From an uncultured Carboxylicivirga sp. (GTDB taxonomy: Bacteria; Bacteroidota; Bacteroidia; Bacteroidales; Marinilabiliaceae), in NCBI GenBank assembly GCA_947503525.1, contig CANNEA010000003.1, forward strand, positions 620,001 to 684,000: a stretch of DNA of 64,000 nt, read 5' to 3'. The first letter of the stretch is position 1, and each line of letters begins with the position of its first letter. Below, in pieces: positions 1 through 64,000 of this stretch. Position numbers and translations under genes: made by a program. The notes under the pieces are model-generated. The model was not told the origin of the DNA and ran no database searches. It worked only from the letters and a program-made list of their open reading frames with translations.

Positions 1-2
1 GC

Positions 3-2558
3 CCTCAGATAAGTGTTGCCAAAGTAGATACGACGCAAAGTTGTAGCATAGAACAACAACTGGCAAAACTTTTTGTGGCACCGATTAAGTCTCTGAATAA
101 TAACTATAAATATTCACCCGGATTTGTTTTACATGAGAATCAAAAAGGATTGTCGAAAATTGACACCAGCTCATCTCAGCTTCAAATAATCGATTTAAGT
201 AATGGCTCAGATGATGAATTACTCTTACCTTTTCCTAATTCAAAAGTATTGGAGAGCTTTCATGATAAAGAATCTTTAGATTTAATATTGCGTTCGGCTT
301 TATTGTTCGAAAGTTTATTTGGTGCAAGTGGAATTTCTTATAAAATTGGTAATGTAACCTTCTTGAGTTTAATATCTAATTCTCATTTAACTGTCAACCA
401 ATATCAAGTCATTGAATTTCCTAAGGATTTGAAACGAAGTATTCCGTTTAGGGACTTTGAAAATAATACGGTTAGTGCTGTTACTCATGAGCAGACAGCT
501 AGCTTTATGAGTCAAAAATGGAAATTCCTGAATTGGAAAGGCAGTACTGATCTGAGTTTATCATTTGAGGAATTGCTCGAAAAAGGTTTATTGTTTTATT
601 CGGAGAATTTTGAAGATGATCATCAAAAGTTGGTTCGGGCTTATAGTGAAAAGTTAATGCAACAAGAATTATTGATAGATGCTCTAAGGCAATATCAGTT
701 TGAGAATATAAAAAGAAACAGGAAAATATCTGAAGAAGAAATCTCCAAAGGAAAACGTGAACAAATCAAAAATAGATTTGAAATTCTTAAGGGGTCAATT
801 GCTTTATATGAAAAGAAGGCGCTTGTACCCTTGCATCGTATTGATACCTTGAGTGGTATATTTAGAGATTACAGAAAAATACAGGATAATAACCTTTATG
901 AATTAGCTGAGTTTTATCATCCAGATATTAAATATGAATCACATCCTTTGGATGATACAGATATTGTAATCAGTGTGTGTGATTCGCCTGACAGTTTGAT
1001 TTCTTTATCAGAAGACATTCGAATATTCAATCATAGAAAGACAATTTCACATATATTATTAGTACAAGGAGTTGATGAGTCTTTTTTTAACTCCTCTCTT
1101 CTAAATGCTTTTGATGCCATTCTTATTGCTGAAGATTCCTCTGAATTGAGTAGCGAGTTACTGGTACAAGCTTTATATGGTGGAATTAATGTAAATGGTA
1201 GTAATAACAATGCTAAAACTTTGTATTCTCGGGGATTTAAAAGAGCTACTACCAGTAAATCAAGATTAGCTTTTGCATTGCCTGAGGTTTTAGAGTTTAA
1301 TAGAGATACTCTTGATCTTATTGATGACATAGTAAACAAAGCAATTAAAGAAAAAGCTACTCCGGGAGCACAGCTCTTAATAGCCCGAAAGGGAAATGTA
1401 ATTTTCAAAAAGTCATATGGTTACCATACCTATTCAAAAAAAGTAAAAGTTAAAAATGATGATATATATGATATTGCATCGGTAAGCAAGTTATGCGCCA
1501 CGTTTCCAATTATTCTGGATTTGTACGAACAGGATTTGATAAAATTGGATGCTAAACTTGGCGATTATTTGGCTGATATTGATACCACAGATAAAAAAGA
1601 TATTACCATTAGGGAATTGCTTTTGCACCAGTCGGGATTAATTAGTTTTTTGCCATTTCATACTTATGCTATAGATAAAGATGCATTAAATGGTAAATCG
1701 CTTTACAATAGAAGGTATACTTCAAGCTATAATATTAAACTTGACGATTGGCTTTATCAAAGTAAGTACGGTCGATATCGCAAAGATGTGTTTCAAAAAC
1801 AGCAAGATTCAACTTTTAATATTAGAGTTAGCCGAAAACTATTTATGAATAAGCACTTTGTTGACTCAATGAAGAGCTATGCTTATGCATCCAAACTTCG
1901 GTTAAAGAAGGATTACTTGTATAGCGATGTTGGATATCATTTGCTTCATCTCGTGATGCATTCAAAATTAAATTCCGGTCTGGATGAATATTTCTACACA
2001 AACTTTTCCAAACCGCTTGGAGCGAATAGAGTGAAGTATAGGCCCTTGAATTATTTTTCAGCAGAGGAAATTGTTCCTACAGAAAATGATTTGGCATTCA
2101 GAAAAGAGTTGCTTCGAGGGTATGTGCACGATCAGGGCGCTGCCATGTTGGGCGGGGTGGCTGCAAATGCAGGCTTATTTGCCAATGCTTCGGATTTGGC
2201 TAAAATATCTCAGATGTTTTTAAATGAAGGGCAATATGGTGGCGTACGGTATTTTAAGGATTCTACAATTAAATATTTCACATCTAAAACGGATTCAATA
2301 AACAGAAGAGGGCTGGGGGTCGATAAACCTGAATTAAATCCTAAGCTATCGAGCCCTGTTTCACCTTTGGCTTCACCGTCATCCTATGGTCATTCTGGAT
2401 TTACCGGAACAATAGTTTGGATTGATCCGGAATATGATCTGATTTACATCTTTCTTTCCAATCGAATTCATCCCAGAGCTTATAATAAAAAGCTAATCAA
2501 GTCTAATGTGAGAACGGATATTCAAGATTTAATTTATCGATCAATCTTGAATCACTAG
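3..2558 (+). CDS. GH3-like domain fused to class C beta-lactamase-family serine hydrolase (5' end outside window)
   Basis: The reading frame is open to the first bases, so the start lies upstream; a GTG at 75 is only an internal candidate. The N-terminal half resembles a poorly conserved glycoside hydrolase family 3 module (barrel, then a Rossmann-like C-domain). I see no clear KHFPGHG-type acid/base motif, while a TDL near residue 159 (counted from the GTG) could be the nucleophile region. The C-terminal half is a beta-lactamase/transpeptidase-like serine hydrolase with SVSK (469-472), YSD (616-618) and HSGFTGT (from 773) in the right order. GH3/beta-lactamase fusions are common in Bacteroidota and are thought to act on peptidoglycan or its fragments in the envelope. 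The role here is inferred from the family. It could be an esterase rather than a peptidase. The fusion is clear; the activity of the GH3 part is doubtful. Confidence 0.75.
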   Translation, partial: PQISVAKVDTTQSCSIEQQLAKLFVAPIKSLNNNYKYSPGFVLHENQKGLSKIDTSSSQLQIIDLSNGSDDELLLPFPNSKVLESFHDKESLDLILRSALLFESLFGASGISYKIGNVTFLSLISNSHLTVNQYQVIEFPKDLKRSIPFRDFENNTVSAVTHEQTASFMSQKWKFLNWKGSTDLSLSFEELLEKGLLFYSENFEDDHQKLVRAYSEKLMQQELLIDALRQYQFENIKRNRKISEEEISKGKREQIKNRFEILKGSIALYEKKALVPLHRIDTLSGIFRDYRKIQDNNLYELAEFYHPDIKYESHPLDDTDIVISVCDSPDSLISLSEDIRIFNHRKTISHILLVQGVDESFFNSSLLNAFDAILIAEDSSELSSELLVQALYGGINVNGSNNNAKTLYSRGFKRATTSKSRLAFALPEVLEFNRDTLDLIDDIVNKAIKEKATPGAQLLIARKGNVIFKKSYGYHTYSKKVKVKNDDIYDIASVSKLCATFPIILDLYEQDLIKLDAKLGDYLADIDTTDKKDITIRELLLHQSGLISFLPFHTYAIDKDALNGKSLYNRRYTSSYNIKLDDWLYQSKYGRYRKDVFQKQQDSTFNIRVSRKLFMNKHFVDSMKSYAYASKLRLKKDYLYSDVGYHLLHLVMHSKLNSGLDEYFYTNFSKPLGANRVKYRPLNYFSAEEIVPTENDLAFRKELLRGYVHDQGAAMLGGVAANAGLFANASDLAKISQMFLNEGQYGGVRYFKDSTIKYFTSKTDSINRRGLGVDKPELNPKLSSPVSPLASPSSYGHSGFTGTIVWIDPEYDLIYIFLSNRIHPRAYNKKLIKSNVRTDIQDLIYRSILNH

Positions 2559-2754
2559 CCAGTATTATGGTTTTTTAAATAATGTATCCATAACTTTATT
2601 CAATTACGTAAGTTGGTTTTATAGGCAATATTCAAGGTCTTCCTATATTATTTATGTTGCACATAAAAGCATTTGAAAGCTTACGAATGCTTACATTGTT
2701 AAAAATAATACTTATTTAATCTTTGTATTTGTTATTTTTAATCAATATAAATTG

Positions 2755-2762
2755 TAAATTTG
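2755..2762 (+). promoter_or_regulatory. Bacteroidota -7 promoter element (TAAATTTG)
   Basis: Exact match to TAnnTTTG, about 40 bases before the ATG at 2802. It overlaps the in-frame TTG at 2760, which argues that this TTG is promoter sequence and not a start codon. Confidence 0.5.
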
Positions 2763-2801
2763 CCAGCGGTTAAAAATACAATCACATTAACAAGAGTTGT
2801 T

Positions 2802-4784
2802 ATGATAGGAAAATTCAATCAGAAGATTTCACCTACAGGTCGATTTAAGAACGAAGGTTATCACGATGATCCTTATTTAAGAGCGTTGATAACGAAACAT
2901 GAGAAAATTTCGACTAAAATTTATGATTCCTCAACTGAAGGGTCCAAGGCCTTAGCTTCTGAAATTGCTTCAATTATTAAAATAAAAGAATTAGAAGGTA
3001 ACAAGTGTGTATTGGGTTTAGCAGTAGGTTCTGCTCCAAGTGAAGTGTATGATGAGTTAATTCGAATGCACAAAAAGGATGGGCTTAGCTTTAAAAATGT
3101 TATTGTGTTTAATGTAATGGAATACTATCCGATAGCTCCGGAAGCATTACAAAGTTTCAGCCGTAATATCAAGGAGAAATTCTTTGACCATGTAGATCTT
3201 CCCAAGGATAATATAAATGATTTAGATAGTTTATTGCCACAGGAAAAGATTTATGAGTTTTGTCGTGCCTACGAAGAAAAGATTGAGAGATTGGGTGGGA
3301 TAGATATGCAAATCTTAGGCATAGGTCGTACAGGGCATATTGGATTAAATGAGCCTGGATCGTCCATGAATTCCTTAACACGAATTGTTTCACTGGATGA
3401 TATATCAAGAACAGAAGCGGCTTCTGATTTCTTTGGTAAAGACAAAGTACCAAGGAAAGCCATCACTATGGGTGTTAAAACCATTTTAAATGCCAAAAGA
3501 GTTCGTCTGCTTGCCTGGGGTGAAGGCAAGGCTAATATCATTAATAAAACCATTGAAGGCGATACTACAGAAGAAGTGCCTGCTTCATTTCTTCAGAATC
3601 ATATTGATTGTAAATTTATTCTGGATGAAGCCGCTTCAAATGAGTTAACCCGTGTAAAAACGCCATGGTTAATTGATAGTGTTGAATGGGATGACCGTTT
3701 GATTAAAAAAGCGGTTGTGTGGTTGTGTCAAAAGGTAAATAAACCCATTCTAAAACTTACCGATCGTGATTATAACGATAATGGCATGGGAGATATTTTG
3801 GCAGATAAAGGTTCAGCTTATCAAATTAACATCCGAATATTTAATGAACTGCAGCATACGATAACGGGATGGCCCGGTGGTAAACCCAATGCTGACGACA
3901 CTTATCGCCCTGAACGTAAGTCACCGGAAAAGAAGCGGATTATTATATTTAGTCCTCACCCTGATGATGATGTGATATCAATGGGGGGTACTATGCTTCG
4001 ATTGGTTGATCAAGGGCACGAAGTACATGTTGCCTATCAGGTTTCGGGTAATCTTGCGGTTTCTGATGATGATGTATTGCGCTATATTGATTTTATAGGG
4101 GACTATGCGGATGGGATAAGTGCGGATACAAAAGAATTGCATGCTGAACATGATCGTATAAGAAAGTTTTTAGCCAATAAAAAACATGACCAGGTTGATT
4201 TGCCTGAAATTAGACGTATAAAAGGATTGATTCGTGTTGGTGAGGCAAAAGCCGGATGCAGATACGCCAATGTGAAAGATGAAAATGCCCATTTCCTTCA
4301 CATGCCATTTTACGAAACCGGGGGTGTTGAGAAAAAGCCAATCGGTAAGGAGGATGTAAAGATTATTGCTGATTTAATTAAAGAGGTCAAACCGCATCAA
4401 ATATATGCGGCAGGTGATTTATCTGATCCCCACGGAACACACCGCGTATGTTTGGATGCCATTTTTAAAGCGGTTGATGATCTTAAAAAAGAAGCCTGGA
4501 TGAAAGATTGTTGGGTATGGCTATATAGAGGTGCCTGGCACGAATGGGAAATTCACAATATTGAGATGGCAGTTCCAATCAGCCCTGATGAATTGATTCG
4601 TAAACGAAATGCCATTTTCAAACATCAATCTCAGAAAGATGGAGCTATGTTTTTAGGTGGTGATAATCGCGAGTTTTGGCAGAGGGCAGAAGATAGAAAC
4701 AGAGGTACAGCTAATTTATATAATGAACTGGGAATGGCGGAATATGAAGCCTTTGAAGCCTTTGTGAGATATGAGTTTTTATAA
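2802..4784 (+). CDS. NagB-like (glucosamine-6-phosphate deaminase family) / PIG-L deacetylase fusion protein
   Basis: About 660 residues. Residues 50-290 are a NagB/SugP-isomerase fold; residues 385-640 are a LmbE/PIG-L N-deacetylase domain with the metal-binding HPDDD at 386-390 and a downstream DPHGTH. Together the domains suggest amino-sugar metabolism (deacetylation and deamination of GlcNAc-type compounds), and such fusions are usually annotated nagB in Bacteroidota. However, the NMDEY motif reads NVMEY (104-108) and the GxGxDGH motif reads GIGRTGH (173-179). The two Asp residues matching E. coli NagB D72 and D141 are therefore Met and Thr, while H179 and E184 remain. True deaminase activity is uncertain. 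I chose ATG 2802 because the upstream TTG at 2760 lies in the -7 promoter. A terminator follows at 4810. Confidence 0.8.
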   Translation: MIGKFNQKISPTGRFKNEGYHDDPYLRALITKHEKISTKIYDSSTEGSKALASEIASIIKIKELEGNKCVLGLAVGSAPSEVYDELIRMHKKDGLSFKNVIVFNVMEYYPIAPEALQSFSRNIKEKFFDHVDLPKDNINDLDSLLPQEKIYEFCRAYEEKIERLGGIDMQILGIGRTGHIGLNEPGSSMNSLTRIVSLDDISRTEAASDFFGKDKVPRKAITMGVKTILNAKRVRLLAWGEGKANIINKTIEGDTTEEVPASFLQNHIDCKFILDEAASNELTRVKTPWLIDSVEWDDRLIKKAVVWLCQKVNKPILKLTDRDYNDNGMGDILADKGSAYQINIRIFNELQHTITGWPGGKPNADDTYRPERKSPEKKRIIIFSPHPDDDVISMGGTMLRLVDQGHEVHVAYQVSGNLAVSDDDVLRYIDFIGDYADGISADTKELHAEHDRIRKFLANKKHDQVDLPEIRRIKGLIRVGEAKAGCRYANVKDENAHFLHMPFYETGGVEKKPIGKEDVKIIADLIKEVKPHQIYAAGDLSDPHGTHRVCLDAIFKAVDDLKKEAWMKDCWVWLYRGAWHEWEIHNIEMAVPISPDELIRKRNAIFKHQSQKDGAMFLGGDNREFWQRAEDRNRGTANLYNELGMAEYEAFEAFVRYEFL

Positions 4785-4809
4785 ATTTGATTTTTAGTTA
4801 TAGCAGACG

Positions 4810-4840
4810 GGCCTTGGAGAAATTCAAGGCCTGTTTTTTT
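4810..4840 (+). terminator. Rho-independent terminator after the NagB-like/PIG-L gene
   Basis: GGCCTTG (4810-4816) and CAAGGCC (4825-4831) form a perfect 7-bp stem with an 8-base loop, followed by a run of seven T. Confidence 0.85.
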
Positions 4841-4855
4841 ATCGAACTATTTCAA

Positions 4856-4863
4856 TATCTTTG
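4856..4863 (+). promoter_or_regulatory. Bacteroidota -7 promoter element (TATCTTTG) for the FKBP gene
   Basis: Exact TAnnTTTG match right after the upstream terminator and about 28 bases before ATG 4892. The FKBP gene therefore probably has its own promoter. Confidence 0.6.
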
Positions 4864-4891
4864 GCTGAATTTAAAAATGAAACAATATAAT

Positions 4892-5539
4892 ATGAAACTG
4901 ATTTCAAAAGTACTACTTGGTACTGCTATTACAGTAGGTCTTTTTTCTTGTCAACCAAGTGGAGATAAAGGGGCTGCTAAATTAGTAACGCAACAGGATA
5001 GCATTAGCTATAGTTATGGTGTAATGATGGCTCGTCAATTGAGTCAAATTGAAGATATTGATGCTGATAAAGCTGCTGCAGGTTTAAGAGAAGCTTTGAA
5101 CGATACGGCTCAATTAACTATGGAACAAGCCAATGATTTATTGACCATTGAAAAAAGAAAGCCAGGAGAAGATTTTCTTGCTGAAAATGCAAAGAAAGAA
5201 GGAGTAATGACAACGGCTAGTGGTCTTCAGTATAAGATTACTCAGGAAGGTACAGGAAATTCACCTGTTGCTACAAACACTGTAAGAGTGCATTATACAG
5301 GTACTTTGATTGATGGAACTAAATTTGATAGTTCATTGGATCGTGGCGAGCCAATTGAGTTTCCATTAAATGGTGTTATCCCGGGATGGACGGAAGGCCT
5401 ACAGTTAATGAAAGAAGGTGGTAAAGCTACTTTATATATTCCTTATAGCTTAGGATATGGTGAGCGTGGAGCTGGTGGTGTAATTCCTCCGTTCGCAGCT
5501 TTAATCTTCGATGTTGAGTTAATCGCAATTGTAAAGTAA
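4892..5539 (+). CDS. FKBP-type peptidyl-prolyl cis-trans isomerase, lipoprotein
   Basis: About 215 residues. Starting at ATG 4892, the protein opens with a 20-residue lipoprotein signal ending in LFSC. An in-frame ATG at 4877 is possible, but the frame upstream of it runs back through the promoter and terminator. A helical FKBP_N-like dimerisation segment is followed by a canonical FKBP fold with VRVHYTGTLIDGTKFDSS, PIEFPLNGVIPGWTEGLQLM and IPYSLGYGERGAGGVIPP. It should catalyse proline isomerisation on proteins in the periplasm, anchored to a membrane. The gene stands alone between two terminators. Confidence 0.9.
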   Translation: MKLISKVLLGTAITVGLFSCQPSGDKGAAKLVTQQDSISYSYGVMMARQLSQIEDIDADKAAAGLREALNDTAQLTMEQANDLLTIEKRKPGEDFLAENAKKEGVMTTASGLQYKITQEGTGNSPVATNTVRVHYTGTLIDGTKFDSSLDRGEPIEFPLNGVIPGWTEGLQLMKEGGKATLYIPYSLGYGERGAGGVIPPFAALIFDVELIAIVK

Positions 5540-5562
5540 AACTTACATCTCAAAATACATGA

Positions 5563-5595
5563 GCGTCTATCATTAATTTGGTAGACGCTTTTTTT
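5563..5595 (+). terminator. Rho-independent terminator after the FKBP gene
   Basis: GCGTCTA (5563-5569) pairs with TAGACGC (5582-5588), followed by a run of seven T. Confidence 0.85.
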
Positions 5596-5937
5596 CTCTT
5601 TAATCTGCAAGAATAGAAAAAGAGCTTAAGGAAAAATAAACTGTTGCCACAAAACTTCTTGTCGGCTTTTGTGCTTAAGTTATTATTTTCGTCAATTCTC
5701 CTTTGAAGATAGGCAATATAGATTTTTCTGGAACTGTTTTCCGAAAGGGAATTGGTCTTTCCAGTTTTCTTGCATCAAATAGTAACTTGGGTTTATGGAA
5801 AATCATTTTTCTGGAGCTAATTCCCAAAGGGATATTGAGGATTTGGATTTTCCTGATACTAATCCTTATTGGAAGTTTAGTGATAAACATTTTCCTGAGC
5901 TCGTAATTCTTATTTAAAGAATAAGACGTGTTTTTTT
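5596..5937 (+). other. Intergenic stretch with a possible tiny ORF and an imperfect direct repeat
   Basis: No convincing gene. A 40-codon frame runs from ATG 5795 to TAA 5915-5917, and its stop sits inside the stem of a plus-strand terminator-like hairpin (5908-5926, then nine T). Two similar 35-base segments, starting near 5717 (ATTTTTCTGGAACT) and near 5804 (ATTTTTCTGGAGCT), both end in AAAGGGA then ATTG. This could be a small transcript or the remains of one. The opposite strand is open for about 90 codons but looks like a mirror of this AT-rich sequence. Confidence 0.3.
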
Positions 5938-5939
5938 TT
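5908..5939 (+). terminator. AT-rich terminator-like hairpin
   Basis: TCTTATT (5908-5914) and AATAAGA (5920-5926) form a 7-bp stem, followed closely by nine T (5931-5939). It points along the plus strand although the next gene on the left ends at 5539, so it would terminate an unannotated small transcript. Confidence 0.5.
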
Positions 5940-6408
5940 ACAAAATGCACTGCCAAAACTGATATTTGGGTTCAAGTTCATCAAATTCTTCAGATAGATA
6001 GAGTGACTTAGCTACAGTATTATCTTCCCTTACTTCAAGAGTAATCTTACAACAGTTTCCTTTCCGTGCAATTGCTTTTATGCTTTTCATTAAGTATCTG
6101 CCAGCCCCAAATCCACGTGCTTCAGGTAAAACTATAAAATCATGAATATTTAATAATCGTCCTCCTCTGAAAGTAGAATAGGCATAAAAACAATTGGCCA
6201 AGCCAATGAATTCTCCCTCATGCCTGACTAAAACGCCAAGGTAGTTATCCTGATGTTCTAGATCATCTAATACCTTGTGATATAGTTCTTGTTCAAATGG
6301 TGTACTGCTTCCCATTGGATCGAGCATATAAGCATTCATTAACTTGTAAAACGCCTTTTGGTGCTCTTCCATAGTAAGGTTAACTATTTCGTAGGATAAC
6401 TCTTTCAT
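5938..6408 (-). CDS. GNAT-family N-acetyltransferase
   Basis: About 156 residues from ATG 6408; an in-frame TTG at 6438 is less likely. The acetyl-CoA-binding loop is seen as LPEARGFGAGRYLM, preceded by the beta-strand NIHDFIVL and followed by ITLEVREDN...AKSLYL. This is the standard GNAT order A-B. The substrate cannot be read from the sequence. It lies about 30 bases downstream of nifA on the same strand and is probably co-transcribed with it; a link to nitrogen fixation is not otherwise supported. Confidence 0.8.
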   Translation of the reverse strand: MKELSYEIVNLTMEEHQKAFYKLMNAYMLDPMGSSTPFEQELYHKVLDDLEHQDNYLGVLVRHEGEFIGLANCFYAYSTFRGGRLLNIHDFIVLPEARGFGAGRYLMKSIKAIARKGNCCKITLEVREDNTVAKSLYLSEEFDELEPKYQFWQCIL

Positions 6409-6438
6409 TAGATCAATATTTGCGTATAATATCGGCAA

Positions 6439-7995
6439 TTATACCTTAAATCGCCAGGCATCAATACCATATTTCTTAACCCGGGTACCCAACATGCGTT
6501 CGGTCACCATTAGTATTTCTGCAGCCTTTGTAATGTTACCTTTAGTTGATGTCAAAGCATCCCTTATGAGTTGTTTTTCCACTTGTTCCACTATTGACAT
6601 CATACCGCCTTCCATCTGACTATTGGTCGACTCTGCAGTTTGTAGGGTAGGTGGCAGATCATAACTGTGTATCACATCATCTTTACTCATTATACATGCA
6701 CGCTCTATTACATTTTCCAATTCACGAATATTGCCCGGCCAACGATGCACCATTAACATATTGATGGCTGAAGTGGTAATCCGTTTGATAGTACGGTCGT
6801 TTTTCCTGTTGAATTTACTAATAAAATGATCCACTAAAATTGGAATATCATCTCTGCGTTCACGTAGTGGGGGAATAAATATGGGAAACACATTTATACG
6901 GTAATACAGATCTTCTCGATATTCACCTTTTTCAATTTGCTCTTCCAAATTTCGATTGGTGGCTGCCACTATCCTTACATCTGTTTTAATCGTTTCTGTT
7001 CCTCCAATTCGTTCAAATTCACGCTCCTGAATAACTCTCAAAAGTTTAACCTGGGTGGGTAAGGGTAAATCTCCTATTTCATCCAAAAAAATGGTACCTC
7101 CATGAGCTAATTCAAAACGCCCTTTGCGTTGCTGGTCAGCACCGGTAAAAGCACCTTTCTCATGTCCAAATAATTCACTTTCAATAAGTGTTTCGGGCAG
7201 AGCAGAGCAGTTGACTTTAATTAAGCTTTTTTTGCTGCGGTTACTATTCGTATGAATGGCCTCGGCAAATAGTTCTTTCCCAATTCCACTTTCACCTCGC
7301 AATAATACCGTACTATTGGTTTGAGCAACACGATTGATTAAGGAAAAGAGTTCGTTAATCTTACCGGAATTACCAATTATATTTTGTGGTTTATTTTCCT
7401 CTATGGCATTTTGGAGTTTTCGATTCTCCTCTCTTAGGTTTTCCAACTCCTCCATTTTTTCTTGCTTGTATCGAGCTGCTTTCGCAATCATCGACCCCAC
7501 AATACTAAGAAGCTGAATATGCTCATCACTTTCAATAACTGAATTATATTTGCGAATAACACTTAATGCCCCGGTAACCGCATTGTCAAGCATTAATGGA
7601 ACACATATATAGGTTAATTCTTCACCATCTTTAGTTAATTCGGCTCTGGTTTTATTGATGAACAATTTTGATTTAGAAATTTCAGATATCACAACCGGTC
7701 GGGCTAGCTCAACAACCTTACCAATTATACCTTCACCCAATGCGTATTTGCCTCTTGCTCTTTGTGAGTCGCTAAGGCCGTAAGCTGCTTTTATAATAAT
7801 TTGATTACTTTGTCGATTAAATATGGTTACAAAACTGCGTTCTGCATTGAGGTGTTTAACCAATAGTGACATTATTGGGCTTAAATCCGACTTTAGTTCT
7901 TTACTGTCCAACAGGCGTTGGCTAATGTCAAACAGTAGTGACAACTCCTGATATCCATAGCATTCATTTCCTATTTTTCTACATTTTAATTCCAT
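6439..7995 (-). CDS. nifA: NifA-type sigma-54-dependent transcriptional activator
   Basis: 518 residues with the three-part NifA layout. An N-terminal GAF domain (about 20-170) is followed by an AAA+ sigma-54 interaction domain (about 205-430) with Walker A GESGIGKE, the sigma-54 contact loop GAFTGA, Walker B GTIFLDEIGDLP and an arginine finger region RPPLRERRDD-like (here IPPLRERRDD). A Fis-type helix-turn-helix closes the protein (NITKAAEILMVTERMLGTRVKKYG). The interdomain linker has no CxxxxC, the motif of oxygen-sensitive rhizobial NifA. It should activate the sigma-54 promoter at 9674 and so the nif cluster transcribed in the opposite direction. Other GAF-AAA-Fis activators look similar; the call rests on domain order, the C-terminus and location. 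Confidence 0.8.
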   Translation of the reverse strand: MELKCRKIGNECYGYQELSLLFDISQRLLDSKELKSDLSPIMSLLVKHLNAERSFVTIFNRQSNQIIIKAAYGLSDSQRARGKYALGEGIIGKVVELARPVVISEISKSKLFINKTRAELTKDGEELTYICVPLMLDNAVTGALSVIRKYNSVIESDEHIQLLSIVGSMIAKAARYKQEKMEELENLREENRKLQNAIEENKPQNIIGNSGKINELFSLINRVAQTNSTVLLRGESGIGKELFAEAIHTNSNRSKKSLIKVNCSALPETLIESELFGHEKGAFTGADQQRKGRFELAHGGTIFLDEIGDLPLPTQVKLLRVIQEREFERIGGTETIKTDVRIVAATNRNLEEQIEKGEYREDLYYRINVFPIFIPPLRERRDDIPILVDHFISKFNRKNDRTIKRITTSAINMLMVHRWPGNIRELENVIERACIMSKDDVIHSYDLPPTLQTAESTNSQMEGGMMSIVEQVEKQLIRDALTSTKGNITKAAEILMVTERMLGTRVKKYGIDAWRFKV

Positions 7996-8028
7996 AGGCT
8001 GAGGTTAAGAAAATTGAACTTGGATGAT

Positions 8029-8036
8029 CAAAAATA
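8029..8036 (-). promoter_or_regulatory. -7 promoter element for nifA (TATTTTTG on the minus strand)
   Basis: The plus strand reads CAAAAATA, an exact TAnnTTTG on the minus strand, about 34 bases upstream of the nifA ATG. It suggests housekeeping-sigma transcription of nifA. A near-palindrome around CTTAAG (8054-8072, CCCC...GGGG ends) lies just upstream and could be an operator. Confidence 0.45.
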
Positions 8037-8179
8037 GATAATATTTAGAATTGCCCCACTCTTAAGGAGGGGTAGATGCGTAATTTATACTAAATATGAA
8101 TTACGGACATGGAGTTTATGGAGGGTGTCATATTGAATCCTAAGTGAACGAGGATTGAATTGCTTTTCTATTAATGTGC

Positions 8180-8187
8180 TATTTTTG
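8180..8187 (+). promoter_or_regulatory. -7 promoter element for hemH (TATTTTTG)
   Basis: Exact TAnnTTTG match 75 bases before the hemH ATG at 8262. A small inverted repeat (AATCCT 8136-8141, AGGATT 8151-8156) sits upstream. Confidence 0.45.
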
Positions 8188-8261
8188 TAGATCTAATAAA
8201 TTTAATTCTTAAACATTCCATACGCATAGATGTTATTATACTGACTTTGAAAAACCATATA

Positions 8262-9290
8262 ATGAATAAAACAGGACTATTAGTTGTTAATTTAGGCACA
8301 CCGGACAGTTGGAAAAGGAAGGATGTAAAAAAATATCTTGCAGAATTTCTGATGGATGGTCGTGTTATTGATATTCCTGCCTGGAAAAGGTTTTTATTGG
8401 TCAGAGGAATAATTGCACCTTTTCGATCTAAAAAGGTTTCTCTTGAATATAAAAAGCTTTGGACAGACAATGGTTCGCCATTATTAGTATATGGCCAGGA
8501 CTTAGTGAAAAAACTTCAGAGCCATTACCAAGAAAATAATGAAGAAGTGCAGGTAGAATTAGCTATGCGCTATCAAAGTCCTGATATCTCTTCAGTACTG
8601 GAACGGTTTAAAAAAAATGGAGTTAATAACCTGGTGGTGTTTCCTTTATTTCCTCAATATGCTTCAGCTACCATTGGATCTGTTGCTCAAAATGTAATGG
8701 AAGAGCTTACCAATTGGAATGCTATTCCATCTGTTAGATTTATTAATGATTACCACGATCATCCTCAATTTATCGAAGCTTTTTATCGTAAAATCAGCAA
8801 GGACATTGAGGCATTCAAACCTGATCATATCTTATTTAGTTATCATGGCATACCAGAGCGTCATTTAACAAATATGCAGGAGCAAAGTAAAAAGCTTTGC
8901 AAATGGCCTGATTGTGCATGTGAAACTAAAAATGAAAACAAACCATTATGCTATCGCTCTGCGTGTTTTAATACGACCAGATTATTAGCCGAGCAACTTC
9001 AGTTGAAACCCAAAGCATATACCAGTTCATTTCAAAGCCGATTGGGTAAATCACCTTGGATAAAACCATATACAGATGATACGGTAGAGAAACTGGCTAA
9101 GAATGGTGTAAAAAAGCTTTTGGTTGTTTCACCTTCATTTGTAGCTGATTGTTTAGAAACAACCTTGGAGATAGGCGAACAGTATAAGGAATTGTTTATT
9201 GAGAGTGGTGGGAGTGAATTTAAGTTTACTGAAAGTTTAAATGCCGATGATCACTGGGTTAAGGCAATTTATGATATAGTTTTAGCTTAG
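8262..9290 (+). CDS. hemH: Ferrochelatase
   Basis: About 342 residues from ATG 8262; the earlier TTG at 8247 is rejected. It inserts Fe2+ into the porphyrin ring at the end of haem synthesis. The N-terminal LLVVNLGTPDS, the metal-site LFSYHGIPERH and the acidic SFVADCLETTLEIGEQY are all present. Between the two halves is a Cys-rich stretch (LCKWPDCACE and PLCYRSACF) with five Cys, unlike the single Cys of E. coli HemH. It may bind a metal or an Fe-S cluster, as in some bacterial ferrochelatases. The gene lies between nifA and nifH but has its own promoter and a strong terminator, so the neighbourhood may be accidental. Confidence 0.92.
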   Translation: MNKTGLLVVNLGTPDSWKRKDVKKYLAEFLMDGRVIDIPAWKRFLLVRGIIAPFRSKKVSLEYKKLWTDNGSPLLVYGQDLVKKLQSHYQENNEEVQVELAMRYQSPDISSVLERFKKNGVNNLVVFPLFPQYASATIGSVAQNVMEELTNWNAIPSVRFINDYHDHPQFIEAFYRKISKDIEAFKPDHILFSYHGIPERHLTNMQEQSKKLCKWPDCACETKNENKPLCYRSACFNTTRLLAEQLQLKPKAYTSSFQSRLGKSPWIKPYTDDTVEKLAKNGVKKLLVVSPSFVADCLETTLEIGEQYKELFIESGGSEFKFTESLNADDHWVKAIYDIVLA

Positions 9291-9319
9291 TTCGAAGTTA
9301 ATATAGCTAAAAGTCTTTT

Positions 9320-9367
9320 GGAGCAGCTCTCAATTGGTGTGATGTCAGTAAAGAGTTGCTCCTTTTT
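9320..9367 (+). terminator. Rho-independent terminator after hemH
   Basis: GGAGCAGCTCT (9320-9330) pairs with AGAGTTGCTCC (9352-9362; one G-T pair), followed by five T. It separates hemH from the nif cluster. Confidence 0.8.
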
Positions 9368-9470
9368 ATTTATGTTCTTAAAGTTCTATGTATCCATGGT
9401 GCATTCTGTAAATCTTATCTTGCACTAGGACATCAGCGATTAATCCACATTAATGTATGCCATCTTATGG

Positions 9471-9487
9471 CTTAAGATACGCTTAAG
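9471..9487 (+). repeat. Two CTTAAG palindromes in the nifH upstream region
   Basis: CTTAAG occurs at 9471-9476 and 9482-9487, 11 bases apart (one helical turn), about 190 bases upstream of the nifH promoter. The same hexamer centres the near-palindrome upstream of nifA (8061-8066). The stretch 9368-9670 holds no gene. I found no exact TGT-N10-ACA NifA site in it, only a near match starting at the TGT of CTGTAAAATT (about 9597). Confidence 0.3.
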
Positions 9488-9673
9488 TCAACAATAACAG
9501 GAGTTTAATACTAGTATCACATTAAAGGTAACAATTATTGCTCTTCTTACAATTATGTAGGATATTCTCCCGTTTCTACTTTTATCAAAAAGCCTCTGTA
9601 AAATTTTTAACTCTCACTATGTGTGGTTGATATGCTCATATGGCGTTGATGAAATCAAAGCGAATTATCATAT

Positions 9674-9689
9674 TGGCACGCCCTGTGAT
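9674..9689 (+). promoter_or_regulatory. Sigma-54 (-24/-12) promoter of the nif cluster
   Basis: TGGCACG (9674-9680) is a perfect -24 element. Four bases later GTGAT (9685-9689) occupies the -12 position (consensus TTGCA/T), keeping the TG but with A for C. The implied start near 9700 leaves about 30 bases before the nifH ATG. A divergent nifA nearby supports NifA control. Confidence 0.6.
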
Positions 9690-9696
9690 ACCGTGA

Positions 9697-10575
<879 letters not shown>

Positions 10576-10616
10576 ATTTGAATTCCCAGATAATAAACAA
10601 ACTAAATAATTGAACT

Positions 10617-10943
10617 ATGTTAATGATAAAAGCGATTGTACGCCCTGAAAAAACAAGCAAGGTATTAAAAGCTCTCTTTGAAGCAGGGTACATAGCCGTT
10701 ACAAAAATGCCTGTAGTGGGTAGAGGAAAACAACGAGGTATAAAAATAGGTGATGTTACCTATGATGAACTGCCCAAGGAGTTGTTAATGATGGTTGTGA
10801 AGGATGAGGATAAAGACTTTGCCGTCACTACCATTATGGAGGCTGCCCGTACCGAGCCTAAAGGTGCCTTTGGTGATGGAAAAATATTTGTTTCACCAGT
10901 TGATGAATCCTACACAATAAGTAGGGGAACCAAAGAACTTTAA
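10617..10943 (+). CDS. nifI1: PII-family nitrogenase regulator NifI1
   Basis: 108 residues of the PII fold, starting IKAIVRPEKTSKVLKALFEAGY and containing GDGKIFVSPVDESYTI near the C-terminus. NifI1 works with NifI2 to bind the MoFe protein and block nitrogenase when ammonium is present; 2-oxoglutarate and ATP relieve this. The position between nifH and nifD is diagnostic for this subfamily. ATG 10617 and ATG 10623 are both possible starts. The T-loop region (VVGRGKQRGIKIGD) lacks the uridylylated Tyr context of GlnB, as expected for NifI. Confidence 0.93.
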   Translation: MLMIKAIVRPEKTSKVLKALFEAGYIAVTKMPVVGRGKQRGIKIGDVTYDELPKELLMMVVKDEDKDFAVTTIMEAARTEPKGAFGDGKIFVSPVDESYTISRGTKEL

Positions 10944-10962
10944 TCACCCTAATACATAATCT

Positions 10963-11343
10963 ATGAAATGTGTAATGGCTATTATTCGCATCAATAAGAT
11001 GAACAAAACCAAACGTGCTCTCAAAGAAGCTGGTATAACTTCGATGACTGCTTCGGGAAAAGTGTTTGGCAGAGGAAAAGGCTTATGGGATGCTAAAGTA
11101 CTAGAAGGCGCTAAGAATGATACACCTGAAGCTCTGGAGCATTTAGGTAAAGAACCCCGTTTACGTCCTCAAAGGGTATTGCAAATTGTAATACCCGACA
11201 GTAAAGTAGCAGAGTGTGTTGAAACCCTAATTGAAGCCAACCAATCTGAAGAGCATGGTGATGGAAAGATATTCGTTATGCCTATGGGTGAAGCCATAAG
11301 AGTACGAACCGGGGAGCGTGGAGATGAAGTGTTGGACATTTAA
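10963..11343 (+). CDS. nifI2: PII-family nitrogenase regulator NifI2
   Basis: 126 residues, slightly longer than NifI1, with PII features: KCVMAIIRINKMNKTKRALKEAGI at the N-terminus and GDGKIFVMPMGEAIRVRTGERG at the C-terminus. NifI2 forms the inhibitory complex with NifI1 on dinitrogenase. It starts 19 bases after nifI1 and ends 11 bases before nifD, so translation of the block is probably coupled. The extended T-loop (GKGLWDAKVLEGA... to RLRPQRVLQ) is where partner binding is expected. Confidence 0.93.
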   Translation: MKCVMAIIRINKMNKTKRALKEAGITSMTASGKVFGRGKGLWDAKVLEGAKNDTPEALEHLGKEPRLRPQRVLQIVIPDSKVAECVETLIEANQSEEHGDGKIFVMPMGEAIRVRTGERGDEVLDI

Positions 11344-11354
11344 AATCGGATGCA

Positions 11355-12986
11355 ATGGTAAAAAAGAAAGACATGAGTAAGGGTTTGCCCGATCCATCGG
11401 AATTGATGGATGAGATATTGGCAAAATACCCGACTAAAATAGCTAAGAAACGTAAGAAGGCCATGGTCTCCAATGATCCTAAAGAAGATCAGGAAATTCA
11501 GGCTAATGTCCGAACAATTCCCGGAATTATTACACAGCGTGGTTGTACCTATGCCGGATGTAAAGGGGTGGTACTTGGACCTACCAGGGATATTATTAAC
11601 CTGGTACACGGACCAATAGGTTGTAGTTTTTATGCCTGGTTAACACGTCGTAATCAAACACGCCCGGCCGAAGGTGAAGATAACTTTATGACCTACGCTT
11701 TTTCAACGGATATGCAAGATGAAAATATTGTATTTGGTGGAGAAGCAAAACTAAAGGATGCCATTCGAGAAGCCTACGAAATGTTTCAGCCCAAATCAAT
11801 TGGTATTTTCTCAACTTGTCCGGTTGGTTTGATTGGAGATGATGTGCATGCTGTAGCTCGTGAAATGAAAGCGGAACTAGGAATCAATATTTTCGGCTTT
11901 AGTTGCGAAGGTTATCGGGGTGTTTCCCAGTCGGCAGGTCACCATATTGCTAATAATGGCGTATTCACTCATGTAGTTGGTAACAATGATCGTGAGCGCG
12001 AAGGCAAGTTTCAGGTAAACCTATTGGGTGAATACAATATTGGAGGTGATGCCTTTGAACTGGAACGTTTATTCGAGGAAGCCGGCTTTACACTCCTGTC
12101 AACTTTCAGTGGTAACTCTACCATAAAAAATATGGAGTACTCTCATACTGCAGATTTAAACATGGTAATGTGTCATCGTTCCATCAATTACATTGCTGAG
12201 ATGATGGAGGAAAAGTACGGGATACCATGGGTGAAGGTTAACTTTATCAGTGCTGAAGGTACGGCCAAATCGTTACGAAAAGCCGCTGAATATTTTGATG
12301 ATGCTGAATTAACCGCTAAGGTTGAAAAAATCATCAAGCGTGAAATGGCCAAAGTTGAGAAGGTCAAAAAAGAAGTTGAGCCCAAGACAACTGGTAAATT
12401 AGCCATGATGTTTGTTGGTGGATCACGAGCGCACCATTACCAGGATCTATTTAAAGAGATAGGGGTAACCACTGTATCTGCCGGATATGAATTTGCTCAT
12501 CGTGATGATTACGAAGGGCGTAAGGTATTACCTAATATCAAGATTGATGCTGACACGCGTAACATTGAGGATCTTAGTGTAAGTAAAGACGATAAGCTCT
12601 TCCGTGATGATTTAGCTGAGAAAAAGCAAAAGCTAATGGATAGCGGTTATGCCTTTAGTGACTATGAAGGTATGATGCCTGAGATGAATTCCAATTCATT
12701 GGTGATTGATGATGTTAACCATTGGGAAACTGAAAAGCTGATTGAGTTTTATAAGCCGGATGTATTTTGTGCTGGTATCAAAGAAAAGTATGTGGTTCAA
12801 AAGAGTGGTGTGCCGCTTAAACAGTTACACTCATACGATTATGGTGGACCATATGCCGGATTTGAAGGTGCAATTAATTTCTACAAGGAAATGGAGCGCA
12901 TGCTAAGCACCAATATCTGGAAAATGGTAGATGCACCATGGAAAAGTGAACCTGAGATAGTAGGAAGTTTTGCCATTAACGAATAA
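11355..12986 (+). CDS. nifD: Nitrogenase molybdenum-iron protein alpha chain NifD
   Basis: 543 residues. With NifK it forms the MoFe protein that reduces N2. P-cluster ligands match C64, C90 and C155. FeMo-cofactor ligands match C273 (MCHRSINY) and H492 (LHSYDYGGPY). The substrate-site His is H196 (SAGHH) and R358 (GGSRAHH) corresponds to Azotobacter R359. The distance R358 to H492 is about 51 residues longer than in Azotobacter because of a charged insertion around 388-447. This is the feature known from the Clostridium pasteurianum-type enzyme. Having C and H at the cofactor sites argues for a true nitrogenase rather than a NifD-like paralogue. It lies 12 bases before nifK. Confidence 0.97.
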   Translation: MVKKKDMSKGLPDPSELMDEILAKYPTKIAKKRKKAMVSNDPKEDQEIQANVRTIPGIITQRGCTYAGCKGVVLGPTRDIINLVHGPIGCSFYAWLTRRNQTRPAEGEDNFMTYAFSTDMQDENIVFGGEAKLKDAIREAYEMFQPKSIGIFSTCPVGLIGDDVHAVAREMKAELGINIFGFSCEGYRGVSQSAGHHIANNGVFTHVVGNNDREREGKFQVNLLGEYNIGGDAFELERLFEEAGFTLLSTFSGNSTIKNMEYSHTADLNMVMCHRSINYIAEMMEEKYGIPWVKVNFISAEGTAKSLRKAAEYFDDAELTAKVEKIIKREMAKVEKVKKEVEPKTTGKLAMMFVGGSRAHHYQDLFKEIGVTTVSAGYEFAHRDDYEGRKVLPNIKIDADTRNIEDLSVSKDDKLFRDDLAEKKQKLMDSGYAFSDYEGMMPEMNSNSLVIDDVNHWETEKLIEFYKPDVFCAGIKEKYVVQKSGVPLKQLHSYDYGGPYAGFEGAINFYKEMERMLSTNIWKMVDAPWKSEPEIVGSFAINE

Positions 12987-12991
12987 GGAGG
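12986..12991 (+). promoter_or_regulatory. Strong Shine-Dalgarno (AGGAGG) before nifK
   Basis: AGGAGG overlaps the last base of the nifD stop and lies seven bases before the nifK ATG. Bacteroidota mRNAs usually lack Shine-Dalgarno sequences and no other nif gene here shows one. It may balance NifK with NifD synthesis or be inherited from a donor lineage. Confidence 0.6.
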
Positions 12992-12998
12992 AAACATT

Positions 12999-14381
12999 AT
13001 GTTATTACGTCATACAACAGATAAAGTAAAAGAAAGAAAGGCGCTCACCGTTAACCCGGCAAAAACTTGTCAGCCGGTAGGAGCCATGTATGCAGCCCTT
13101 GGTATTCACGGATGTTTGCCACACAGTCATGGTTCACAAGGTTGTTGTTCGTATCACCGAAGTACATTAACGCGCCACTATAAAGAGCCGGTAATGGCAG
13201 CAACCAGTTCCTTTACCGAAGGATCATCGGTATTTGGTGGACAAAGTAACCTATTGCAGGGAATTGGCAATATCTTTTCCATTTACGATCCGGATATTAT
13301 TGCAGTACATTCCACTTGTTTGTCCGAAACCATTGGTGATGACTTAGGTCAGATTGTAGCTAAAGCACGTACTGATGGTAAAGTGCCGGAAGGAAAGCAT
13401 GTGATACAAGCTGCCACACCAAGTTATGTGGGAAGTCATGTTACAGGTTATGCCAATATGCTGGAAGGTATTGTTAAGTATTTTGCGACTAATACAGATA
13501 AGCTAATTAATCAAATAAATTTATTGGCCGGATGGATTGAGCCATCTGACATGAAAGAGCTTAAGCGTATACTATCCTTGATGGGAGTTAATAGTGTACT
13601 ATTGCCTGATACTTCCGATGTGTTGGATACGCCTATGACGGGAAAGTATACCATGTATCCTAAAGGAGGCACCACTATACCTGAAATGGTTAGCATGGGG
13701 GATAGCTTGTATAGTGTCGGCCTCGGTGAATGGGGAACTCAAAAAGCAGCCATCGCTCTCGACAATCAGTGTAAGGTTAAGTTTTCCATTGAAGATTTAC
13801 CAATCGGATTAAAAGCAACTGACCGCTTTATACAGACTTTATCCAAGGTGGGATCGGTATCTGTTCCTGAATCCATCAACGACGAACGTGGTAAATTGGT
13901 AGATGCCATTACCGATATGCACCAATATTTATATGGTAAACGAGTGGCCTTATGGGGTGACCCTGACCAATTAATTCCATTAACTGAATTTTTGGTGGAT
14001 ATGGATATGAAACCGGTTTATATTGTTTCAGGTACTCCTGGTAAGTCCTTCGATAAGCGCATGAAAGCCATACTTGGCGATCGTGTTCCAGAGGCCAAAT
14101 TTAAAAATGGTGCCGCAGCGGATATGCATCTAATGCATCAATGGATTAAGGAAGAATCTGTAGATCTGCTAATTGGCAATACCTATGGTAAGTACATTTC
14201 TCGCGATGAGAATATTCCTTTTGTTCGTATGGGCTTTCCAATTATCGATCGGATAGGACATAGTTATTTCTCAACCATGGGATATATGGGCGGATTGCGC
14301 ATACTTGAAAAGATGTTGGCTGTTATCATGGATTATCAGGATGCCAATTGTCCGGAAGAGTCTTTTGAGCTTACTATGTAA
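12999..14381 (+). CDS. nifK: Nitrogenase molybdenum-iron protein beta chain NifK
   Basis: 460 residues, short compared with the 523 of Azotobacter because the N-terminal extension is missing, as in Clostridium pasteurianum. P-cluster ligands C24, C49 and C107 (STCLSET) keep the spacing of Azotobacter C70, C95 and C153. The HGSQGCCSYHR and FTEGSSVFGG motifs are clear. It pairs with NifD in the alpha2beta2 MoFe protein. A strong AGGAGG lies before the ATG. Two inverted repeats follow before nifE. Confidence 0.97.
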   Translation: MLLRHTTDKVKERKALTVNPAKTCQPVGAMYAALGIHGCLPHSHGSQGCCSYHRSTLTRHYKEPVMAATSSFTEGSSVFGGQSNLLQGIGNIFSIYDPDIIAVHSTCLSETIGDDLGQIVAKARTDGKVPEGKHVIQAATPSYVGSHVTGYANMLEGIVKYFATNTDKLINQINLLAGWIEPSDMKELKRILSLMGVNSVLLPDTSDVLDTPMTGKYTMYPKGGTTIPEMVSMGDSLYSVGLGEWGTQKAAIALDNQCKVKFSIEDLPIGLKATDRFIQTLSKVGSVSVPESINDERGKLVDAITDMHQYLYGKRVALWGDPDQLIPLTEFLVDMDMKPVYIVSGTPGKSFDKRMKAILGDRVPEAKFKNGAAADMHLMHQWIKEESVDLLIGNTYGKYISRDENIPFVRMGFPIIDRIGHSYFSTMGYMGGLRILEKMLAVIMDYQDANCPEESFELTM

Positions 14382-14427
14382 AAATGAGTTAGGCTATTAT
14401 AGCAATAGTTTTGCATTTGAAGGCAAG

Positions 14428-14487
14428 ACAGGAGGTCATCAATTTCTCTACTTTTATTATGACATATTCCAGTATTTAACCTCCTGT
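14428..14487 (+). ncRNA. Stem-loop in the nifK-nifE gap, upstream element
   Basis: ACAGGAGGT (14428-14436) and ACCTCCTGT (14479-14487) are a perfect 9-bp inverted repeat separated by 42 bases. No T-run follows, so it is not a simple terminator. As RNA it could end or protect the 3' side of the nifHDK message. The pairing arm resembles a Shine-Dalgarno sequence but no start codon fits it. Confidence 0.45.
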
Positions 14488-14555
14488 AGTTCCTCTTCCT
14501 TCATTATTTAAGTCATTCAAAAACGTTTGGATGATCAGGGAGCACAAAAAAAGAT

Positions 14556-14687
14556 TGAGACCGAGAAGCAAGAATAGATTAGCAAAAAGTGATTACTCTA
14601 TTGCTTGTATAAGCAATTCACTTCAACACTGCATCGTAATACTTTTAATTTATTCTGATGGGATTCAGGCTTCCGGTCTCAGTTTTT
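14556..14687 (+). ncRNA. Structured RNA element in the nifK-nifE gap, downstream element
   Basis: TGAGACCG + GAAGC (14556-14569, one bulged A) pairs with GCTTC + CGGTCTCA (14669-14681): 13 bp closing a loop of about 100 bases. Inside, AAGTGA (14587-14592) pairs with TCACTT (14618-14623), and ATTGCTT (14600-14606) with AAGCAAT (14611-14617) around a GTAT loop. Five T follow (14683-14687), then nifE starts at 14720. This looks like a designed fold: a terminator/attenuator with a long insert, or an mRNA-processing or stabilising element that lowers nifEN relative to nifHDK. No reverse transcriptase or other partner gene is present. Confidence 0.5.
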
Positions 14688-14719
14688 AAAATCAACATTA
14701 ACCTTTAATACTAACGACG

Positions 14720-16063
14720 ATGGATAGGTTAATCAAAGAAAGATCAGAACAAATTCATAAAGTAGGTACTTCGGCACATGAGCTGGCTTGCGAAAAAAAG
14801 AGTCAGGCCGGTAGTGTAAGCCAAAGGGCTTGCGTATTCTGTGGCTCCAGGGTAGTGTTATACCCAATTGCAGATGCCTTACATTTAATACATGGTCCCA
14901 TTGGTTGTGCAGCATATACCTGGGATATTCGCGGAGCCATGTCATCAGGTCCGCAATTACACCGCTTAAGTTTTTCAACCGACTTGCGCGAAAAAGATGT
15001 AGTGTTTGGAGGTGAACCAAAATTACATCAGGCACTTAGTGAGTTGATAGAAGCCTATAAGCCAAAAGCTGCTTTTGTCTATTCTACATGCATTGTAGGC
15101 GTTATTGGTGATGATGTCGAAGCCATCTGCAGAAAGGTTTCGCAAGAGCACAATATTGATGTATTGCCTGTAATGGCTGAGGGATTCAAAGGCACTAAAA
15201 AAGATGGCTATAAAGCTGCTTGTGCTGCCTTATCAAAACTGGTTGGTACAGATGATCAGTATAAAGCTCCGGATTTCAGCATAAATATTTTGGGCGATTT
15301 TAACCTTGCTGGTGAACTATGGATGCTTAAAGAGTATTACGAAAAAATAGGTGTTAACATCATTACCTGCTTAACCGGTGATGGTCGCATACACGAAATC
15401 AGAAGAGCACACAAAGCATCCTTAAACATGGTGCAATGCTCCGGTTCTATGATGCATCTGGCCAAGGAGATGGAAGAGAAATACAATATTCCGTTTAAAA
15501 AAGTGTCCTACTTTGGCATAGAAGACATGTCGGAGGCTTTATACGATGTCGCTTCCTTTTTTAAAAATGAGCAAATGCTTGATAAAGCAAGGGCTTTGGT
15601 ATCTGATGAGATAAAAGAATTAATACCTGCTCTGGAGCCCTATAAAGCTAAGTTAAATGGAAAAAAAGCAGCCATATATGTTGGTGGAGCCTTTAAGGCC
15701 ATTAGTCTGGTTAAAGCCTTGCGATTGCTAGGAATGCAAACCGCACTCGTGGGATCTCAAACCGGCAACAAAGACGATTACATGTTGCTTAAAAAGCTCT
15801 GCGACGAGGGAACCGTAATTGTAGATGACTCTAATCCCAATGAGCTTTCTGAATTTGTAAAAAGTCAGGGCGTAGATTTATTTATTGGAGGTGTAAAAGA
15901 ACGCCCCATTGCCTATAAGTTGGGAATTGGATTTTGTGATCATAATCACGAGCGCAAAGAAGCTTTAGCAGGTTATGAGGGGATGCTCAACTTTGCCAAG
16001 GAAGTATATGCTTCCGTTACGAGTCCGGTTTGGAAGTTTTTCAAACCTACCATAACACCTTAA
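14720..16063 (+). CDS. nifE: FeMo-cofactor scaffold protein NifE
   Basis: 447 residues, a NifD paralogue. With NifN it forms the scaffold on which the NifB cofactor is turned into FeMo-co with Mo and homocitrate. The retained Cys are in RACVFCGS (C38, C41), HGPIGC (C63) and STCIVGVIGDD (C124). The FeMo-co His motif is changed to FCDHNHERKEALAGYEG, as expected for NifE and not NifD. It follows a 338-base gap with strong RNA structure and lies 25 bases before nifN. Confidence 0.95.
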   Translation: MDRLIKERSEQIHKVGTSAHELACEKKSQAGSVSQRACVFCGSRVVLYPIADALHLIHGPIGCAAYTWDIRGAMSSGPQLHRLSFSTDLREKDVVFGGEPKLHQALSELIEAYKPKAAFVYSTCIVGVIGDDVEAICRKVSQEHNIDVLPVMAEGFKGTKKDGYKAACAALSKLVGTDDQYKAPDFSINILGDFNLAGELWMLKEYYEKIGVNIITCLTGDGRIHEIRRAHKASLNMVQCSGSMMHLAKEMEEKYNIPFKKVSYFGIEDMSEALYDVASFFKNEQMLDKARALVSDEIKELIPALEPYKAKLNGKKAAIYVGGAFKAISLVKALRLLGMQTALVGSQTGNKDDYMLLKKLCDEGTVIVDDSNPNELSEFVKSQGVDLFIGGVKERPIAYKLGIGFCDHNHERKEALAGYEGMLNFAKEVYASVTSPVWKFFKPTITP

Positions 16064-16088
16064 TCATTAACCCTAAAATATTTGCCCC

Positions 16089-17486
16089 ATGGATAATCTA
16101 CCTCGACTAAAAGACATTAAACCATTTGTATCCACCCGCAATGCCTGTAAATTATGTTCGCCGCTTGGCGCAAGTGTGGCTTTAAAAGGCATTGAAGGCT
16201 GTGTGCCTGTTATACATGGTTCACAAGGTTGTGCCACTTATATCAGGCGTTACATGATCAGTCATTATAAAGAGCCAGTAGATATTGCCTCTTCGAACTT
16301 TAGTGAAGAAACAACAATTTTTGGTGGTGCTGAAAATCTAAAACAAGCATTGGGAAATGTCATTGATCAGTACAAGCCCCAGGCTATTGGCGTGTCAACC
16401 ACATGCTTGAGCGAAACTATCGGAGAAGATGTTCCGAATATGTTAAAGCAAATCAGCAGTATGACTGAGGGGCATGAGTGGCCTGAGCTATTTACTGTTT
16501 CAACACCAAGTTATCAGGGAACACATATGGATGGGTTTCATGCCACGGTATATGAAATAGTAAAGCATTTTGCACAAGATGGAGAATTGTACAAGGTCAT
16601 CAATTTATTCCCTGGTTTTGTTTCGCCGGCAGACTTACGTGTTTTAAAACAAATTTTAAGTGATTTTGAACTGGATTACATTATGATTCCGGATTTTTCG
16701 GATTCGTTGGATAATGGTGCCTGGGATAAATATTATCGGGTACCTGACGGAGGAACGCCAATTGATAGGTTGCGACTGTGTGGTCAGGCTGTATCAAGTA
16801 TTGAGTTAGGACTATTTAATAAAGTTACGGCAGGAGGAAAAAATAATTCTGGCATTAATAGTGCTGGTGAATGGCTAGAAAAAAATAAAGAAGTGCCATG
16901 TCATCAATGTGTATTGCCTATTGGAGTAAGTGCAACAGATGTATTTTTTACGCATTTAGAATTTTTAAGTGCAAATGTAACGCCTCCGAAATATGAAAAG
17001 CAACGTGCTCGACTACTGGATTCATATGCCGATGGTCATAAATATGTATTTGGCAAAAAAGCCATAGTGTACGGCGAAGAAGATCTGGTACTTGGCCTCT
17101 GTTCTTTTTTAGATGAAATAGGGGTGGAGGTAATATTAGCCGGGAGTGGAGCTAACAGTGGTGAACTGTCTGAAAAGCTTAAAGAGTATTGCCCTGAAAA
17201 TGGAGAAGGTATTAAAACCATGTGTGATGCTGACTTTGAGCAAATCAATGAACAAGCCCATTTATTAAAGCCTGATTTTATCATTGGCAATAGTAAAGGT
17301 TATTATATAGCTCGCGATCTAAAAATACCAATAATACGTGTTGGCTTTCCTATCCATGATCGGCTGGGAGGGCAACGTATAAAGCACCTGTCATATGAAG
17401 GTACGCAGGAGTTGTTTGATAGAGTGGTAAATGCTATGATCGAACACAAACAAGAAAATTCACCCATTGGCTATAAATACATTTAG
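16089..17486 (+). CDS. nifN: FeMo-cofactor scaffold protein NifN
   Basis: 465 residues, a NifK paralogue. Key motifs are ACKLCSPLGA (C20, C23), HGSQGCATYIRRY (C48), FSEETTIFGG and STTCLSETIGED (C106). It pairs with NifE as the assembly scaffold. There is no fused NifX or NifB domain; the NifX-like domain of this cluster sits on NifB. It follows nifE closely, with a 108-base gap to nifB in which I see no signal. Confidence 0.95.
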   Translation: MDNLPRLKDIKPFVSTRNACKLCSPLGASVALKGIEGCVPVIHGSQGCATYIRRYMISHYKEPVDIASSNFSEETTIFGGAENLKQALGNVIDQYKPQAIGVSTTCLSETIGEDVPNMLKQISSMTEGHEWPELFTVSTPSYQGTHMDGFHATVYEIVKHFAQDGELYKVINLFPGFVSPADLRVLKQILSDFELDYIMIPDFSDSLDNGAWDKYYRVPDGGTPIDRLRLCGQAVSSIELGLFNKVTAGGKNNSGINSAGEWLEKNKEVPCHQCVLPIGVSATDVFFTHLEFLSANVTPPKYEKQRARLLDSYADGHKYVFGKKAIVYGEEDLVLGLCSFLDEIGVEVILAGSGANSGELSEKLKEYCPENGEGIKTMCDADFEQINEQAHLLKPDFIIGNSKGYYIARDLKIPIIRVGFPIHDRLGGQRIKHLSYEGTQELFDRVVNAMIEHKQENSPIGYKYI

Positions 17487-17594
17487 ATATCCAATAGGGT
17501 TACAAATGTTTATCATCCATCATTCTATAAGATAGGTGAAAGTGATTGGTCAAATTATCGGTTGATTTAGTAATCATCCATAAAATATAAAATT

Positions 17595-18854
17595 ATGAAA
17601 GACTTTAGCAAACATCCATGTTTCAATAAAGAAGCTCATCATAAACATGCTCGGGTTCATTTACCCGTTGCACCGCAGTGTAATGTCAAATGCAACTATT
17701 GTAATCGTAAATTTGACTGTGTCAATGAAAGCCGCCCTGGGGTTACAAGTAATGTGTTGCTTCCGGAACAGGCTCTGGATTATTTAAAGAATCTGGTGAA
17801 AATCATGCCTGAACTGAGTGTGGTTGGCATTGCGGGGCCTGGTGATCCTTTTGCAAATCCGACGCAAACTATGAAAACCCTGAGCTTGGTGCGTGAAGAA
17901 TTTCCTGACATGCTGCTATGTGTGTCAAGCAATGGCTTAAATGTTGGACCTTACATTAAGGAGTTGGCTGAATTGGAAGTGTCGCATGTAACCATAACGC
18001 TTAATAGTTTCAGGCCGGAAACCTTAGAGAAGATATATGGCTGGGTAAGATATGACAAGCGTGGTTATTTTGGAGCGAATGCGGGAAAAGTTCTTCTCGA
18101 AAAACAATTGGAAGCTATTAAAATGCTCAAAGAGCTAGATATGGTAGTTAAGGTTAATACCATAGTTATCCCAGGAGTAAATGATAATGAAGTAGAAGAA
18201 ATTGCTGAAAACATTGCAGCCCTGGGTGTAAACCTGATGAATACAATCCCGATGTATCCAGTTAAAGATACACCATTTGAAAATATTGAAGAACCATCGT
18301 CGGAGTGGATGAAAGCATTGCGTCAAAAAGTTGAAAATTATTTACCTCCCATGTCGCATTGTGCACGCTGCAGAGCTGATGCGGCCGGTCTATTGGGAAA
18401 GGATTCAGCTGAAGCGGCGCAATTGCTTTCTGACGCTGCCCGATTGAATATCTCAGATGGTGAAGATAGGCCATATGTGGCGGTTACCTCAATGGAAGGC
18501 ATTTTGGTCAATCAACATCTGGGCGAGGCAGATCGTATTCATGTATTTCGAGAAACGCCCAATGGTTACAAATTGGTGAATATTAGAGCTACACCTGAAA
18601 AAGGAACAGGTAACGAACGATGGATACATTTAGCTGAAATGTTAGATGATTGTAAAGCTATTTTGGTAGGCGGTATTGGACCCAAACCTTCATCTATTAT
18701 AAGTACTCATGGTATTAAAATAGTTGAAATGAGTGGCATGATTGATCAGGGACTGGATCATGTTTATAAAGGCATTGAGCTAAGAAGCCTCTGTAAAACC
18801 GACATGTTTAAATGTGGTTCAGGCTGCACCGGTAAAGCAACAGGTTGTGGTTGA
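17595..18854 (+). CDS. nifB: Nitrogenase cofactor biosynthesis protein NifB (radical SAM + NifX-like domain)
   Basis: 419 residues. The radical SAM cluster motif is C29-x3-C33-x2-C36 (QCNVKCNYCNRKFDC), with extra Cys at 9 and 42. NifB makes the 8Fe-9S-C NifB cofactor from two [4Fe-4S] clusters and SAM. Residues from about 290 to 400 form a NifX/NafY-like domain (VAVTSMEGILVNQHLGEADR). The C-terminus ends in a Gly/Cys tail, C407-x3-C411-x6-C418, which is a possible extra metal site. No separate nifX is in the window, so the fused domain probably does that job. It sits between nifN and a [2Fe-2S] ferredoxin. Confidence 0.95.
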   Translation: MKDFSKHPCFNKEAHHKHARVHLPVAPQCNVKCNYCNRKFDCVNESRPGVTSNVLLPEQALDYLKNLVKIMPELSVVGIAGPGDPFANPTQTMKTLSLVREEFPDMLLCVSSNGLNVGPYIKELAELEVSHVTITLNSFRPETLEKIYGWVRYDKRGYFGANAGKVLLEKQLEAIKMLKELDMVVKVNTIVIPGVNDNEVEEIAENIAALGVNLMNTIPMYPVKDTPFENIEEPSSEWMKALRQKVENYLPPMSHCARCRADAAGLLGKDSAEAAQLLSDAARLNISDGEDRPYVAVTSMEGILVNQHLGEADRIHVFRETPNGYKLVNIRATPEKGTGNERWIHLAEMLDDCKAILVGGIGPKPSSIISTHGIKIVEMSGMIDQGLDHVYKGIELRSLCKTDMFKCGSGCTGKATGCG

Positions 18855-18961
18855 TGGAGTATTGAAAGTATATAAAGAAGAAAGTTAAAGGTTGTTTAGT
18901 GAAGCCTCTCAAATTCTAAATTTCAACTTTTATCTTAATAATAATCGTAAAAGTAAATACT

Positions 18962-19267
18962 ATGAAGAAACCGGATTATCACATTTTAGTATGTAATTCT
19001 TTCCGTATGGCTGGAGATGCACAAGGCTATTGTAATAAGAGTGGAGCCGTTGATATGATTCAATATCTAATGGAAGAATGCGATGACAGAGGAATGGATG
19101 TTACCATTTCTACAACTGGATGTTTAAACGTATGTTCACAAGGACCTATTATGGTTGTCCATCCTCATAATTTATGGTATGGAGGTATCACCGAGGAAAA
19201 AATTGATGAAATACTGGATGCTCTGGAAGAAGGTGAGGCCGTTGAAGAGTACTTAATCACTGATTAG
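18962..19267 (+). CDS. Thioredoxin-fold [2Fe-2S] ferredoxin of the nif cluster
   Basis: 101 residues. Four Cys at 11, 24, 54 and 58 (LVCNSF, GYCNKS, TTGCLNVCSQGP) match the [2Fe-2S] ferredoxins of the Clostridium pasteurianum / Azotobacter Shethna I type. The location between nifB and nifV suggests an electron donor or a helper in cofactor synthesis; such ferredoxins are common next to nifB in anaerobes. The role is inferred from context. The acidic C-terminal tail fits docking to NifH or NifB-type partners. Confidence 0.88.
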   Translation: MKKPDYHILVCNSFRMAGDAQGYCNKSGAVDMIQYLMEECDDRGMDVTISTTGCLNVCSQGPIMVVHPHNLWYGGITEEKIDEILDALEEGEAVEEYLITD

Positions 19268-19318
19268 TATAGAGGCTTTCCTGCAATAAACCAGGCGTAC
19301 CAATAAAAACAGAAGCCT

Positions 19319-20443
19319 ATGTACACATTAATGGATACGACTTTAAGAGATGGTGAACAGGCACCAGGTGTTGTTTTCACCTTAGAAGAAAAAATGCACA
19401 TTGCTGCTTTACTTGATGAAGCAGGAGTAAAGGAAGTGGAAATTGGTACGCCCATTATTTCAAAGCAGGAGGAGAATGATATAAAAACGCTGATCACTCA
19501 AGGCTTTCGTTTTGAGGCATCCTGCTGGGCAAGAGCTTGTGTGGCCGATCTGGAGGCTGCCAAGCGCACTGGTGCTAGTCGAATTAATATTTCCTTTCCG
19601 GTTTCCGCCATTCAGTTGGCAGCAATGAAACGCGATATGAGTTGGGTATTGAATAGTCTAAAGGATATGGTAGAAAGGGCTAAACACGACTTTGAATTTA
19701 TTGCCATAGGCGCTCAGGATGCCTCCAGATCAGAGCCTAAGCTTCTTCGAAGATTTATGCGTGAAGCCATTGATCTTGGTGTTGATCGGATTCGTATTGC
19801 GGATACTGTAGGTGTACTAAATCCAATTAGCACCATTAAATTGTTTGATTCTCTTAAAGCCTTAAGCAAGCAGGTTCAGTTGGAGTTTCACGGTCATAAT
19901 GATTTAGGAATGGCAACAGCCAACACAGTCGCTGCCTTGCAGTCAGGTGCGCATTGTGCATCGCTTACAGTTAATGGACTTGGTGAACGTGCAGGAAATG
20001 CAGCTCTTGAAGAAGTGGTAGCAGCACTACATTATTCAACTGGAATTAATACGGGAATTAGACTGGATAAATGTTGCGAACTTAGCCAAACCGTTGCTAC
20101 TTATGCACAGCGCGATTTAGCTAGTTCAAAACCATTGGTAGGTAGTGAGGTGTTTTCTCATGAATCGGGTATTCATTGCAAAAGTTTATTAAATGATACC
20201 ATGAGTTATCATGCCTTTAACCCTAATGATATAGGCAGACAGGGCAATTTTGTCATCGGTAAACATTCGGGAGCTGCAAGCATACAAGCAATATTGAATG
20301 AACGTGGTATATCAATTGATAAGGAAAAATGCCAATTTCTCTTATCTAAAATTAAATCAATGTCGGAGAAAAGAAAATCTCATATGCTTGAGGACGATCT
20401 AATAAGGCTATATCATCGTCTATTTAACTTCACAAGCAACTGA
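19319..20443 (+). CDS. nifV: Homocitrate synthase NifV
   Basis: 374 residues of the DRE-TIM metallolyase family: DTTLRDGEQAPG near the N-terminus, the metal-binding HGHNDLGMATAN, and HESGIH and IGKHSG towards the C-terminus. It condenses acetyl-CoA with 2-oxoglutarate to give homocitrate, the organic part of FeMo-co. The length fits NifV; isopropylmalate synthase would be longer, with a regulatory domain. It starts 51 bases after the ferredoxin gene and is the last gene of the cluster. The codon start ATG 19319 gives the usual MYTLMDTTLRDGEQ opening. Confidence 0.92.
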   Translation: MYTLMDTTLRDGEQAPGVVFTLEEKMHIAALLDEAGVKEVEIGTPIISKQEENDIKTLITQGFRFEASCWARACVADLEAAKRTGASRINISFPVSAIQLAAMKRDMSWVLNSLKDMVERAKHDFEFIAIGAQDASRSEPKLLRRFMREAIDLGVDRIRIADTVGVLNPISTIKLFDSLKALSKQVQLEFHGHNDLGMATANTVAALQSGAHCASLTVNGLGERAGNAALEEVVAALHYSTGINTGIRLDKCCELSQTVATYAQRDLASSKPLVGSEVFSHESGIHCKSLLNDTMSYHAFNPNDIGRQGNFVIGKHSGAASIQAILNERGISIDKEKCQFLLSKIKSMSEKRKSHMLEDDLIRLYHRLFNFTSN

Positions 20444-20642
20444 TATAATCCTATGTGCAAATGCAGGAGGTGGAGAAATAACTGTAGTAAACTAACTCTG
20501 CATTACCTTTAATTTAAGAATGTCATTTTATTAAACTAATTATCCATAGCTGCTCATAATATGTGCTTACCATTTTAAGTGCCAAAAACTGGGGCTTGTA
20601 TAAAGAAGAAGAATCTAAAATAATGATTCAGAACATTTAAGC
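20444..20642 (+). other. Gap after nifV with a weak hairpin
   Basis: AATGCAG (20460-20466) and CTGCATT (20498-20504) form a 7-bp stem followed by ACCTTTAATTT. It is a poor terminator candidate. No gene is seen between nifV and the promoter of the next gene. Confidence 0.3.
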
Positions 20643-20673
20643 TTGAAAGTCTGTTATTTACTTATTATATTTG
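20643..20673 (+). promoter_or_regulatory. Promoter of the tricorn-like protease gene
   Basis: TATATTTG (20666-20673) is an exact -7 element, and a TTG at 20644-20646 lies about 19 bases upstream at the -33 position. The leader would be about 80 bases. Confidence 0.5.
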
Positions 20674-20759
20674 GTTCTCTCGACATTTAGAAATAACTAA
20701 ATCTTTATACTAATTTATGACTGGTTTTAATGCTAGTTAAAACTTAATACCCACATATC

Positions 20760-23700
20760 ATGAAATTATTACGATCAGCTTTATTGCTGCTAATGTTAAG
20801 TATGTCTTTAAGTTCAATGGGGCAAGCCTTATGGATGCGTTATCCTTCAATTTCGCCTGATGGACAAACTATTGTATTTTCTTATAAAGGCGATTTATAT
20901 AAAGTTTCGTCGGATGGTGGAGATGCCATTCCATTAACTATTCATAAAGCACATGATTATAAACCGGTTTGGTCTCCAAATGGAAAGCATATTGCCTTTG
21001 CTTCAAACCGTTTCGGAAATTTTGATGTGTACATTATACCTGCTGAAGGTGGGAATGCCAGACGTTTAACCTATCATTCAAATAGAGAAGAGCCGACAAG
21101 TTTTACACCTGATGGTAAATCTGTTTTGTTTTCCGCTCAAATAATGGATGATTATAAAAATGCTCAATTTCCATACGGAATGTTTCCCGAATTATATAAG
21201 GTGGACATTGAATCGTCAGACGTGAGTCAGGTTTTAACAACACCAGCCGAATTTGCAGCATTAAGCGATGATGGATCATTTATGGTGTATCAGGATGTAA
21301 AAGGTTATGAAAATGAATGGAGAAAACATCATACTTCAGCAGTTACGCGTGATGTATGGATGTATGATCTAAATTCCCAGAAACATACTCAATTAAGTCA
21401 GTTTATTGGTGAGGACCGACAGCCTGTTTTGGCATCTAATCAAACTGATTTATTTTATTTAAGTGAACAGTTTGGTTCTTTTAATGTCTGTCAAATATCG
21501 CTTGAAAATACATCAAACGTTACTCAGGTATCAAATTTTGAGAAACACCCGGTTCGCTTTTTAAGTGCTTCCGAAAGCAATCTTTTATGTTATTCTTACA
21601 ATGGAGAATTATATACCCAGGAAGTAGGACAAGATCCTAAAAAACTAACTGTCAATGTTTATCTTGATATCCAAGGAGATGATTTGCAATTTCTTAAAAT
21701 GAGTAAGGAAGCTTCTGAGATGGACGTATCACCCAGCGGTAAAGAAATTGCTTTTATTGCCCGGGGTGAAGTTTTTGTAACAGCTGTTGAATACGGTACA
21801 ACCAAACGAATCACCAATACACCTGAACAGGAAAGGTCAGTGAGCTTTAGTCCGGATGGTCGCTCGTTGGTTTATGCTTCAGAGCGAAATGGAAGTTGGA
21901 ATCTTTATACATCATCCATCAAAGATGATGATGAACTTAATTTTGCAAACTCAACTTTGGTGGATGAAGAAGCAATACTTGAGCTTGAGGCTGAAACATT
22001 TCAACCACATTATTCTCCTGATGGCAAAGAAGTTGCTTTTTTGGAAAATCGAGTGGCACTAAAGGTAATTAACCTTGAAAGTAAAGCAGTACGCACCATT
22101 CTGGATGAAAAATACAACTATTCATATAGCGATGGGGATCAATGGTACCAATGGTCGCCTGATGGCAAATGGTTTTTAACCGCCTTCAGTCCGCATCATT
22201 GGGTAATTAATGAAGTTGGTCTGGTAAAAGCAGATGGTACTGGTGAAGTGATAAACTTAACACAAAGCGGTTATGGTGATTATCGTCCACAGTGGATGAT
22301 GAAAGGCAACGCCATGATTTGGTTTACCGATAAGCATGGTATGCGTAACCACGGAAGCTGGGGTTCGCATGATGATGTATATGCCATGTTCTTCAATCAA
22401 AAAAGTTTTGATCAGTTTAAGCTTACTAAGGAGGAGTTAGCTCTAAAAAAAGAGAGTGAAAAGAATAAAAAGAAGGACAAAGCTAAATCCGACAAGAAAA
22501 AAAGCAAGAAGGATGATGATGATAAAGTTAAGCCTGATCCAACACTAAATATTGAATTAGAAAAGATAGAAGATAGGAAAGCCAGATTGACCATTCACTC
22601 TTCCAGTTTGGCCGGGGCCTTATTGTCACCTGAGGCTGATAAATTGTATTATTTAACCAGCTTTGAAAAAGGTCACGATTTATGGGTTCAGGATTTTAAG
22701 AAAAAGGAGACTAAAAAACTTGCTAAACTAGGAGGTAGAGGCGGTTATCTTCAAGCTGATTCTGCTTTTAATAATTTATTTGTTTTTGCTGGTGGAAAAA
22801 TCACTAAGATTAGCACTAAGGACAATAAACCAAAACCGGTGAGCTATACTGCTGAAATGTATCTTGATGAAGCAGCTGAACGTGAAGCAATGTTTGAGCA
22901 TGCCTGGAGACAGGTAAAACGCAAATGGTATAGAAGAGATTTGCATAATGTAGATTGGGACTTCTATAAGACGGAGTATAAAAAGTTCTTACCGCATATC
23001 AACAACAACTTTGATTATTCTGAAATGCTAAGCGAACTGCTTGGCGAAATGAATGGCTCACACACAGGTGCAAGATATCGACCACAAATTAATAATGGTG
23101 ATCAAACTGCTTATTTAGGATTGTTTTATGATAATTCTTTTAAAGGAGATGGAATAAAAATTGCCGAAGTCATTGATAAGAGTCCCGTTCTAAATGAGAA
23201 AACCAAAATAAAGGTAGGTGTAATTATTAATAAAATTGATGGAAATCCTGTTGAATCATTTACCCGACAATATCAACTGTTAAATCACAAAGTAGGCAAA
23301 TCAGTTTTATTGGGCCTTTACAATCCCGAAGATGGAAAGCAATGGACAGAAAAGGTGAAGCCAATATCTAATCGTCAATTGTATCAATTGTTATATGAAC
23401 GATGGATCAAACAACGAAGAGAAGAAACAGAACGCTTATCTAATGGCCGAATTGGATATGTTCATGTTAGAGGTATGAATTCACCAAGTTATCGTGAGTT
23501 TTATTCAGAGGTATTGGGTCGAAATCACGATAAGGAAGCTTTAATAGTAGATACCAGATTTAATGGAGGTGGATGGCTACACGATGATCTGGTTACTTTC
23601 CTTAGTGGGAAAAAGTATGTGGATTATTATCCTGGAGGTAAGTATTTCGGATCAGAGCCAATTGCCAAATGGAATAAACCATCGTCCGTCTTAATTAGTG

Positions 23701-24002
23701 AAGGGAACTATTCCGATGCGCATGCCTTTCCTTTTGCATATAATGCTCTTCAAATTGGTAAACTTGTGGGTATGCCGGTCCCCGGCACTATGACAGCAGT
23801 TTGGTGGGAGCAAATGCAGGATAAATCTTTGGTGTTTGGAATACCTCAGGTTGGAGCAATGGATATGAACGGAAATTATTTAGAGAATAGCCAGCTTGAA
23901 CCGGATGTGAAAGTTAAGAATACATATGAAGTAATGGTTGCCGGCAGAGATGAACAATTGGAAAAGGCGGTAAAAGAAATGTTAAATGATCTGGATAAGT
24001 AA
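20760..24002 (+). CDS. Tricorn-like S41-family protease (beta-propeller, PDZ)
   Basis: 1080 residues. A signal peptide (about 22 residues, ending SSMGQA) is followed by repeated WD40/PD40-like propeller blades (SPDGQTIVF, SPNGKHIAF, SPDGRSLVY, SPDGKEVAF). Then come a Lys/Asp-rich linker near 560-590, a tricorn C1/PDZ region and an S41 peptidase core. The likely catalytic Ser-Asp is in GNYSDAH (S985), with the His in the MNGSHTG stretch. Tricorn-type enzymes degrade peptides; the bacterial exported forms are usually annotated 'tricorn protease homolog' and probably act in the periplasm. It has its own promoter and no functional link with the nif genes before it. Confidence 0.88.
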   Translation: MKLLRSALLLLMLSMSLSSMGQALWMRYPSISPDGQTIVFSYKGDLYKVSSDGGDAIPLTIHKAHDYKPVWSPNGKHIAFASNRFGNFDVYIIPAEGGNARRLTYHSNREEPTSFTPDGKSVLFSAQIMDDYKNAQFPYGMFPELYKVDIESSDVSQVLTTPAEFAALSDDGSFMVYQDVKGYENEWRKHHTSAVTRDVWMYDLNSQKHTQLSQFIGEDRQPVLASNQTDLFYLSEQFGSFNVCQISLENTSNVTQVSNFEKHPVRFLSASESNLLCYSYNGELYTQEVGQDPKKLTVNVYLDIQGDDLQFLKMSKEASEMDVSPSGKEIAFIARGEVFVTAVEYGTTKRITNTPEQERSVSFSPDGRSLVYASERNGSWNLYTSSIKDDDELNFANSTLVDEEAILELEAETFQPHYSPDGKEVAFLENRVALKVINLESKAVRTILDEKYNYSYSDGDQWYQWSPDGKWFLTAFSPHHWVINEVGLVKADGTGEVINLTQSGYGDYRPQWMMKGNAMIWFTDKHGMRNHGSWGSHDDVYAMFFNQKSFDQFKLTKEELALKKESEKNKKKDKAKSDKKKSKKDDDDKVKPDPTLNIELEKIEDRKARLTIHSSSLAGALLSPEADKLYYLTSFEKGHDLWVQDFKKKETKKLAKLGGRGGYLQADSAFNNLFVFAGGKITKISTKDNKPKPVSYTAEMYLDEAAEREAMFEHAWRQVKRKWYRRDLHNVDWDFYKTEYKKFLPHINNNFDYSEMLSELLGEMNGSHTGARYRPQINNGDQTAYLGLFYDNSFKGDGIKIAEVIDKSPVLNEKTKIKVGVIINKIDGNPVESFTRQYQLLNHKVGKSVLLGLYNPEDGKQWTEKVKPISNRQLYQLLYERWIKQRREETERLSNGRIGYVHVRGMNSPSYREFYSEVLGRNHDKEALIVDTRFNGGGWLHDDLVTFLSGKKYVDYYPGGKYFGSEPIAKWNKPSSVLISEGNYSDAHAFPFAYNALQIGKLVGMPVPGTMTAVWWEQMQDKSLVFGIPQVGAMDMNGNYLENSQLEPDVKVKNTYEVMVAGRDEQLEKAVKEMLNDLDK

Positions 24003-24120
24003 ATAAAAGTTAATTATAACAAAGGCCATGATTAATTAATAATCGTGGCTTTCGTTATTTTAAGATCTTATTTCATTTGGTGAATATTAATCATGAGTTA
24101 AATTTTTGAAGAGATTTCCC

Positions 24121-24152
24121 TTGGAACTTTAGACTAATTTTATCTATCTTTG
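24121..24152 (+). promoter_or_regulatory. Promoter of the pyrBI leader
   Basis: TATCTTTG (24145-24152) is an exact -7 element, with TTG at 24121-24123 as a possible -33. The start point would lie near 24157, only a few bases before the leader-ORF ATG at 24162 and about 275 bases before pyrB. Confidence 0.6.
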
Positions 24153-24161
24153 AACTTCGGA

Positions 24162-24419
24162 ATGAGATACGAAAAAGACAAATACTTTCATAGTTTTGGT
24201 CGTTTAAGTCATCCGAAAAAGGATCGACTAAATCGTAATTTCGTTGTTGATTCCAGATTATCAAACATTGAGCAATTTTTTATTTTTAGATATTTATTAA
24301 AAGACCTGATATTTTTATCAGGTCTTTTTTTTGTTCCTATTGCTCCCCCCATATTAAAGAATAGAAACCAAAATAATGCAAACCAAATAGTGTCTGGTGT
24401 GAGAACCTGGCATTGGTAA
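24162..24419 (+). CDS. Putative pyrBI leader peptide (attenuator-coupled ORF)
   Basis: An 85-codon frame begins almost at the transcript start, reads through a T-rich tract (T6-A-T5, 24276-24287) and right through the terminator hairpin at 24299-24332, and stops at 24417-24419, 11 bases before the pyrB ATG. This is the layout of the E. coli pyrBI leader. There, low UTP slows polymerase in the U-rich tract, the ribosome catches up and disrupts the terminator, and pyrBI is expressed. The peptide itself looks arbitrary (hydrophobic, [19 protein letters not shown] in the hairpin region), as expected if only the act of translation matters. A chance open frame cannot be excluded. Confidence 0.5.
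24299..24332 (+). terminator. Attenuator hairpin upstream of pyrB
   Basis: AAAAGACCTGAT (24299-24310) pairs perfectly with ATCAGGTCTTTT (24317-24328) around a six-base loop, with further T to 24332. It lies inside the leader transcript, between the promoter and pyrB. A U-rich pause tract ends about 12 bases upstream of the stem. Confidence 0.85.
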
Positions 24420-24430
24420 AATTTATGCAA

Positions 24431-25339
24431 ATGAAGAATAAAAGCTTAGTATCCATCACAGATTTCTCGAAAGAGGAGATTTTGCGCATCGTGGAGTTAG
24501 CATCAGAATTTGAAGCTAATCCAAATCAAAAATTACTTGACGGAAAAGTTGTATCCAGTCTGTTTTTCGAACCTTCAACACGTACACGTTTAAGTTTCGA
24601 AACAGCTATAAACCGTTTAGGAGGAGGTATTATAGGATTTACCGATTCATCGTCTTCATCAACAACTAAAGGTGAGTCGTTAAAAGATACCATTAAGATG
24701 GTGAGTAACTATAGCGATTTAATTGTTATGCGCCACCCATTAGAAGGATCTGCGCGATATGCTTCAGAGCAATCAGATGTTCCTGTAATAAATGCAGGTG
24801 ATGGAGCTAATCAGCACCCAACGCAAACACTACTAGATTTATATTCAATATACAAAACACAAGGTACTCTTGATAATTTGAATATCTTTTTGGTTGGAGA
24901 TTTAAAATATGGACGTACGGTACATTCATTGTTAATGGCTATGTCGATGTTTAATCCAACGTTTAATTTTATTTCGCCAGATTCATTAAAAATGCCTGAT
25001 GAATACAAGTTGTTTTTAGATTCAAAAGGAATAAAGTATTATGAGCACCTTGAGTTTACAGATATCATTGAAGCTGCTGATGTTCTATACATGACTCGTG
25101 TTCAGAAGGAACGTTTTTCTGATCATATTGAGTATGAAAAAGTAAAGAATGTATATGTATTGCGTAATGCAATGTTGGATAATACAAAGGAAAATCTTAG
25201 AATTCTTCATCCACTGCCACGTGTTAACGAAATTCATACCGATGTGGATGAAAACCCTAAAGCTTACTATTTTCAGCAAGCCGAAAATGGGGTATATGCA
25301 CGTATGGCTATTATGGCATCAATACTAGGATTGAAGTAA
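24431..25339 (+). CDS. pyrB: Aspartate carbamoyltransferase catalytic chain
   Basis: 302 residues from ATG 24431; ATG 24425 is an alternative, and the TTG at 24413 is unlikely. It joins carbamoyl phosphate and aspartate in the first committed step of pyrimidine synthesis. Clear motifs are [13 protein letters not shown] (carbamoyl-phosphate loop), [27 protein letters not shown] and HPLPRVNEI. The adjacent pyrI gives the class B (E. coli-like) allosteric dodecamer. Expression is probably controlled by the attenuator in the leader. Confidence 0.97.
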
Positions 25340-25368
25340 TAATTGAAGGATTTTAAAGAAACAAAATT

Positions 25369-25824
25369 ATGGCTAAGAAAGAATTAAGTGTAAGCGCTAT
25401 AAAAAACGGAACTGTAATAGATCACATTCCAGCCACTCATTTATTTAAGGTAATATCAATATTAGGTCTGGATAAGAGTGAGAACCAAATAACATTTGGA
25501 ACTAATCTTAAAAGTCAACTACAAGGACGCAAGGCAATCATTAAGGTGGCAAAGAAATATTTTGCTGATGATGAAATCAATAAGATTTCACTCGTTGCAC
25601 CTCATGCTAAATTGAATATTATTAAGGATTACAATGTGGTTGAGAAAAAATCAGTTGAAGTTCCTGAGAATCTTGTTGGAATTGCAAAGTGTTTTAATCC
25701 TAAGTGCATTACAAATAATGAGGAAATGACTACTCGTTTTGCTCTAGTGGAACGCGAGCCATTGGCTTTGAAGTGTCAGTACTGTGAAAAGATCACCGAT
25801 GAAAAACACCTCGAAATCATATAA
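25369..25824 (+). CDS. pyrI: Aspartate carbamoyltransferase regulatory chain
   Basis: 151 residues. The N-terminal nucleotide-binding domain (SVSAIKNGTVIDHIPA) is followed by a zinc domain with C108, C113, C136 and C139 in the same C-x4-C / C-x2-C spacing as E. coli PyrI. It binds CTP/UTP or ATP and tunes PyrB activity. It begins 29 bases after pyrB and ends in a strong terminator, so the pair is a dicistronic operon. Confidence 0.97.
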   Translation: MAKKELSVSAIKNGTVIDHIPATHLFKVISILGLDKSENQITFGTNLKSQLQGRKAIIKVAKKYFADDEINKISLVAPHAKLNIIKDYNVVEKKSVEVPENLVGIAKCFNPKCITNNEEMTTRFALVEREPLALKCQYCEKITDEKHLEII

Positions 25825-25850
25825 TAAAATCAAAACATTATAGATTACCT

Positions 25851-25880
25851 TCCCGGCTTAAAGCCGGGATTTTTATTTTA
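25851..25880 (+). terminator. Rho-independent terminator after pyrI
   Basis: TCCCGGCT (25851-25858) pairs with AGCCGGGA (25862-25869), followed by a T-rich tail TTTTTATTTTA. Confidence 0.9.
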
Positions 25881-25933
25881 GGATGGTTATGGCTTGACAT
25901 AGAGAACTAATATTTTTCTAAGTCAAAAAACTT

Positions 25934-25941
25934 TATCTTTG
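25934..25941 (+). promoter_or_regulatory. -7 promoter element (TATCTTTG)
   Basis: Exact TAnnTTTG match 18 bases before ATG 25960. It overlaps the in-frame TTG at 25939, which is therefore rejected as the start. Confidence 0.55.
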
Positions 25942-25959
25942 AATGACAACAAAATAACT

Positions 25960-26553
25960 ATGGCAAAACAAGATTGGAAACCAGGCAATATGATTTATCC
26001 TTTGCCTGCTGTAATGGTTTCGGTAGGTGATAAACCTGAAAATTATAATATTATAACCATAGCATGGACAGGAACCATATGTTCAGACCCACCAATGTGT
26101 TACATTTCAGTTCGAAAAGGCCGTCATTCGTATCCAATTTTAAAGGAGACTGGTGAATTTGTCATAAATCTCACCACTAAAGATATGGCCTATGCCACTG
26201 ATTGGTGTGGTGTTAGATCGGGCCGTCAATTTAATAAGTTCAAAGAAATGCATTTGACCCCAGGTAATGCTCTCAAGGTTAAAGCTCCAATAATAGAAGA
26301 ATCGCCTATAAGTATTGAATGCAAAGTCACGGAGATTAAAGAGTTGGGTACACACGATATGTTTATTGCAGAGGTTGTTAATGTTAAAGCCGATGAGAAG
26401 TATATCGATGAGAAAACAGGTGCTTTTAGTCTTCAAAAAGCTAAACCAATAACTTATTCTCATGGCCATTACTTTGAAGTAGGCAAAAAAATTGGAAAGT
26501 TTGGATATGCCGTAGAAAAGAAAAAAAAGAAACCTCGGGTCAAAAGAAAATAA
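25960..26553 (+). CDS. Flavin reductase-like, FMN-binding split-barrel protein
   Basis: About 197 residues. The segment LPAVMVSVGD...YNIITIAWTGTICSDPPMCYISVRKGRHSYPILKETGEFVINL matches the flavin_reduct family (HpaC-like split barrel) that binds FMN and often reduces flavin or ferric iron with NAD(P)H. The C-terminus is a basic tail (EKKKKKPRVKRK). Substrate and partner are unknown. Position after pyrBI is not informative. The next gene follows after 32 bases on the same strand and may be co-transcribed. Confidence 0.82.
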   Translation: MAKQDWKPGNMIYPLPAVMVSVGDKPENYNIITIAWTGTICSDPPMCYISVRKGRHSYPILKETGEFVINLTTKDMAYATDWCGVRSGRQFNKFKEMHLTPGNALKVKAPIIEESPISIECKVTEIKELGTHDMFIAEVVNVKADEKYIDEKTGAFSLQKAKPITYSHGHYFEVGKKIGKFGYAVEKKKKKPRVKRK

Positions 26554-26585
26554 CTAAATTATAGGAGTTAAATGATTTAAGACCT

Positions 26586-27557
26586 ATGATTAACTCACTT
26601 CGCGCATTATTTAAACCTGATATGTTTCAGGGATGGGGCAAAACGAAAAATTATTTTGAAGGTTGGTACTTTAAAATCATCAGTAAGAATAAGGAAAATG
26701 CCCTAGCCATAATTCCTGGAATCGCTTATGATAATAAAGGTGAAGGTCATTCTTTTATTCAGATTTTGGATGGTAAAGTAATGACTTCCGAATACCATAA
26801 GTTTAAACTTGTTGATTTCAAAGCTTCTTCAAAACGATTTGACATATGGATTGGAAATAACCACTTTACAAATAGTGGTTTACAAATGGATTTGCCAAAG
26901 CTCTCAGGAGAATTACTATTCGAAAATAATGTTCCCTGGCCCAATTCATGGTACTCTCCTGGTATAATGGGACCTTATAGTTTTGCGCCGTTTATGGAGT
27001 GTTATCATGGAATAGTTAGCATGAATCATATAATAAAAGGTAAGCTTACCATAAATGAAAAGACTGTTGATTTTGACAAAGGTAAAGGCTATATCGAGAA
27101 GGACTGGGGTAAATCATTTCCTAAAGCCTACATCTGGATGCAATCCAACCATTTTAATAAGCCAAATACATCAATAAAATTTTCACTAGCGCAAATCCCC
27201 TGGATTAAAAAAGCTTTTAATGGTTTTATAGCCGGCTTATGGTACAATAATAATTTAATACAGTTTACAACCTATAATAAATCAAGGCTTCTTCAGTGCG
27301 CTTTGAAAGATAATATTTTAAAAGTGGAACTGACCAATAAATCCTATAGGCTTCAATTGGAAATCATATCTGACCATGCGTCAACCTTGATTTCTCCAAT
27401 AAATGGTTCAATGAAGGGTAAGATTGAAGAAAGTATGTATTCCAAAATGCAAATTAAATTATTTGAACTTAAAACGAATAGTCTGATCTATTCAGATTAT
27501 AGCGAAAATGTTTGTCTGGAGATGGCAGGAGAATTAGAGTTGATTTTAATTCAATAA
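26586..27557 (+). CDS. Tocopherol cyclase-like protein
   Basis: 323 residues resembling the tocopherol cyclase (VTE1-like) family: N-terminal NYFEGWYFKIIS, central SPGIMGPYSFAPFMECYHGIVSM and GKGYIEKDWGKSFPKAYIWMQSNHF, which is the most recognisable motif. In plants and cyanobacteria the enzyme closes the chromanol ring. An anaerobic Bacteroidota is not expected to make tocopherol, so the bacterial members probably act on another lipid or quinone. No signal peptide is seen. It may be in an operon with the flavin-binding protein upstream. Confidence 0.7.
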   Translation: MINSLRALFKPDMFQGWGKTKNYFEGWYFKIISKNKENALAIIPGIAYDNKGEGHSFIQILDGKVMTSEYHKFKLVDFKASSKRFDIWIGNNHFTNSGLQMDLPKLSGELLFENNVPWPNSWYSPGIMGPYSFAPFMECYHGIVSMNHIIKGKLTINEKTVDFDKGKGYIEKDWGKSFPKAYIWMQSNHFNKPNTSIKFSLAQIPWIKKAFNGFIAGLWYNNNLIQFTTYNKSRLLQCALKDNILKVELTNKSYRLQLEIISDHASTLISPINGSMKGKIEESMYSKMQIKLFELKTNSLIYSDYSENVCLEMAGELELILIQ

Positions 27558-27680
27558 TATTACAATCATTGTATACATTCCTTTGATCCAGGATTTAGGT
27601 TAGTTGATGTCCTCAGGGTTAATTGAATAGTAAAAATATATTCACTATATTCATTGACTAATCATAAGATCTAACAGAAT

Positions 27681-28754
27681 ATGTTGCAAAAAAGTATCCT
27701 TAAAAAACTGCAGATATATATGCTCAGTTTTGGAATTCTAATGGGATTCATCTTTCCTGTTTATGCCTACTTTTTTGTTGAATGGAAAGAAGGGATGTTT
27801 TATTGGTTTCTCTCTGGATGTTTGGCAGCGGGAGTAACGGTTGGTTTGGTAAGTTTTGGCTTTGTAAAAGTATTATTAATCAAGAAGCTGAAAGTAATAG
27901 CGGAAGTAGCGGAAGATCTCAGTAATAAGAAAATTCCAGATGTAATCCAGATACAAAGTGAAGATGAAGTTGGTGTAATAATAAGCGGTATTAACTCATG
28001 CATATTGAGTATAAAGCTTTTGTTGAAAGAATTTATTAAAGTAAGTAATTATTCAAAAGATGTATTAAGTGACGTTAATAATGTTAAACAAGGTGACAAT
28101 ACTTTAGACAATCTTAATGGATCATTAAAGCATGTTAATGAGATTGGTGATTTATTGGGAGATAGATCAAATGAATCGGTTGGTGTGATAAGAACTGCCT
28201 TAAAATCGATGAACATTACAGAACAGAATCTTAATTTAACGTCAGAAAAGATAGAAAATTTTAAATCTTCTATTGAGGATATGGTAATTCATTCTGATGA
28301 TATTAATAAATCGGTTGAATTAATTGATAATATTGCTGCTCAAACCAATATCCTTTCTCTAAATGCATCAATAGAGGCAAACAGGGCAGGAGAGGCAGGT
28401 AAAGGGTTTTCGGTAGTGGCTGGAGAAGTTAAAAAGCTTTCTGAACAAACCTTATTGTCTTCATCATCTGTAGCGGAGAAGGCAAATGGAATGCAAGTCA
28501 GTTTAAATGAAATGATAGATAATATTGCGCATATCATTCAGCAGGTATCAATTAACAATGAGGATGTTCTTAAACTAGGTAGAGATTTGCTTGTTCTTCA
28601 AAAAAATGTGGAATTGACTCAATCGACAAGTTTTGATTTAAATTCATCAACTGATTCCTTAAAATCAAATTATACAAAGTTAAAGTTGTCATTTGATCAA
28701 TTAAAAGAGCAAATTGGAATAATGGATACCAAATTACATGAATATGAAATTTAA
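27681..28754 (+). CDS. Methyl-accepting chemotaxis-type protein without an extracellular sensor domain
   Basis: 357 residues. Two membrane segments (about 13-32 and 45-67) are separated by only a few residues, followed by a HAMP-like linker, a helical region and an MCP signalling domain. The hairpin tip reads [20 protein letters not shown] (around residue 232), close to the canonical IEAARAGEQGRGFAVVA. With no periplasmic ligand domain it may sense membrane state or a cytoplasmic signal. No che genes are in the window. It converges on the helicase gene with three bases between stops. Confidence 0.85.
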
Positions 28755-28757
28755 GCC

Positions 28758-31700
28758 TTAAAACAATTTACCTTGTTCCGGCTGATCTTTTACCTCTTCA
28801 ATAATATCTTTATCACCAATATACCACAAATAGCCATTCACATTTCTATAACCCATCTGTTTCAATAAACGCATATAACGTAAAACCTGCTCTTTGTATT
28901 TTGGGTTATGAATTTCTCCAAATTTATAGTCAATCACTGTCGATGAGTCATCCCCAATAACAACACGATCAGGACGATAACTGCCAGTTATAGTCAGAAT
29001 ATTACCTTCATTTATAATCTTATTTTCATCTTTAAACCAATCAGCAACCCTCTCTTGCTTTATCTTTGAATTAACAAAATTATAGACCTCGTCCTTCTGC
29101 GATGTTTTAAGTTGACCGCTTAATATCAATTGATTAATGGCCATTTCAACATCGTTTTTAGTTCTTATATATTCGAATAGTTTATGCATTAGCTTCCCGC
29201 GCTTCAGGTTACTTATGCCATCCGCTGAATCCAGAGGGATGCTTTCAGGATGAATACTTACTTTACCTTCTAAAGCATAAGTACGGAAAGAATAATCCGT
29301 TTTTAAGTCTTCAGTAATGTTCGTTTTTGCCTTAGTAACTTGATCACCAAATTCAAAAGTCATGTTTTCTAAACTCCACGATTCACATAATTTTGATTTT
29401 AAGACTTCATCCTCAATGTTTAATAAATTGAGTTGGTTAGCAATACGGTGGAGTAGGTGAGAAACATTTTTTAGACCTCCACTTTTTGCAGGTTGTTCAC
29501 CAAATACGATTAAACTCTCTTCAGCTCTTGTAAAAGCAACGTAAAGAAGGTTAAGGTTATCTACAAACTGATGCAATCGCTCATCCAGATACTCATTAAC
29601 AAACTGAGATTGTAATAGCTGTGTTGAATACGTGACGGGTACTAAATCAATATTTGAAAATGGCTTGCTTTTAGGCCTACACCAGATTAAACTGCCATAT
29701 CCTCTGTCATCAATGGGCCAATTGCAATAAGGTACAACTACAGCCTTAAACTCAAGTCCTTTTGATTTATGAATTGTCATTACATTAATGGCATTTTGTC
29801 CTTCAGGCACCGATATTGCAGTGTTTTGCCCTTTATCATCCCACCATGTAATAAAATCGTGTGAATTAACTGAATAGTTAGTAACATAATCTCTAACCAC
29901 ATCCATAAACCCTTGTATAAAAATGAATTGGTGTGCATGTAAGTCATCTGGAATTTGACGACTCAGAGCTTCAGCCATCTCAAATAGGGGCTGTCCTTTT
30001 AAATCTAGTAATTCGGATCTGAATGCGATAAGTTCTGCACTATCCTTATCCAACAGCTTAGTGGCATCACAATCGCCTAAATCATTTATGTCTATATTTT
30101 TGTATAACTGTCCATATAAATCCACATGTGCAGCGTTAACCTCATTATCCGGTTCCTGAATGAATTTAATTTGTTGAATTATGAGGTTTACTGCCGGAGA
30201 GCTACCCAACAATAATGTTTCGTTGGATATAACAGGATGTTTGAGTTGAATTGAAGAATATTGACCTGAAAGAAGAGCCTCTGTAATTTCCTGGCCTTCT
30301 GATTTGCGCCTCACCAATATGCATATATCTTTGTATTGATATCCTGAATCCAAAAGCTTTTCTATTTCAAGAACAGCGCTTTTTGTGGCATTGGCCATAA
30401 ATTCAGATTTTTTGCTGCCTTCAAGAAATGCCATATGAACATATCCACCGGTACCTATTGATTTTGAGGCGATATTCTGAATGGTATCATCATAGGCATG
30501 AGTAATCTTAGTCCTAAATTGTTCTGATAATTCATGTTGGGGATTTGCTTCCTCGGATGAGTTTACAAATTCACTTTGAAGCATTGTAGAAGCTTGTTTG
30601 AAAATAATATTATTAAAAGAGATTATATTTTCGAAACTTCTCCAGTTTGTCTCAAGTACATTTGGGTTTGTTCCAAATTCATCAAAATCAGTCTGAACCT
30701 GATCGCTTAGCAATTTCCAATCGGAATTACGCCAGCGATAAATGGATTGTTTTACATCACCCACAATCATAGCTAGTTTATCCTCAGAAACACTATTTAA
30801 TAGCAGGGGCTTAAAGTTTTTCCATTGTAAACGTGAGGTATCCTGAAACTCGTCAATCATGTAATTTTGGTAACGGGTACCCGTTTTCTCATAAATAAAT
30901 GGGGTGTCGTTTTGATCGATAATTTGATGCAGAAGACGGTTGGCATCAGCCAATAGAAAGATATTCTCATTTCGCGCTATATCCTGTACTTTAAGCGCAA
31001 TGTCAGTGGCAATGCCCAGAGCATTTAGGTTTGCAGCAATGCTTTTGGCAGTATAATATTTCGACTTTTCCTTAAGAAATAATTCTACCAGTTTAAACAA
31101 AGTGGAGTTTAATCCTTCTCTGAAACAATCAGCAATGATATTATTATCCGATTCACTGTTTTTCTTGTTAAAACATTCTTCTGGACTATCAACTAATACA
31201 ACTAACTTTTGAATCAACAGAATATCATCTGCTTTAGAAAGCATGGGCAGTTTATCCAGGGCCCGCAAGGGAGAGCGAGATTTAAGGTGAAGAATTTCAC
31301 TACTTATGCCATACGATTGCATAAAATTCAATCCCTGTTTAGCTAAATCGCTTACTTGCTTTTCAAATGAGCGACAAATGTTTTTTAGTTCAACACTGTA
31401 TTTATTTAGAAGCGATTTATTTTTTAATTTTTCCAGTACCTCCGAATCAAGGCTTTGAAATTCTTCTTTAAAAACTTCTTTCCCTAAAGTTTTCAATTCA
31501 TTGGCAATATTCCAGTCCCTACCATCTTCAATTTTTGATAAAGTGTGATTAATCAACCAGTTCCTTAGCTCTTCATTGCCTTTTAATTCAAGTTCTCGCA
31601 ATAATTCATCCACGGCTTGTGTGAGAACGCGTTCTGTGTCCAGTTCGACTTTAAAACCGGCAGGAAGGTTAGCTTCATAAGCAAAAGATCGAATTACCTT

Positions 31701-32036
31701 CTGAAAGAAGCTGTCAATGGTATTAACTGAAAATTTAGAAAAATCGTTTAGAATATTTATGAGTAAGTTTTTGGCCAAATTACGAATGTATGACTCGCTT
31801 TTATTGTGTTTCGCCATTAATTCGTTTAAATGATCTGCTTTATCTTCAGTTGATAAAGCATGCAGATTCTCAAGAATCCGCATTTTCATTTCTGAGGTAG
31901 CCTTGTTTGTGAATGTTACTGCAAGTATGCTTTTATAATTCTGAGGATCTTCAAATAAGAGTTTTATAAACTCACCAGATAATGTATACGTTTTGCCGGA
32001 ACCAGCTGAAGCACGGTAAATTTTCAGTTTAGACAT
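28758..32036 (-). CDS. UvrD-family helicase with C-terminal PD-(D/E)XK nuclease (AddA/RecB-like)
   Basis: 1092 residues. Walker A ASAGSGKT (9-16), motif Ia AVTFTNKATSEM, motif II/DEXX in NYMIDEFQDTS, motif III GDVKQSIYRWR, motif V MTIHKSKGLEFKAV and motif VI LLYVAFTRAEES show a UvrD/RecB superfamily-1A helicase. The C-terminus carries a RecB-type nuclease: PDRVV...VIDYKFGE and QVLRYMR. Such proteins resect double-strand breaks, usually with an AddB-like partner. No AddB homologue is adjacent, so the partner must be elsewhere or the enzyme acts alone. The next gene upstream on the same strand is separated by a terminator. Confidence 0.9.
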   Translation of the reverse strand: MSKLKIYRASAGSGKTYTLSGEFIKLLFEDPQNYKSILAVTFTNKATSEMKMRILENLHALSTEDKADHLNELMAKHNKSESYIRNLAKNLLINILNDFSKFSVNTIDSFFQKVIRSFAYEANLPAGFKVELDTERVLTQAVDELLRELELKGNEELRNWLINHTLSKIEDGRDWNIANELKTLGKEVFKEEFQSLDSEVLEKLKNKSLLNKYSVELKNICRSFEKQVSDLAKQGLNFMQSYGISSEILHLKSRSPLRALDKLPMLSKADDILLIQKLVVLVDSPEECFNKKNSESDNNIIADCFREGLNSTLFKLVELFLKEKSKYYTAKSIAANLNALGIATDIALKVQDIARNENIFLLADANRLLHQIIDQNDTPFIYEKTGTRYQNYMIDEFQDTSRLQWKNFKPLLLNSVSEDKLAMIVGDVKQSIYRWRNSDWKLLSDQVQTDFDEFGTNPNVLETNWRSFENIISFNNIIFKQASTMLQSEFVNSSEEANPQHELSEQFRTKITHAYDDTIQNIASKSIGTGGYVHMAFLEGSKKSEFMANATKSAVLEIEKLLDSGYQYKDICILVRRKSEGQEITEALLSGQYSSIQLKHPVISNETLLLGSSPAVNLIIQQIKFIQEPDNEVNAAHVDLYGQLYKNIDINDLGDCDATKLLDKDSAELIAFRSELLDLKGQPLFEMAEALSRQIPDDLHAHQFIFIQGFMDVVRDYVTNYSVNSHDFITWWDDKGQNTAISVPEGQNAINVMTIHKSKGLEFKAVVVPYCNWPIDDRGYGSLIWCRPKSKPFSNIDLVPVTYSTQLLQSQFVNEYLDERLHQFVDNLNLLYVAFTRAEESLIVFGEQPAKSGGLKNVSHLLHRIANQLNLLNIEDEVLKSKLCESWSLENMTFEFGDQVTKAKTNITEDLKTDYSFRTYALEGKVSIHPESIPLDSADGISNLKRGKLMHKLFEYIRTKNDVEMAINQLILSGQLKTSQKDEVYNFVNSKIKQERVADWFKDENKIINEGNILTITGSYRPDRVVIGDDSSTVIDYKFGEIHNPKYKEQVLRYMRLLKQMGYRNVNGYLWYIGDKDIIEEVKDQPEQGKLF

Positions 32037-32086
32037 TCAGTGTTGTTTTGTTCAAAATTAGCGATAAGAACTAAGTATACAAACAT

Positions 32087-32115
32087 AAAAAAGCCACCTT
32101 TTAATAAGGTGGCTC
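32087..32115 (-). terminator. Rho-independent terminator (minus strand) after the sugar-binding lipoprotein gene
   Basis: GCCACCTT (32093-32100) and AAGGTGGC (32106-32113) form an 8-bp stem. On the minus strand it is followed by six T (plus-strand A-run 32087-32092). Confidence 0.85.
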
Positions 32116-32134
32116 AAATTGAATTATAAAGCGT

Positions 32135-33127
32135 TTAATTGTATATTTCCTTTTCACCAATAAAACCTTCAGATATAACTGTCATTTTAATATTTTGTCG
32201 ATTTACAACACTTGCCTGAAGTAAAATAGCAGGAACAAGACGTTTACCATTATTCACAGTAATGTTCATGTTTGAAGGTGCTTCACCATCAGATATTTTA
32301 ATGGCCGCATTGGCCGCCGCAAAGGCCAGTGACTCGATAGGTTTATATATTGTTATTGTTTGATTGCCTGCCACTATATTTCGAACCGCTTGTACGTCCG
32401 CATCCTGACCCGCCAGTAAAACGGTCCCTTCTTTACCATGATCCTTCAAAGCTATTATTGTTCCGGATGCTAAAGCATCATTACCACAGATTATGGCATC
32501 AATTTCATTACTTTCTTTAAAGTAATTATTCATTATTCGATACGCTTCATCAGGCAACCAGAAATTTGAAAACTCATCAAGTACTATTTCCACATCTCCT
32601 CTTTCAATTAGAGGTTGTAATACATTCATCCATCCTAAATGTAGCAAGTAAGCATTGTAGTCGCTCTTTGGTCCACTAATCAAGGCATATTTACCTTTCG
32701 GAGCAATTTTAGTTAAGTAATTAGCTTGTAGTTCACCTATATTGATATTATCCGTCGAGATATAATAATCCAAATTGCAGTCTTTAATTAATCGGTCATA
32801 GGAGATTACCGGTATATAATTTCGGTGAGCTAAACGTACAATATCACCAGCCTCTTTTAAATCTACCGGAACAATTACAATTACTTCAACGCCCTGATCA
32901 ATCATATTTTGAGCTTGTAAAATTTGCTTCTCAGGATCTGAATTTGCAATCTCAATTATTGGAATGCCGCCTAATTCAATAACCTTTTGTTCGAAAAGGT
33001 CTTTATCCTTCTTCCACCTTTCGATGCTAAGGTTGTCCATTAAAAAGCCAATTTTAGGTTTCTGATTGCACCCAACCATTAATATAAGGGTGACTAGCCA
33101 TATGAGAACAATGCGGATCTGTTTCAT
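32135..33127 (-). CDS. Periplasmic sugar-binding lipoprotein (XylF/RbsB type)
   Basis: 330 residues. A lipoprotein signal ending in LMVGC (C20) is followed by a type-1 periplasmic binding fold: KIGFLMDNLSIERWKKD, QILQAQNMIDQGVEVIVIVPVD, IPVISYDRLI, DAIICGNDALASGTIIAL and LLAGQDADVQAVRNI. These match D-xylose-binding XylF most closely. No permease or ATPase gene is nearby, so this is an orphan component. It could instead feed a sensor or be a relic. It is divergent from mtnA. Confidence 0.82.
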   Translation of the reverse strand: MKQIRIVLIWLVTLILMVGCNQKPKIGFLMDNLSIERWKKDKDLFEQKVIELGGIPIIEIANSDPEKQILQAQNMIDQGVEVIVIVPVDLKEAGDIVRLAHRNYIPVISYDRLIKDCNLDYYISTDNINIGELQANYLTKIAPKGKYALISGPKSDYNAYLLHLGWMNVLQPLIERGDVEIVLDEFSNFWLPDEAYRIMNNYFKESNEIDAIICGNDALASGTIIALKDHGKEGTVLLAGQDADVQAVRNIVAGNQTITIYKPIESLAFAAANAAIKISDGEAPSNMNITVNNGKRLVPAILLQASVVNRQNIKMTVISEGFIGEKEIYN

Positions 33128-33278
33128 GTCAAATATTTTTTAGGTAAGCAATTTTGTATTTAATTTACAAATATTAATTCTTAAAGTAAAGGGATAGACG
33201 AGGAAATCATATTATTAAAATCCGATTTAAATAAAGTATAGAATCTATTCTTTAATCTTTTTATTAAATAATGATAGC

Positions 33279-34307
33279 ATGCGGGTTAGTAATCAAGAAT
33301 ACAGAACGGTTTGGAATAATGTGGAATTGAATAAGGTTTATATGATTGATCAGACCTTATTACCTTTCAAATTTGAAATTATTGAGCTCAATTCTTTTGA
33401 AGATACCGCAAAGGCTATTAAAGATATGATTGTCAGAGGTGCTGGTGCCATTGGTGCAAGTGCCGGATATGCCATGGCACAGGCTTTTGTGCAAAATTCA
33501 GACCTGACATTTGTTACTAAAGCAAAACAAATAATTGAATCTACACGACCAACTGCGGTAAATTTATTCTACGCCACTTCTAAAGTATTTGAGGCTGGTT
33601 TAATTTCTGTTGATAATGCAATTGTAATGGCGCGGAGCATTGCAGATGAAGATGCTGATAGCTGCAAGCTGATTGGTGAATATGGTAATGATCTAATCAA
33701 AAACAAACAGCGAATTTTAACGCATTGTAATGCCGGATGGCTTGCCTTTGTAGACTATGGTTCTGCATTATCACCTGTGTACGCCGCACATAAATCGGGT
33801 AAAGAACCGTTTGTTTATGTTGATGAAACACGCCCAAGAGGCCAAGGTGCTAGATTAACAGCCTGGGAGTTAAATGAAAATAAAGTTGAATATCGAATAA
33901 TTGCAGATAATGCAGCAGCCTTCTATATGGCAAATGGTCAAATTGATATGGTAATTACAGGAGCTGATCGAATTGCAAGGAATGGCGATACAGCTAATAA
34001 AATTGGGACACTGGAGAAAGCTATATTGGCAAAAGAATTTGATATACCTTTTTATGTGGCAGCACCAATTAGTACAATAGATAAAGAAAGTCCATCTGGA
34101 GACAGCTTTATCATTGAAGAGCGCTCTGATGAAGAATTACTTTACCATGATGGACCCGATGAAAAAGGTATAATGCGCAAAATTAGAATGGCTTCGCCAG
34201 GTTCAAAGGGACTTAACCCGGCCTTTGATGTGACTCCTCATAAATATATTAATGGATTTATTACTAATAAAGGCGTACTACAAGCAAATGATCTTAGGAA
34301 TTTGTGA
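33279..34307 (+). CDS. mtnA: S-methyl-5-thioribose-1-phosphate isomerase
   Basis: 342 residues of the eIF2B-like isomerase family. VRGAGAIGASAGYAMA, the catalytic Cys in LTHCNAGWLA, YVDETRPRGQGARLTAWEL and the Asp in ITGADRIARNGDTANKIGT are all present. It converts methylthioribose-1-phosphate to methylthioribulose-1-phosphate in salvage of methylthioadenosine. No other mtn genes are nearby. In bacteria that have only mtnA-like proteins, the product may enter a shunt other than methionine salvage. Some family members are ribose-1,5-bisphosphate isomerases; the motif set favours MtnA. Confidence 0.88.
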   Translation: MRVSNQEYRTVWNNVELNKVYMIDQTLLPFKFEIIELNSFEDTAKAIKDMIVRGAGAIGASAGYAMAQAFVQNSDLTFVTKAKQIIESTRPTAVNLFYATSKVFEAGLISVDNAIVMARSIADEDADSCKLIGEYGNDLIKNKQRILTHCNAGWLAFVDYGSALSPVYAAHKSGKEPFVYVDETRPRGQGARLTAWELNENKVEYRIIADNAAAFYMANGQIDMVITGADRIARNGDTANKIGTLEKAILAKEFDIPFYVAAPISTIDKESPSGDSFIIEERSDEELLYHDGPDEKGIMRKIRMASPGSKGLNPAFDVTPHKYINGFITNKGVLQANDLRNL

Positions 34308-34420
34308 TAATATATTATTAAATAATAACAATTAGTAAGCAAGCATTGTTAATATATAGTCAACTGTAATGACATTGATGTAAATAAATGATGAATTAAT
34401 GTAAAGTGGGCTAATGTAAT

Positions 34421-34450
34421 TTTGAATTGTAAATATTATCAGTACATTTG
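34421..34450 (+). promoter_or_regulatory. Promoter of the threonine operon leader
   Basis: TACATTTG (34443-34450) is an exact -7 element, with TTTG (34421-34424) 18 bases upstream as -33. Transcription would start near 34456, about 26 bases before the leader peptide. Confidence 0.6.
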
Positions 34451-34481
34451 TGATGAATTCTTAAACAGAAGACCGAATAGT

Positions 34482-34541
34482 ATGATGATTTATAATCTTA
34501 CAAATACCATCTCCACAACTATTACCCCTTGGGGGTTATAG
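34482..34541 (+). CDS. thrL: Threonine operon leader peptide
   Basis: A 19-codon frame encodes MMIYNLTNTISTTITPWGL, with five Thr and three Ile. The core TNTISTTIT recalls E. coli ThrL (ISTTITTTITITT). It lies between a consensus promoter and thrA, exactly where an attenuation leader belongs. The last codons overlap a hairpin (34518-34541). Low charged tRNA-Thr or tRNA-Ile would stall the ribosome on the Thr/Ile codons and change downstream RNA folding. The exact terminator is not obvious: the tail before thrA is T-rich (34583-34596) but has no strong GC stem. Too short for automatic gene finders. Confidence 0.75.
   Translation: MMIYNLTNTISTTITPWGL
34518..34541 (+). promoter_or_regulatory. 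Leader hairpin at the end of thrL
   Basis: CTAT-T-ACCCC and GGGGT-T-ATAG form a stem of nine pairs with one T-T mismatch and a TTG loop, covering the last Thr codons and the stop. In addition TGATGAT at the thrL start (34483-34489) is complementary to ATCATCA (34551-34557), which offers an alternative pairing that would cover the leader start. Confidence 0.5.
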
Positions 34542-34603
34542 AAAAGTTATATCATCAGGTCAGTTGTTATTCTATTTAGTTATCATTTTATTTTATTGAA
34601 ATC

Positions 34604-37024
34604 ATGAAAGTACTGAAGTTTGGAGGTACCTCTATGGGCTCATCTGTAGCCATGCTTAACGTTAAAAGAATCGTTGAGAAATCAAGCGACCAGGTTGTGG
34701 TAGTTGTATCGGCTGTTGGTGGCATTACGGATGAATTAATAAAAACATCTGAGAAGGCTGTAAAAGGGGAAGCTTATATAGATATTCTTAATGGCATTAA
34801 GGAAAAGCATAATCAAATAATATCTGAGTTATTCACACCTGCGTTGGAAGTAAGCTTGCAAGAAAAACTTCTTGTGGTTTGGAAAGAGTTGGAGCAGTTT
34901 CTTCAGGGAATCAGCTTAACTGGAGAGTTAAGTACTAAAAGTTATGATACTATAACTGGCTGCGGAGAGAAACTTTCTTCCACTATTATTTCCTTTTTAA
35001 TTAAGGATTCAAAATTGTACGATAGCCGCCAATTTATAAAAACAGAGTTGAATGGGCGCGGGCATGTGGTAAAGATAAATCCTACCATGCAGGCTATTGG
35101 GGAGCTTAAATTTACTCTGCCTGAGGTAGCAGTATTTCCTGGATATATTTCCAGTGATGACCAGGATGATAATACGACACTAGGAAGAGGTGGTTCAGAT
35201 TATACGGCTGCTTTATTAGCAGCCGGACTGGATGCCGAGCAATTAGAGATATGGACTGATGTAGATGGTTTTATGTCGGCAGATCCTCGTGTAATTAAGA
35301 GGGCATATTGCCTCGATCATCTTAGTTACTCAGAAGCCATGGAGTTATCTCATTTTGGAGCTAAAGTCATTTATCCTCCTACTATAATCCCGACCCTACA
35401 GAAAGAAATTCCAATTCTCATAAAGAACACTTTTAATCCTGAAGCAAAAGGAACTCTTATTGATAAGACATCGGATGGGGAACGGAAAGTAAAAGGACTA
35501 TCATCAATAAAGGATGTAAGCCTTCTTACAGTACAAGGTAATGGTATGATAGGTGTTTCCGGTATATCAATGCGTATGTTTAAAGCATTGGCGGAAAATA
35601 GTATCAACGTTATACTTATTTCGCAGGCTTCCAGTGAAAGCAGTATTTCAGTGGTAATAAATGCTGCGGAGTCAGAGATAGCTAAATTGGCATTGATTAA
35701 GGAATTTGAAAAAGAAATTAGTCGCAAACTCATAAACGGAGTATTGGTGGATACCGATATGGCAGTAGTTGCTGTTGTAGGTGAAGGAATGAAACATACT
35801 TCCGGTGTATCAGGTCAATTGTTTAATGATGTAGGAAGAAATGGTATAAATGTTTATGCGATAGCTCAAGGTGCTTCGGAATTGAATATTTCGTTTGTAA
35901 TTCATGAAAAGGATCTTCGTAAAACTCTAAACGTTGTACATGAAGCATTCTTCTTAAGTCAATATCAAGCCATACATTTATATTTGGCTGGCGTTGGCAC
36001 TGTTGGAAAAAGCTTACTGAAAAAGATCCAGAGACAATCTGAACGACTATTGCAAGTGGAACAATTGAGTATTCGTTTAGCCGGGATCGCTAATTCCCGT
36101 CAGATGATATTTAATGATAGGGGCTTGGAATTAGATAGTGCGATAGATGTACTTAAAGAAGCCAGTCCGGGATCAATTGATCAATTTGTTAAGCAGGCAA
36201 TTGCCAATAACTTATCTAATAGTGTTTTCGTTGACTGTTCGGCAAGTCCAATGGTGGCAGAGCATTATCTGACTTTACTCGAAAACAATGTTTCTGTGGT
36301 AACGGCAAATAAAATTGCAAGTTCGTCGGATTACAAGACCTATCAGCAATTAAAGTCAACTGCTGTACAAAAGGGCGTAAAGTATTTATTTGAAACTAAT
36401 GTCGGAGCTGGTTTGCCAATTATCAACACCATAAATGGTATGATTCAGAGTGGTGATCGTATTCTACAATTAGAAGCTGTACTTTCCGGTACACTCAATT
36501 ATATTGTTAATAACGTATCAGCCGAACGTCCATTGTCAGAAGTGGTTATCGAAGCCAAAGAGAAAGGTTATAGTGAACCCGATCCTCGTATTGACCTTAA
36601 AGGAACCGATGTATTACGTAAATTACTTATTCTGGCTCGTGAAAGTGAATATCCTTTGGAACAGAAACACATTGAGATTACGCCATTTTTACCGGAAGAG
36701 TTTTTTGTTGAAGAATCGGTTGAACAGTTTCTGGAGCGACTTAAATCATTTGATGTGGAGTTTGAAAAAAACCGTAAAGCAGCTGAAGATAAAGGGCTCA
36801 TTTTAAGATATGCTGCCTCATTAAAGGAAGGACAGGCCAAAGTTGGTTTTATTGAAGTTGATCAAACACATCCGTTTTATCGTTTAGAAGACAGCAATAA
36901 TAAAGTGATGTTACGTACAGATTATTATTACGATCATCCAATGGAAATTAAAGGCTATGGTGCCGGAGCTGATGTTACAGCAGCAGGTGTATTTGCTGAT
37001 ATTATTAAAGTTGTTAACCTATAA
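34604..37024 (+). CDS. thrA: Bifunctional aspartate kinase / homoserine dehydrogenase
   Basis: 806 residues. The N-terminal aspartokinase starts VLKFGGTSMGSS and has TLGRGGSDYTAALLAA; two ACT-type regulatory segments lie near 300-450 (LTVQGNGMIGVSGISMRMFKAL); the C-terminal homoserine dehydrogenase begins LAGVGTVGKSLLKKI and contains FVDCSASP, VVTANK and GTLNYI. It catalyses the first and third steps from aspartate to homoserine. It opens a three-gene threonine operon (12 bases to the next gene) and is preceded by the leader peptide. Threonine feedback on the ACT domains is usual for this family. Confidence 0.96.
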   Translation: MKVLKFGGTSMGSSVAMLNVKRIVEKSSDQVVVVVSAVGGITDELIKTSEKAVKGEAYIDILNGIKEKHNQIISELFTPALEVSLQEKLLVVWKELEQFLQGISLTGELSTKSYDTITGCGEKLSSTIISFLIKDSKLYDSRQFIKTELNGRGHVVKINPTMQAIGELKFTLPEVAVFPGYISSDDQDDNTTLGRGGSDYTAALLAAGLDAEQLEIWTDVDGFMSADPRVIKRAYCLDHLSYSEAMELSHFGAKVIYPPTIIPTLQKEIPILIKNTFNPEAKGTLIDKTSDGERKVKGLSSIKDVSLLTVQGNGMIGVSGISMRMFKALAENSINVILISQASSESSISVVINAAESEIAKLALIKEFEKEISRKLINGVLVDTDMAVVAVVGEGMKHTSGVSGQLFNDVGRNGINVYAIAQGASELNISFVIHEKDLRKTLNVVHEAFFLSQYQAIHLYLAGVGTVGKSLLKKIQRQSERLLQVEQLSIRLAGIANSRQMIFNDRGLELDSAIDVLKEASPGSIDQFVKQAIANNLSNSVFVDCSASPMVAEHYLTLLENNVSVVTANKIASSSDYKTYQQLKSTAVQKGVKYLFETNVGAGLPIINTINGMIQSGDRILQLEAVLSGTLNYIVNNVSAERPLSEVVIEAKEKGYSEPDPRIDLKGTDVLRKLLILARESEYPLEQKHIEITPFLPEEFFVEESVEQFLERLKSFDVEFEKNRKAAEDKGLILRYAASLKEGQAKVGFIEVDQTHPFYRLEDSNNKVMLRTDYYYDHPMEIKGYGAGADVTAAGVFADIIKVVNL

Positions 37025-37036
37025 TCCTACATAAAC

Positions 37037-38245
37037 ATGAAGTATTTAGTCATTTTAGCTGATGGATTTGCCGATCAACCAATAGATCGACTTGGAGGTA
37101 AAACTCCAATGATGGCGGCTAAAACTCCGCATATAGATCAATTGTGCCAATTATCAAGATGTGGATTACTTAAAACGGTGCCGGATTCATTACATCCCGG
37201 CAGTGAGGTAGCCAATATGACCATTATGGGTTACGATGCGGCCAAATATTATGAGGGTAGAGGTGTTCTTGAAGCAGCTGCTCTTGGTTTGGATTTAGAT
37301 GATGATGATTTGGCTTTTCGCTGTAATTTGGTGAGTGCAGAGGAAGGTGTTCTACTTAATCATTCTGCTGGGCATATTTCGACTCCTGAGGCCAAGGAAC
37401 TTATTGATGTTCTTAACGAAAATCTGAGCAATGATCGAGTGAAATTCTATCCGGGTGTAAGTTACCGTCATGTAATGGTAATAAAAGGTGGCAAAAACGG
37501 CCTGTCATGTACACCGCCTCACGATGTGCCTGGAACGAAGATTGACGGAATTTTACCCAAACCTGCACAAGGTCATGAAACAGCCCGTTTATTAAGCGAT
37601 TTAATGCTGAAGTCTAACGATGTTTTAGATAATCATCCCGTAAATAAAAAACGTAAAGAGAAGGGTAAGCCTGTTGCAAATATGATTTGGCCCTGGTCTC
37701 CCGGATTTAAACCTCAAATGCCATTACTTAAAGATCTCTATGGCATTGAAAACGGTGTAGTTATATCAGCGGTAGATTTAATTCATGGTTTAGGTAAACT
37801 TGGTGGCTTAAAATCTGTTTTTGTGGATGGAGCTACCGGTTTATTTGATACTAATTATACTGGAAAAGCTGAAGCAGCTCTTGAAGCCCTGAAAGATAAT
37901 GACTATGTCTTTCTTCACATTGAGGCACCTGACGAAGCCGGGCATGAAGGTGATGTGGAACTTAAGATAAAAACATTAGAAGATATAGATCAACTGGTGG
38001 TTAAACCCGTATTGAGCTATTTGGATAGTCATAAGGAAGAATTGAGCATTGCTTTTTTACCTGATCATCCTACTCCTTGTGAATTACGAACACACACAAG
38101 AGATTATGTGCCATTTATGATTTCAAGACCAGGTGTTAAAGCTGATAATGTTAATGAATATAACGAATCATCGGTTGCAGATGGTGAAATTGGCTTTCTG
38201 GATCAGACAGAATTTATGACCTATTTCCTATCTGGTAAGAAGTAA
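37037..38245 (+). CDS. Phosphoglycerate mutase-like protein, probable homoserine kinase
   Basis: 402 residues of the alkaline-phosphatase superfamily, archaeal-type cofactor-independent phosphoglycerate mutase (ApgM-like): ILADGFADQPI with the metal-binding Asp, CGLLKTVPDSLHPGSEVANMTIMGYD, FLHIEAPDEAGHEGD and FLPDHPTPCELRTHT. Genes of this type sit between thrA and thrC in many Bacteroidota that lack thrB, and are annotated as proposed homoserine kinases. The same order here supports that role by context. No GHMP-type thrB is in the window. Glycolytic mutase activity is the alternative. Confidence 0.82.
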   Translation: MKYLVILADGFADQPIDRLGGKTPMMAAKTPHIDQLCQLSRCGLLKTVPDSLHPGSEVANMTIMGYDAAKYYEGRGVLEAAALGLDLDDDDLAFRCNLVSAEEGVLLNHSAGHISTPEAKELIDVLNENLSNDRVKFYPGVSYRHVMVIKGGKNGLSCTPPHDVPGTKIDGILPKPAQGHETARLLSDLMLKSNDVLDNHPVNKKRKEKGKPVANMIWPWSPGFKPQMPLLKDLYGIENGVVISAVDLIHGLGKLGGLKSVFVDGATGLFDTNYTGKAEAALEALKDNDYVFLHIEAPDEAGHEGDVELKIKTLEDIDQLVVKPVLSYLDSHKEELSIAFLPDHPTPCELRTHTRDYVPFMISRPGVKADNVNEYNESSVADGEIGFLDQTEFMTYFLSGKK

Positions 38246-38271
38246 ATACATGAATATTTAACAGTAACACT

Positions 38272-39585
38272 ATGCAATTTTATAGTACCAACAATGCATC
38301 GCATATAAGTGATTTAAAAAGTGCCGTTCTCAACGGATTGGCTCCTGATAAAGGACTGTATATGCCCGAAGAGATTCCAGTATTACCAGAAAGTTTCTGG
38401 AAGGAATTACCAAATATGGATCTTGGTGAGATTGGTTTTCATGTATTGAGTCCATATTTTTGTCCAACCATCAGTGAAGCTGACTTTAAAGTCTTGACAA
38501 AGGAAGCGTTTAATTTTCCTATACCTTTAAAGCAGGTGTCAGAGCAAATTTATGCACTTGAATTATTTCACGGACCTACCTTAGCCTTTAAGGATATTGG
38601 TGCAAGATTTCTGGCCAGAGTAATGGCTCAGTTCACTAAAGGTTTGGATAAAACAATAAATGTATTGGTTGCCACATCCGGAGATACCGGAAGTGCGGTT
38701 GCCAATGGTTTTTTGGGTGTTGATGGTGTCGATGTATATGTTCTTTATCCCAAAGGGTTGGTTTCTGAGGTGCAGGAGAAACAGTTTGTTACCTTGGGAC
38801 AAAACGTAACAGCTATAGAAGTAGATGGTACTTTTGACGATTGCCAAAGGATGGTGAAAGCTGCCTTTATGGATCAGCAACTAAATGAGGAATTGGTATT
38901 AACATCTGCCAACTCAATTAATCTGGCTCGCTTTTTACCTCAAATGGTGTATTACTATTATGCCTACGCCCAAGCCATTAAATTAGGAAAAAAAGACATT
39001 ACAGTTTCAGTTCCAAGTGGTAATTTTGGGAATTTAACAGCTGGATTGATTGCCCATAAAATGGGTTTACCGGTAAAACAATTTGTTGCAGCAACTAATA
39101 TAAACGACATAGTACCAAAATATCTGGAAACAGGTATTTATAAACCAAGTGCAAGTATAGCAACATCAGCTAATGCCATGGATGTTGGTGATCCAAGTAA
39201 TTTTGTGCGTATCCAAGAGTTATACGATAATGAATTGCAAGGTATTAAAAGCGACATTAATGGATATGTATGCCAAAACGAAGAGATCAGTCAGACAATA
39301 GACCTTGTGTATTCGCAGTTTAAGTATATTTTGGATCCGCATGGCGCCATTGGATACAGATCATTGAATGATTTATTGGATAACGACGACTTTGGCATCT
39401 TTCTTGCGACTGCACATCCGGCTAAGTTTCCCGAAACGGTGGAGAAAATAATTAAAACCAAGGTTGAACAGCCTGAGCGTTTAAAGAAATTTATGCTGGG
39501 AAAGAAGGATGTTAAGACTTCTTCAAGAGATTATGAAGATTTCAAAACATTGCTAAAAAAACAATGTGAAATAAGGTTAGCTTAA
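38272..39585 (+). CDS. thrC: Threonine synthase
   Basis: 437 residues. It converts O-phosphohomoserine to threonine with PLP. The PLP-lysine motif is in HGPTLAFKDIGARF; VATSGDTGSAVANGF and SVPSGNFGNLTAGL form the phosphate cup; the N-terminal FYSTNNASHISDLKSAVLNGLAPDKGLYMPE is typical of the E. coli-type enzyme. It is the last gene of the thr operon, 26 bases after the kinase-like gene, followed by a terminator. Confidence 0.96.
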   Translation: MQFYSTNNASHISDLKSAVLNGLAPDKGLYMPEEIPVLPESFWKELPNMDLGEIGFHVLSPYFCPTISEADFKVLTKEAFNFPIPLKQVSEQIYALELFHGPTLAFKDIGARFLARVMAQFTKGLDKTINVLVATSGDTGSAVANGFLGVDGVDVYVLYPKGLVSEVQEKQFVTLGQNVTAIEVDGTFDDCQRMVKAAFMDQQLNEELVLTSANSINLARFLPQMVYYYYAYAQAIKLGKKDITVSVPSGNFGNLTAGLIAHKMGLPVKQFVAATNINDIVPKYLETGIYKPSASIATSANAMDVGDPSNFVRIQELYDNELQGIKSDINGYVCQNEEISQTIDLVYSQFKYILDPHGAIGYRSLNDLLDNDDFGIFLATAHPAKFPETVEKIIKTKVEQPERLKKFMLGKKDVKTSSRDYEDFKTLLKKQCEIRLA

Positions 39586-39586
39586 G

Positions 39587-39615
39587 AAAAACCTGATTGA
39601 GATTAAAGGTTTTTT
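39587..39615 (+). terminator. Terminator after thrC
   Basis: AAAAACCT (39587-39594) pairs with AGGTTTTT (39607-39614) with a T-rich right arm directly behind the thrC stop. Confidence 0.75.
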
Positions 39616-39685
39616 AAAAAAAAAACTATTTTTACGATCAAAGAATTGAATTAAGTCTATAAAATAAGATTAAAAGTTATTTATT

Positions 39686-40327
39686 ATGAAGTATTTAGCA
39701 ACTTTATCCTTTTTGATGTTGATGTTTGTCGGAGCGATTGCTCAGGACAAAAGTGCGGCTGAATTGAAAAATGAAGGAAATGCTGCCCTTAAAGCAAAAG
39801 ATTATAAAACTGCATTGGCGTTGTTCGAACAGTCAATCTCTTCATGGGGAGAAGAAGAGGAAATGGATGCAGCGATGGTATATAATACTGCTACATGTGC
39901 ACGTAAAATTAAGGACTATGATAAAGCCATTAAGTATTATGGTCAATCAAAGGAATTAGCTTATAAAGCTGATGTGTCTACATATTATACTGCCTATTCA
40001 TACGATAAGCAAGAAAAAGATGCTGAGAAGGTAGAAGTTCTTGTAGCTGGAATTGAAGAATTCAGTACCAGCAAGTATGTTGGTCACATGAAAAAAATGT
40101 TGGCTAAGCAATATTTAATGGATAGTAACAAATTCTATACTGAAGGACAGACTATCTTAAATTCACGTGTTGATGGTAACCGCGATCAGTGGGATGCCAT
40201 TAAAGCAAAAGCAAAAGTGGTATTTGATAAGTCAAGTGAACTTGCTAATAAAGCTTTAGAATTAGACCCAACAAATGCTAATGCAAAAACTATTCTTACG
40301 GGGATTGATACTATGATGGCTAGCTAA
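39686..40327 (+). CDS. Exported tetratricopeptide-repeat protein
   Basis: 213 residues. A 19-residue signal peptide (ending VGAIAQ) is followed by TPR-like helical repeats: AELKNEGNAALKAKDYKTALALFEQSI, MVYNTATCARKIKDYDKAIKYYGQS, and a C-terminal NKALELDPTNANAK. It should be a periplasmic scaffold or assembly factor; nothing points to a specific partner. It has its own terminator and is followed by a second TPR gene. Confidence 0.75.
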   Translation: MKYLATLSFLMLMFVGAIAQDKSAAELKNEGNAALKAKDYKTALALFEQSISSWGEEEEMDAAMVYNTATCARKIKDYDKAIKYYGQSKELAYKADVSTYYTAYSYDKQEKDAEKVEVLVAGIEEFSTSKYVGHMKKMLAKQYLMDSNKFYTEGQTILNSRVDGNRDQWDAIKAKAKVVFDKSSELANKALELDPTNANAKTILTGIDTMMAS

Positions 40328-40350
40328 TTTAATTTAGCTCAACGATATTT

Positions 40351-40380
40351 AAGGCGTTTGATTAATTTCAAGCGCCTTTC
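40351..40380 (+). terminator. Terminator after the first TPR gene
   Basis: AAGGCGTTTG (40351-40360) pairs with CAAGCGCCTT (40369-40378; one G-T pair), followed by a TTCTTCTT tail. Confidence 0.7.
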
Positions 40381-40431
40381 TTCTTGCAAAAAATCATATA
40401 TGAAAACCATATTGAAATGACATCTAGTTCT

Positions 40432-40439
40432 TACATTTG
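40432..40439 (+). promoter_or_regulatory. -7 promoter element (TACATTTG)
   Basis: Exact TAnnTTTG match 16 bases before ATG 40455. It overlaps the in-frame TTG 40437 and lies too close to ATG 40443, which favours 40455 as the start. Confidence 0.5.
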
Positions 40440-40454
40440 ATAATGATAAATTTA

Positions 40455-41354
40455 ATGAACAACTCAATACGGCTAGATTTGAAAATTACTATTTCTACTA
40501 TTTTATTCTTTTTACCTTTTATATTATTAGCTCAGGATGCAGATGTGTTAAAGAGCGATGCTATTATGAATGAAGGGCAGATGCAGTATTTAAAAGCTGC
40601 GGAATTGTACGAAAAAGCCGCATTGGCCTATGAGTCAGAGAATCAATCAGATGTTTTTTTATGGTTTAAAAGTGGTCAGAATTACAATAGGGTTAAGCAG
40701 TATGACAAAGCTCTTCCGGTTTTATTAAAAGCAAAGGATGGGCACTACAAGGAATCTGAACTGTTTTTATCCTTGGCCGATAGTTATATTGGTTTAAAGA
40801 AATTTAAAGAGGCAGAGATTATTCTAATGGAAGGTAAGGACCTGGAGAATTCAGAAGATGTTGATTTTAGTAAGCGACTTGGTTTAGTTTACCTGAATAC
40901 CAAACAATATGACAAGTCAATTAATCTTTTAAATACAAGCCTTAAAGCTGATCCACAAAACTATAGGTTATGGTACTTATTGGCTTCAACATATGAACGT
41001 CAAAAAGAGCTTGCTAATGCATGTGATTGCTATAAAAGAATGCTGGAAATTAAACCTGAAGATAAGACCAGTATAAAGAAGTTAGGCGTATTGAATTTTC
41101 AACAAACGGATTATAAATATAAGAAAGAAACTAAGCGTTACGAATCACTGAAGAATCCAACACGAGTGGATTATCATAATTCGACTAAGAAATTAGAAAC
41201 AATTAGTCAGGACTATAAAATAGCTTTACCATATTTGGAAAAAGCCCATGCAAATTCTCCAAATGACAAGGCCGTTATCTCTTGTCTGGGTATAGCTTAT
41301 CGCCGACTGAAAATGGAAGTTAAGGCGGATGAATTTTCCAAACTTATGCAATAA
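40455..41354 (+). CDS. Exported tetratricopeptide-repeat protein
   Basis: About 299 residues. An N-terminal hydrophobic signal (ISTILFFLPFILLAQ) is followed by at least six TPR-like helical pairs: MQYLKAAELYEKAALAYES, FLWFKSGQNYNRVKQYDKAL, SLADSYIGLKKFKEAEIIL, RLGLVYLNTKQYDKSINLL, YLLASTYERQKELANACDCY. A family-specific job cannot be named. Start choice rests on the promoter position and the signal peptide. The next gene, hrpB, starts 107 bases downstream. Confidence 0.75.
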   Translation: MNNSIRLDLKITISTILFFLPFILLAQDADVLKSDAIMNEGQMQYLKAAELYEKAALAYESENQSDVFLWFKSGQNYNRVKQYDKALPVLLKAKDGHYKESELFLSLADSYIGLKKFKEAEIILMEGKDLENSEDVDFSKRLGLVYLNTKQYDKSINLLNTSLKADPQNYRLWYLLASTYERQKELANACDCYKRMLEIKPEDKTSIKKLGVLNFQQTDYKYKKETKRYESLKNPTRVDYHNSTKKLETISQDYKIALPYLEKAHANSPNDKAVISCLGIAYRRLKMEVKADEFSKLMQ

Positions 41355-41461
41355 CTTAGTCTAATGAGCTAAGGTTTATAGAGTCTTCATCTCTTTTCTT
41401 TTGTGGGGATCATATAATAAAGCTTGGTTTAGTTACTTTTGCGGGTAATAAATACGATACT

Positions 41462-43945
41462 TTGAAATTCGATCCATATTTAATAGATCTTCCAATAAGA
41501 GATGTGATTTCTGATGTCAGAAATCAACTCATTACAGATAATACCTTAATTGTAAATGCACCACCGGGAGCAGGCAAAAGTACCTTATTACCTTTGGCTT
41601 TACTCAATGAAGGCTGGTTGCAGGGACAGAAGATAATAATGCTTGAACCACGGCGTTTGGCAGCCAGGACCATAGCTGAACGAATGGCTCAGCTTCTGAA
41701 TGAAAAAGTTGGAGAAAGTATTGGTTATCGTATTCGCTTCGATAATAAAGTTGGACCTGACACTAAAATTGAAGTGGTAACTGAAGGTATACTTACCCGG
41801 ATGCTGCAATCAGATAATGCACTTGAAGGTATTGGTTTGGTCATCTTTGATGAGTTTCACGAGCGAAGTTTATTTGCTGATCTGGCCCTTGCTTTAAGTC
41901 GTGAATGCCAAGAAGTACTGCGACCTGATTTACGATTAATGATAATGTCTGCTACATTGGATATGCCTCAGCTCACATCTTTGTTATCGTCTAAATCTGT
42001 AGTTAGTAAGGGCCGTATGTTTCCGGTAGAAACGATATATGCTGGCGAGATTGATGTTTTTTCCATTGCTGAAATGACAGCAAGGGTGGTAGATAAGGCT
42101 GTGAAAGAACAAGAGGGTGATATCCTCGTTTTTTTGCCCGGTGAAGGAGAAATAAAGAATTGTGCGAAACTTTTAAAACATCTGGATAAGAAGGTCCAGA
42201 TCCATTTGCTTTATGGTCAGCTTAATGCATCGCGCCAGTATGCCGCCATTATGCCGGATAAACAAGGCAGACGGAAGATTGTGCTAGCTACTTCAATAGC
42301 AGAAACCAGCTTAACCATTGAAGGAGTTAAGGTTGTGGTGGATTGCGGATTTGGTCGTACTATGCGATTTAATCCGGGAACCGGATTATCGAGATTGGAG
42401 ACCATTGAGATATCAAAAGATTCCGCTGATCAAAGGGCTGGCAGGGCAGGACGTCTGGCTCCCGGAGTGTGTTATCGTCTATGGAATAAAGCACTTCATG
42501 AACGAAAACAAGAACATCGTAAACCAGAGATAGAAGAGGCGGATTTGGCCTCCTTGGTGCTTGATTTGGCTCAATGGGGTGTAGATGATATTAATCGCTT
42601 AAGTTGGTTGTCTAATCCTCCTAAAGGTCATTTGGCTCAGGCCAATGAATTGTTGGAGCAATTGGATGCCATAAATAATAAAAAGATAACAGAGCACGGT
42701 AAGGCTTTGCATCGACTTCCCTGTCACCCGCGAATTGCACATATGCTTTTGCTTGCCGAAGAGGAAGGCTTGAGTAGTTTGGCAACTGATGTTGCCGCTT
42801 TACTTGAAGAGCGTGATCCTTTAGGCAGAGAGGAAGGTATTGATATTAATAAGCGCATTGAGGCCTTGCGAAGAATGCGAATGGGAAATATCAAAAGCAG
42901 GAGTCTTTCGCGTATTGAAAAAATTGCTGCACAATACAGAAAACTGCTTAATGTTGAAGAAGATAATTCAGCAGTAGATCCTTTTGAAACCGGACTTGTA
43001 TTAGTTTTTGCCTATCCTGAACGTATTGCTCATGCTAAACGGGGAAATAACGCACAATTTAAATTGGCAAATGGTAATATTGCAGCGGCCGGTAAAAATG
43101 ATGATTTAGCCTATGAATCGTGGTTGTCTGTTGCTCACTTGAATGCCAGTGATAAAGTAGGGAAGATATTTCTGGCATCACCGCTAAATCCTAAAGATTT
43201 GGCTCCGATGGTAAAAAGTCTCGATCGGGTGAGCTGGGACACAAAAAAAGGTGGGTTTATAGCGCTTAAGGAATTGAGAATAGGACATATTGTGCTTCAA
43301 AGTAATCCATTGCAAAATTATGATCCGGATTTGAAAATAAAAGCCATTTGTAAAGCCATTGAGAAGGAAGGAGAATGGTTGCTAAATTTTAATGAGGAGG
43401 TAAAGCAATGGCAATATAGGGTATTAAGTTTACGAAAATGGTGCAAGGATATGAATTGGCCAGATGTGTCAACAGCTCAATTACTGGCCACTAATGACGA
43501 ATGGTTATCAACATATTTAACAAGCGTTAAAAAGCCAGATGATTTAAAGAAGATCAACATAAAGGAAGTATTGCAACATCATCTTTCATTTGATTTACAA
43601 AAGCAATTGGAAATATTGGCGCCAGAGAAGATAAAAGTACCAAGCGGTTCTTATATCAAGCTTAAGTATTCTGAAACGGGAGAGACACCTGTATTGGCTG
43701 CCAGATTACAAGAGGTGTTTGGAATGCAGGATACTCCTACAGTAAATAAGGGCCAGATAAAGGTATTGATGCACCTCTTATCACCTGGCTTTAAACCTGT
43801 GCAAATAACTGGTGATCTTAATAGCTTTTGGGCCAATGCCTACTTCGAGGTTCGAAAAGAATTACGCACACGCTATCCTAAACACGAATGGCCTGAAAAC
43901 CCAATGGAAGCACAAGCCATAAGAGGGGTGAAGAGAAGAAAGTAA
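41462..43945 (+). CDS. hrpB: ATP-dependent helicase HrpB
   Basis: 827 residues of the DEAH/RHA family. Motif I is PPGAGKSTLLP, motif Ia EPRRLAARTIAERMA, motif II DEFH (IFDEFHERSLFADL), motif III SATLD, motif V LATSIAETSLTIEGV and motif VI DQRAGRAGRLAPG. The C-terminal HrpB_C domain is present (ending KHEWPENPMEA). HrpB's cellular role is poorly known. The start is TTG 41462: no ATG or GTG lies between the upstream in-frame stretch and motif I, and the first residues MKFDPYLIDLPIRDV match the family's N-terminus. Confidence 0.93.
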   Translation: MKFDPYLIDLPIRDVISDVRNQLITDNTLIVNAPPGAGKSTLLPLALLNEGWLQGQKIIMLEPRRLAARTIAERMAQLLNEKVGESIGYRIRFDNKVGPDTKIEVVTEGILTRMLQSDNALEGIGLVIFDEFHERSLFADLALALSRECQEVLRPDLRLMIMSATLDMPQLTSLLSSKSVVSKGRMFPVETIYAGEIDVFSIAEMTARVVDKAVKEQEGDILVFLPGEGEIKNCAKLLKHLDKKVQIHLLYGQLNASRQYAAIMPDKQGRRKIVLATSIAETSLTIEGVKVVVDCGFGRTMRFNPGTGLSRLETIEISKDSADQRAGRAGRLAPGVCYRLWNKALHERKQEHRKPEIEEADLASLVLDLAQWGVDDINRLSWLSNPPKGHLAQANELLEQLDAINNKKITEHGKALHRLPCHPRIAHMLLLAEEEGLSSLATDVAALLEERDPLGREEGIDINKRIEALRRMRMGNIKSRSLSRIEKIAAQYRKLLNVEEDNSAVDPFETGLVLVFAYPERIAHAKRGNNAQFKLANGNIAAAGKNDDLAYESWLSVAHLNASDKVGKIFLASPLNPKDLAPMVKSLDRVSWDTKKGGFIALKELRIGHIVLQSNPLQNYDPDLKIKAICKAIEKEGEWLLNFNEEVKQWQYRVLSLRKWCKDMNWPDVSTAQLLATNDEWLSTYLTSVKKPDDLKKINIKEVLQHHLSFDLQKQLEILAPEKIKVPSGSYIKLKYSETGETPVLAARLQEVFGMQDTPTVNKGQIKVLMHLLSPGFKPVQITGDLNSFWANAYFEVRKELRTRYPKHEWPENPMEAQAIRGVKRRK

Positions 43946-43987
43946 GCGTATCTCGATTATAAGGATAAGACCACTCAAAGTCGCTTT

Positions 43988-44833
43988 TTATTTAAAGGTA
44001 TAACAGGCTCTTAATCCCAGGGTATTGCCAAGTAAAGGTTGAATATCAAGTCCTGAATGATACAGCTTTCTCTTGTGAAAATGTGGTACGAGTATACCGG
44101 AAGCAGCACCAACAAGGCCTCCTATAATAACATCTGTTGGAAAGTGTTTCATGGCTTTAACTCTGTAATACCCAACCAAAGATGGAGGAATTAGCGCAGC
44201 GCCAAATATCCAGTATTTTTTATTTTCTAATCCGGGATGATAATCACAAAACACTTTTGCCATAAAAAAGGAGGCACTTGCTGTTGATGAAACATGACCA
44301 CTATAAAAAGAATTGCGTGTTTCGTTCGCTGTGCGTTCCTCAATAGGAATATCATGGTGATAAACCAGGGGCCTGACCCGGTTGAAAAGACTAGTATTTA
44401 CAATGTAGATTCCACTGTTTATGGCATGTGTTTCAGCATACAGAACTAGTAAATCCAGCCAATCCTTTCTAATTTTACGATCTAAGCCCAATAGTATAGG
44501 AAGCCCGACTGATATATTCAAAAACAGATCAGACAAATCATGTGCTCGTTCCCGATAACTAGGATCTTGTTGAGTGGCTATTCGATCAAAAGCCCAAATA
44601 TCGTTTGCATCCAGTTTTTGAACTTCTTCATAGCTCAATCCAGGTTTATTATCCAGGTATCGAAATCCATAATAATCAGCTACAAGCAGGGCTGTTGATA
44701 TAGGAATCTCTATTTTTTTATTGACCTTATATACTGAACTTGAATCACGGCCCGTCTGCTGAGCATGCAGTCTTTCCGGAATAAATCCTATGAGCAGTAT
44801 TAAAAACAATAAGGCAGGAAAATAGCCAATCAT
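43988..44833 (-). CDS. PAP2-family phosphatase, exported or membrane-bound
   Basis: 281 residues. A hydrophobic signal (ending RLHAQQ) precedes a PAP2/vanadium-haloperoxidase-type core with the three motifs NRVRPLVY, SFYSGHVSS and YYRVKAMKHFPTDVIIGG. It should remove phosphate from a lipid or other phosphomonoester/pyrophosphate on the outer face of the inner membrane. It is the last gene of the minus-strand phosphate-themed unit, 16 bases after the HD protein gene. The substrate cannot be read. Confidence 0.85.
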   Translation of the reverse strand: MIGYFPALLFLILLIGFIPERLHAQQTGRDSSSVYKVNKKIEIPISTALLVADYYGFRYLDNKPGLSYEEVQKLDANDIWAFDRIATQQDPSYRERAHDLSDLFLNISVGLPILLGLDRKIRKDWLDLLVLYAETHAINSGIYIVNTSLFNRVRPLVYHHDIPIEERTANETRNSFYSGHVSSTASASFFMAKVFCDYHPGLENKKYWIFGAALIPPSLVGYYRVKAMKHFPTDVIIGGLVGAASGILVPHFHKRKLYHSGLDIQPLLGNTLGLRACYTFK

Positions 44834-44849
44834 AAACTGAATTTATATT

Positions 44850-46055
44850 TTACATCCCGGCTTTTAGATAAATAACAAACAAGGCAATTGAAACTATTAA
44901 GTTGAGAACAAAGGCAAAGTAGGCAATCCTCAGGAAGATGTACTTTTTATGTAATACCTTTCCAAGAAAAAACAGATCGCGTGTAAGACTTTTATAAAGG
45001 TAGTTTTTGTCTTTCATTACTTCATCCATTCCCCACTCAAAATCATTCTGGCTCATACGGTGAAAATTTCCAAAAAATGCCAGATTACCTTTCTTGTTAA
45101 TGACATCTTCACGGGTCATAATTCCATGTGTGGTGCGTGGAATAGTTGAAACCATGGCTAATATAATAGTAACTACACAAAGAGATAAAAGTATTGATGC
45201 AGGAATAAATAGTCCCTGAAAGGCCGAAAAATTGGGAAATAATGTAGAAAGAACAATCGAAATAATAATGGCATTAACGCTAATTATCGTATTGGCTTTA
45301 TTATCAGCAATCTGACTTAAACTGATGTGGTTAGGTAGTGTTACACGAAATAAGGTTTCAACACCCTTATCAGGTTTTTCCTTTGTTTCTTTATTCTTCT
45401 GAGCTTTTTCTTTTGGGATTTTATCTTTCTTCAAGCTTGTTATAGCATCTTCAAGTTTATTAATATCCAAATTAGAAAGCTCTTCGAGGCGTTTAATGTT
45501 TTTTTGTTTCCCCTTTCCGAAATTCATTAGGGCATATTCGGTATGATACTGGTGTTGCCTTAAAAAATCAATGCATTCTATTACCCATTGATTAGGATTA
45601 AGCTCGCGTTTTGTCTTTTGTTCGTAGTACAAATTGGTGAATGCACCTTTCAAGTATTTATTACCCTTCAAATGTGAAAGGTCAGCATCAATCATTATTT
45701 TTTCTAACAGATCAATTGGTTGGTGTTTAAACCGTGTAGCCATAATTAAGCGCTTAACCACTTCCAGTTTTGCGTGATCATATCCATGAGAAGTTAATAT
45801 TTCTTCAGCATATGCCGCACTGCTGGCTTCGTGTTTTTTACTACTGCAATGAAAGCAAGCGTCATGAAAAATGGCTGCTAATTGTAACTGTTCCAATTCT
45901 TCTGCACCGATACCTTCAGTTGCATCACCTATTTCTGTGACGCTGTTTAATACATTATTTATATGCTCCCAGTTATGATAAAATAAATCATCCTGTGAAC
46001 TTGTATCTATTTTTTCCTTTACTATTGTCAAACAGGCATTAACTATATCTGTCAT
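44850..46055 (-). CDS. HD-domain hydrolase fused to a Pycsar-effector-like transmembrane domain
   Basis: 401 residues. The N-terminal half is an HD phosphohydrolase with the YHNWEH (H31), FHDACFH (H64-D65) and DADLS signatures. A Lys/Glu-rich linker (about 215-240) leads to a C-terminal membrane domain: LSQIADNKANTIISVNAIIISIVLS, a second segment near 290-312 and a third near 375-398, plus NFHRMSQNDFEWGMDEVMKDKNYLY. This C-terminal part resembles the PycTM effector domain of Pycsar immunity. HD domains cleave phosphate esters of nucleotides. No nucleotide cyclase is nearby; the context is polyphosphate metabolism. A role in nucleotide signalling is inferred. Confidence 0.78.
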   Translation of the reverse strand: MTDIVNACLTIVKEKIDTSSQDDLFYHNWEHINNVLNSVTEIGDATEGIGAEELEQLQLAAIFHDACFHCSSKKHEASSAAYAEEILTSHGYDHAKLEVVKRLIMATRFKHQPIDLLEKIMIDADLSHLKGNKYLKGAFTNLYYEQKTKRELNPNQWVIECIDFLRQHQYHTEYALMNFGKGKQKNIKRLEELSNLDINKLEDAITSLKKDKIPKEKAQKNKETKEKPDKGVETLFRVTLPNHISLSQIADNKANTIISVNAIIISIVLSTLFPNFSAFQGLFIPASILLSLCVVTIILAMVSTIPRTTHGIMTREDVINKKGNLAFFGNFHRMSQNDFEWGMDEVMKDKNYLYKSLTRDLFFLGKVLHKKYIFLRIAYFAFVLNLIVSIALFVIYLKAGM

Positions 46056-46073
46056 ATGTGCTGCTATTAGATT

Positions 46074-49000
46074 CTAAAATAAAAAACTGGTTCCAATGAC
46101 TAAAAGTTCATCATTTTCCGATATTGAATAAGTGCCCTTTAGCATAAATGCATCAAGTATACTTATAAATGTACCAAAACCATAAGAATTATGCCATTTA
46201 TCTTTGATGCCTTCGGCTTGCCACATACGCAATAAATCGAAATGACCCAAAATTCCCCAATCAAATGGAGCAATATAATTAGGCACTTTTAATAAGCTCA
46301 TTCTTAAATCAATATTCTGATAAAAGTAAGCCTTTGATGAGAACCTATTTCGCCTTACACCCCTGAAGTTTTTTAGTCCATCGGCAAAATTTGATTGATA
46401 GAAGGCATAAGTACCAAAATTATTAGTATACCCTGAACGTAGAGCAAGGGTGGTTTGTTTTGATGAAATATTGATGGGTTGAAAAAGACTTAATGCTGTG
46501 TTTAAATGCAAGTATTCAACATGTTGATTATTCAAACTATGGTTCCAGAGAAGTCGTGTATAAAACTTTATACCTCTATAGGGATGAATAATATTACTTA
46601 AATTTTCATACTTATATTCAAATGCAGGGGCAAGATAATTCTGGCTTTGAGTTTGCCATCCATCACTCACATTAAGTGGTAATTCTTCAAAATTAATGTG
46701 TCGGTACACAAGCCCAAATCGTAAGTGTTGCGTTTCCGAATCTGATTTCAGCTTAAGATTTAGATTGAAGTGATAGTCATTCATCTTAACATTATTCTCA
46801 TCACTTTCAAAATCAAAATCCTCTTCACCTTTATCTCCGTAATACTTATATATGTCAGGTAAATTAATTCTTACATTCCCCTCAAGATTAAAATTGCCCA
46901 GTATCTTGGTATAGTCGAAGTTATAGTAGAAATTATAACCATCTATTGTAAAGGCACGATTGGCCAATACCTTATGGTAATACTTATAAGGCTCTTTTTT
47001 AAATCCACGTGCCGTATATTTAAAACCAGGCCCAATATAAAACCCATCATCAGCATTATAACCTACCGAGATTAGAGGAAGTAAATTATTATAGGCAAAA
47101 GCTTTCCGGTCATAATCATAAGCTTCTGTGTCCTTTATCACTTTTACTTTTGTGTCCGGCCCTTTCTCCACTTTGTTTTTTCCTTCTGAATCATAAATCA
47201 AGGTGTATTTACGCATTCCTCTTACACGTGAGTTATCTTCAATTTTATCTTCCTCAGGCCCTGCAATTATCCTTACCAAAATACTTTTGTTAGTTGCACC
47301 TTTTATTTGGTACTCATCTTCACCATCAAGTCCGTATAATTGAATTTCATCAGTTTCATTGGCTTGAAAAACACGGTGGTAATAGCGTTTCTTTTTAACC
47401 TTTTTCCCTTTTTTTCGAGGATAAACACTTAATTCTACTGATGCATCTTCATGGCGAATGATTTCGAAAAAATCATCATCAAAAGTTCCGGGAACAGTAA
47501 CAGTTTTAGCTAATACATTATAATATTCTTCCGCAATTTCAGGTAATTGATCACGTCTGGCCTTTAGTTTAGCAATTATTTCAGGGCCATTAATGGCATA
47601 AGCTTCAGGAGGCAAGGCATGAATTGATTGTTCAATTATTTCATCCTTCAAATTAGCTTTAAGTTGTTCAGCGTTACGTAGCCAATCACTTTTTGAGGCT
47701 TCAATCAGAAAAGCTCTATCGAAATAACGTGCATTGAAATTTAATCCTGCGATATCACGGATTTCATAGTCAAATGACTGGAATTTGCGCATTAACCACT
47801 TGCGATTGACAATGGATGGCAATACTCCATCAAAAGTAAAATAGGTCTGATCACGATCGCGAGGAATAGCCCTGTATAGCACTTTGTCATCTGTTTTAAA
47901 AGTGGCCCATCTCCATTGATCATCGTGTCTGTCCCAATCACCAATAGTCATATCAAAAAGACGAGCAGTTACATTGTAATCTTTATCTACAATGTGATCA
48001 TATTCGGCCTGCATTTTTAGAATAGCATCGCTATAGCTTCTCACTTTTTTTGAATTGCCAAAAGACGGGGCCTCAGACATATCATCAGCCGGGCGTTCTT
48101 CAAAAAGACAAAACAAGCCACCGAATTCATCGATGTAATCCCCCAAAACAGAGTCTTTAGGCACATAAACCAAACGGGGATTACTATAATATACGCCTGC
48201 CGCTTCGGAGAGTTCAGGTATGGTAACCGCAGCATGTGGGTGAGACCCGGCCATGCCATCATAAATCATATCCTGTGCTATAGTGCCCCGTAGTTGTTTT
48301 TCAACCAGAAAACGCGTATTCTTTTTTACCCCCCTTAATGTGTATTCTTTTCCATCACCTCCCATCATGCGCAAGGAGATGGTTTGTTGCCCACCACCTT
48401 TTTTAATCGCCTGCAAACCACCTTTTTCGTAATGGATATCCAAATATGGTACTTTTAGTGGAGTGATCCATAGATCCCGATTTAGATCACCTTGGAAAAA
48501 CCGTTTAAATGATGAGGCCGCAAAAGTTGAATCAGGGGTAACTATGGCCCATTTGTCTTTATAGGATACTTTTCTCACATTGACATCTGGGTCAGCAACC
48601 ATACGATCTTTCTGAAATAATCTTGATCTGTAAGACATCAATTCCGTGTTATCAACTGGGTCGATGATGTAAAATTCAAGCCATAAATCGCCATTTTCAT
48701 AGTACAGAATGCGTGAATAACCTTTCTGTTCAGAACCGTAGCTTAGCTTAGGGTTGTTTTTGATATTGGATGTTTTACTACCGCTACCACTAATGATATG
48801 ATGAATGTTTTTCTTCTGATGAAATTGAAGGTTGTGTTCGTGACCCGCTACATAAACAATATCTTCATATTCCATCAAAGCCTCGCTGATTTTAAAGGCC
48901 ATATCGTTATAAACAGGATGAGCCAGATCTTGATTGTGACCAATGAATTTACGATAAGCAGGATAGATGCTACCAATAATGGGCAAGGGAAGGTAGGCCG

Positions 49001-49760
49001 ATTCGTTTAGATTGGTTAATGGAAAAAGATGATCTTTAAACTGAAAATGTCCTCCATGTTCACCATTACTGTATAAAGGATGATGTGCAGCTACTATAAT
49101 GTGTTGATTTCGGTACTTTTTTAATGCATCTTTAAACAGAATCATCAATTCATCCTCATTCCGACATTGGCAATCATCTTTTAATCCACTTGATTTATCG
49201 AAGCGATGCAACCACCATTGGGTATCAATAATAATCATTACCAAACCAGGACTTAACTTTACTACTTCCGGTCCGGGACAACCATTTTCCGGCAAAAACA
49301 CCTTCTTTCTATCCAAATAGTTTTTGATGTATTTTTCCTGCCTCTTAACTGCTTTTAAACCTCCCTGATCATACTTCTTCCAGTCGTGATTACCGCTTAT
49401 AAAAACCACTTCTCCTTCAAAATCTTTTACAACATCCAATTGAGCGTTTAGTCTGGTTTCGTCTTCAGCCCGGTAATCGCTTTTCTTTTTATGCAAGCCT
49501 TTAGGATAGATGTTGTCCCCTAAAAAAATAACTCCTGACTTCTGTGGATCACCCTTGTGAAGTTGAAGCTTTAGTTTATTTAATACAGGCATCGAATTAA
49601 TGGTGTCATCACCAGCATCACCTATTAAATAAAGCGAATACAATAATTCAGTATCTTCAGGCAGATCTTCGAAGTCTACTTTATTCTGGCCATTAAGCCC
49701 TGGTATGGCCATAACAAGCAGGCTTATGAGTAATAATATGCTGGTCTTTATTATTCTCAT
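46074..49760 (-). CDS. Calcineurin-like metallophosphoesterase fused to an outer-membrane beta-barrel
   Basis: 1228 residues. After a signal peptide (to about residue 25) comes a metallophosphoesterase domain with all five metal motifs: LIGDAGDD, FLGDNIYP, SGNHDW, AAHHPLYSNGEHGG and VAGHEHNLQ. A middle part of unknown fold (about 350-850) is followed by a C-terminal region of alternating strands ending in LVIGTSFLF, the terminal Phe typical of BamA/surface-antigen barrels. The protein probably displays a phosphatase on the periplasmic side of the outer membrane. It overlaps the upstream lipoprotein gene by four bases, so the two are translationally coupled. Confidence 0.82.
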   Translation of the reverse strand: MRIIKTSILLLISLLVMAIPGLNGQNKVDFEDLPEDTELLYSLYLIGDAGDDTINSMPVLNKLKLQLHKGDPQKSGVIFLGDNIYPKGLHKKKSDYRAEDETRLNAQLDVVKDFEGEVVFISGNHDWKKYDQGGLKAVKRQEKYIKNYLDRKKVFLPENGCPGPEVVKLSPGLVMIIIDTQWWLHRFDKSSGLKDDCQCRNEDELMILFKDALKKYRNQHIIVAAHHPLYSNGEHGGHFQFKDHLFPLTNLNESAYLPLPIIGSIYPAYRKFIGHNQDLAHPVYNDMAFKISEALMEYEDIVYVAGHEHNLQFHQKKNIHHIISGSGSKTSNIKNNPKLSYGSEQKGYSRILYYENGDLWLEFYIIDPVDNTELMSYRSRLFQKDRMVADPDVNVRKVSYKDKWAIVTPDSTFAASSFKRFFQGDLNRDLWITPLKVPYLDIHYEKGGLQAIKKGGGQQTISLRMMGGDGKEYTLRGVKKNTRFLVEKQLRGTIAQDMIYDGMAGSHPHAAVTIPELSEAAGVYYSNPRLVYVPKDSVLGDYIDEFGGLFCLFEERPADDMSEAPSFGNSKKVRSYSDAILKMQAEYDHIVDKDYNVTARLFDMTIGDWDRHDDQWRWATFKTDDKVLYRAIPRDRDQTYFTFDGVLPSIVNRKWLMRKFQSFDYEIRDIAGLNFNARYFDRAFLIEASKSDWLRNAEQLKANLKDEIIEQSIHALPPEAYAINGPEIIAKLKARRDQLPEIAEEYYNVLAKTVTVPGTFDDDFFEIIRHEDASVELSVYPRKKGKKVKKKRYYHRVFQANETDEIQLYGLDGEDEYQIKGATNKSILVRIIAGPEEDKIEDNSRVRGMRKYTLIYDSEGKNKVEKGPDTKVKVIKDTEAYDYDRKAFAYNNLLPLISVGYNADDGFYIGPGFKYTARGFKKEPYKYYHKVLANRAFTIDGYNFYYNFDYTKILGNFNLEGNVRINLPDIYKYYGDKGEEDFDFESDENNVKMNDYHFNLNLKLKSDSETQHLRFGLVYRHINFEELPLNVSDGWQTQSQNYLAPAFEYKYENLSNIIHPYRGIKFYTRLLWNHSLNNQHVEYLHLNTALSLFQPINISSKQTTLALRSGYTNNFGTYAFYQSNFADGLKNFRGVRRNRFSSKAYFYQNIDLRMSLLKVPNYIAPFDWGILGHFDLLRMWQAEGIKDKWHNSYGFGTFISILDAFMLKGTYSISENDELLVIGTSFLF

Positions 49761-50542
49761 TTATTAAATTTTAAAAGGGTAGGGTACTTGTTTTTCTTTT
49801 CATTACTTATGAATAAATCAGCATCAGAGGAAAATGTTATACCCTCAGGCTGATTAAACATATCCTTTAGTAAAGCTTCTTTATAAATCAGTTCTCCAGC
49901 AGGGGAAAGGCATATTAACATTTTTGCCGTTGAGCTTAAAACAAAAATATTGCCGTTGGGATGAATCGCTATTGCTGAAGGAGAAAAGAGTCTGGAGATG
50001 TTATTTTTCGACACCTTATATACTGGTGATTTACCATAGCTCTTTGACTTTAATTTAAATTCATAGATGCGTATATGATCGTTTTTGTCTTTATCGCCAT
50101 GTGTTTTGCAGGCTACCAATAAACGATTATTTTTTTCGTCCATACACAAACCTTCAAAATCAAAACCTTTGCTATTTTTAAATTTAAAGATCTTCTTTTT
50201 ATCCTTATCCCGGTTAATAACTGTGATTTCGCCATTGCTTTTAAGAATAAAGATATCATCCTTATAGGCCGTTACTCCTTCATAATCGCCTTTCTTACCA
50301 AACTTATAGGTTTCCTGAATAGATCCATCATTACCATTCAGATAATAAAGAATGCCCGCTTCATCCTGAACGGCAAGGATACTGGATTCGGACAGATAAT
50401 GTAAACCGGAAATTTCGTCCAATTCACTGTCTAAACGAAAACCTTCTGATGGAGAATGGAGCTTGTACGAATTCTTCTTTTGGGTTTTACAAGCCCCAAA
50501 ACTGATTAGGATTAATAAGCTATATGCTAATAAACGCATCAT
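49757..50542 (-). CDS. SdiA-regulated-like beta-propeller lipoprotein
   Basis: 261 residues. Lipobox ISFGAC (C18) is followed by repeated propeller-like blades: ELDEISGLHYLSESSILAVQDEAG, KGDYEGVTAYKDDIFILKSNG, FDFEGLCMDEKNNRLLVAC, SPSAIAIHPNGNIFVLSSTA, QPEGITFSSDADLFISNE. This pattern matches the SdiA-regulated / esterase-like YTVN propellers. A binding or scaffolding role in the envelope is likely. It overlaps ppk1 by four bases and the phosphoesterase by four bases. Confidence 0.75.
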   Translation of the reverse strand: MMRLLAYSLLILISFGACKTQKKNSYKLHSPSEGFRLDSELDEISGLHYLSESSILAVQDEAGILYYLNGNDGSIQETYKFGKKGDYEGVTAYKDDIFILKSNGEITVINRDKDKKKIFKFKNSKGFDFEGLCMDEKNNRLLVACKTHGDKDKNDHIRIYEFKLKSKSYGKSPVYKVSKNNISRLFSPSAIAIHPNGNIFVLSSTAKMLICLSPAGELIYKEALLKDMFNQPEGITFSSDADLFISNEKKNKYPTLLKFNK

Positions 50543-52569
50543 ATCCTTTGCTTTGAATGAGTCAATTGTTCATTTAATTTTCTTACCTGTTCAAACATCA
50601 TCTCCTGTGAAGTTAAGCTGTTGCTTCCAGACAAATATTGATTGTTATTGACATTATCGTTTATTCGGCCCTTTTTTCCATCGGCTAACTGTATTTTAAT
50701 TTGCTGTAAAAGGAACTCTTGAATATTCTCGTTCCAAATGGGAAATCCTACTTCGATGCGACTTGATAGATTGCGTGTCATTAAATCCGCCGAAGCCAGA
50801 TAAACCTTTGGCCTTCCGCCATTATTAAAATGGTATATGCGTGTGTGTTCAAGATATTGATCTACCACACTAACAATAGTAATGTTTTTCTCCTGTTCAG
50901 TGCTTAGTGGGTAATAACAACAAATACCGCGTACTACCATATTAATTTTAACACCTGCATCGGCTGCTTCTCTAAGCATATCAATCATCGATAAGTCTTC
51001 AAAGCTGTTTATTTTTATATATACCAATGCTTCCTGACCTTGTTTAGCCAATTGAATTTCATTGTCCAATAGTTCAGACAGACCACTGCGCAGGGTAAAT
51101 GGAGCAACCAATAATTGTTTTAATACCGGATTGTTGGTTTCTTTTTTCATGAACCTGAAAACTTCACAAAGGTCACTGGTATAATTCGTATCAGCCGTTA
51201 ATAGGCCATGATCTGCGTAAATCTTAGCGGTCTTTTCATTTAAATTACCAGTTCCCAGATAGGCATAAATACAATTAGCGGATTTTTCTTTTCGGTGTAC
51301 GGTAAAGGTTTTAGCATGCACCTTTAGCTTATTAATGCCAAATTTCACTTTTGCACCTGCCTGCTTTAAGCGTTCACCCCAATAGATATTTGACACTTCA
51401 TCAAAACGAGCCTGTACCTCTGCGAGTACAAATACTTCTTTGCCATTTTGTGCGGCCAATTCAAGGGCCTGACAAATCTCAGAAGAGTCATTTACGCGGT
51501 AAAGTGTGATGTTAATTTCACTCACATTTGGATCTTCTGCCGCCATCCTTAAAAAACGCGAGACGTAATTAAAGTCCTGATACGGATAACTCAGAAAGAG
51601 ATCTGCAGATTTAATTTCGCCAAACCAATCCTTGGATTTATCAAGACGACTGCATGTGACAGGCAGTGTATCAGGATAATACAAATGTACCTTGTCTTTA
51701 AATTGAGGGAATGAAAAAAAGTCGTAATAGCTGTGATATTTGCCGCCTGGAATTAGACTAGTCATATCCAGGTTCATTTGTTTCCTCAAGGTATTAATAT
51801 ATTTGAAGGGTATATTCTCATTAAAGAGTAAGCGACTCGGTAGCCCTGTGTCTCTTTTCTTCAGGCTTTTCTTGATCTTATTAACAATGTCTGTATCCTG
51901 ATCATCATCAATATATAATTCGGCATCACGCGATATTTTAACAGCATAAACCTTGGCATCTGCACTTACAAACTGCCGTAAATTACAACGAAAAATATCA
52001 TCCAGCTGAATGATACGGGTTTCACTTTGATCACTATGCAGCGTTATGAAACGCCCCCATTTTTTATAATCCATCTCCAATAGAAAGGACTTCTCTCCAC
52101 TTAGAATATAAAGGTAGATCACCTGGTTTTTGAGTTCCACTGCCGCTTCATTACTTATATCCAACAGATTAAACTTTCCTTTTAAGTGCTGCGTATAGTA
52201 TTCACCTACCAGAACTTGATCTTGCGCGTTTAATTCATCAAAAAGGAATTGGATACCTTCCTCAGCCATAGCAGGTAAAAGCAAATTGTAGAAATGCTCT
52301 CCCAGTTTTTCCTGTTGCAGACTAACAATACTATTTATTTCCTGAAGAATATAAGAAGGACGATAACCGTATTTATTCTTTTTATCACCCTTGTATTTTT
52401 GAGCAAAACGATGGCTGGCTACTCTAACCTTGTAAAACTCTTCCAGATTTGATGAGTAAATGGCTATAAATTTCAGGCGTTCCAAAAGAGGTATCTCCGG
52501 GTTTTCAACCTCTTGCAGAATTCGCTCGTTAAAAGCTAACCAACTTATGTCACGATCAATGTATTTCAT
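50539..52569 (-). CDS. ppk1: Polyphosphate kinase 1
   Basis: 676 residues. It makes inorganic polyphosphate from ATP. The N-terminus (YIDRDISWLAFNERILQEVENPEIPLLERLKF) is characteristic. The autophosphorylated His is H418 (LKVHAKTF), and the second catalytic His is H575 (LEHTRIYHF); their 157-residue spacing equals that of H435 and H592 in E. coli. SADLMTRNLSSRIEVGFPI lies near the end. It sits second in a six-gene unit, 37 bases after the GAF gene, coupled to the lipoprotein gene. No ppx exopolyphosphatase is in the window; the downstream phosphoesterases or HD protein may act on related substrates. Confidence 0.96.
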   Translation of the reverse strand: MKYIDRDISWLAFNERILQEVENPEIPLLERLKFIAIYSSNLEEFYKVRVASHRFAQKYKGDKKNKYGYRPSYILQEINSIVSLQQEKLGEHFYNLLLPAMAEEGIQFLFDELNAQDQVLVGEYYTQHLKGKFNLLDISNEAAVELKNQVIYLYILSGEKSFLLEMDYKKWGRFITLHSDQSETRIIQLDDIFRCNLRQFVSADAKVYAVKISRDAELYIDDDQDTDIVNKIKKSLKKRDTGLPSRLLFNENIPFKYINTLRKQMNLDMTSLIPGGKYHSYYDFFSFPQFKDKVHLYYPDTLPVTCSRLDKSKDWFGEIKSADLFLSYPYQDFNYVSRFLRMAAEDPNVSEINITLYRVNDSSEICQALELAAQNGKEVFVLAEVQARFDEVSNIYWGERLKQAGAKVKFGINKLKVHAKTFTVHRKEKSANCIYAYLGTGNLNEKTAKIYADHGLLTADTNYTSDLCEVFRFMKKETNNPVLKQLLVAPFTLRSGLSELLDNEIQLAKQGQEALVYIKINSFEDLSMIDMLREAADAGVKINMVVRGICCYYPLSTEQEKNITIVSVVDQYLEHTRIYHFNNGGRPKVYLASADLMTRNLSSRIEVGFPIWNENIQEFLLQQIKIQLADGKKGRINDNVNNNQYLSGSNSLTSQEMMFEQVRKLNEQLTHSKQRI

Positions 52570-52606
52570 AGTAACTTCAATTTACACCTTTTAATATTGA
52601 TAACTC

Positions 52607-54949
52607 CTAAATGATGTTATCCAAATCATCGGTATTATTAAAGTTAACTTCTACACGAAGTGCTCTTAGACCTGAGGCGCCTTTAAGATCTTCCAATTCT
52701 AATTCTTCAACATTATCAATTAAGTAATTCTTCGAAATCAAATAATCAATATAGCGGCTGTATTCGCCTATTTCGTTGGAGTGAGAATAGATAATAGCAA
52801 TCTTACCCACTTGTGTTAAGCGTTCGTTTGTTCCCTTAATTAACGCTTTATCAATACGTTTTTTTGTTATTTCATAACGTATATTGTAAGCTCCGGCAAC
52901 ATCAAATTTCTTCTCATCCAGACGAAAGGCAATACTTAGAGGTTTAGTATGCACCAGAATTAACTGGGTTATATCCAGCTTGATTGGTAATGATGCTTGT
53001 AATTTATGAACGGCATGAGCCACCTTTACTTTTAACAAGATTTGCCACAGGCGCATATTGTTTAAATACAATTCACTGTATTTAAATCCTTTTACCAGCG
53101 ATTGACCAACATATCCATTGTACTCAATGCCATCGGTTCTGTATTTTTCGAAATAATGAGGAAATATCTTCTGCGCTTTTTTTTGTTCCTCATCAATTAT
53201 TTCGGAAACATGATCATTGATAAGCGTCAGGCTTTCTTCAAACTGCTTACGTTTCTTATATAATACACCTAACTCCTGATCCAGACTATCAAAGTAACGT
53301 TTTACAGGTTCTTTTGCCTCCTGATAGGTGTCTTTCAGAAGAACAAGAACAGGATTAATTTCTTTGGTCAGGAAATCAATAATACTTACTTCATCACCAG
53401 CTTTAAGTCCGGCTTTTACCGTATCTAAGTGCTGATTGATTTTAAAACTTAAATTATTAAGTAAGGGAATTCCAGTCTCCTTTTCTTCCTCAGTTACGAT
53501 GTTTAAGGCCAGTTGCAATTGTTCCTCTAAATCCGCTTGTATAGCATCATTTCGTACCAGGGATGAGGCCCTGATATCCGATGCGCCATAAAGAGGAACC
53601 ACATCTTTAAATACAATGGATTCAGTTGTAATGGCCTCGTCTGAAGACTGGTTAAGTTGTTTAGCAGCAATCTCACGAAAGCGCCATTCAACCGTAGGAT
53701 GTATGGCAGTATATTCCTTTTGTATTACGGCTCTTACCTTATCACTCCAATCATCTCTGGATCTTTTCAGTGCCAAGGCAAAAATGGGAAACAATTCATA
53801 TAAGAGTTTTATTTGTATAGAATTCAATGCATCTGCATCATAACAAGCAAACTCAAGCATACCTACTACTTCATCTTCTATAATTAAAGGCACTACTGCA
53901 TGACTGCGAATCCCTTTATTTAAAAATGCCTTAACTACTGCATTTTTATCCACTTGTTTAAGATCAGGGCTAATGATGATCCGCTTTTCCCGATAAGCTT
54001 TTTCATAAACTGATCCTTCGTATGCAGAACAACTAAGTTCACTTTGCGGAATTATTGTATTCCATATGAAATTTTGATTTAAAGTCGATTCAAAATCCTG
54101 ATTTGCGGCATAACCAAATTCAACACGTGGTTTTTCCATTAATGCTCTAACCCGTTCAAGAATTTTTTTATTGCCGGCTTTAGTCATAAAGGTTTCCTTT
54201 TCCAGGAGATCGGACTTGAGTTCGGATATAACATAACTACGTGTAACATCAAACTGATTGAATTTAAGTAGGCCGCTAAATTCATATTTGTCCAAAGGAA
54301 TCTTCTCATTCCAATAATCCAGATCATTTTCTTTGTCCAAAAGACTTTTGATGTCATCCGGTTTAAAGTCTGGAACATCACCCAGACGTTTTACCTTTAA
54401 GTAGCGGGTATCTATTTTTACATTAAAAAATTTAAGCGATTGAGTTTCCCTATCAGTAAGTTTAAATGTAAATGGCATTTCTTTTGGTAAATCCATACCA
54501 TATTCCTTTTGAAGAACAATAAGAAAAGCTTGATAAAGCATAGAGATCAACATCTTATCAGCATTCATGTCTTTACTGATGTCAAGCATTTTGTTTTCTC
54601 CTATAAAGTTTTTCCGATGCAGTGGAGTGGAATATACCGGATGAATATTAAAAGGCATATGAACAGCTGCATATTCACTATCTCCAGTCATTGGATTGAT
54701 AATAAAGGCCATCATCTGTTCCAGCAAGTCCTGGTGAGTCTCCAAATCTTTAATGTCTGTTATAACAGATTTAAAAAGAGGCGTATCATCAATTCTCAGC
54801 AATACTTCCTGAGCCATGTTTTTCATGGGATGTGCATCCTTATTGCTGATATCTTTAATTTCCTCAATTAAATACTCAAAACTGAGTGATGTCTTAAAGG
54901 GAATTTTATCTAAATGACAACTTATTGTATTGTGTAAATGATTTTCCAT
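52607..54949 (-). CDS. GAF-domain protein of unknown function upstream of ppk1
   Basis: 780 residues, soluble, no signal peptide. One recognisable domain is a GAF fold around 275-400 (FIWNTIIPQSELSC...IRSHAVVPLIIEDEVVGMLEFACYD...ALALKRS). It is followed by a conserved-looking FKDVVPLYGASDIRASSLVRNDAIQADLEEQLQLAL and long charged helices that may be coiled coils (about 560-620). I do not recognise an enzymatic motif. As first gene of the ppk1 unit it may sense a small molecule or redox state and control polyphosphate synthesis; that is inference from position. Confidence 0.7.
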   Translation of the reverse strand: MENHLHNTISCHLDKIPFKTSLSFEYLIEEIKDISNKDAHPMKNMAQEVLLRIDDTPLFKSVITDIKDLETHQDLLEQMMAFIINPMTGDSEYAAVHMPFNIHPVYSTPLHRKNFIGENKMLDISKDMNADKMLISMLYQAFLIVLQKEYGMDLPKEMPFTFKLTDRETQSLKFFNVKIDTRYLKVKRLGDVPDFKPDDIKSLLDKENDLDYWNEKIPLDKYEFSGLLKFNQFDVTRSYVISELKSDLLEKETFMTKAGNKKILERVRALMEKPRVEFGYAANQDFESTLNQNFIWNTIIPQSELSCSAYEGSVYEKAYREKRIIISPDLKQVDKNAVVKAFLNKGIRSHAVVPLIIEDEVVGMLEFACYDADALNSIQIKLLYELFPIFALALKRSRDDWSDKVRAVIQKEYTAIHPTVEWRFREIAAKQLNQSSDEAITTESIVFKDVVPLYGASDIRASSLVRNDAIQADLEEQLQLALNIVTEEEKETGIPLLNNLSFKINQHLDTVKAGLKAGDEVSIIDFLTKEINPVLVLLKDTYQEAKEPVKRYFDSLDQELGVLYKKRKQFEESLTLINDHVSEIIDEEQKKAQKIFPHYFEKYRTDGIEYNGYVGQSLVKGFKYSELYLNNMRLWQILLKVKVAHAVHKLQASLPIKLDITQLILVHTKPLSIAFRLDEKKFDVAGAYNIRYEITKKRIDKALIKGTNERLTQVGKIAIIYSHSNEIGEYSRYIDYLISKNYLIDNVEELELEDLKGASGLRALRVEVNFNNTDDLDNII

Positions 54950-55345
54950 AAGCCTAATTTTAAGGCAAGTTATTCTTCCACCAATATTTACGCAAAGAAA
55001 AGTATACCGAGCGAAAATATTTAAGCTCGAACCTGCATTTATTGATGATGAAATAAACTTACTCTAAAATAAACAAGCTAAAGCGTTTATGGTTTGGTAA
55101 TTGTAGTAATTATACCTCTTGGATTCAGATATTTAATATTAATGGTATTAACCAGACTGACTATAAATGGTAAATAAGGATTTAGGTGTAGGACTTTTTT
55201 TAAGCATAAATATTATGAATGCTTCTGGCACATCTGTCCAATGAAAGGAGTCCAATTGCAATTCTTAAAATCAGGAAGTCATGATTTTGTTATAAGCATT
55301 AAATATTAGAATTTCTTCGTTTCTAAATAAAATTGAGATTATAAA
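54950..55345. other. Gap between the GAF gene and the next minus-strand gene
   Basis: About 400 AT-rich bases. I see no coding frame and no exact TAnnTTTG element in either direction. It must hold the promoter of the ppk1 unit and the end of the neighbouring transcript. Confidence 0.4.
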
Positions 55346-55367
55346 GCCCGCAATAACTATTGCGGGC
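55346..55367 (-). terminator. Hairpin after the minus-strand gene of unknown function
   Basis: GCCCGCAATA (55346-55355) and TATTGCGGGC (55358-55367) form a near-perfect GC-rich palindrome just downstream of the stop at 55392. On the minus strand it is followed by TTTATAATC, a short T tail. Confidence 0.65.
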
Positions 55368-55391
55368 CTTGCAGATTAGCCATTGTGGATT

Positions 55392-56126
55392 TTAGTCCTC
55401 ACTATCAGCTGTTTCTTTCCGACTGGCTTTGTTTTTTAGATAAGCAACCTGCTCGCGGATGAGAAGATTAACACCTGCCAATACCTTCTCACACAATTGA
55501 TCATCCAAAAGATTGGCGTGGCTTTTCAATAGATCCAGCCAATCCACAAATAGCTTCTGTACCTCATGGCGTAAGGTTTTTAATTTGGGCTCATCGCCAT
55601 TTGCGCCTTCCGTACGACTTATATTATATTGCTCAAAGGCATCACTCGATGCTTTTAGCTTTTCGTAGTCGTCCAGTAGATTTAAGCTTGTAAAATGTCT
55701 TTGGTTTTCCGCCTCGCCCCATACCAATAGTACCTTGTTTAGCTCTGCTGTTTCTTCATCCATAGGTAATTCATCCAGATTGCTGTCGAAGGACTTAAAG
55801 ACGCTTAATAATTCAATGGCGGCATTACGAGTTTCTTCATCTCTACTCTTGGCCAAGGCATTGAGCATGCCTATCACATAAATTAAATCATTATCACGTA
55901 CTTTATCCAGTACTCTACGTTCGGAGTACTCTACTTCGCGCGACATAATAGCTGACATCTCAACTATTCGACCGTTTATTTTCACCAGGCCTAAATAGCA
56001 GATATGTTGTTTGTCCATCTGCATTTTATCAGGAATAGCAATGGAAGATTGCACAAGTGTATAAAATCTATTATTGGATAATCTTTGAAAAGTGATCGTT
56101 TGACGATCTATTCTATTTGCGCTCAT
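55392..56126 (-). CDS. Conserved protein of unknown function (Bacteroidota-type, possibly DUF6261)
   Basis: 244 residues, cytoplasmic, mostly helical and acidic. Features are an N-terminal RIDRQTITFQRLSNNRFYTLVQ, a middle ALAKSRDEETRNAAIELLSVFKSF, and a C-terminal LKTLRHEVQKLFVDWLDLLKSHANLL. This pattern fits the short helical proteins grouped as DUF6261 in Bacteroidota, but I am not certain. No signal peptide, membrane segment or catalytic motif is seen. It is isolated, with a terminator behind and over 900 non-coding bases in front. Confidence 0.65.
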   Translation of the reverse strand: MSANRIDRQTITFQRLSNNRFYTLVQSSIAIPDKMQMDKQHICYLGLVKINGRIVEMSAIMSREVEYSERRVLDKVRDNDLIYVIGMLNALAKSRDEETRNAAIELLSVFKSFDSNLDELPMDEETAELNKVLLVWGEAENQRHFTSLNLLDDYEKLKASSDAFEQYNISRTEGANGDEPKLKTLRHEVQKLFVDWLDLLKSHANLLDDQLCEKVLAGVNLLIREQVAYLKNKASRKETADSED

Positions 56127-56612
56127 ATGCGTATTGATTTATTTCAGAACTGCTTTATCTAATTTTAAGTTGTAGCTATGTGAGAACCATTGTATGTATA
56201 ATGTAATAACATTTAAGCGGCTTAATTTCCGAATGAACGATTCTTTGATTACAATGAGCCATTCTGACTTCGGATCACTCTATTATTTGTTGACAATGCT
56301 CTGTTTCCATGTCCAAACATTCCATTCTGTCTTTATATTCATCATTCTAAAAGCCAAATGGTCCATTATGTCATTATAATCGTTAAATCTGAACTCCGAT
56401 CATGCAATTATTTGCACATAATGGCTAGTTTGGCATGGCAAAGTAATGCGTGTAAACAAATACCAGCTTGTTCTGAACAAAAACATCCATTATGTCCTAA
56501 CATTCTCAGTATATTCTTGTTTGTGTACAGCAATTATTAGATAAAACTAAGTTCGAATAGTTAAACTTATTATAATTAGCGAATACAATATAAGTATCAC
56601 ATGTTTTGAGGG
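56127..56612. other. Non-coding stretch before the mannan locus
   Basis: About 490 bases with only short open frames of about 60 codons and no coding character. No RNA gene or clear promoter recognised. Confidence 0.4.
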
Positions 56613-56824
56613 AGGGGAATAAATAAGCAGGGTAGTGGTCTGGCTTATCTTCCCCAAATCTGGACGCCGGTAAGTGCATATATGAATGAGGGGTATAGTT
56701 TTAGCTTTGATAAAACAAAGCCATAGTATCGCAATTGGAATATGCTGGTGTATAATGTGGCGATTTTACTATACATTACGAACAGAAGTCTGGGTTTGAT
56801 TCTAATGCTACTGTTAATTGTTGA
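56613..56824 (+). pseudogene. Possible decayed gene fragment
   Basis: Two short frames look like protein: one from about 56613 to TAG 56724 (reading ...GSGLAYLPQIWTPVSAYM...) and, after a frame change, one ending at TGA 56822 (…FTIHYEQKSGFDSNATVN). Together they could be the C-terminal remains of one gene with a stop and a frameshift. The family is not recognised; chance is quite possible. Confidence 0.25.
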
Positions 56825-57053
56825 TTAAAATTAATATGTCAATTAATAAAAGTCAAGATTCTGTGGAAAAATATTATTGAAAATGTGTTTGACAAATAAA
56901 GAATAAGCCTTTAAAGATTTTAATCATATTATAAGGCATTTCTCAAACTATTTCAGCCTCTTTTCACCAAAATACATGTTTTCAACAGCAGAACTGTAGT
57001 GTCTTTTGCCTATTAGTATCATTTTTGTCGCATAACTCAAGTAAAACTGTATT

Positions 57054-58355
57054 ATGAATGTATCGCGTGTATTTCTGACGCTTAGCCTTATTATAATTAT
57101 GGCATTAAATGTTTCTTGTTCTTCTGATTCTTCTGCTGATTCAGGCTTTGTAGAAGTTAAAGAAGGGCGTTTTCAAATTGATGGTAAACCCTATGTATTT
57201 GCAGGAGCCAATTATTGGCAGGGCATGCATCTGGGATCGGAGAAATACGGTGATCGAGAGCAATTGAAGCGTGAACTGGATCAGTTGAAAGCCTATGGCA
57301 TCACTAATCTGCGCATAATGGCTTCGTGTGAGGCTGATGTGGATTCGAAATATTGCATGCAACCGGCTTTGCAAACTGCACCCGGAGTATATGATAATAA
57401 TTTGTGGGAAGGTCTGGATTATTTATTGAACGAGATGGCTAAACGCGATATGAAGGCCATAATGGTATTAAGTAATTTCTGGTCGTGGAGTGGTGGATTT
57501 TCGCAATACCTTAAGTGGGCCGGAGAAGGAGAGATTCCTTATCCTCAGGAGCCTGAACATGGCTGGTGGGACTATGGGCAATATACTAAAGGCTTTTTAA
57601 AAAATAAAATGACCCTAGAGTGGTATCGCAATCACGTAATGACAACAGTTCAACGTCAAAATTCAATTAATGGATTAATGTATGCCGATGACCCCACTAT
57701 TATGAGTTGGCAATTGGCCAATGAGCCAAGAGGAATGGATAATAAAGATGAATTCGCCCAATGGATAAAAAGCACAGCCGAATTAATTAAAAGTATGGAT
57801 GCCAAACATCTGGTTTCATTAGGTTCCGAAGGGGATACGCCCAATGAAAGCGAAGGTTTAAAGGCCAGTGTTGATAATGCTTATGAATCGATTGATTATA
57901 TCACCATGCACATTTGGGTACAAAATTGGAATTGGTATACGCCAGGTGATGGTGAAGAGGCATACAATAAGATGATCCATACCTTTAATACTTATTGGAA
58001 TACCCATGTGGCTACTGCTAAGGCACTGAATAAGCCTTTGGTTTTAGAGGAGTATGGCCTGGCACGTGATGCTTTTTCTTACGATTCCGATGCTTCAATA
58101 AATGAGCGAAACCTTTACTATCAATACGTTTATAATCGCTTTGTAACTAATGTAAAAACAAAGGGAGCTGTTCAAGGCGTTAATTTCTGGAGTTATTCAG
58201 GCGAAAGCCGTCCACCACGTCCTGGTGAATATTGGAATACAGGCGATGTGTTTGTTGGTGATCCGCCACATGAATTACAGGGCTGGTATGGGGTGTATGA
58301 TGATGATATCAGTACCCTGGAGTTAATTAAAGAGGAGATGAGTAGAGTCAAATGA
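57054..58355 (+). CDS. GH5 endo-beta-mannanase, lipoprotein
   Basis: 433 residues. A lipoprotein signal ending NVSC (C22) is followed by a GH5 TIM barrel, subfamily 7-like: FAGANYWQGMHLG, YGITNLRIMASCE, the acid/base Glu in WQLANEPRG (E224), ITMHIWVQNWNWY, and the nucleophile in VLEEYGLARD (E332/E333). It should cut beta-1,4-mannan or glucomannan at the cell surface. It lies next to an AraC regulator and a SusC/SusD pair, which together form a polysaccharide utilisation locus. Confidence 0.92.
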   Translation: MNVSRVFLTLSLIIIMALNVSCSSDSSADSGFVEVKEGRFQIDGKPYVFAGANYWQGMHLGSEKYGDREQLKRELDQLKAYGITNLRIMASCEADVDSKYCMQPALQTAPGVYDNNLWEGLDYLLNEMAKRDMKAIMVLSNFWSWSGGFSQYLKWAGEGEIPYPQEPEHGWWDYGQYTKGFLKNKMTLEWYRNHVMTTVQRQNSINGLMYADDPTIMSWQLANEPRGMDNKDEFAQWIKSTAELIKSMDAKHLVSLGSEGDTPNESEGLKASVDNAYESIDYITMHIWVQNWNWYTPGDGEEAYNKMIHTFNTYWNTHVATAKALNKPLVLEEYGLARDAFSYDSDASINERNLYYQYVYNRFVTNVKTKGAVQGVNFWSYSGESRPPRPGEYWNTGDVFVGDPPHELQGWYGVYDDDISTLELIKEEMSRVK

Positions 58356-58384
58356 GTCCGAAGGCCGCAGTAAGAGATTCGGAC
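58356..58384. terminator. Inverted repeat between convergent mannanase and AraC genes
   Basis: GTCCGAA (58356-58362) and TTCGGAC (58378-58384) form a perfect 7-bp stem between the two stops. It has no T-run, so termination strength is uncertain. Confidence 0.4.
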
Positions 58385-58406
58385 GCCGGACTTCTCTACA
58401 GACTTT

Positions 58407-59267
58407 CTAATGAATCGTTATCAACTTCTGCTGCGACCTGAACTCGCTGGGCGTACAACCTTTCTGAGTTTTAAAGGTGCGATTGAAATTGGAGATATTA
58501 TTAAATCCACATTCAAAACAGATCTCAGAGATATTTTTTTCAGAGTCAATCAATAAGCGGGCAGCAAGTCCAATTCGCAGTTCGGTGAGGTATTCTGTGA
58601 ACGAACGTTGAGTTCGTTTTTTAAAGAAATGACTAAAAGCTGATGGTGACATATGCACAATATCCGCTACATCATTAATTTTTATTGGATTCTGAATATT
58701 CTCGTAGAGGTACTTGTTTACTATTTTAATCCTGCGGCTTTTAGTAGTATCAAACTGACGTACATACGAAGGTGAAGAGAGATTAGTTTTATTACGTGAT
58801 GTCGCCAGATCGTATAAAATTGATAACATCTCCAGTACCGAATCAAAACCTTTATTATTGGATAGCTTCATAATACGAGGTATCATCAGCGCTGTTGTCT
58901 CTTTAGAAAAGCGTATACCCATCTTACTTTGCTCCAATAAGTCTTTTATAGGAGAAGCCAGTTTACGAGCCAGAAACTGTTCGCTGGGAAATACCGAATG
59001 AAATTGAATGGTAATCACATGTGCTTCTTTCGATTGTCCTGTCCAGGCATGTGGTGTATTAGGACCTATTAATACCAGATCAGCATCGTCGAAATCTTGT
59101 ATTGAATCACCAATAATGCGTTTGCCTTCCGCATTAATAACCAGGTTTAATTCGTACTCTGGATGATAATGAACTGGGAAGTCAAATTTAGCGTTCTCAT
59201 GATTCATTATAACAAAAAAGTCATCTTTAGATAAAGGGGCAATCTCTCTTATTATTCGCTTCGGCAT
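58407..59267 (-). CDS. AraC-family transcriptional regulator with N-terminal cupin domain
   Basis: 286 residues. The N-terminal cupin (FDFPVHYHPEYELNLVINAEGKRIIGDSIQDFDDADLVLIGPNTPHAW) binds the sugar signal. The C-terminal double helix-turn-helix reads PIKINDVADIVHMSPSAFSHFFKKRTQRSFTEYLTELRIGLAARLL and ISEICFECGFNNISNFNRTFKTQKGCTPSEFR. It probably activates the flanking mannanase and susCD genes when the oligosaccharide is present. An AraC regulator rather than a hybrid two-component system or anti-sigma pair is the less usual choice for such loci. Confidence 0.92.
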   Translation of the reverse strand: MPKRIIREIAPLSKDDFFVIMNHENAKFDFPVHYHPEYELNLVINAEGKRIIGDSIQDFDDADLVLIGPNTPHAWTGQSKEAHVITIQFHSVFPSEQFLARKLASPIKDLLEQSKMGIRFSKETTALMIPRIMKLSNNKGFDSVLEMLSILYDLATSRNKTNLSSPSYVRQFDTTKSRRIKIVNKYLYENIQNPIKINDVADIVHMSPSAFSHFFKKRTQRSFTEYLTELRIGLAARLLIDSEKNISEICFECGFNNISNFNRTFKTQKGCTPSEFRSQQKLITIH

Positions 59268-59395
59268 AGTATTATATAATAATTAGTGTGACAAAGGTAG
59301 AAATAAATTCATAATACTATAATCTAAATATGTTATTTATATAACTATATATAAGGCCCGTAGCTATGTTGTGATATATTAATGTAAGAAATAAC

Positions 59396-59407
59396 ATGTA
59401 ATTACAT
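59396..59407. promoter_or_regulatory. 12-bp palindrome in the araC-susC divergent region
   Basis: ATGTAATTACAT is a perfect palindrome about 60 bases upstream of the susC -7 element. It is a candidate operator, but the surrounding DNA is very AT-rich. Confidence 0.3.
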
Positions 59408-59463
59408 TCATAATATTATCATATTTGAGCATTAAAAGAGAATATATCATTAGTTAGTGTACA

Positions 59464-59471
59464 TACATTTG
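59464..59471 (+). promoter_or_regulatory. -7 promoter element of susC (TACATTTG)
   Basis: Exact TAnnTTTG match 58 bases before the SusC ATG. Confidence 0.5.
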
Positions 59472-59528
59472 TAATGTGAAATTTCATTAACAAAGACTAA
59501 AAAAATCTCTTAACAAAAAGTTATATCT

Positions 59529-62500
59529 ATGAAAAGATTATATGAAAGGTTTAAAGTAGTGATGTTAACACTTACTTTATGTTCTTTCACTCTATTGGCT
59601 TCAGCTCAGCAGGCGAAAGTACAAGGAGTAGTAAAAGACCCGAGTGGATTAACGCTTCCCGGCGTTAATGTCTACGAAAAAGGCACAACAAATGGAACCA
59701 TTACTGATATTAATGGCATCTATAGTCTCGACGGCTTATCCAATGAGTCAGTAATTATCTTCTCACTAATCGGTATGATACAACAAGAAATTGTAGTTGG
59801 TGAACAAACTATAATTGATGTTGTAATGCAGGATGAAATGCAAGGTCTGGATGAAGTTGTGGTAGTAGGTTACGGTTCGGTACAGAAAAGTGATTTGACT
59901 GGATCTGTTGCTTCGGTTAAAATGGAGAATATCCCTATGAAACCATCCAATTCCATTGATGGCTTATTACAAGGGCAGAGTGCAGGTGTGCAGGTGATCT
60001 CACCTTCTGACGATCCGGGTGCAGGTTCGATTATACGTATTAGAGGAGGATCTTCATTAAATGCAGGTAACGATCCCCTTGTAGTAGTTGATGGTTTTCC
60101 TATTGGATATGCAGGAGATATCAAGCAGATTTCACCACAGGATATTGCATCCATGGAAATATTAAAAGATGCTTCGGCTTCGGCCATCTATGGTTCGCGT
60201 GGAGCTAATGGTGTAATCATGATTACCACTAAGAAAGGGGCTAAAAACACCACTGAGATAACTGTATCGCAGCAAAATACCATTTCAGAGTTTACTTCTC
60301 AATTAAATCTTTGGCGCGATCCTGCTTTAATGGCAGAGTTAAGCAATGAAGGACGATCAAATGGTGGATTTGTTCCTTTATATATAGGTGCTGAGGATGC
60401 CAATGGCGTGTATTATCCTTCAGTAAAAGAACTAAGCGATGGCTCATGGCCTTATAATACACGTTGGGATGATGTGGTATTTCGTAATCCGGTATCCAAC
60501 AATACCAATGTGGCAGTGCGCAGCCAGACCGACAAGACACAATTTAGCCTGAGCACAACTTATTTCACCGACGAAGGTGTTTATATTGAGGATGACTACA
60601 GTAAGCTGAACATTAACCTTAATGTTATTCATAAATTATATGAGCGATTGACCATCGGCACCAATGTGATTTTCTCAACAGGAGATCGAAATAACAATGG
60701 AGGTCTGGCCTATTGGCGTAATCCAATTTTCCCCATCTACGAGGACAATGATCCAACCAAAGATTATTACCTGATTGGAGCTCAGGATTTTTCTCATCCA
60801 TTGGCCTTAACCAAGCACCGTAGTAATACCAATGAATTTCTTGACTTTCTTGGCACGGGATTTATTGAGGCGGAGCTGTTGACCTCTTTAAAGTTTAAAT
60901 CACAGTTAAATTATAAGTTTGGCCGATCAATCACCGACTATTACAATCCTAAGAAATATACTTTGGATGGTACGTTCAATAACGGTTCAGGTGGCATTAA
61001 CAACTGGGAAAATAGTGAAATTGTATCCGAGTCCTTCTTTACCTACGACAAAACCTTTAACGAGCTGCATAAGCTTAATGCAATGGCGGGTTTCTCCTAT
61101 CAATATTATAAGAGCCGTACGTCAGAACTAAAAGCTTACGACTTTCTTAACGAGTCTTTAGGTAATGGTAACCTGTCTGCAGGTAATCCGGAGAAACAAC
61201 GCGTATCCAATAGCCTCACTGAAACGGTGATGTATTCATGGCTCGGACGTTTGAACTATGTGTTTAATAATAAGTACCTGGCTACATTTAGCATGCGTGC
61301 CGATGGTTCATCAAAATTTGGTTCTAATAACCAATGGGCTTATTTCCCATCAGGTGCTTTGGGATGGAAAATGCACAACGAAGATTTTATTCAGAATCTG
61401 GATGTGTTTGATGAATTAAAGCTTCGTGGAAGTTATGGTATTTCAGGTAACCAGGGCATTCCACCATATTTAATTAATAGCCGATATGGACAAGATCAGT
61501 ATTACGTCAATGGTGGCTGGCAAACAGCCATAGGTCCAGGTTATGTAGTTGGGCAGGATAGCCATAGTGGCAAAAAAATATGGGGTGGTATTCCTAATCC
61601 CGATTTAAAATGGGAGAGTACTCAACAGGTGAATATTGGAGCTGATTTTGCTTTTTTCAACCGACGTTTCCGCGTAATTGCCGATTACTACAATAAATAT
61701 ACAACAGACTTATTGCGTGAGCGTTGGTTGTCACCATCATCGTCCTATGACAGAATGTGGGTTAATGGCGGAGAGATTAAAAACCAGGGATTTGAACTAA
61801 CGCTTGAAGGTGATATCGTTAACCGAAATGACTGGCGCTTATCGGCTTCCATGATGTTCTCTAGAAACGTGAATGAAGTGGTCAGTCTTGGTGATGAGTT
61901 GGCATTTGGTTTAAGTACGGATTCTAACACGGGAATGAAATATGAATTTTATGGCAATACAGTAGAAGCATTTCGTGCCATTCCAAGCATTCTTGGAGTA
62001 GGTGAAGCTGTTGGTGTGTATTATGGACATAAGGTGGCCGGTATTATCCAAACAGAAGAAGAAGGATTAGCTGCCGGACTTAGCGGAGCAATGGCTCAGC
62101 CGGGTGAATTTAAATACGTTGACATCAATGAAGATGGTGTTATCGATGAGAAAGACCGGACTGTAATTGGTGATCCAAATCCGGATTTTATGGCCAGTTT
62201 AAATATGCAATTGAGTTATAGGAATTTTGATCTGGCCATGTTTATCAACAGTAGTTTTGGCCAGGATATATTCAACACTAAAGCCTTTAGTGAGCCTAGT
62301 AATCAGCCATTACGCTGGACGCAGGATAATCGTACCAATGACTATCCAAGCCTGCGCGAAGGACGAAATGTATATATGTCGGATTGGTATATTCAGGAAG
62401 GCAGTTTTATTCGCTTGCAAAACCTTTCATTGGGATACAATATCAAAGATCTGGGCTTATCATGGTTTAAACGAGGTCGTATACATATGAATGCTACCAA

Positions 62501-62618
62501 TTTAATTACCTGGACTGACTTTGAAGGCTACGACCCTGAATTGGGTAGCGATGGGATTTATTGGGGTGGATATCCTAAACTAAGAAAATGGACACTAGGT
62601 CTTGAGTTAACTTTTTAA
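59529..62618 (+). CDS. SusC/RagA-type TonB-dependent outer-membrane transporter
   Basis: 1029 residues. A signal peptide (ending LLASAQQ) is followed by a carboxypeptidase-D-like repeat (AKVQGVVKDPSGLTLPGVNVY), the TonB box region DEVVVVGYG, a plug domain (IRIRGGSSLNAGNDPLVVVDGFP) and a long barrel ending in LELTF. It imports oligosaccharides captured by the partner SusD. SusD starts 40 bases downstream. Given the adjacent GH5 enzyme, manno-oligosaccharides are the likely substrate. Confidence 0.96.
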   Translation: MKRLYERFKVVMLTLTLCSFTLLASAQQAKVQGVVKDPSGLTLPGVNVYEKGTTNGTITDINGIYSLDGLSNESVIIFSLIGMIQQEIVVGEQTIIDVVMQDEMQGLDEVVVVGYGSVQKSDLTGSVASVKMENIPMKPSNSIDGLLQGQSAGVQVISPSDDPGAGSIIRIRGGSSLNAGNDPLVVVDGFPIGYAGDIKQISPQDIASMEILKDASASAIYGSRGANGVIMITTKKGAKNTTEITVSQQNTISEFTSQLNLWRDPALMAELSNEGRSNGGFVPLYIGAEDANGVYYPSVKELSDGSWPYNTRWDDVVFRNPVSNNTNVAVRSQTDKTQFSLSTTYFTDEGVYIEDDYSKLNINLNVIHKLYERLTIGTNVIFSTGDRNNNGGLAYWRNPIFPIYEDNDPTKDYYLIGAQDFSHPLALTKHRSNTNEFLDFLGTGFIEAELLTSLKFKSQLNYKFGRSITDYYNPKKYTLDGTFNNGSGGINNWENSEIVSESFFTYDKTFNELHKLNAMAGFSYQYYKSRTSELKAYDFLNESLGNGNLSAGNPEKQRVSNSLTETVMYSWLGRLNYVFNNKYLATFSMRADGSSKFGSNNQWAYFPSGALGWKMHNEDFIQNLDVFDELKLRGSYGISGNQGIPPYLINSRYGQDQYYVNGGWQTAIGPGYVVGQDSHSGKKIWGGIPNPDLKWESTQQVNIGADFAFFNRRFRVIADYYNKYTTDLLRERWLSPSSSYDRMWVNGGEIKNQGFELTLEGDIVNRNDWRLSASMMFSRNVNEVVSLGDELAFGLSTDSNTGMKYEFYGNTVEAFRAIPSILGVGEAVGVYYGHKVAGIIQTEEEGLAAGLSGAMAQPGEFKYVDINEDGVIDEKDRTVIGDPNPDFMASLNMQLSYRNFDLAMFINSSFGQDIFNTKAFSEPSNQPLRWTQDNRTNDYPSLREGRNVYMSDWYIQEGSFIRLQNLSLGYNIKDLGLSWFKRGRIHMNATNLITWTDFEGYDPELGSDGIYWGGYPKLRKWTLGLELTF

Positions 62619-62657
62619 GGGAAGCTCAGAGTTGAATAGCACTAAAAAAGATTAAAA

Positions 62658-64000
62658 ATGAAAACTTTAAATAATATCATATTCGGATTGATCTTTGCCA
62701 TTGGATTGTTTTCGTGCCAGGGCTTGGATATAAAACCAAAAGGATTCTATTCCGATGAAAATTTCTTTAAGACCGTGGAAGATGCTGATGCAGCATTGTT
62801 ATACGCTTATGATGCGCTTACATTGGTGAGTTATGCACCTATTACCTACTATTTTGGTGAATTATCAACGGATAACTGTACGGTAAAACCGGATGAAGGG
62901 GCAGATGCGCAAGCTATTGTTAACTGGGATGTGACTTCACAGAACGAATTACTACTTCAATATTACAGAAGTATATATATAGCTGTCAATCGAGCCAATG
63001 CCGTTATTGAAAATGTTGAAGGGCGAGGATTTAATAAGGTAGATGAAAACAGATTGTTAGGTGAGGCTTATTTTCTGCGTGCATGGAACCATTTTAATGT
63101 AGTAAGAGCTTTTGGTTTAGCACCTATGCAAAGGTCATTAATCGACAAATTGGATGAAACCAATGCGACATTACCAGCAAATATGCAGGAAGTCTATTCT
63201 TTCTTAATTGAAGACTTAACAAAAGCCATCGACTATTTGAATGTAAATCGTTCGGTAGGGCGTGCTGACAAAGTTGCTGCTCAGGCACTATTAGCTAAGA
63301 TTTACCTTTTTGCTGCCACGGCAAAGGAAAGTGGTGTACCTAAGTATGCAGCTTTAACCGAAAGTGTAGAGAATTTATACGCTAAGGCCGCTGAATATTC
63401 GGGATACGTACTTAATGAACAAGGAGAATATTCACATGATGCCAGCCTTCAGAATATTTATAATGTGGAGATGCCCAATGGACCTGAGCATATTTTCATT
63501 CTGTCAATGGATGTTTCAGGAACACAGGAAGGTGATTACTCTAAACTATCGAAATATTTTATTCCCTGGATTGATGGTGCAGCGGTTTATTTGAAAAATG
63601 CTGATGATACTTACACGATTACTCATGACGGCTGGAGCGTATTTCAAACAGAAGGAACACTACTTCAAGCTTTTGAGTCTGGCGACAAGCGTAGAACTGA
63701 TTTGTTAGTATCTGAGATCTTTGACGAAACAGGTGCTTCAATAGGAACGGTAGGAAATGGAGTAATTGCTTATGAGTTCACTCGCAAGTATGTTGATCCA
63801 AACTACGAAGGGGATAAAACAAGTACGCGTCCTTATTTCATTCGTTATTCAGATGTGCAATTAATGTTTGCGGAAGCAAGCGCTAACGCCGATGGTTTAG
63901 CTCAATACAATCAAATCCGTCGTCGCGCAGGAGTAAGCGAACTGACAAGTATTGGAGGCTTATCAACTGAAGAATTCCGAACATTGGTCATTGAAGAGCG
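62658..64000 (+). CDS. SusD/RagB-type nutrient-binding lipoprotein (3' end outside window)
   Basis: The frame is open to the window end (about 447 codons). The lipoprotein signal ends LFSC (C20). Typical SusD features follow: DIKPKGFYSDENFFKTVEDADAAL, NRANAVIENVEG, LLGEAYFLRAWNHFNVVRAFG, TPR-like helices, and near the end RPYFIRYSDVQLMFAEASA with NQIRRRAGV. It caps the SusC transporter at the cell surface and binds the glycan. C-terminal residues are missing only because the window stops. Confidence 0.95.
   Translation, partial: MKTLNNIIFGLIFAIGLFSCQGLDIKPKGFYSDENFFKTVEDADAALLYAYDALTLVSYAPITYYFGELSTDNCTVKPDEGADAQAIVNWDVTSQNELLLQYYRSIYIAVNRANAVIENVEGRGFNKVDENRLLGEAYFLRAWNHFNVVRAFGLAPMQRSLIDKLDETNATLPANMQEVYSFLIEDLTKAIDYLNVNRSVGRADKVAAQALLAKIYLFAATAKESGVPKYAALTESVENLYAKAAEYSGYVLNEQGEYSHDASLQNIYNVEMPNGPEHIFILSMDVSGTQEGDYSKLSKYFIPWIDGAAVYLKNADDTYTITHDGWSVFQTEGTLLQAFESGDKRRTDLLVSEIFDETGASIGTVGNGVIAYEFTRKYVDPNYEGDKTSTRPYFIRYSDVQLMFAEASANADGLAQYNQIRRRAGVSELTSIGGLSTEEFRTLVIEE

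Follow-up and report, generated by a model that had tools for sequence, protein, structure and literature searches.

A conserved threonine-rich leader with nested RNA helices before thrA in Bacteroidales, a putative threonine-sensing element without a strong intrinsic terminator

The window, a 64,000-nucleotide stretch from an uncultured Carboxylicivirga sp., carries an operon encoding the ThrA fusion protein, a proposed homoserine kinase and threonine synthase (Table 1). This operon makes threonine, the amino acid enriched in the short leader in front of it. A thrA gene of 84% identity is found on a contig of C. linearis. As had been predicted from the letters of the window, a short frame rich in Thr and Ile codons is present between a promoter and thrA; its product, MMIYNLTNTISTTITPWGL, contains five threonines (codons 7, 9, 12, 13 and 15) and three isoleucines (codons 3, 10 and 14). 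Both promoter boxes were found upstream of the frame, and TACATTTG fits TAnnTTTG, which we take to be the consensus of Bacteroidota-type promoters. The sequence ACCCCTTGGGGG occurs only once in the 6.56-Mb genome. Recurrence of the same hairpin elsewhere in this genome was considered and dropped, as none of the six other loci with CCCCTNNGGGG had a leader when judged by eye.

Table 1. Features of the thr locus in the window and of two further leaders in the same genome.
Feature	Position	Strand	Details
Bacteroidota-type promoter	34421..34450	+	TTTG 34421-34424, 18 nt, TACATTTG 34443-34450; read in the letters and by pattern scan
Helix A, 5' strand	34471..34489	+	GACC 34471-34474 and TGATGAT 34483-34489, over the leader start codon
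Leader peptide ORF, MMIYNLTNTISTTITPWGL	34482-34541	+	stop TAG 34539-34541
Hairpin B	34519..34541	+	core ACCCC 34524-34528 / GGGGT 34532-34536, flanks CTAT/ATAG
Helix A, 3' strand, ATCATCAGGTC	34551..34561	+	folding, cross-species partner tests, pair counts
thrA, bifunctional aspartate kinase/homoserine dehydrogenase, 806 aa	34604..37024	+	NF006959, 973.8 bits, cut-off 726
Proposed homoserine kinase	37037..38245	+	TIGR02535; also a cofactor-independent phosphoglycerate mutase match
thrC, threonine synthase	38272..39585	+	TIGR00260, 301.5 bits, cut-off 167.1
His leader MTNCIHHHHHFILRLW, own genome, before hisG	L243 1199-1250	+	followed by a GC-rich hairpin and T7
Branched-chain (ilv) leader MKFNLSLVLDIIIILVVIIT, own genome, before an ILVD_EDD-family gene	L244 1236-1299	-	followed by a GC-rich hairpin and T7

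In the last bases of the frame, CTATTACCCC (34519-34528) and GGGGTTATAG (34532-34541) form an inverted repeat with a single mismatch, and the TAG stop codon forms the final three bases of the resulting hairpin B. The original prediction of a hairpin at the end of the frame was thus correct, except that it had the hairpin begin one base earlier, at 34518. The pairing it had proposed between ATCATCA and the first leader codons was confirmed as well: ATCATCA (34551-34557) pairs with TGATGAT (34483-34489), including positions 2 and 3 of the start codon, and GGTC (34558-34561) pairs with GACC (34471-34474), the two segments forming helix A. Both helix A and hairpin B appear in the minimum-energy folds of the window. 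The whole 186-nt leader is no more stable than its shuffled versions (z +0.99; 173 of 200 shuffles folded at least as well), and, since its stability lies within the shuffle range, the single fold gives no support to the structure; the support comes from conservation.

Upstream regions of thrA were gathered from sets of 30 loci (the window's own included), 80 loci, 16 regions and 100 regions. Three of 116 fetched regions (L199, L200 and L224) had no recognised start and were excluded, and the removal of 14 near-duplicates reduced 223 Bacteroidales regions to 209, a few of them shortened by contig ends. A leader was scored where a frame of 8-45 codons ran into an ACCC[CT]-loop-GGG(G) hairpin, with its stop within 40 nt of the hairpin start. 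A leader with hairpin B was present in 79 of the 209 regions, and in 12 of 12 genomes of the window's genus that had sufficient upstream DNA; the upstream DNA of a 13th was only 86 nt long. The frame and its Thr codons, whose conservation in relatives the original prediction depended on, are therefore conserved. As the hairpin B motif was absent from 130 of the 209 regions, several of which belong to the window's family, the element is patchy.

Removal of L079, which was too short, and of seven leaders more than 80% alike to another left 71 representatives. In these, Thr accounted for 44% of the five codons preceding hairpin B, compared with 0.3% and 2.3% in the two other frames, and it peaked beside the hairpin (51, 58 and 45% at codons -1 to -3); Met occupied codon -1 in 32%. 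A pattern scan found TAnnTTTG in 50 of the 71 leaders, against a shuffle mean of 5.3.

Some leaders had peculiarities of their own. Seven thrA leaders (L059, L082, L086, L087, L173, L174 and L181), of which L082, L086 and L087 are from Parabacteroides, share Y[YH]TWAL(T)MTPWGV and have no Thr run; this sharing hints at conservation at the level of the peptide. A conserved block, GTGTTTCTACGTGATACAC, itself a hairpin, follows the leader in L052, L054, L091, L098 and L114, with close variants in L057, L060, L062, L150 and L160. This set is mostly Bacteroidaceae, and several of its leaders are Met-rich as well as Thr-rich; the block could compete with helix A. Additionally, two Bacteroidales regions (L136 and L228) have Thr-containing leaders without hairpin B, with other hairpins seen behind them by eye.

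The position of the stop codon relative to hairpin B fell into three groups. The stop started 6 nt past the beginning of the hairpin, in its loop, in 19 of the 71 leaders, and 12-18 nt past it, around the 3' arm, in 43; in the remaining 9 it was 21-39 nt past it, outside the hairpin. We also searched without the ACCCC motif for a short GC-rich hairpin with the stop codon of a frame inside it or within 12 nt, and with at least three of six codons for one amino acid at its foot. In this search, which was devised only once the pattern had already been seen, Thr-rich hairpin feet were found in 52 of 239 regions, and each of 12 other amino acids in 0-3 of 239. Substituted stems, ACGGG/CCCGT in three cases and CCCGG/CCGGG in one, were seen in four leaders, each belonging to the set of 30 regions outside Bacteroidales, and the stop codon lay in the loop of each. 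The letters of the stem thus change in concert, and the stop-in-hairpin layout is kept.

Helix A was evaluated in the 71 leaders by pairing the start region (-25 to +22) with the leader's own post-hairpin RNA (0 to 45) or with that of other leaders. Own partners gave a mean of -13.63 kcal/mol, compared with -11.32 kcal/mol for swapped ones (z -6.3), and none of 20,000 permutations was as good, although such counts exaggerate independence because the 71 representatives have common ancestry. A repeat with 5,000 permutations gave z -6.35, and comparison with dinucleotide shuffles gave z -5.5 (0 of 120). The planned control regions together gave z between -2.5 and +1.0: 0.05 and 0.80 for the start region against +50 to +95, -0.8 and 0.96 for the codons before hairpin B against the post-hairpin RNA, -0.9 for reversed letters, and -2.2 and -2.5 for the upstream segment -95 to -48 against the post-hairpin RNA. 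In a map of 24-nt windows, the helix-A windows (z -4.1, -3.8 and -3.7) ranked below an untargeted pair, ATG-42..-18 with B-30..-6, which came first at z -4.4 and also exceeded shuffles; because of this score, and because the leaders share descent, none of these z values is to be taken as a probability. The first window of the untargeted pair (ATG-42..-18) is mostly promoter DNA.

In some leaders, such as L032, L151 and L207, the own pairing was no better than the swapped one. In others, helix A is built of different letters: TAATGATTC/GAATCATTA in L025 and L085, and TACTGAA/TTCAGTA in L128, are the computed best pairings, and ACGATGTTT/AAACATCGT is found in L286, a leader outside the test set. 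For four other class-level leaders folded in this manner, the uncontrolled pairing energies ranged from -4.1 to -14.2 kcal/mol. Within the window's group, aligned as 15 leaders with the same-genus leader L020 excluded, the 3' block of helix A is identical in 10 of the 15, and 91% of the cells pair, compared with 31-53% when slid. Covariation is weak in this group, with two pairs altered on both sides, because the block scarcely varies. Thr codons are conserved at a fixed place, and helix A is supported across lineages by these sequence comparisons.

The original prediction had noted no U-tract terminator of the E. coli type, and terminator scans likewise found none in the window leader. The scan, which required a U-tract behind a stem of 6 or more pairs, covered the stretch from hairpin B to thrA in the thr leaders and 300 nt upstream of hisG, the hisG start being taken at METKIR; 31 of 49 genomes with a HisG match were scanned (30 loci and the window's own). 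Between hairpin B and thrA, intrinsic terminators were found in 5 of 71 thr leaders and in none of 19 in the window's set, with 0-1 in shuffles, whereas the same scan was positive in 26 of the 31 hisG upstream regions of the same relatives. A His-rich leader was present in 28 of these 31 regions. The canonical intrinsic terminator of a classical transcription attenuator was rejected by two scans for the window's set and for the thr leaders overall.

Terminators do follow some thr leaders elsewhere in the class. Outside Bacteroidales, 30 regions were included (two of 32 had no recognised start and were excluded), and 16 Thr-rich leaders were found among them. Seven of these class-level regions had a terminator match within 400 nt before thrA, and in five (L293, L295, L301, L302 and L303) the terminator lay between the leader and the gene. 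No terminator match was found in any of the five class-level regions with the ACCC hairpin motif. From the comparison of these two kinds of region, it therefore seems that the class contains two designs for the same job.

It had also been predicted that stalling, as opposed to free translation, would switch the leader between alternative RNA folds. This switch found no support: as nested helices, A and B do not exclude each other, and no clear antiterminator was found in the pairing map. A conserved antiterminator using the G-run of hairpin B was rejected, since the map gave no signal with that run. Pairing of +8 to +32 with +34 to +58 after hairpin B gave z -3.5 against swapped partners and -2.0 against shuffles.

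In E. coli, thrL is a short Thr- and Ile-rich leader before thrA, whose regulatory codons abut a hairpin. The element described here is like thrL, and the Thr_leader family (RF00506), in being a Thr/Ile-rich leader before thrA with regulatory codons adjoining a hairpin. Unlike thrL, it lacks a strong intrinsic terminator and shows no clear antiterminator; its stop codon falls within the hairpin or at its foot, and its start codon lies in a long-range helix. RF00506 was absent even among the matches with E<=10 of positions 34300-34700, and no Rfam family reached its gathering score in the window or in the loci of 20 relatives. The 1:2 hairpin of E. coli trpL is formed from the end of the regulatory codons and contains the leader stop codon, and trpL has strands 3 and 4 too. 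The placement of the stop codon in such a hairpin is shared with trpL, but no counterpart of strands 3 and 4 was found here.

Other leaders offer further comparisons. The his and ilv leaders of the window's own genome, and the thr leaders L293, L295 and L301-L303, follow the same amino-acid-specific principle, but they have a GC-rich hairpin and a U-tract before the gene, which the thr leaders with hairpin B lack. Bacteroid-trp RNA (RF01692) is also a Bacteroidota leader (..FWWW..), located before trp genes, but it ends in a textbook terminator. RF01692 had no match at E <= 0.001 in the own genome and none in the window, and membership in that family was dropped. Actinobacterial cys leaders, as treated in part of PMC1262725, resemble the present ones in being leader peptides without an obvious terminator, and differ in that conserved hairpins are said there to be absent. 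In actinobacterial ilvB leaders, whose frames overlap terminators (according to the relevant part of PMC1262725) and for which an ilvB-II motif is described (in part of PMC10272879), the regulatory codons overlap a hairpin as they do here, but poly-U is present. A helix between the leader start and the post-hairpin RNA is not described for cys or ilvB leaders in these parts of the two sources.

Taken together, comparison at the sequence level establishes a conserved Thr-rich frame, the predicted hairpin B and helix A, and the lack of a strong intrinsic terminator before thrA. This architecture appears as a conserved variant of a thr leader, which fails to be an attenuator in the textbook sense on the terminator. 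Leader-peptide control of the thr operon, that is, threonine sensing in the wide sense, is very probably its function. With Thr-tRNA plentiful, the ribosome would finish the leader and depart, and helices A and B would close, locking away the start and stop codons of the leader; the empty leader would then give low thrA output. With Thr-tRNA scarce, the ribosome would wait on the Thr codons beside hairpin B and cover its 5' arm, the structure would stay open, and thrA would be expressed.

Footprint folding, in which a 30-nt footprint was placed over successive codons of the window leader, fits the clustering of Thr codons beside hairpin B. With the A site at codon 11 or later, including Thr codons 12, 13 and 15, hairpin B was removed, whereas at codons 7-10 most of both helices remained. 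Helix A was removed with the A site at codons 1-3, and four of its pairs were left at codons 4-6 and at the stop. Because stalls at Thr codons 7 and 9 leave A and B largely formed, only the Thr codons near hairpin B could act as proposed. In this model, a stalled ribosome would more probably cover hairpin B than switch the leader between folds.

Low output from the closed structure would most likely result from an early end of transcription without a textbook U-tract terminator, either through Rho acting on the exposed C-rich, G-poor loop or through a weak terminator made of helix A and a U-rich tract. A threonine-sensing leader in which the closed structure lowers thrA output through premature termination is the reading that we favour and regard as reasonably probable. 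The next three explanations are alternative forms of its last step, and their likelihoods overlap with its own.

In the first, the leader is a Rho-dependent attenuator: Rho would load on the empty, C-rich and G-poor loop of Thr codons between helices A and B and terminate transcription before thrA, and stalled ribosomes would block it. Rho sites are C-rich and G-poor, and between codon 4 and the last base of ACCCC the window has 34% C and 0% G (means of 31% C and 11% G in the 71 leaders), although this C-richness is no independent evidence for Rho because the Thr codons cause it. Terminators are nearly absent from the thr leaders, and the same tentative account has been given for the terminator-free actinobacterial cys leaders (in part of PMC1262725). 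On the other hand, the shortest spacer before thrA is 57 nt. On balance, Rho-dependent attenuation is possible but somewhat doubtful.

In the second, which we consider unlikely, the leader forms a composite intrinsic terminator, with a continuous 3' strand (the 3' arm of hairpin B, the 3' strand of helix A and a U-rich tract) and a 5' partner split by the frame, whose formation a ribosome inside the frame would prevent. In its favour, leaders of the window's group have the GC pairs GACC/GGTC at the foot and T-rich DNA behind them, and T runs of at least 5 occur within 90 nt after hairpin B in 52 of the 71 leaders, compared with 32.4 in shuffles. The U-rich segment at +10 to +14 after hairpin B is clearest in the 19 leaders with the stop in the loop, with T at 0.74-0.84 at +10 to +13. 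In L028, CATGATT/AATCATG appears by eye to be flush with ATTTTTTT, but the computed best pairing of L028 differs. Against such a terminator, no T run of at least 5 lies between hairpin B and thrA in the window, and the RNA after helix A is not U-rich in L128 and L025. Moreover, as the U-run pairs with A-rich sequence before the leader start in L076, L143 and L152, the U-rich tract need not be a termination tract.

In the third, closure of the leader would alter access to thrA or decay from the 5' end of the RNA, and termination would play no part. The lack of a terminator and the location of helix A near the presumed 5' end of the RNA, as inferred from the promoter boxes, agree with translational or stability control, but the distance from hairpin B to thrA ranges from 57 to 221 nt among the 71 leaders, and fixed masking of the start is not conserved. 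Masking of the thrA start, one of the read-outs originally suggested, is unlikely because of this variation and was ruled out as a general read-out; the explanation as a whole appears improbable. Finally, a chance Thr-rich frame with chance pairings, with which the single-fold z-score would agree, is extremely improbable in view of the conserved frame, the position of Thr, the hairpin with its compensated stem, and helix A.

Returning to the favoured reading of threonine sensing with premature termination, we tentatively propose a wider form of it, which may or may not hold: a terminator-free family of thr leaders across the Bacteroidia, in which the start and stop codons would be held in two nested helices unless a ribosome waits on Thr codons, with a Rho-dependent or otherwise non-canonical read-out of the empty, closed leader, and which would share a genome with textbook his and ilv attenuators.

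Few accounts of amino-acid attenuation in Bacteroidota appear among the papers listed in our searches. For Flavobacterium psychrophilum, 'strong clues' have been described that amino-acid operons are attenuated through leader peptides, with conserved elements that include pheA and hisG; thr is not named in that section (part of PMC9723704). Long 5' UTRs of B. thetaiotaomicron contain short ORFs 'reminiscent of leader peptides' (part of PMC7366714). Among the papers listed, no title or opening of an abstract concerned a threonine leader from Bacteroidota; since a comparative survey of attenuation from 2010 may already list some, the leader itself is not claimed as unpublished. The thr leader, terminator-free in a genome whose his and ilv leaders both have terminators, is a testable departure from the textbook. 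If the proposed reading is true, this leader would be a natural threonine switch of Bacteroidota with an unusual read-out, and a hairpin that contains the stop codon and is preceded by repeated codons for a single amino acid would be a structural marker for similar leaders that terminator-based searches miss. It would also provide a handle on the early end of transcription in Bacteroidota.
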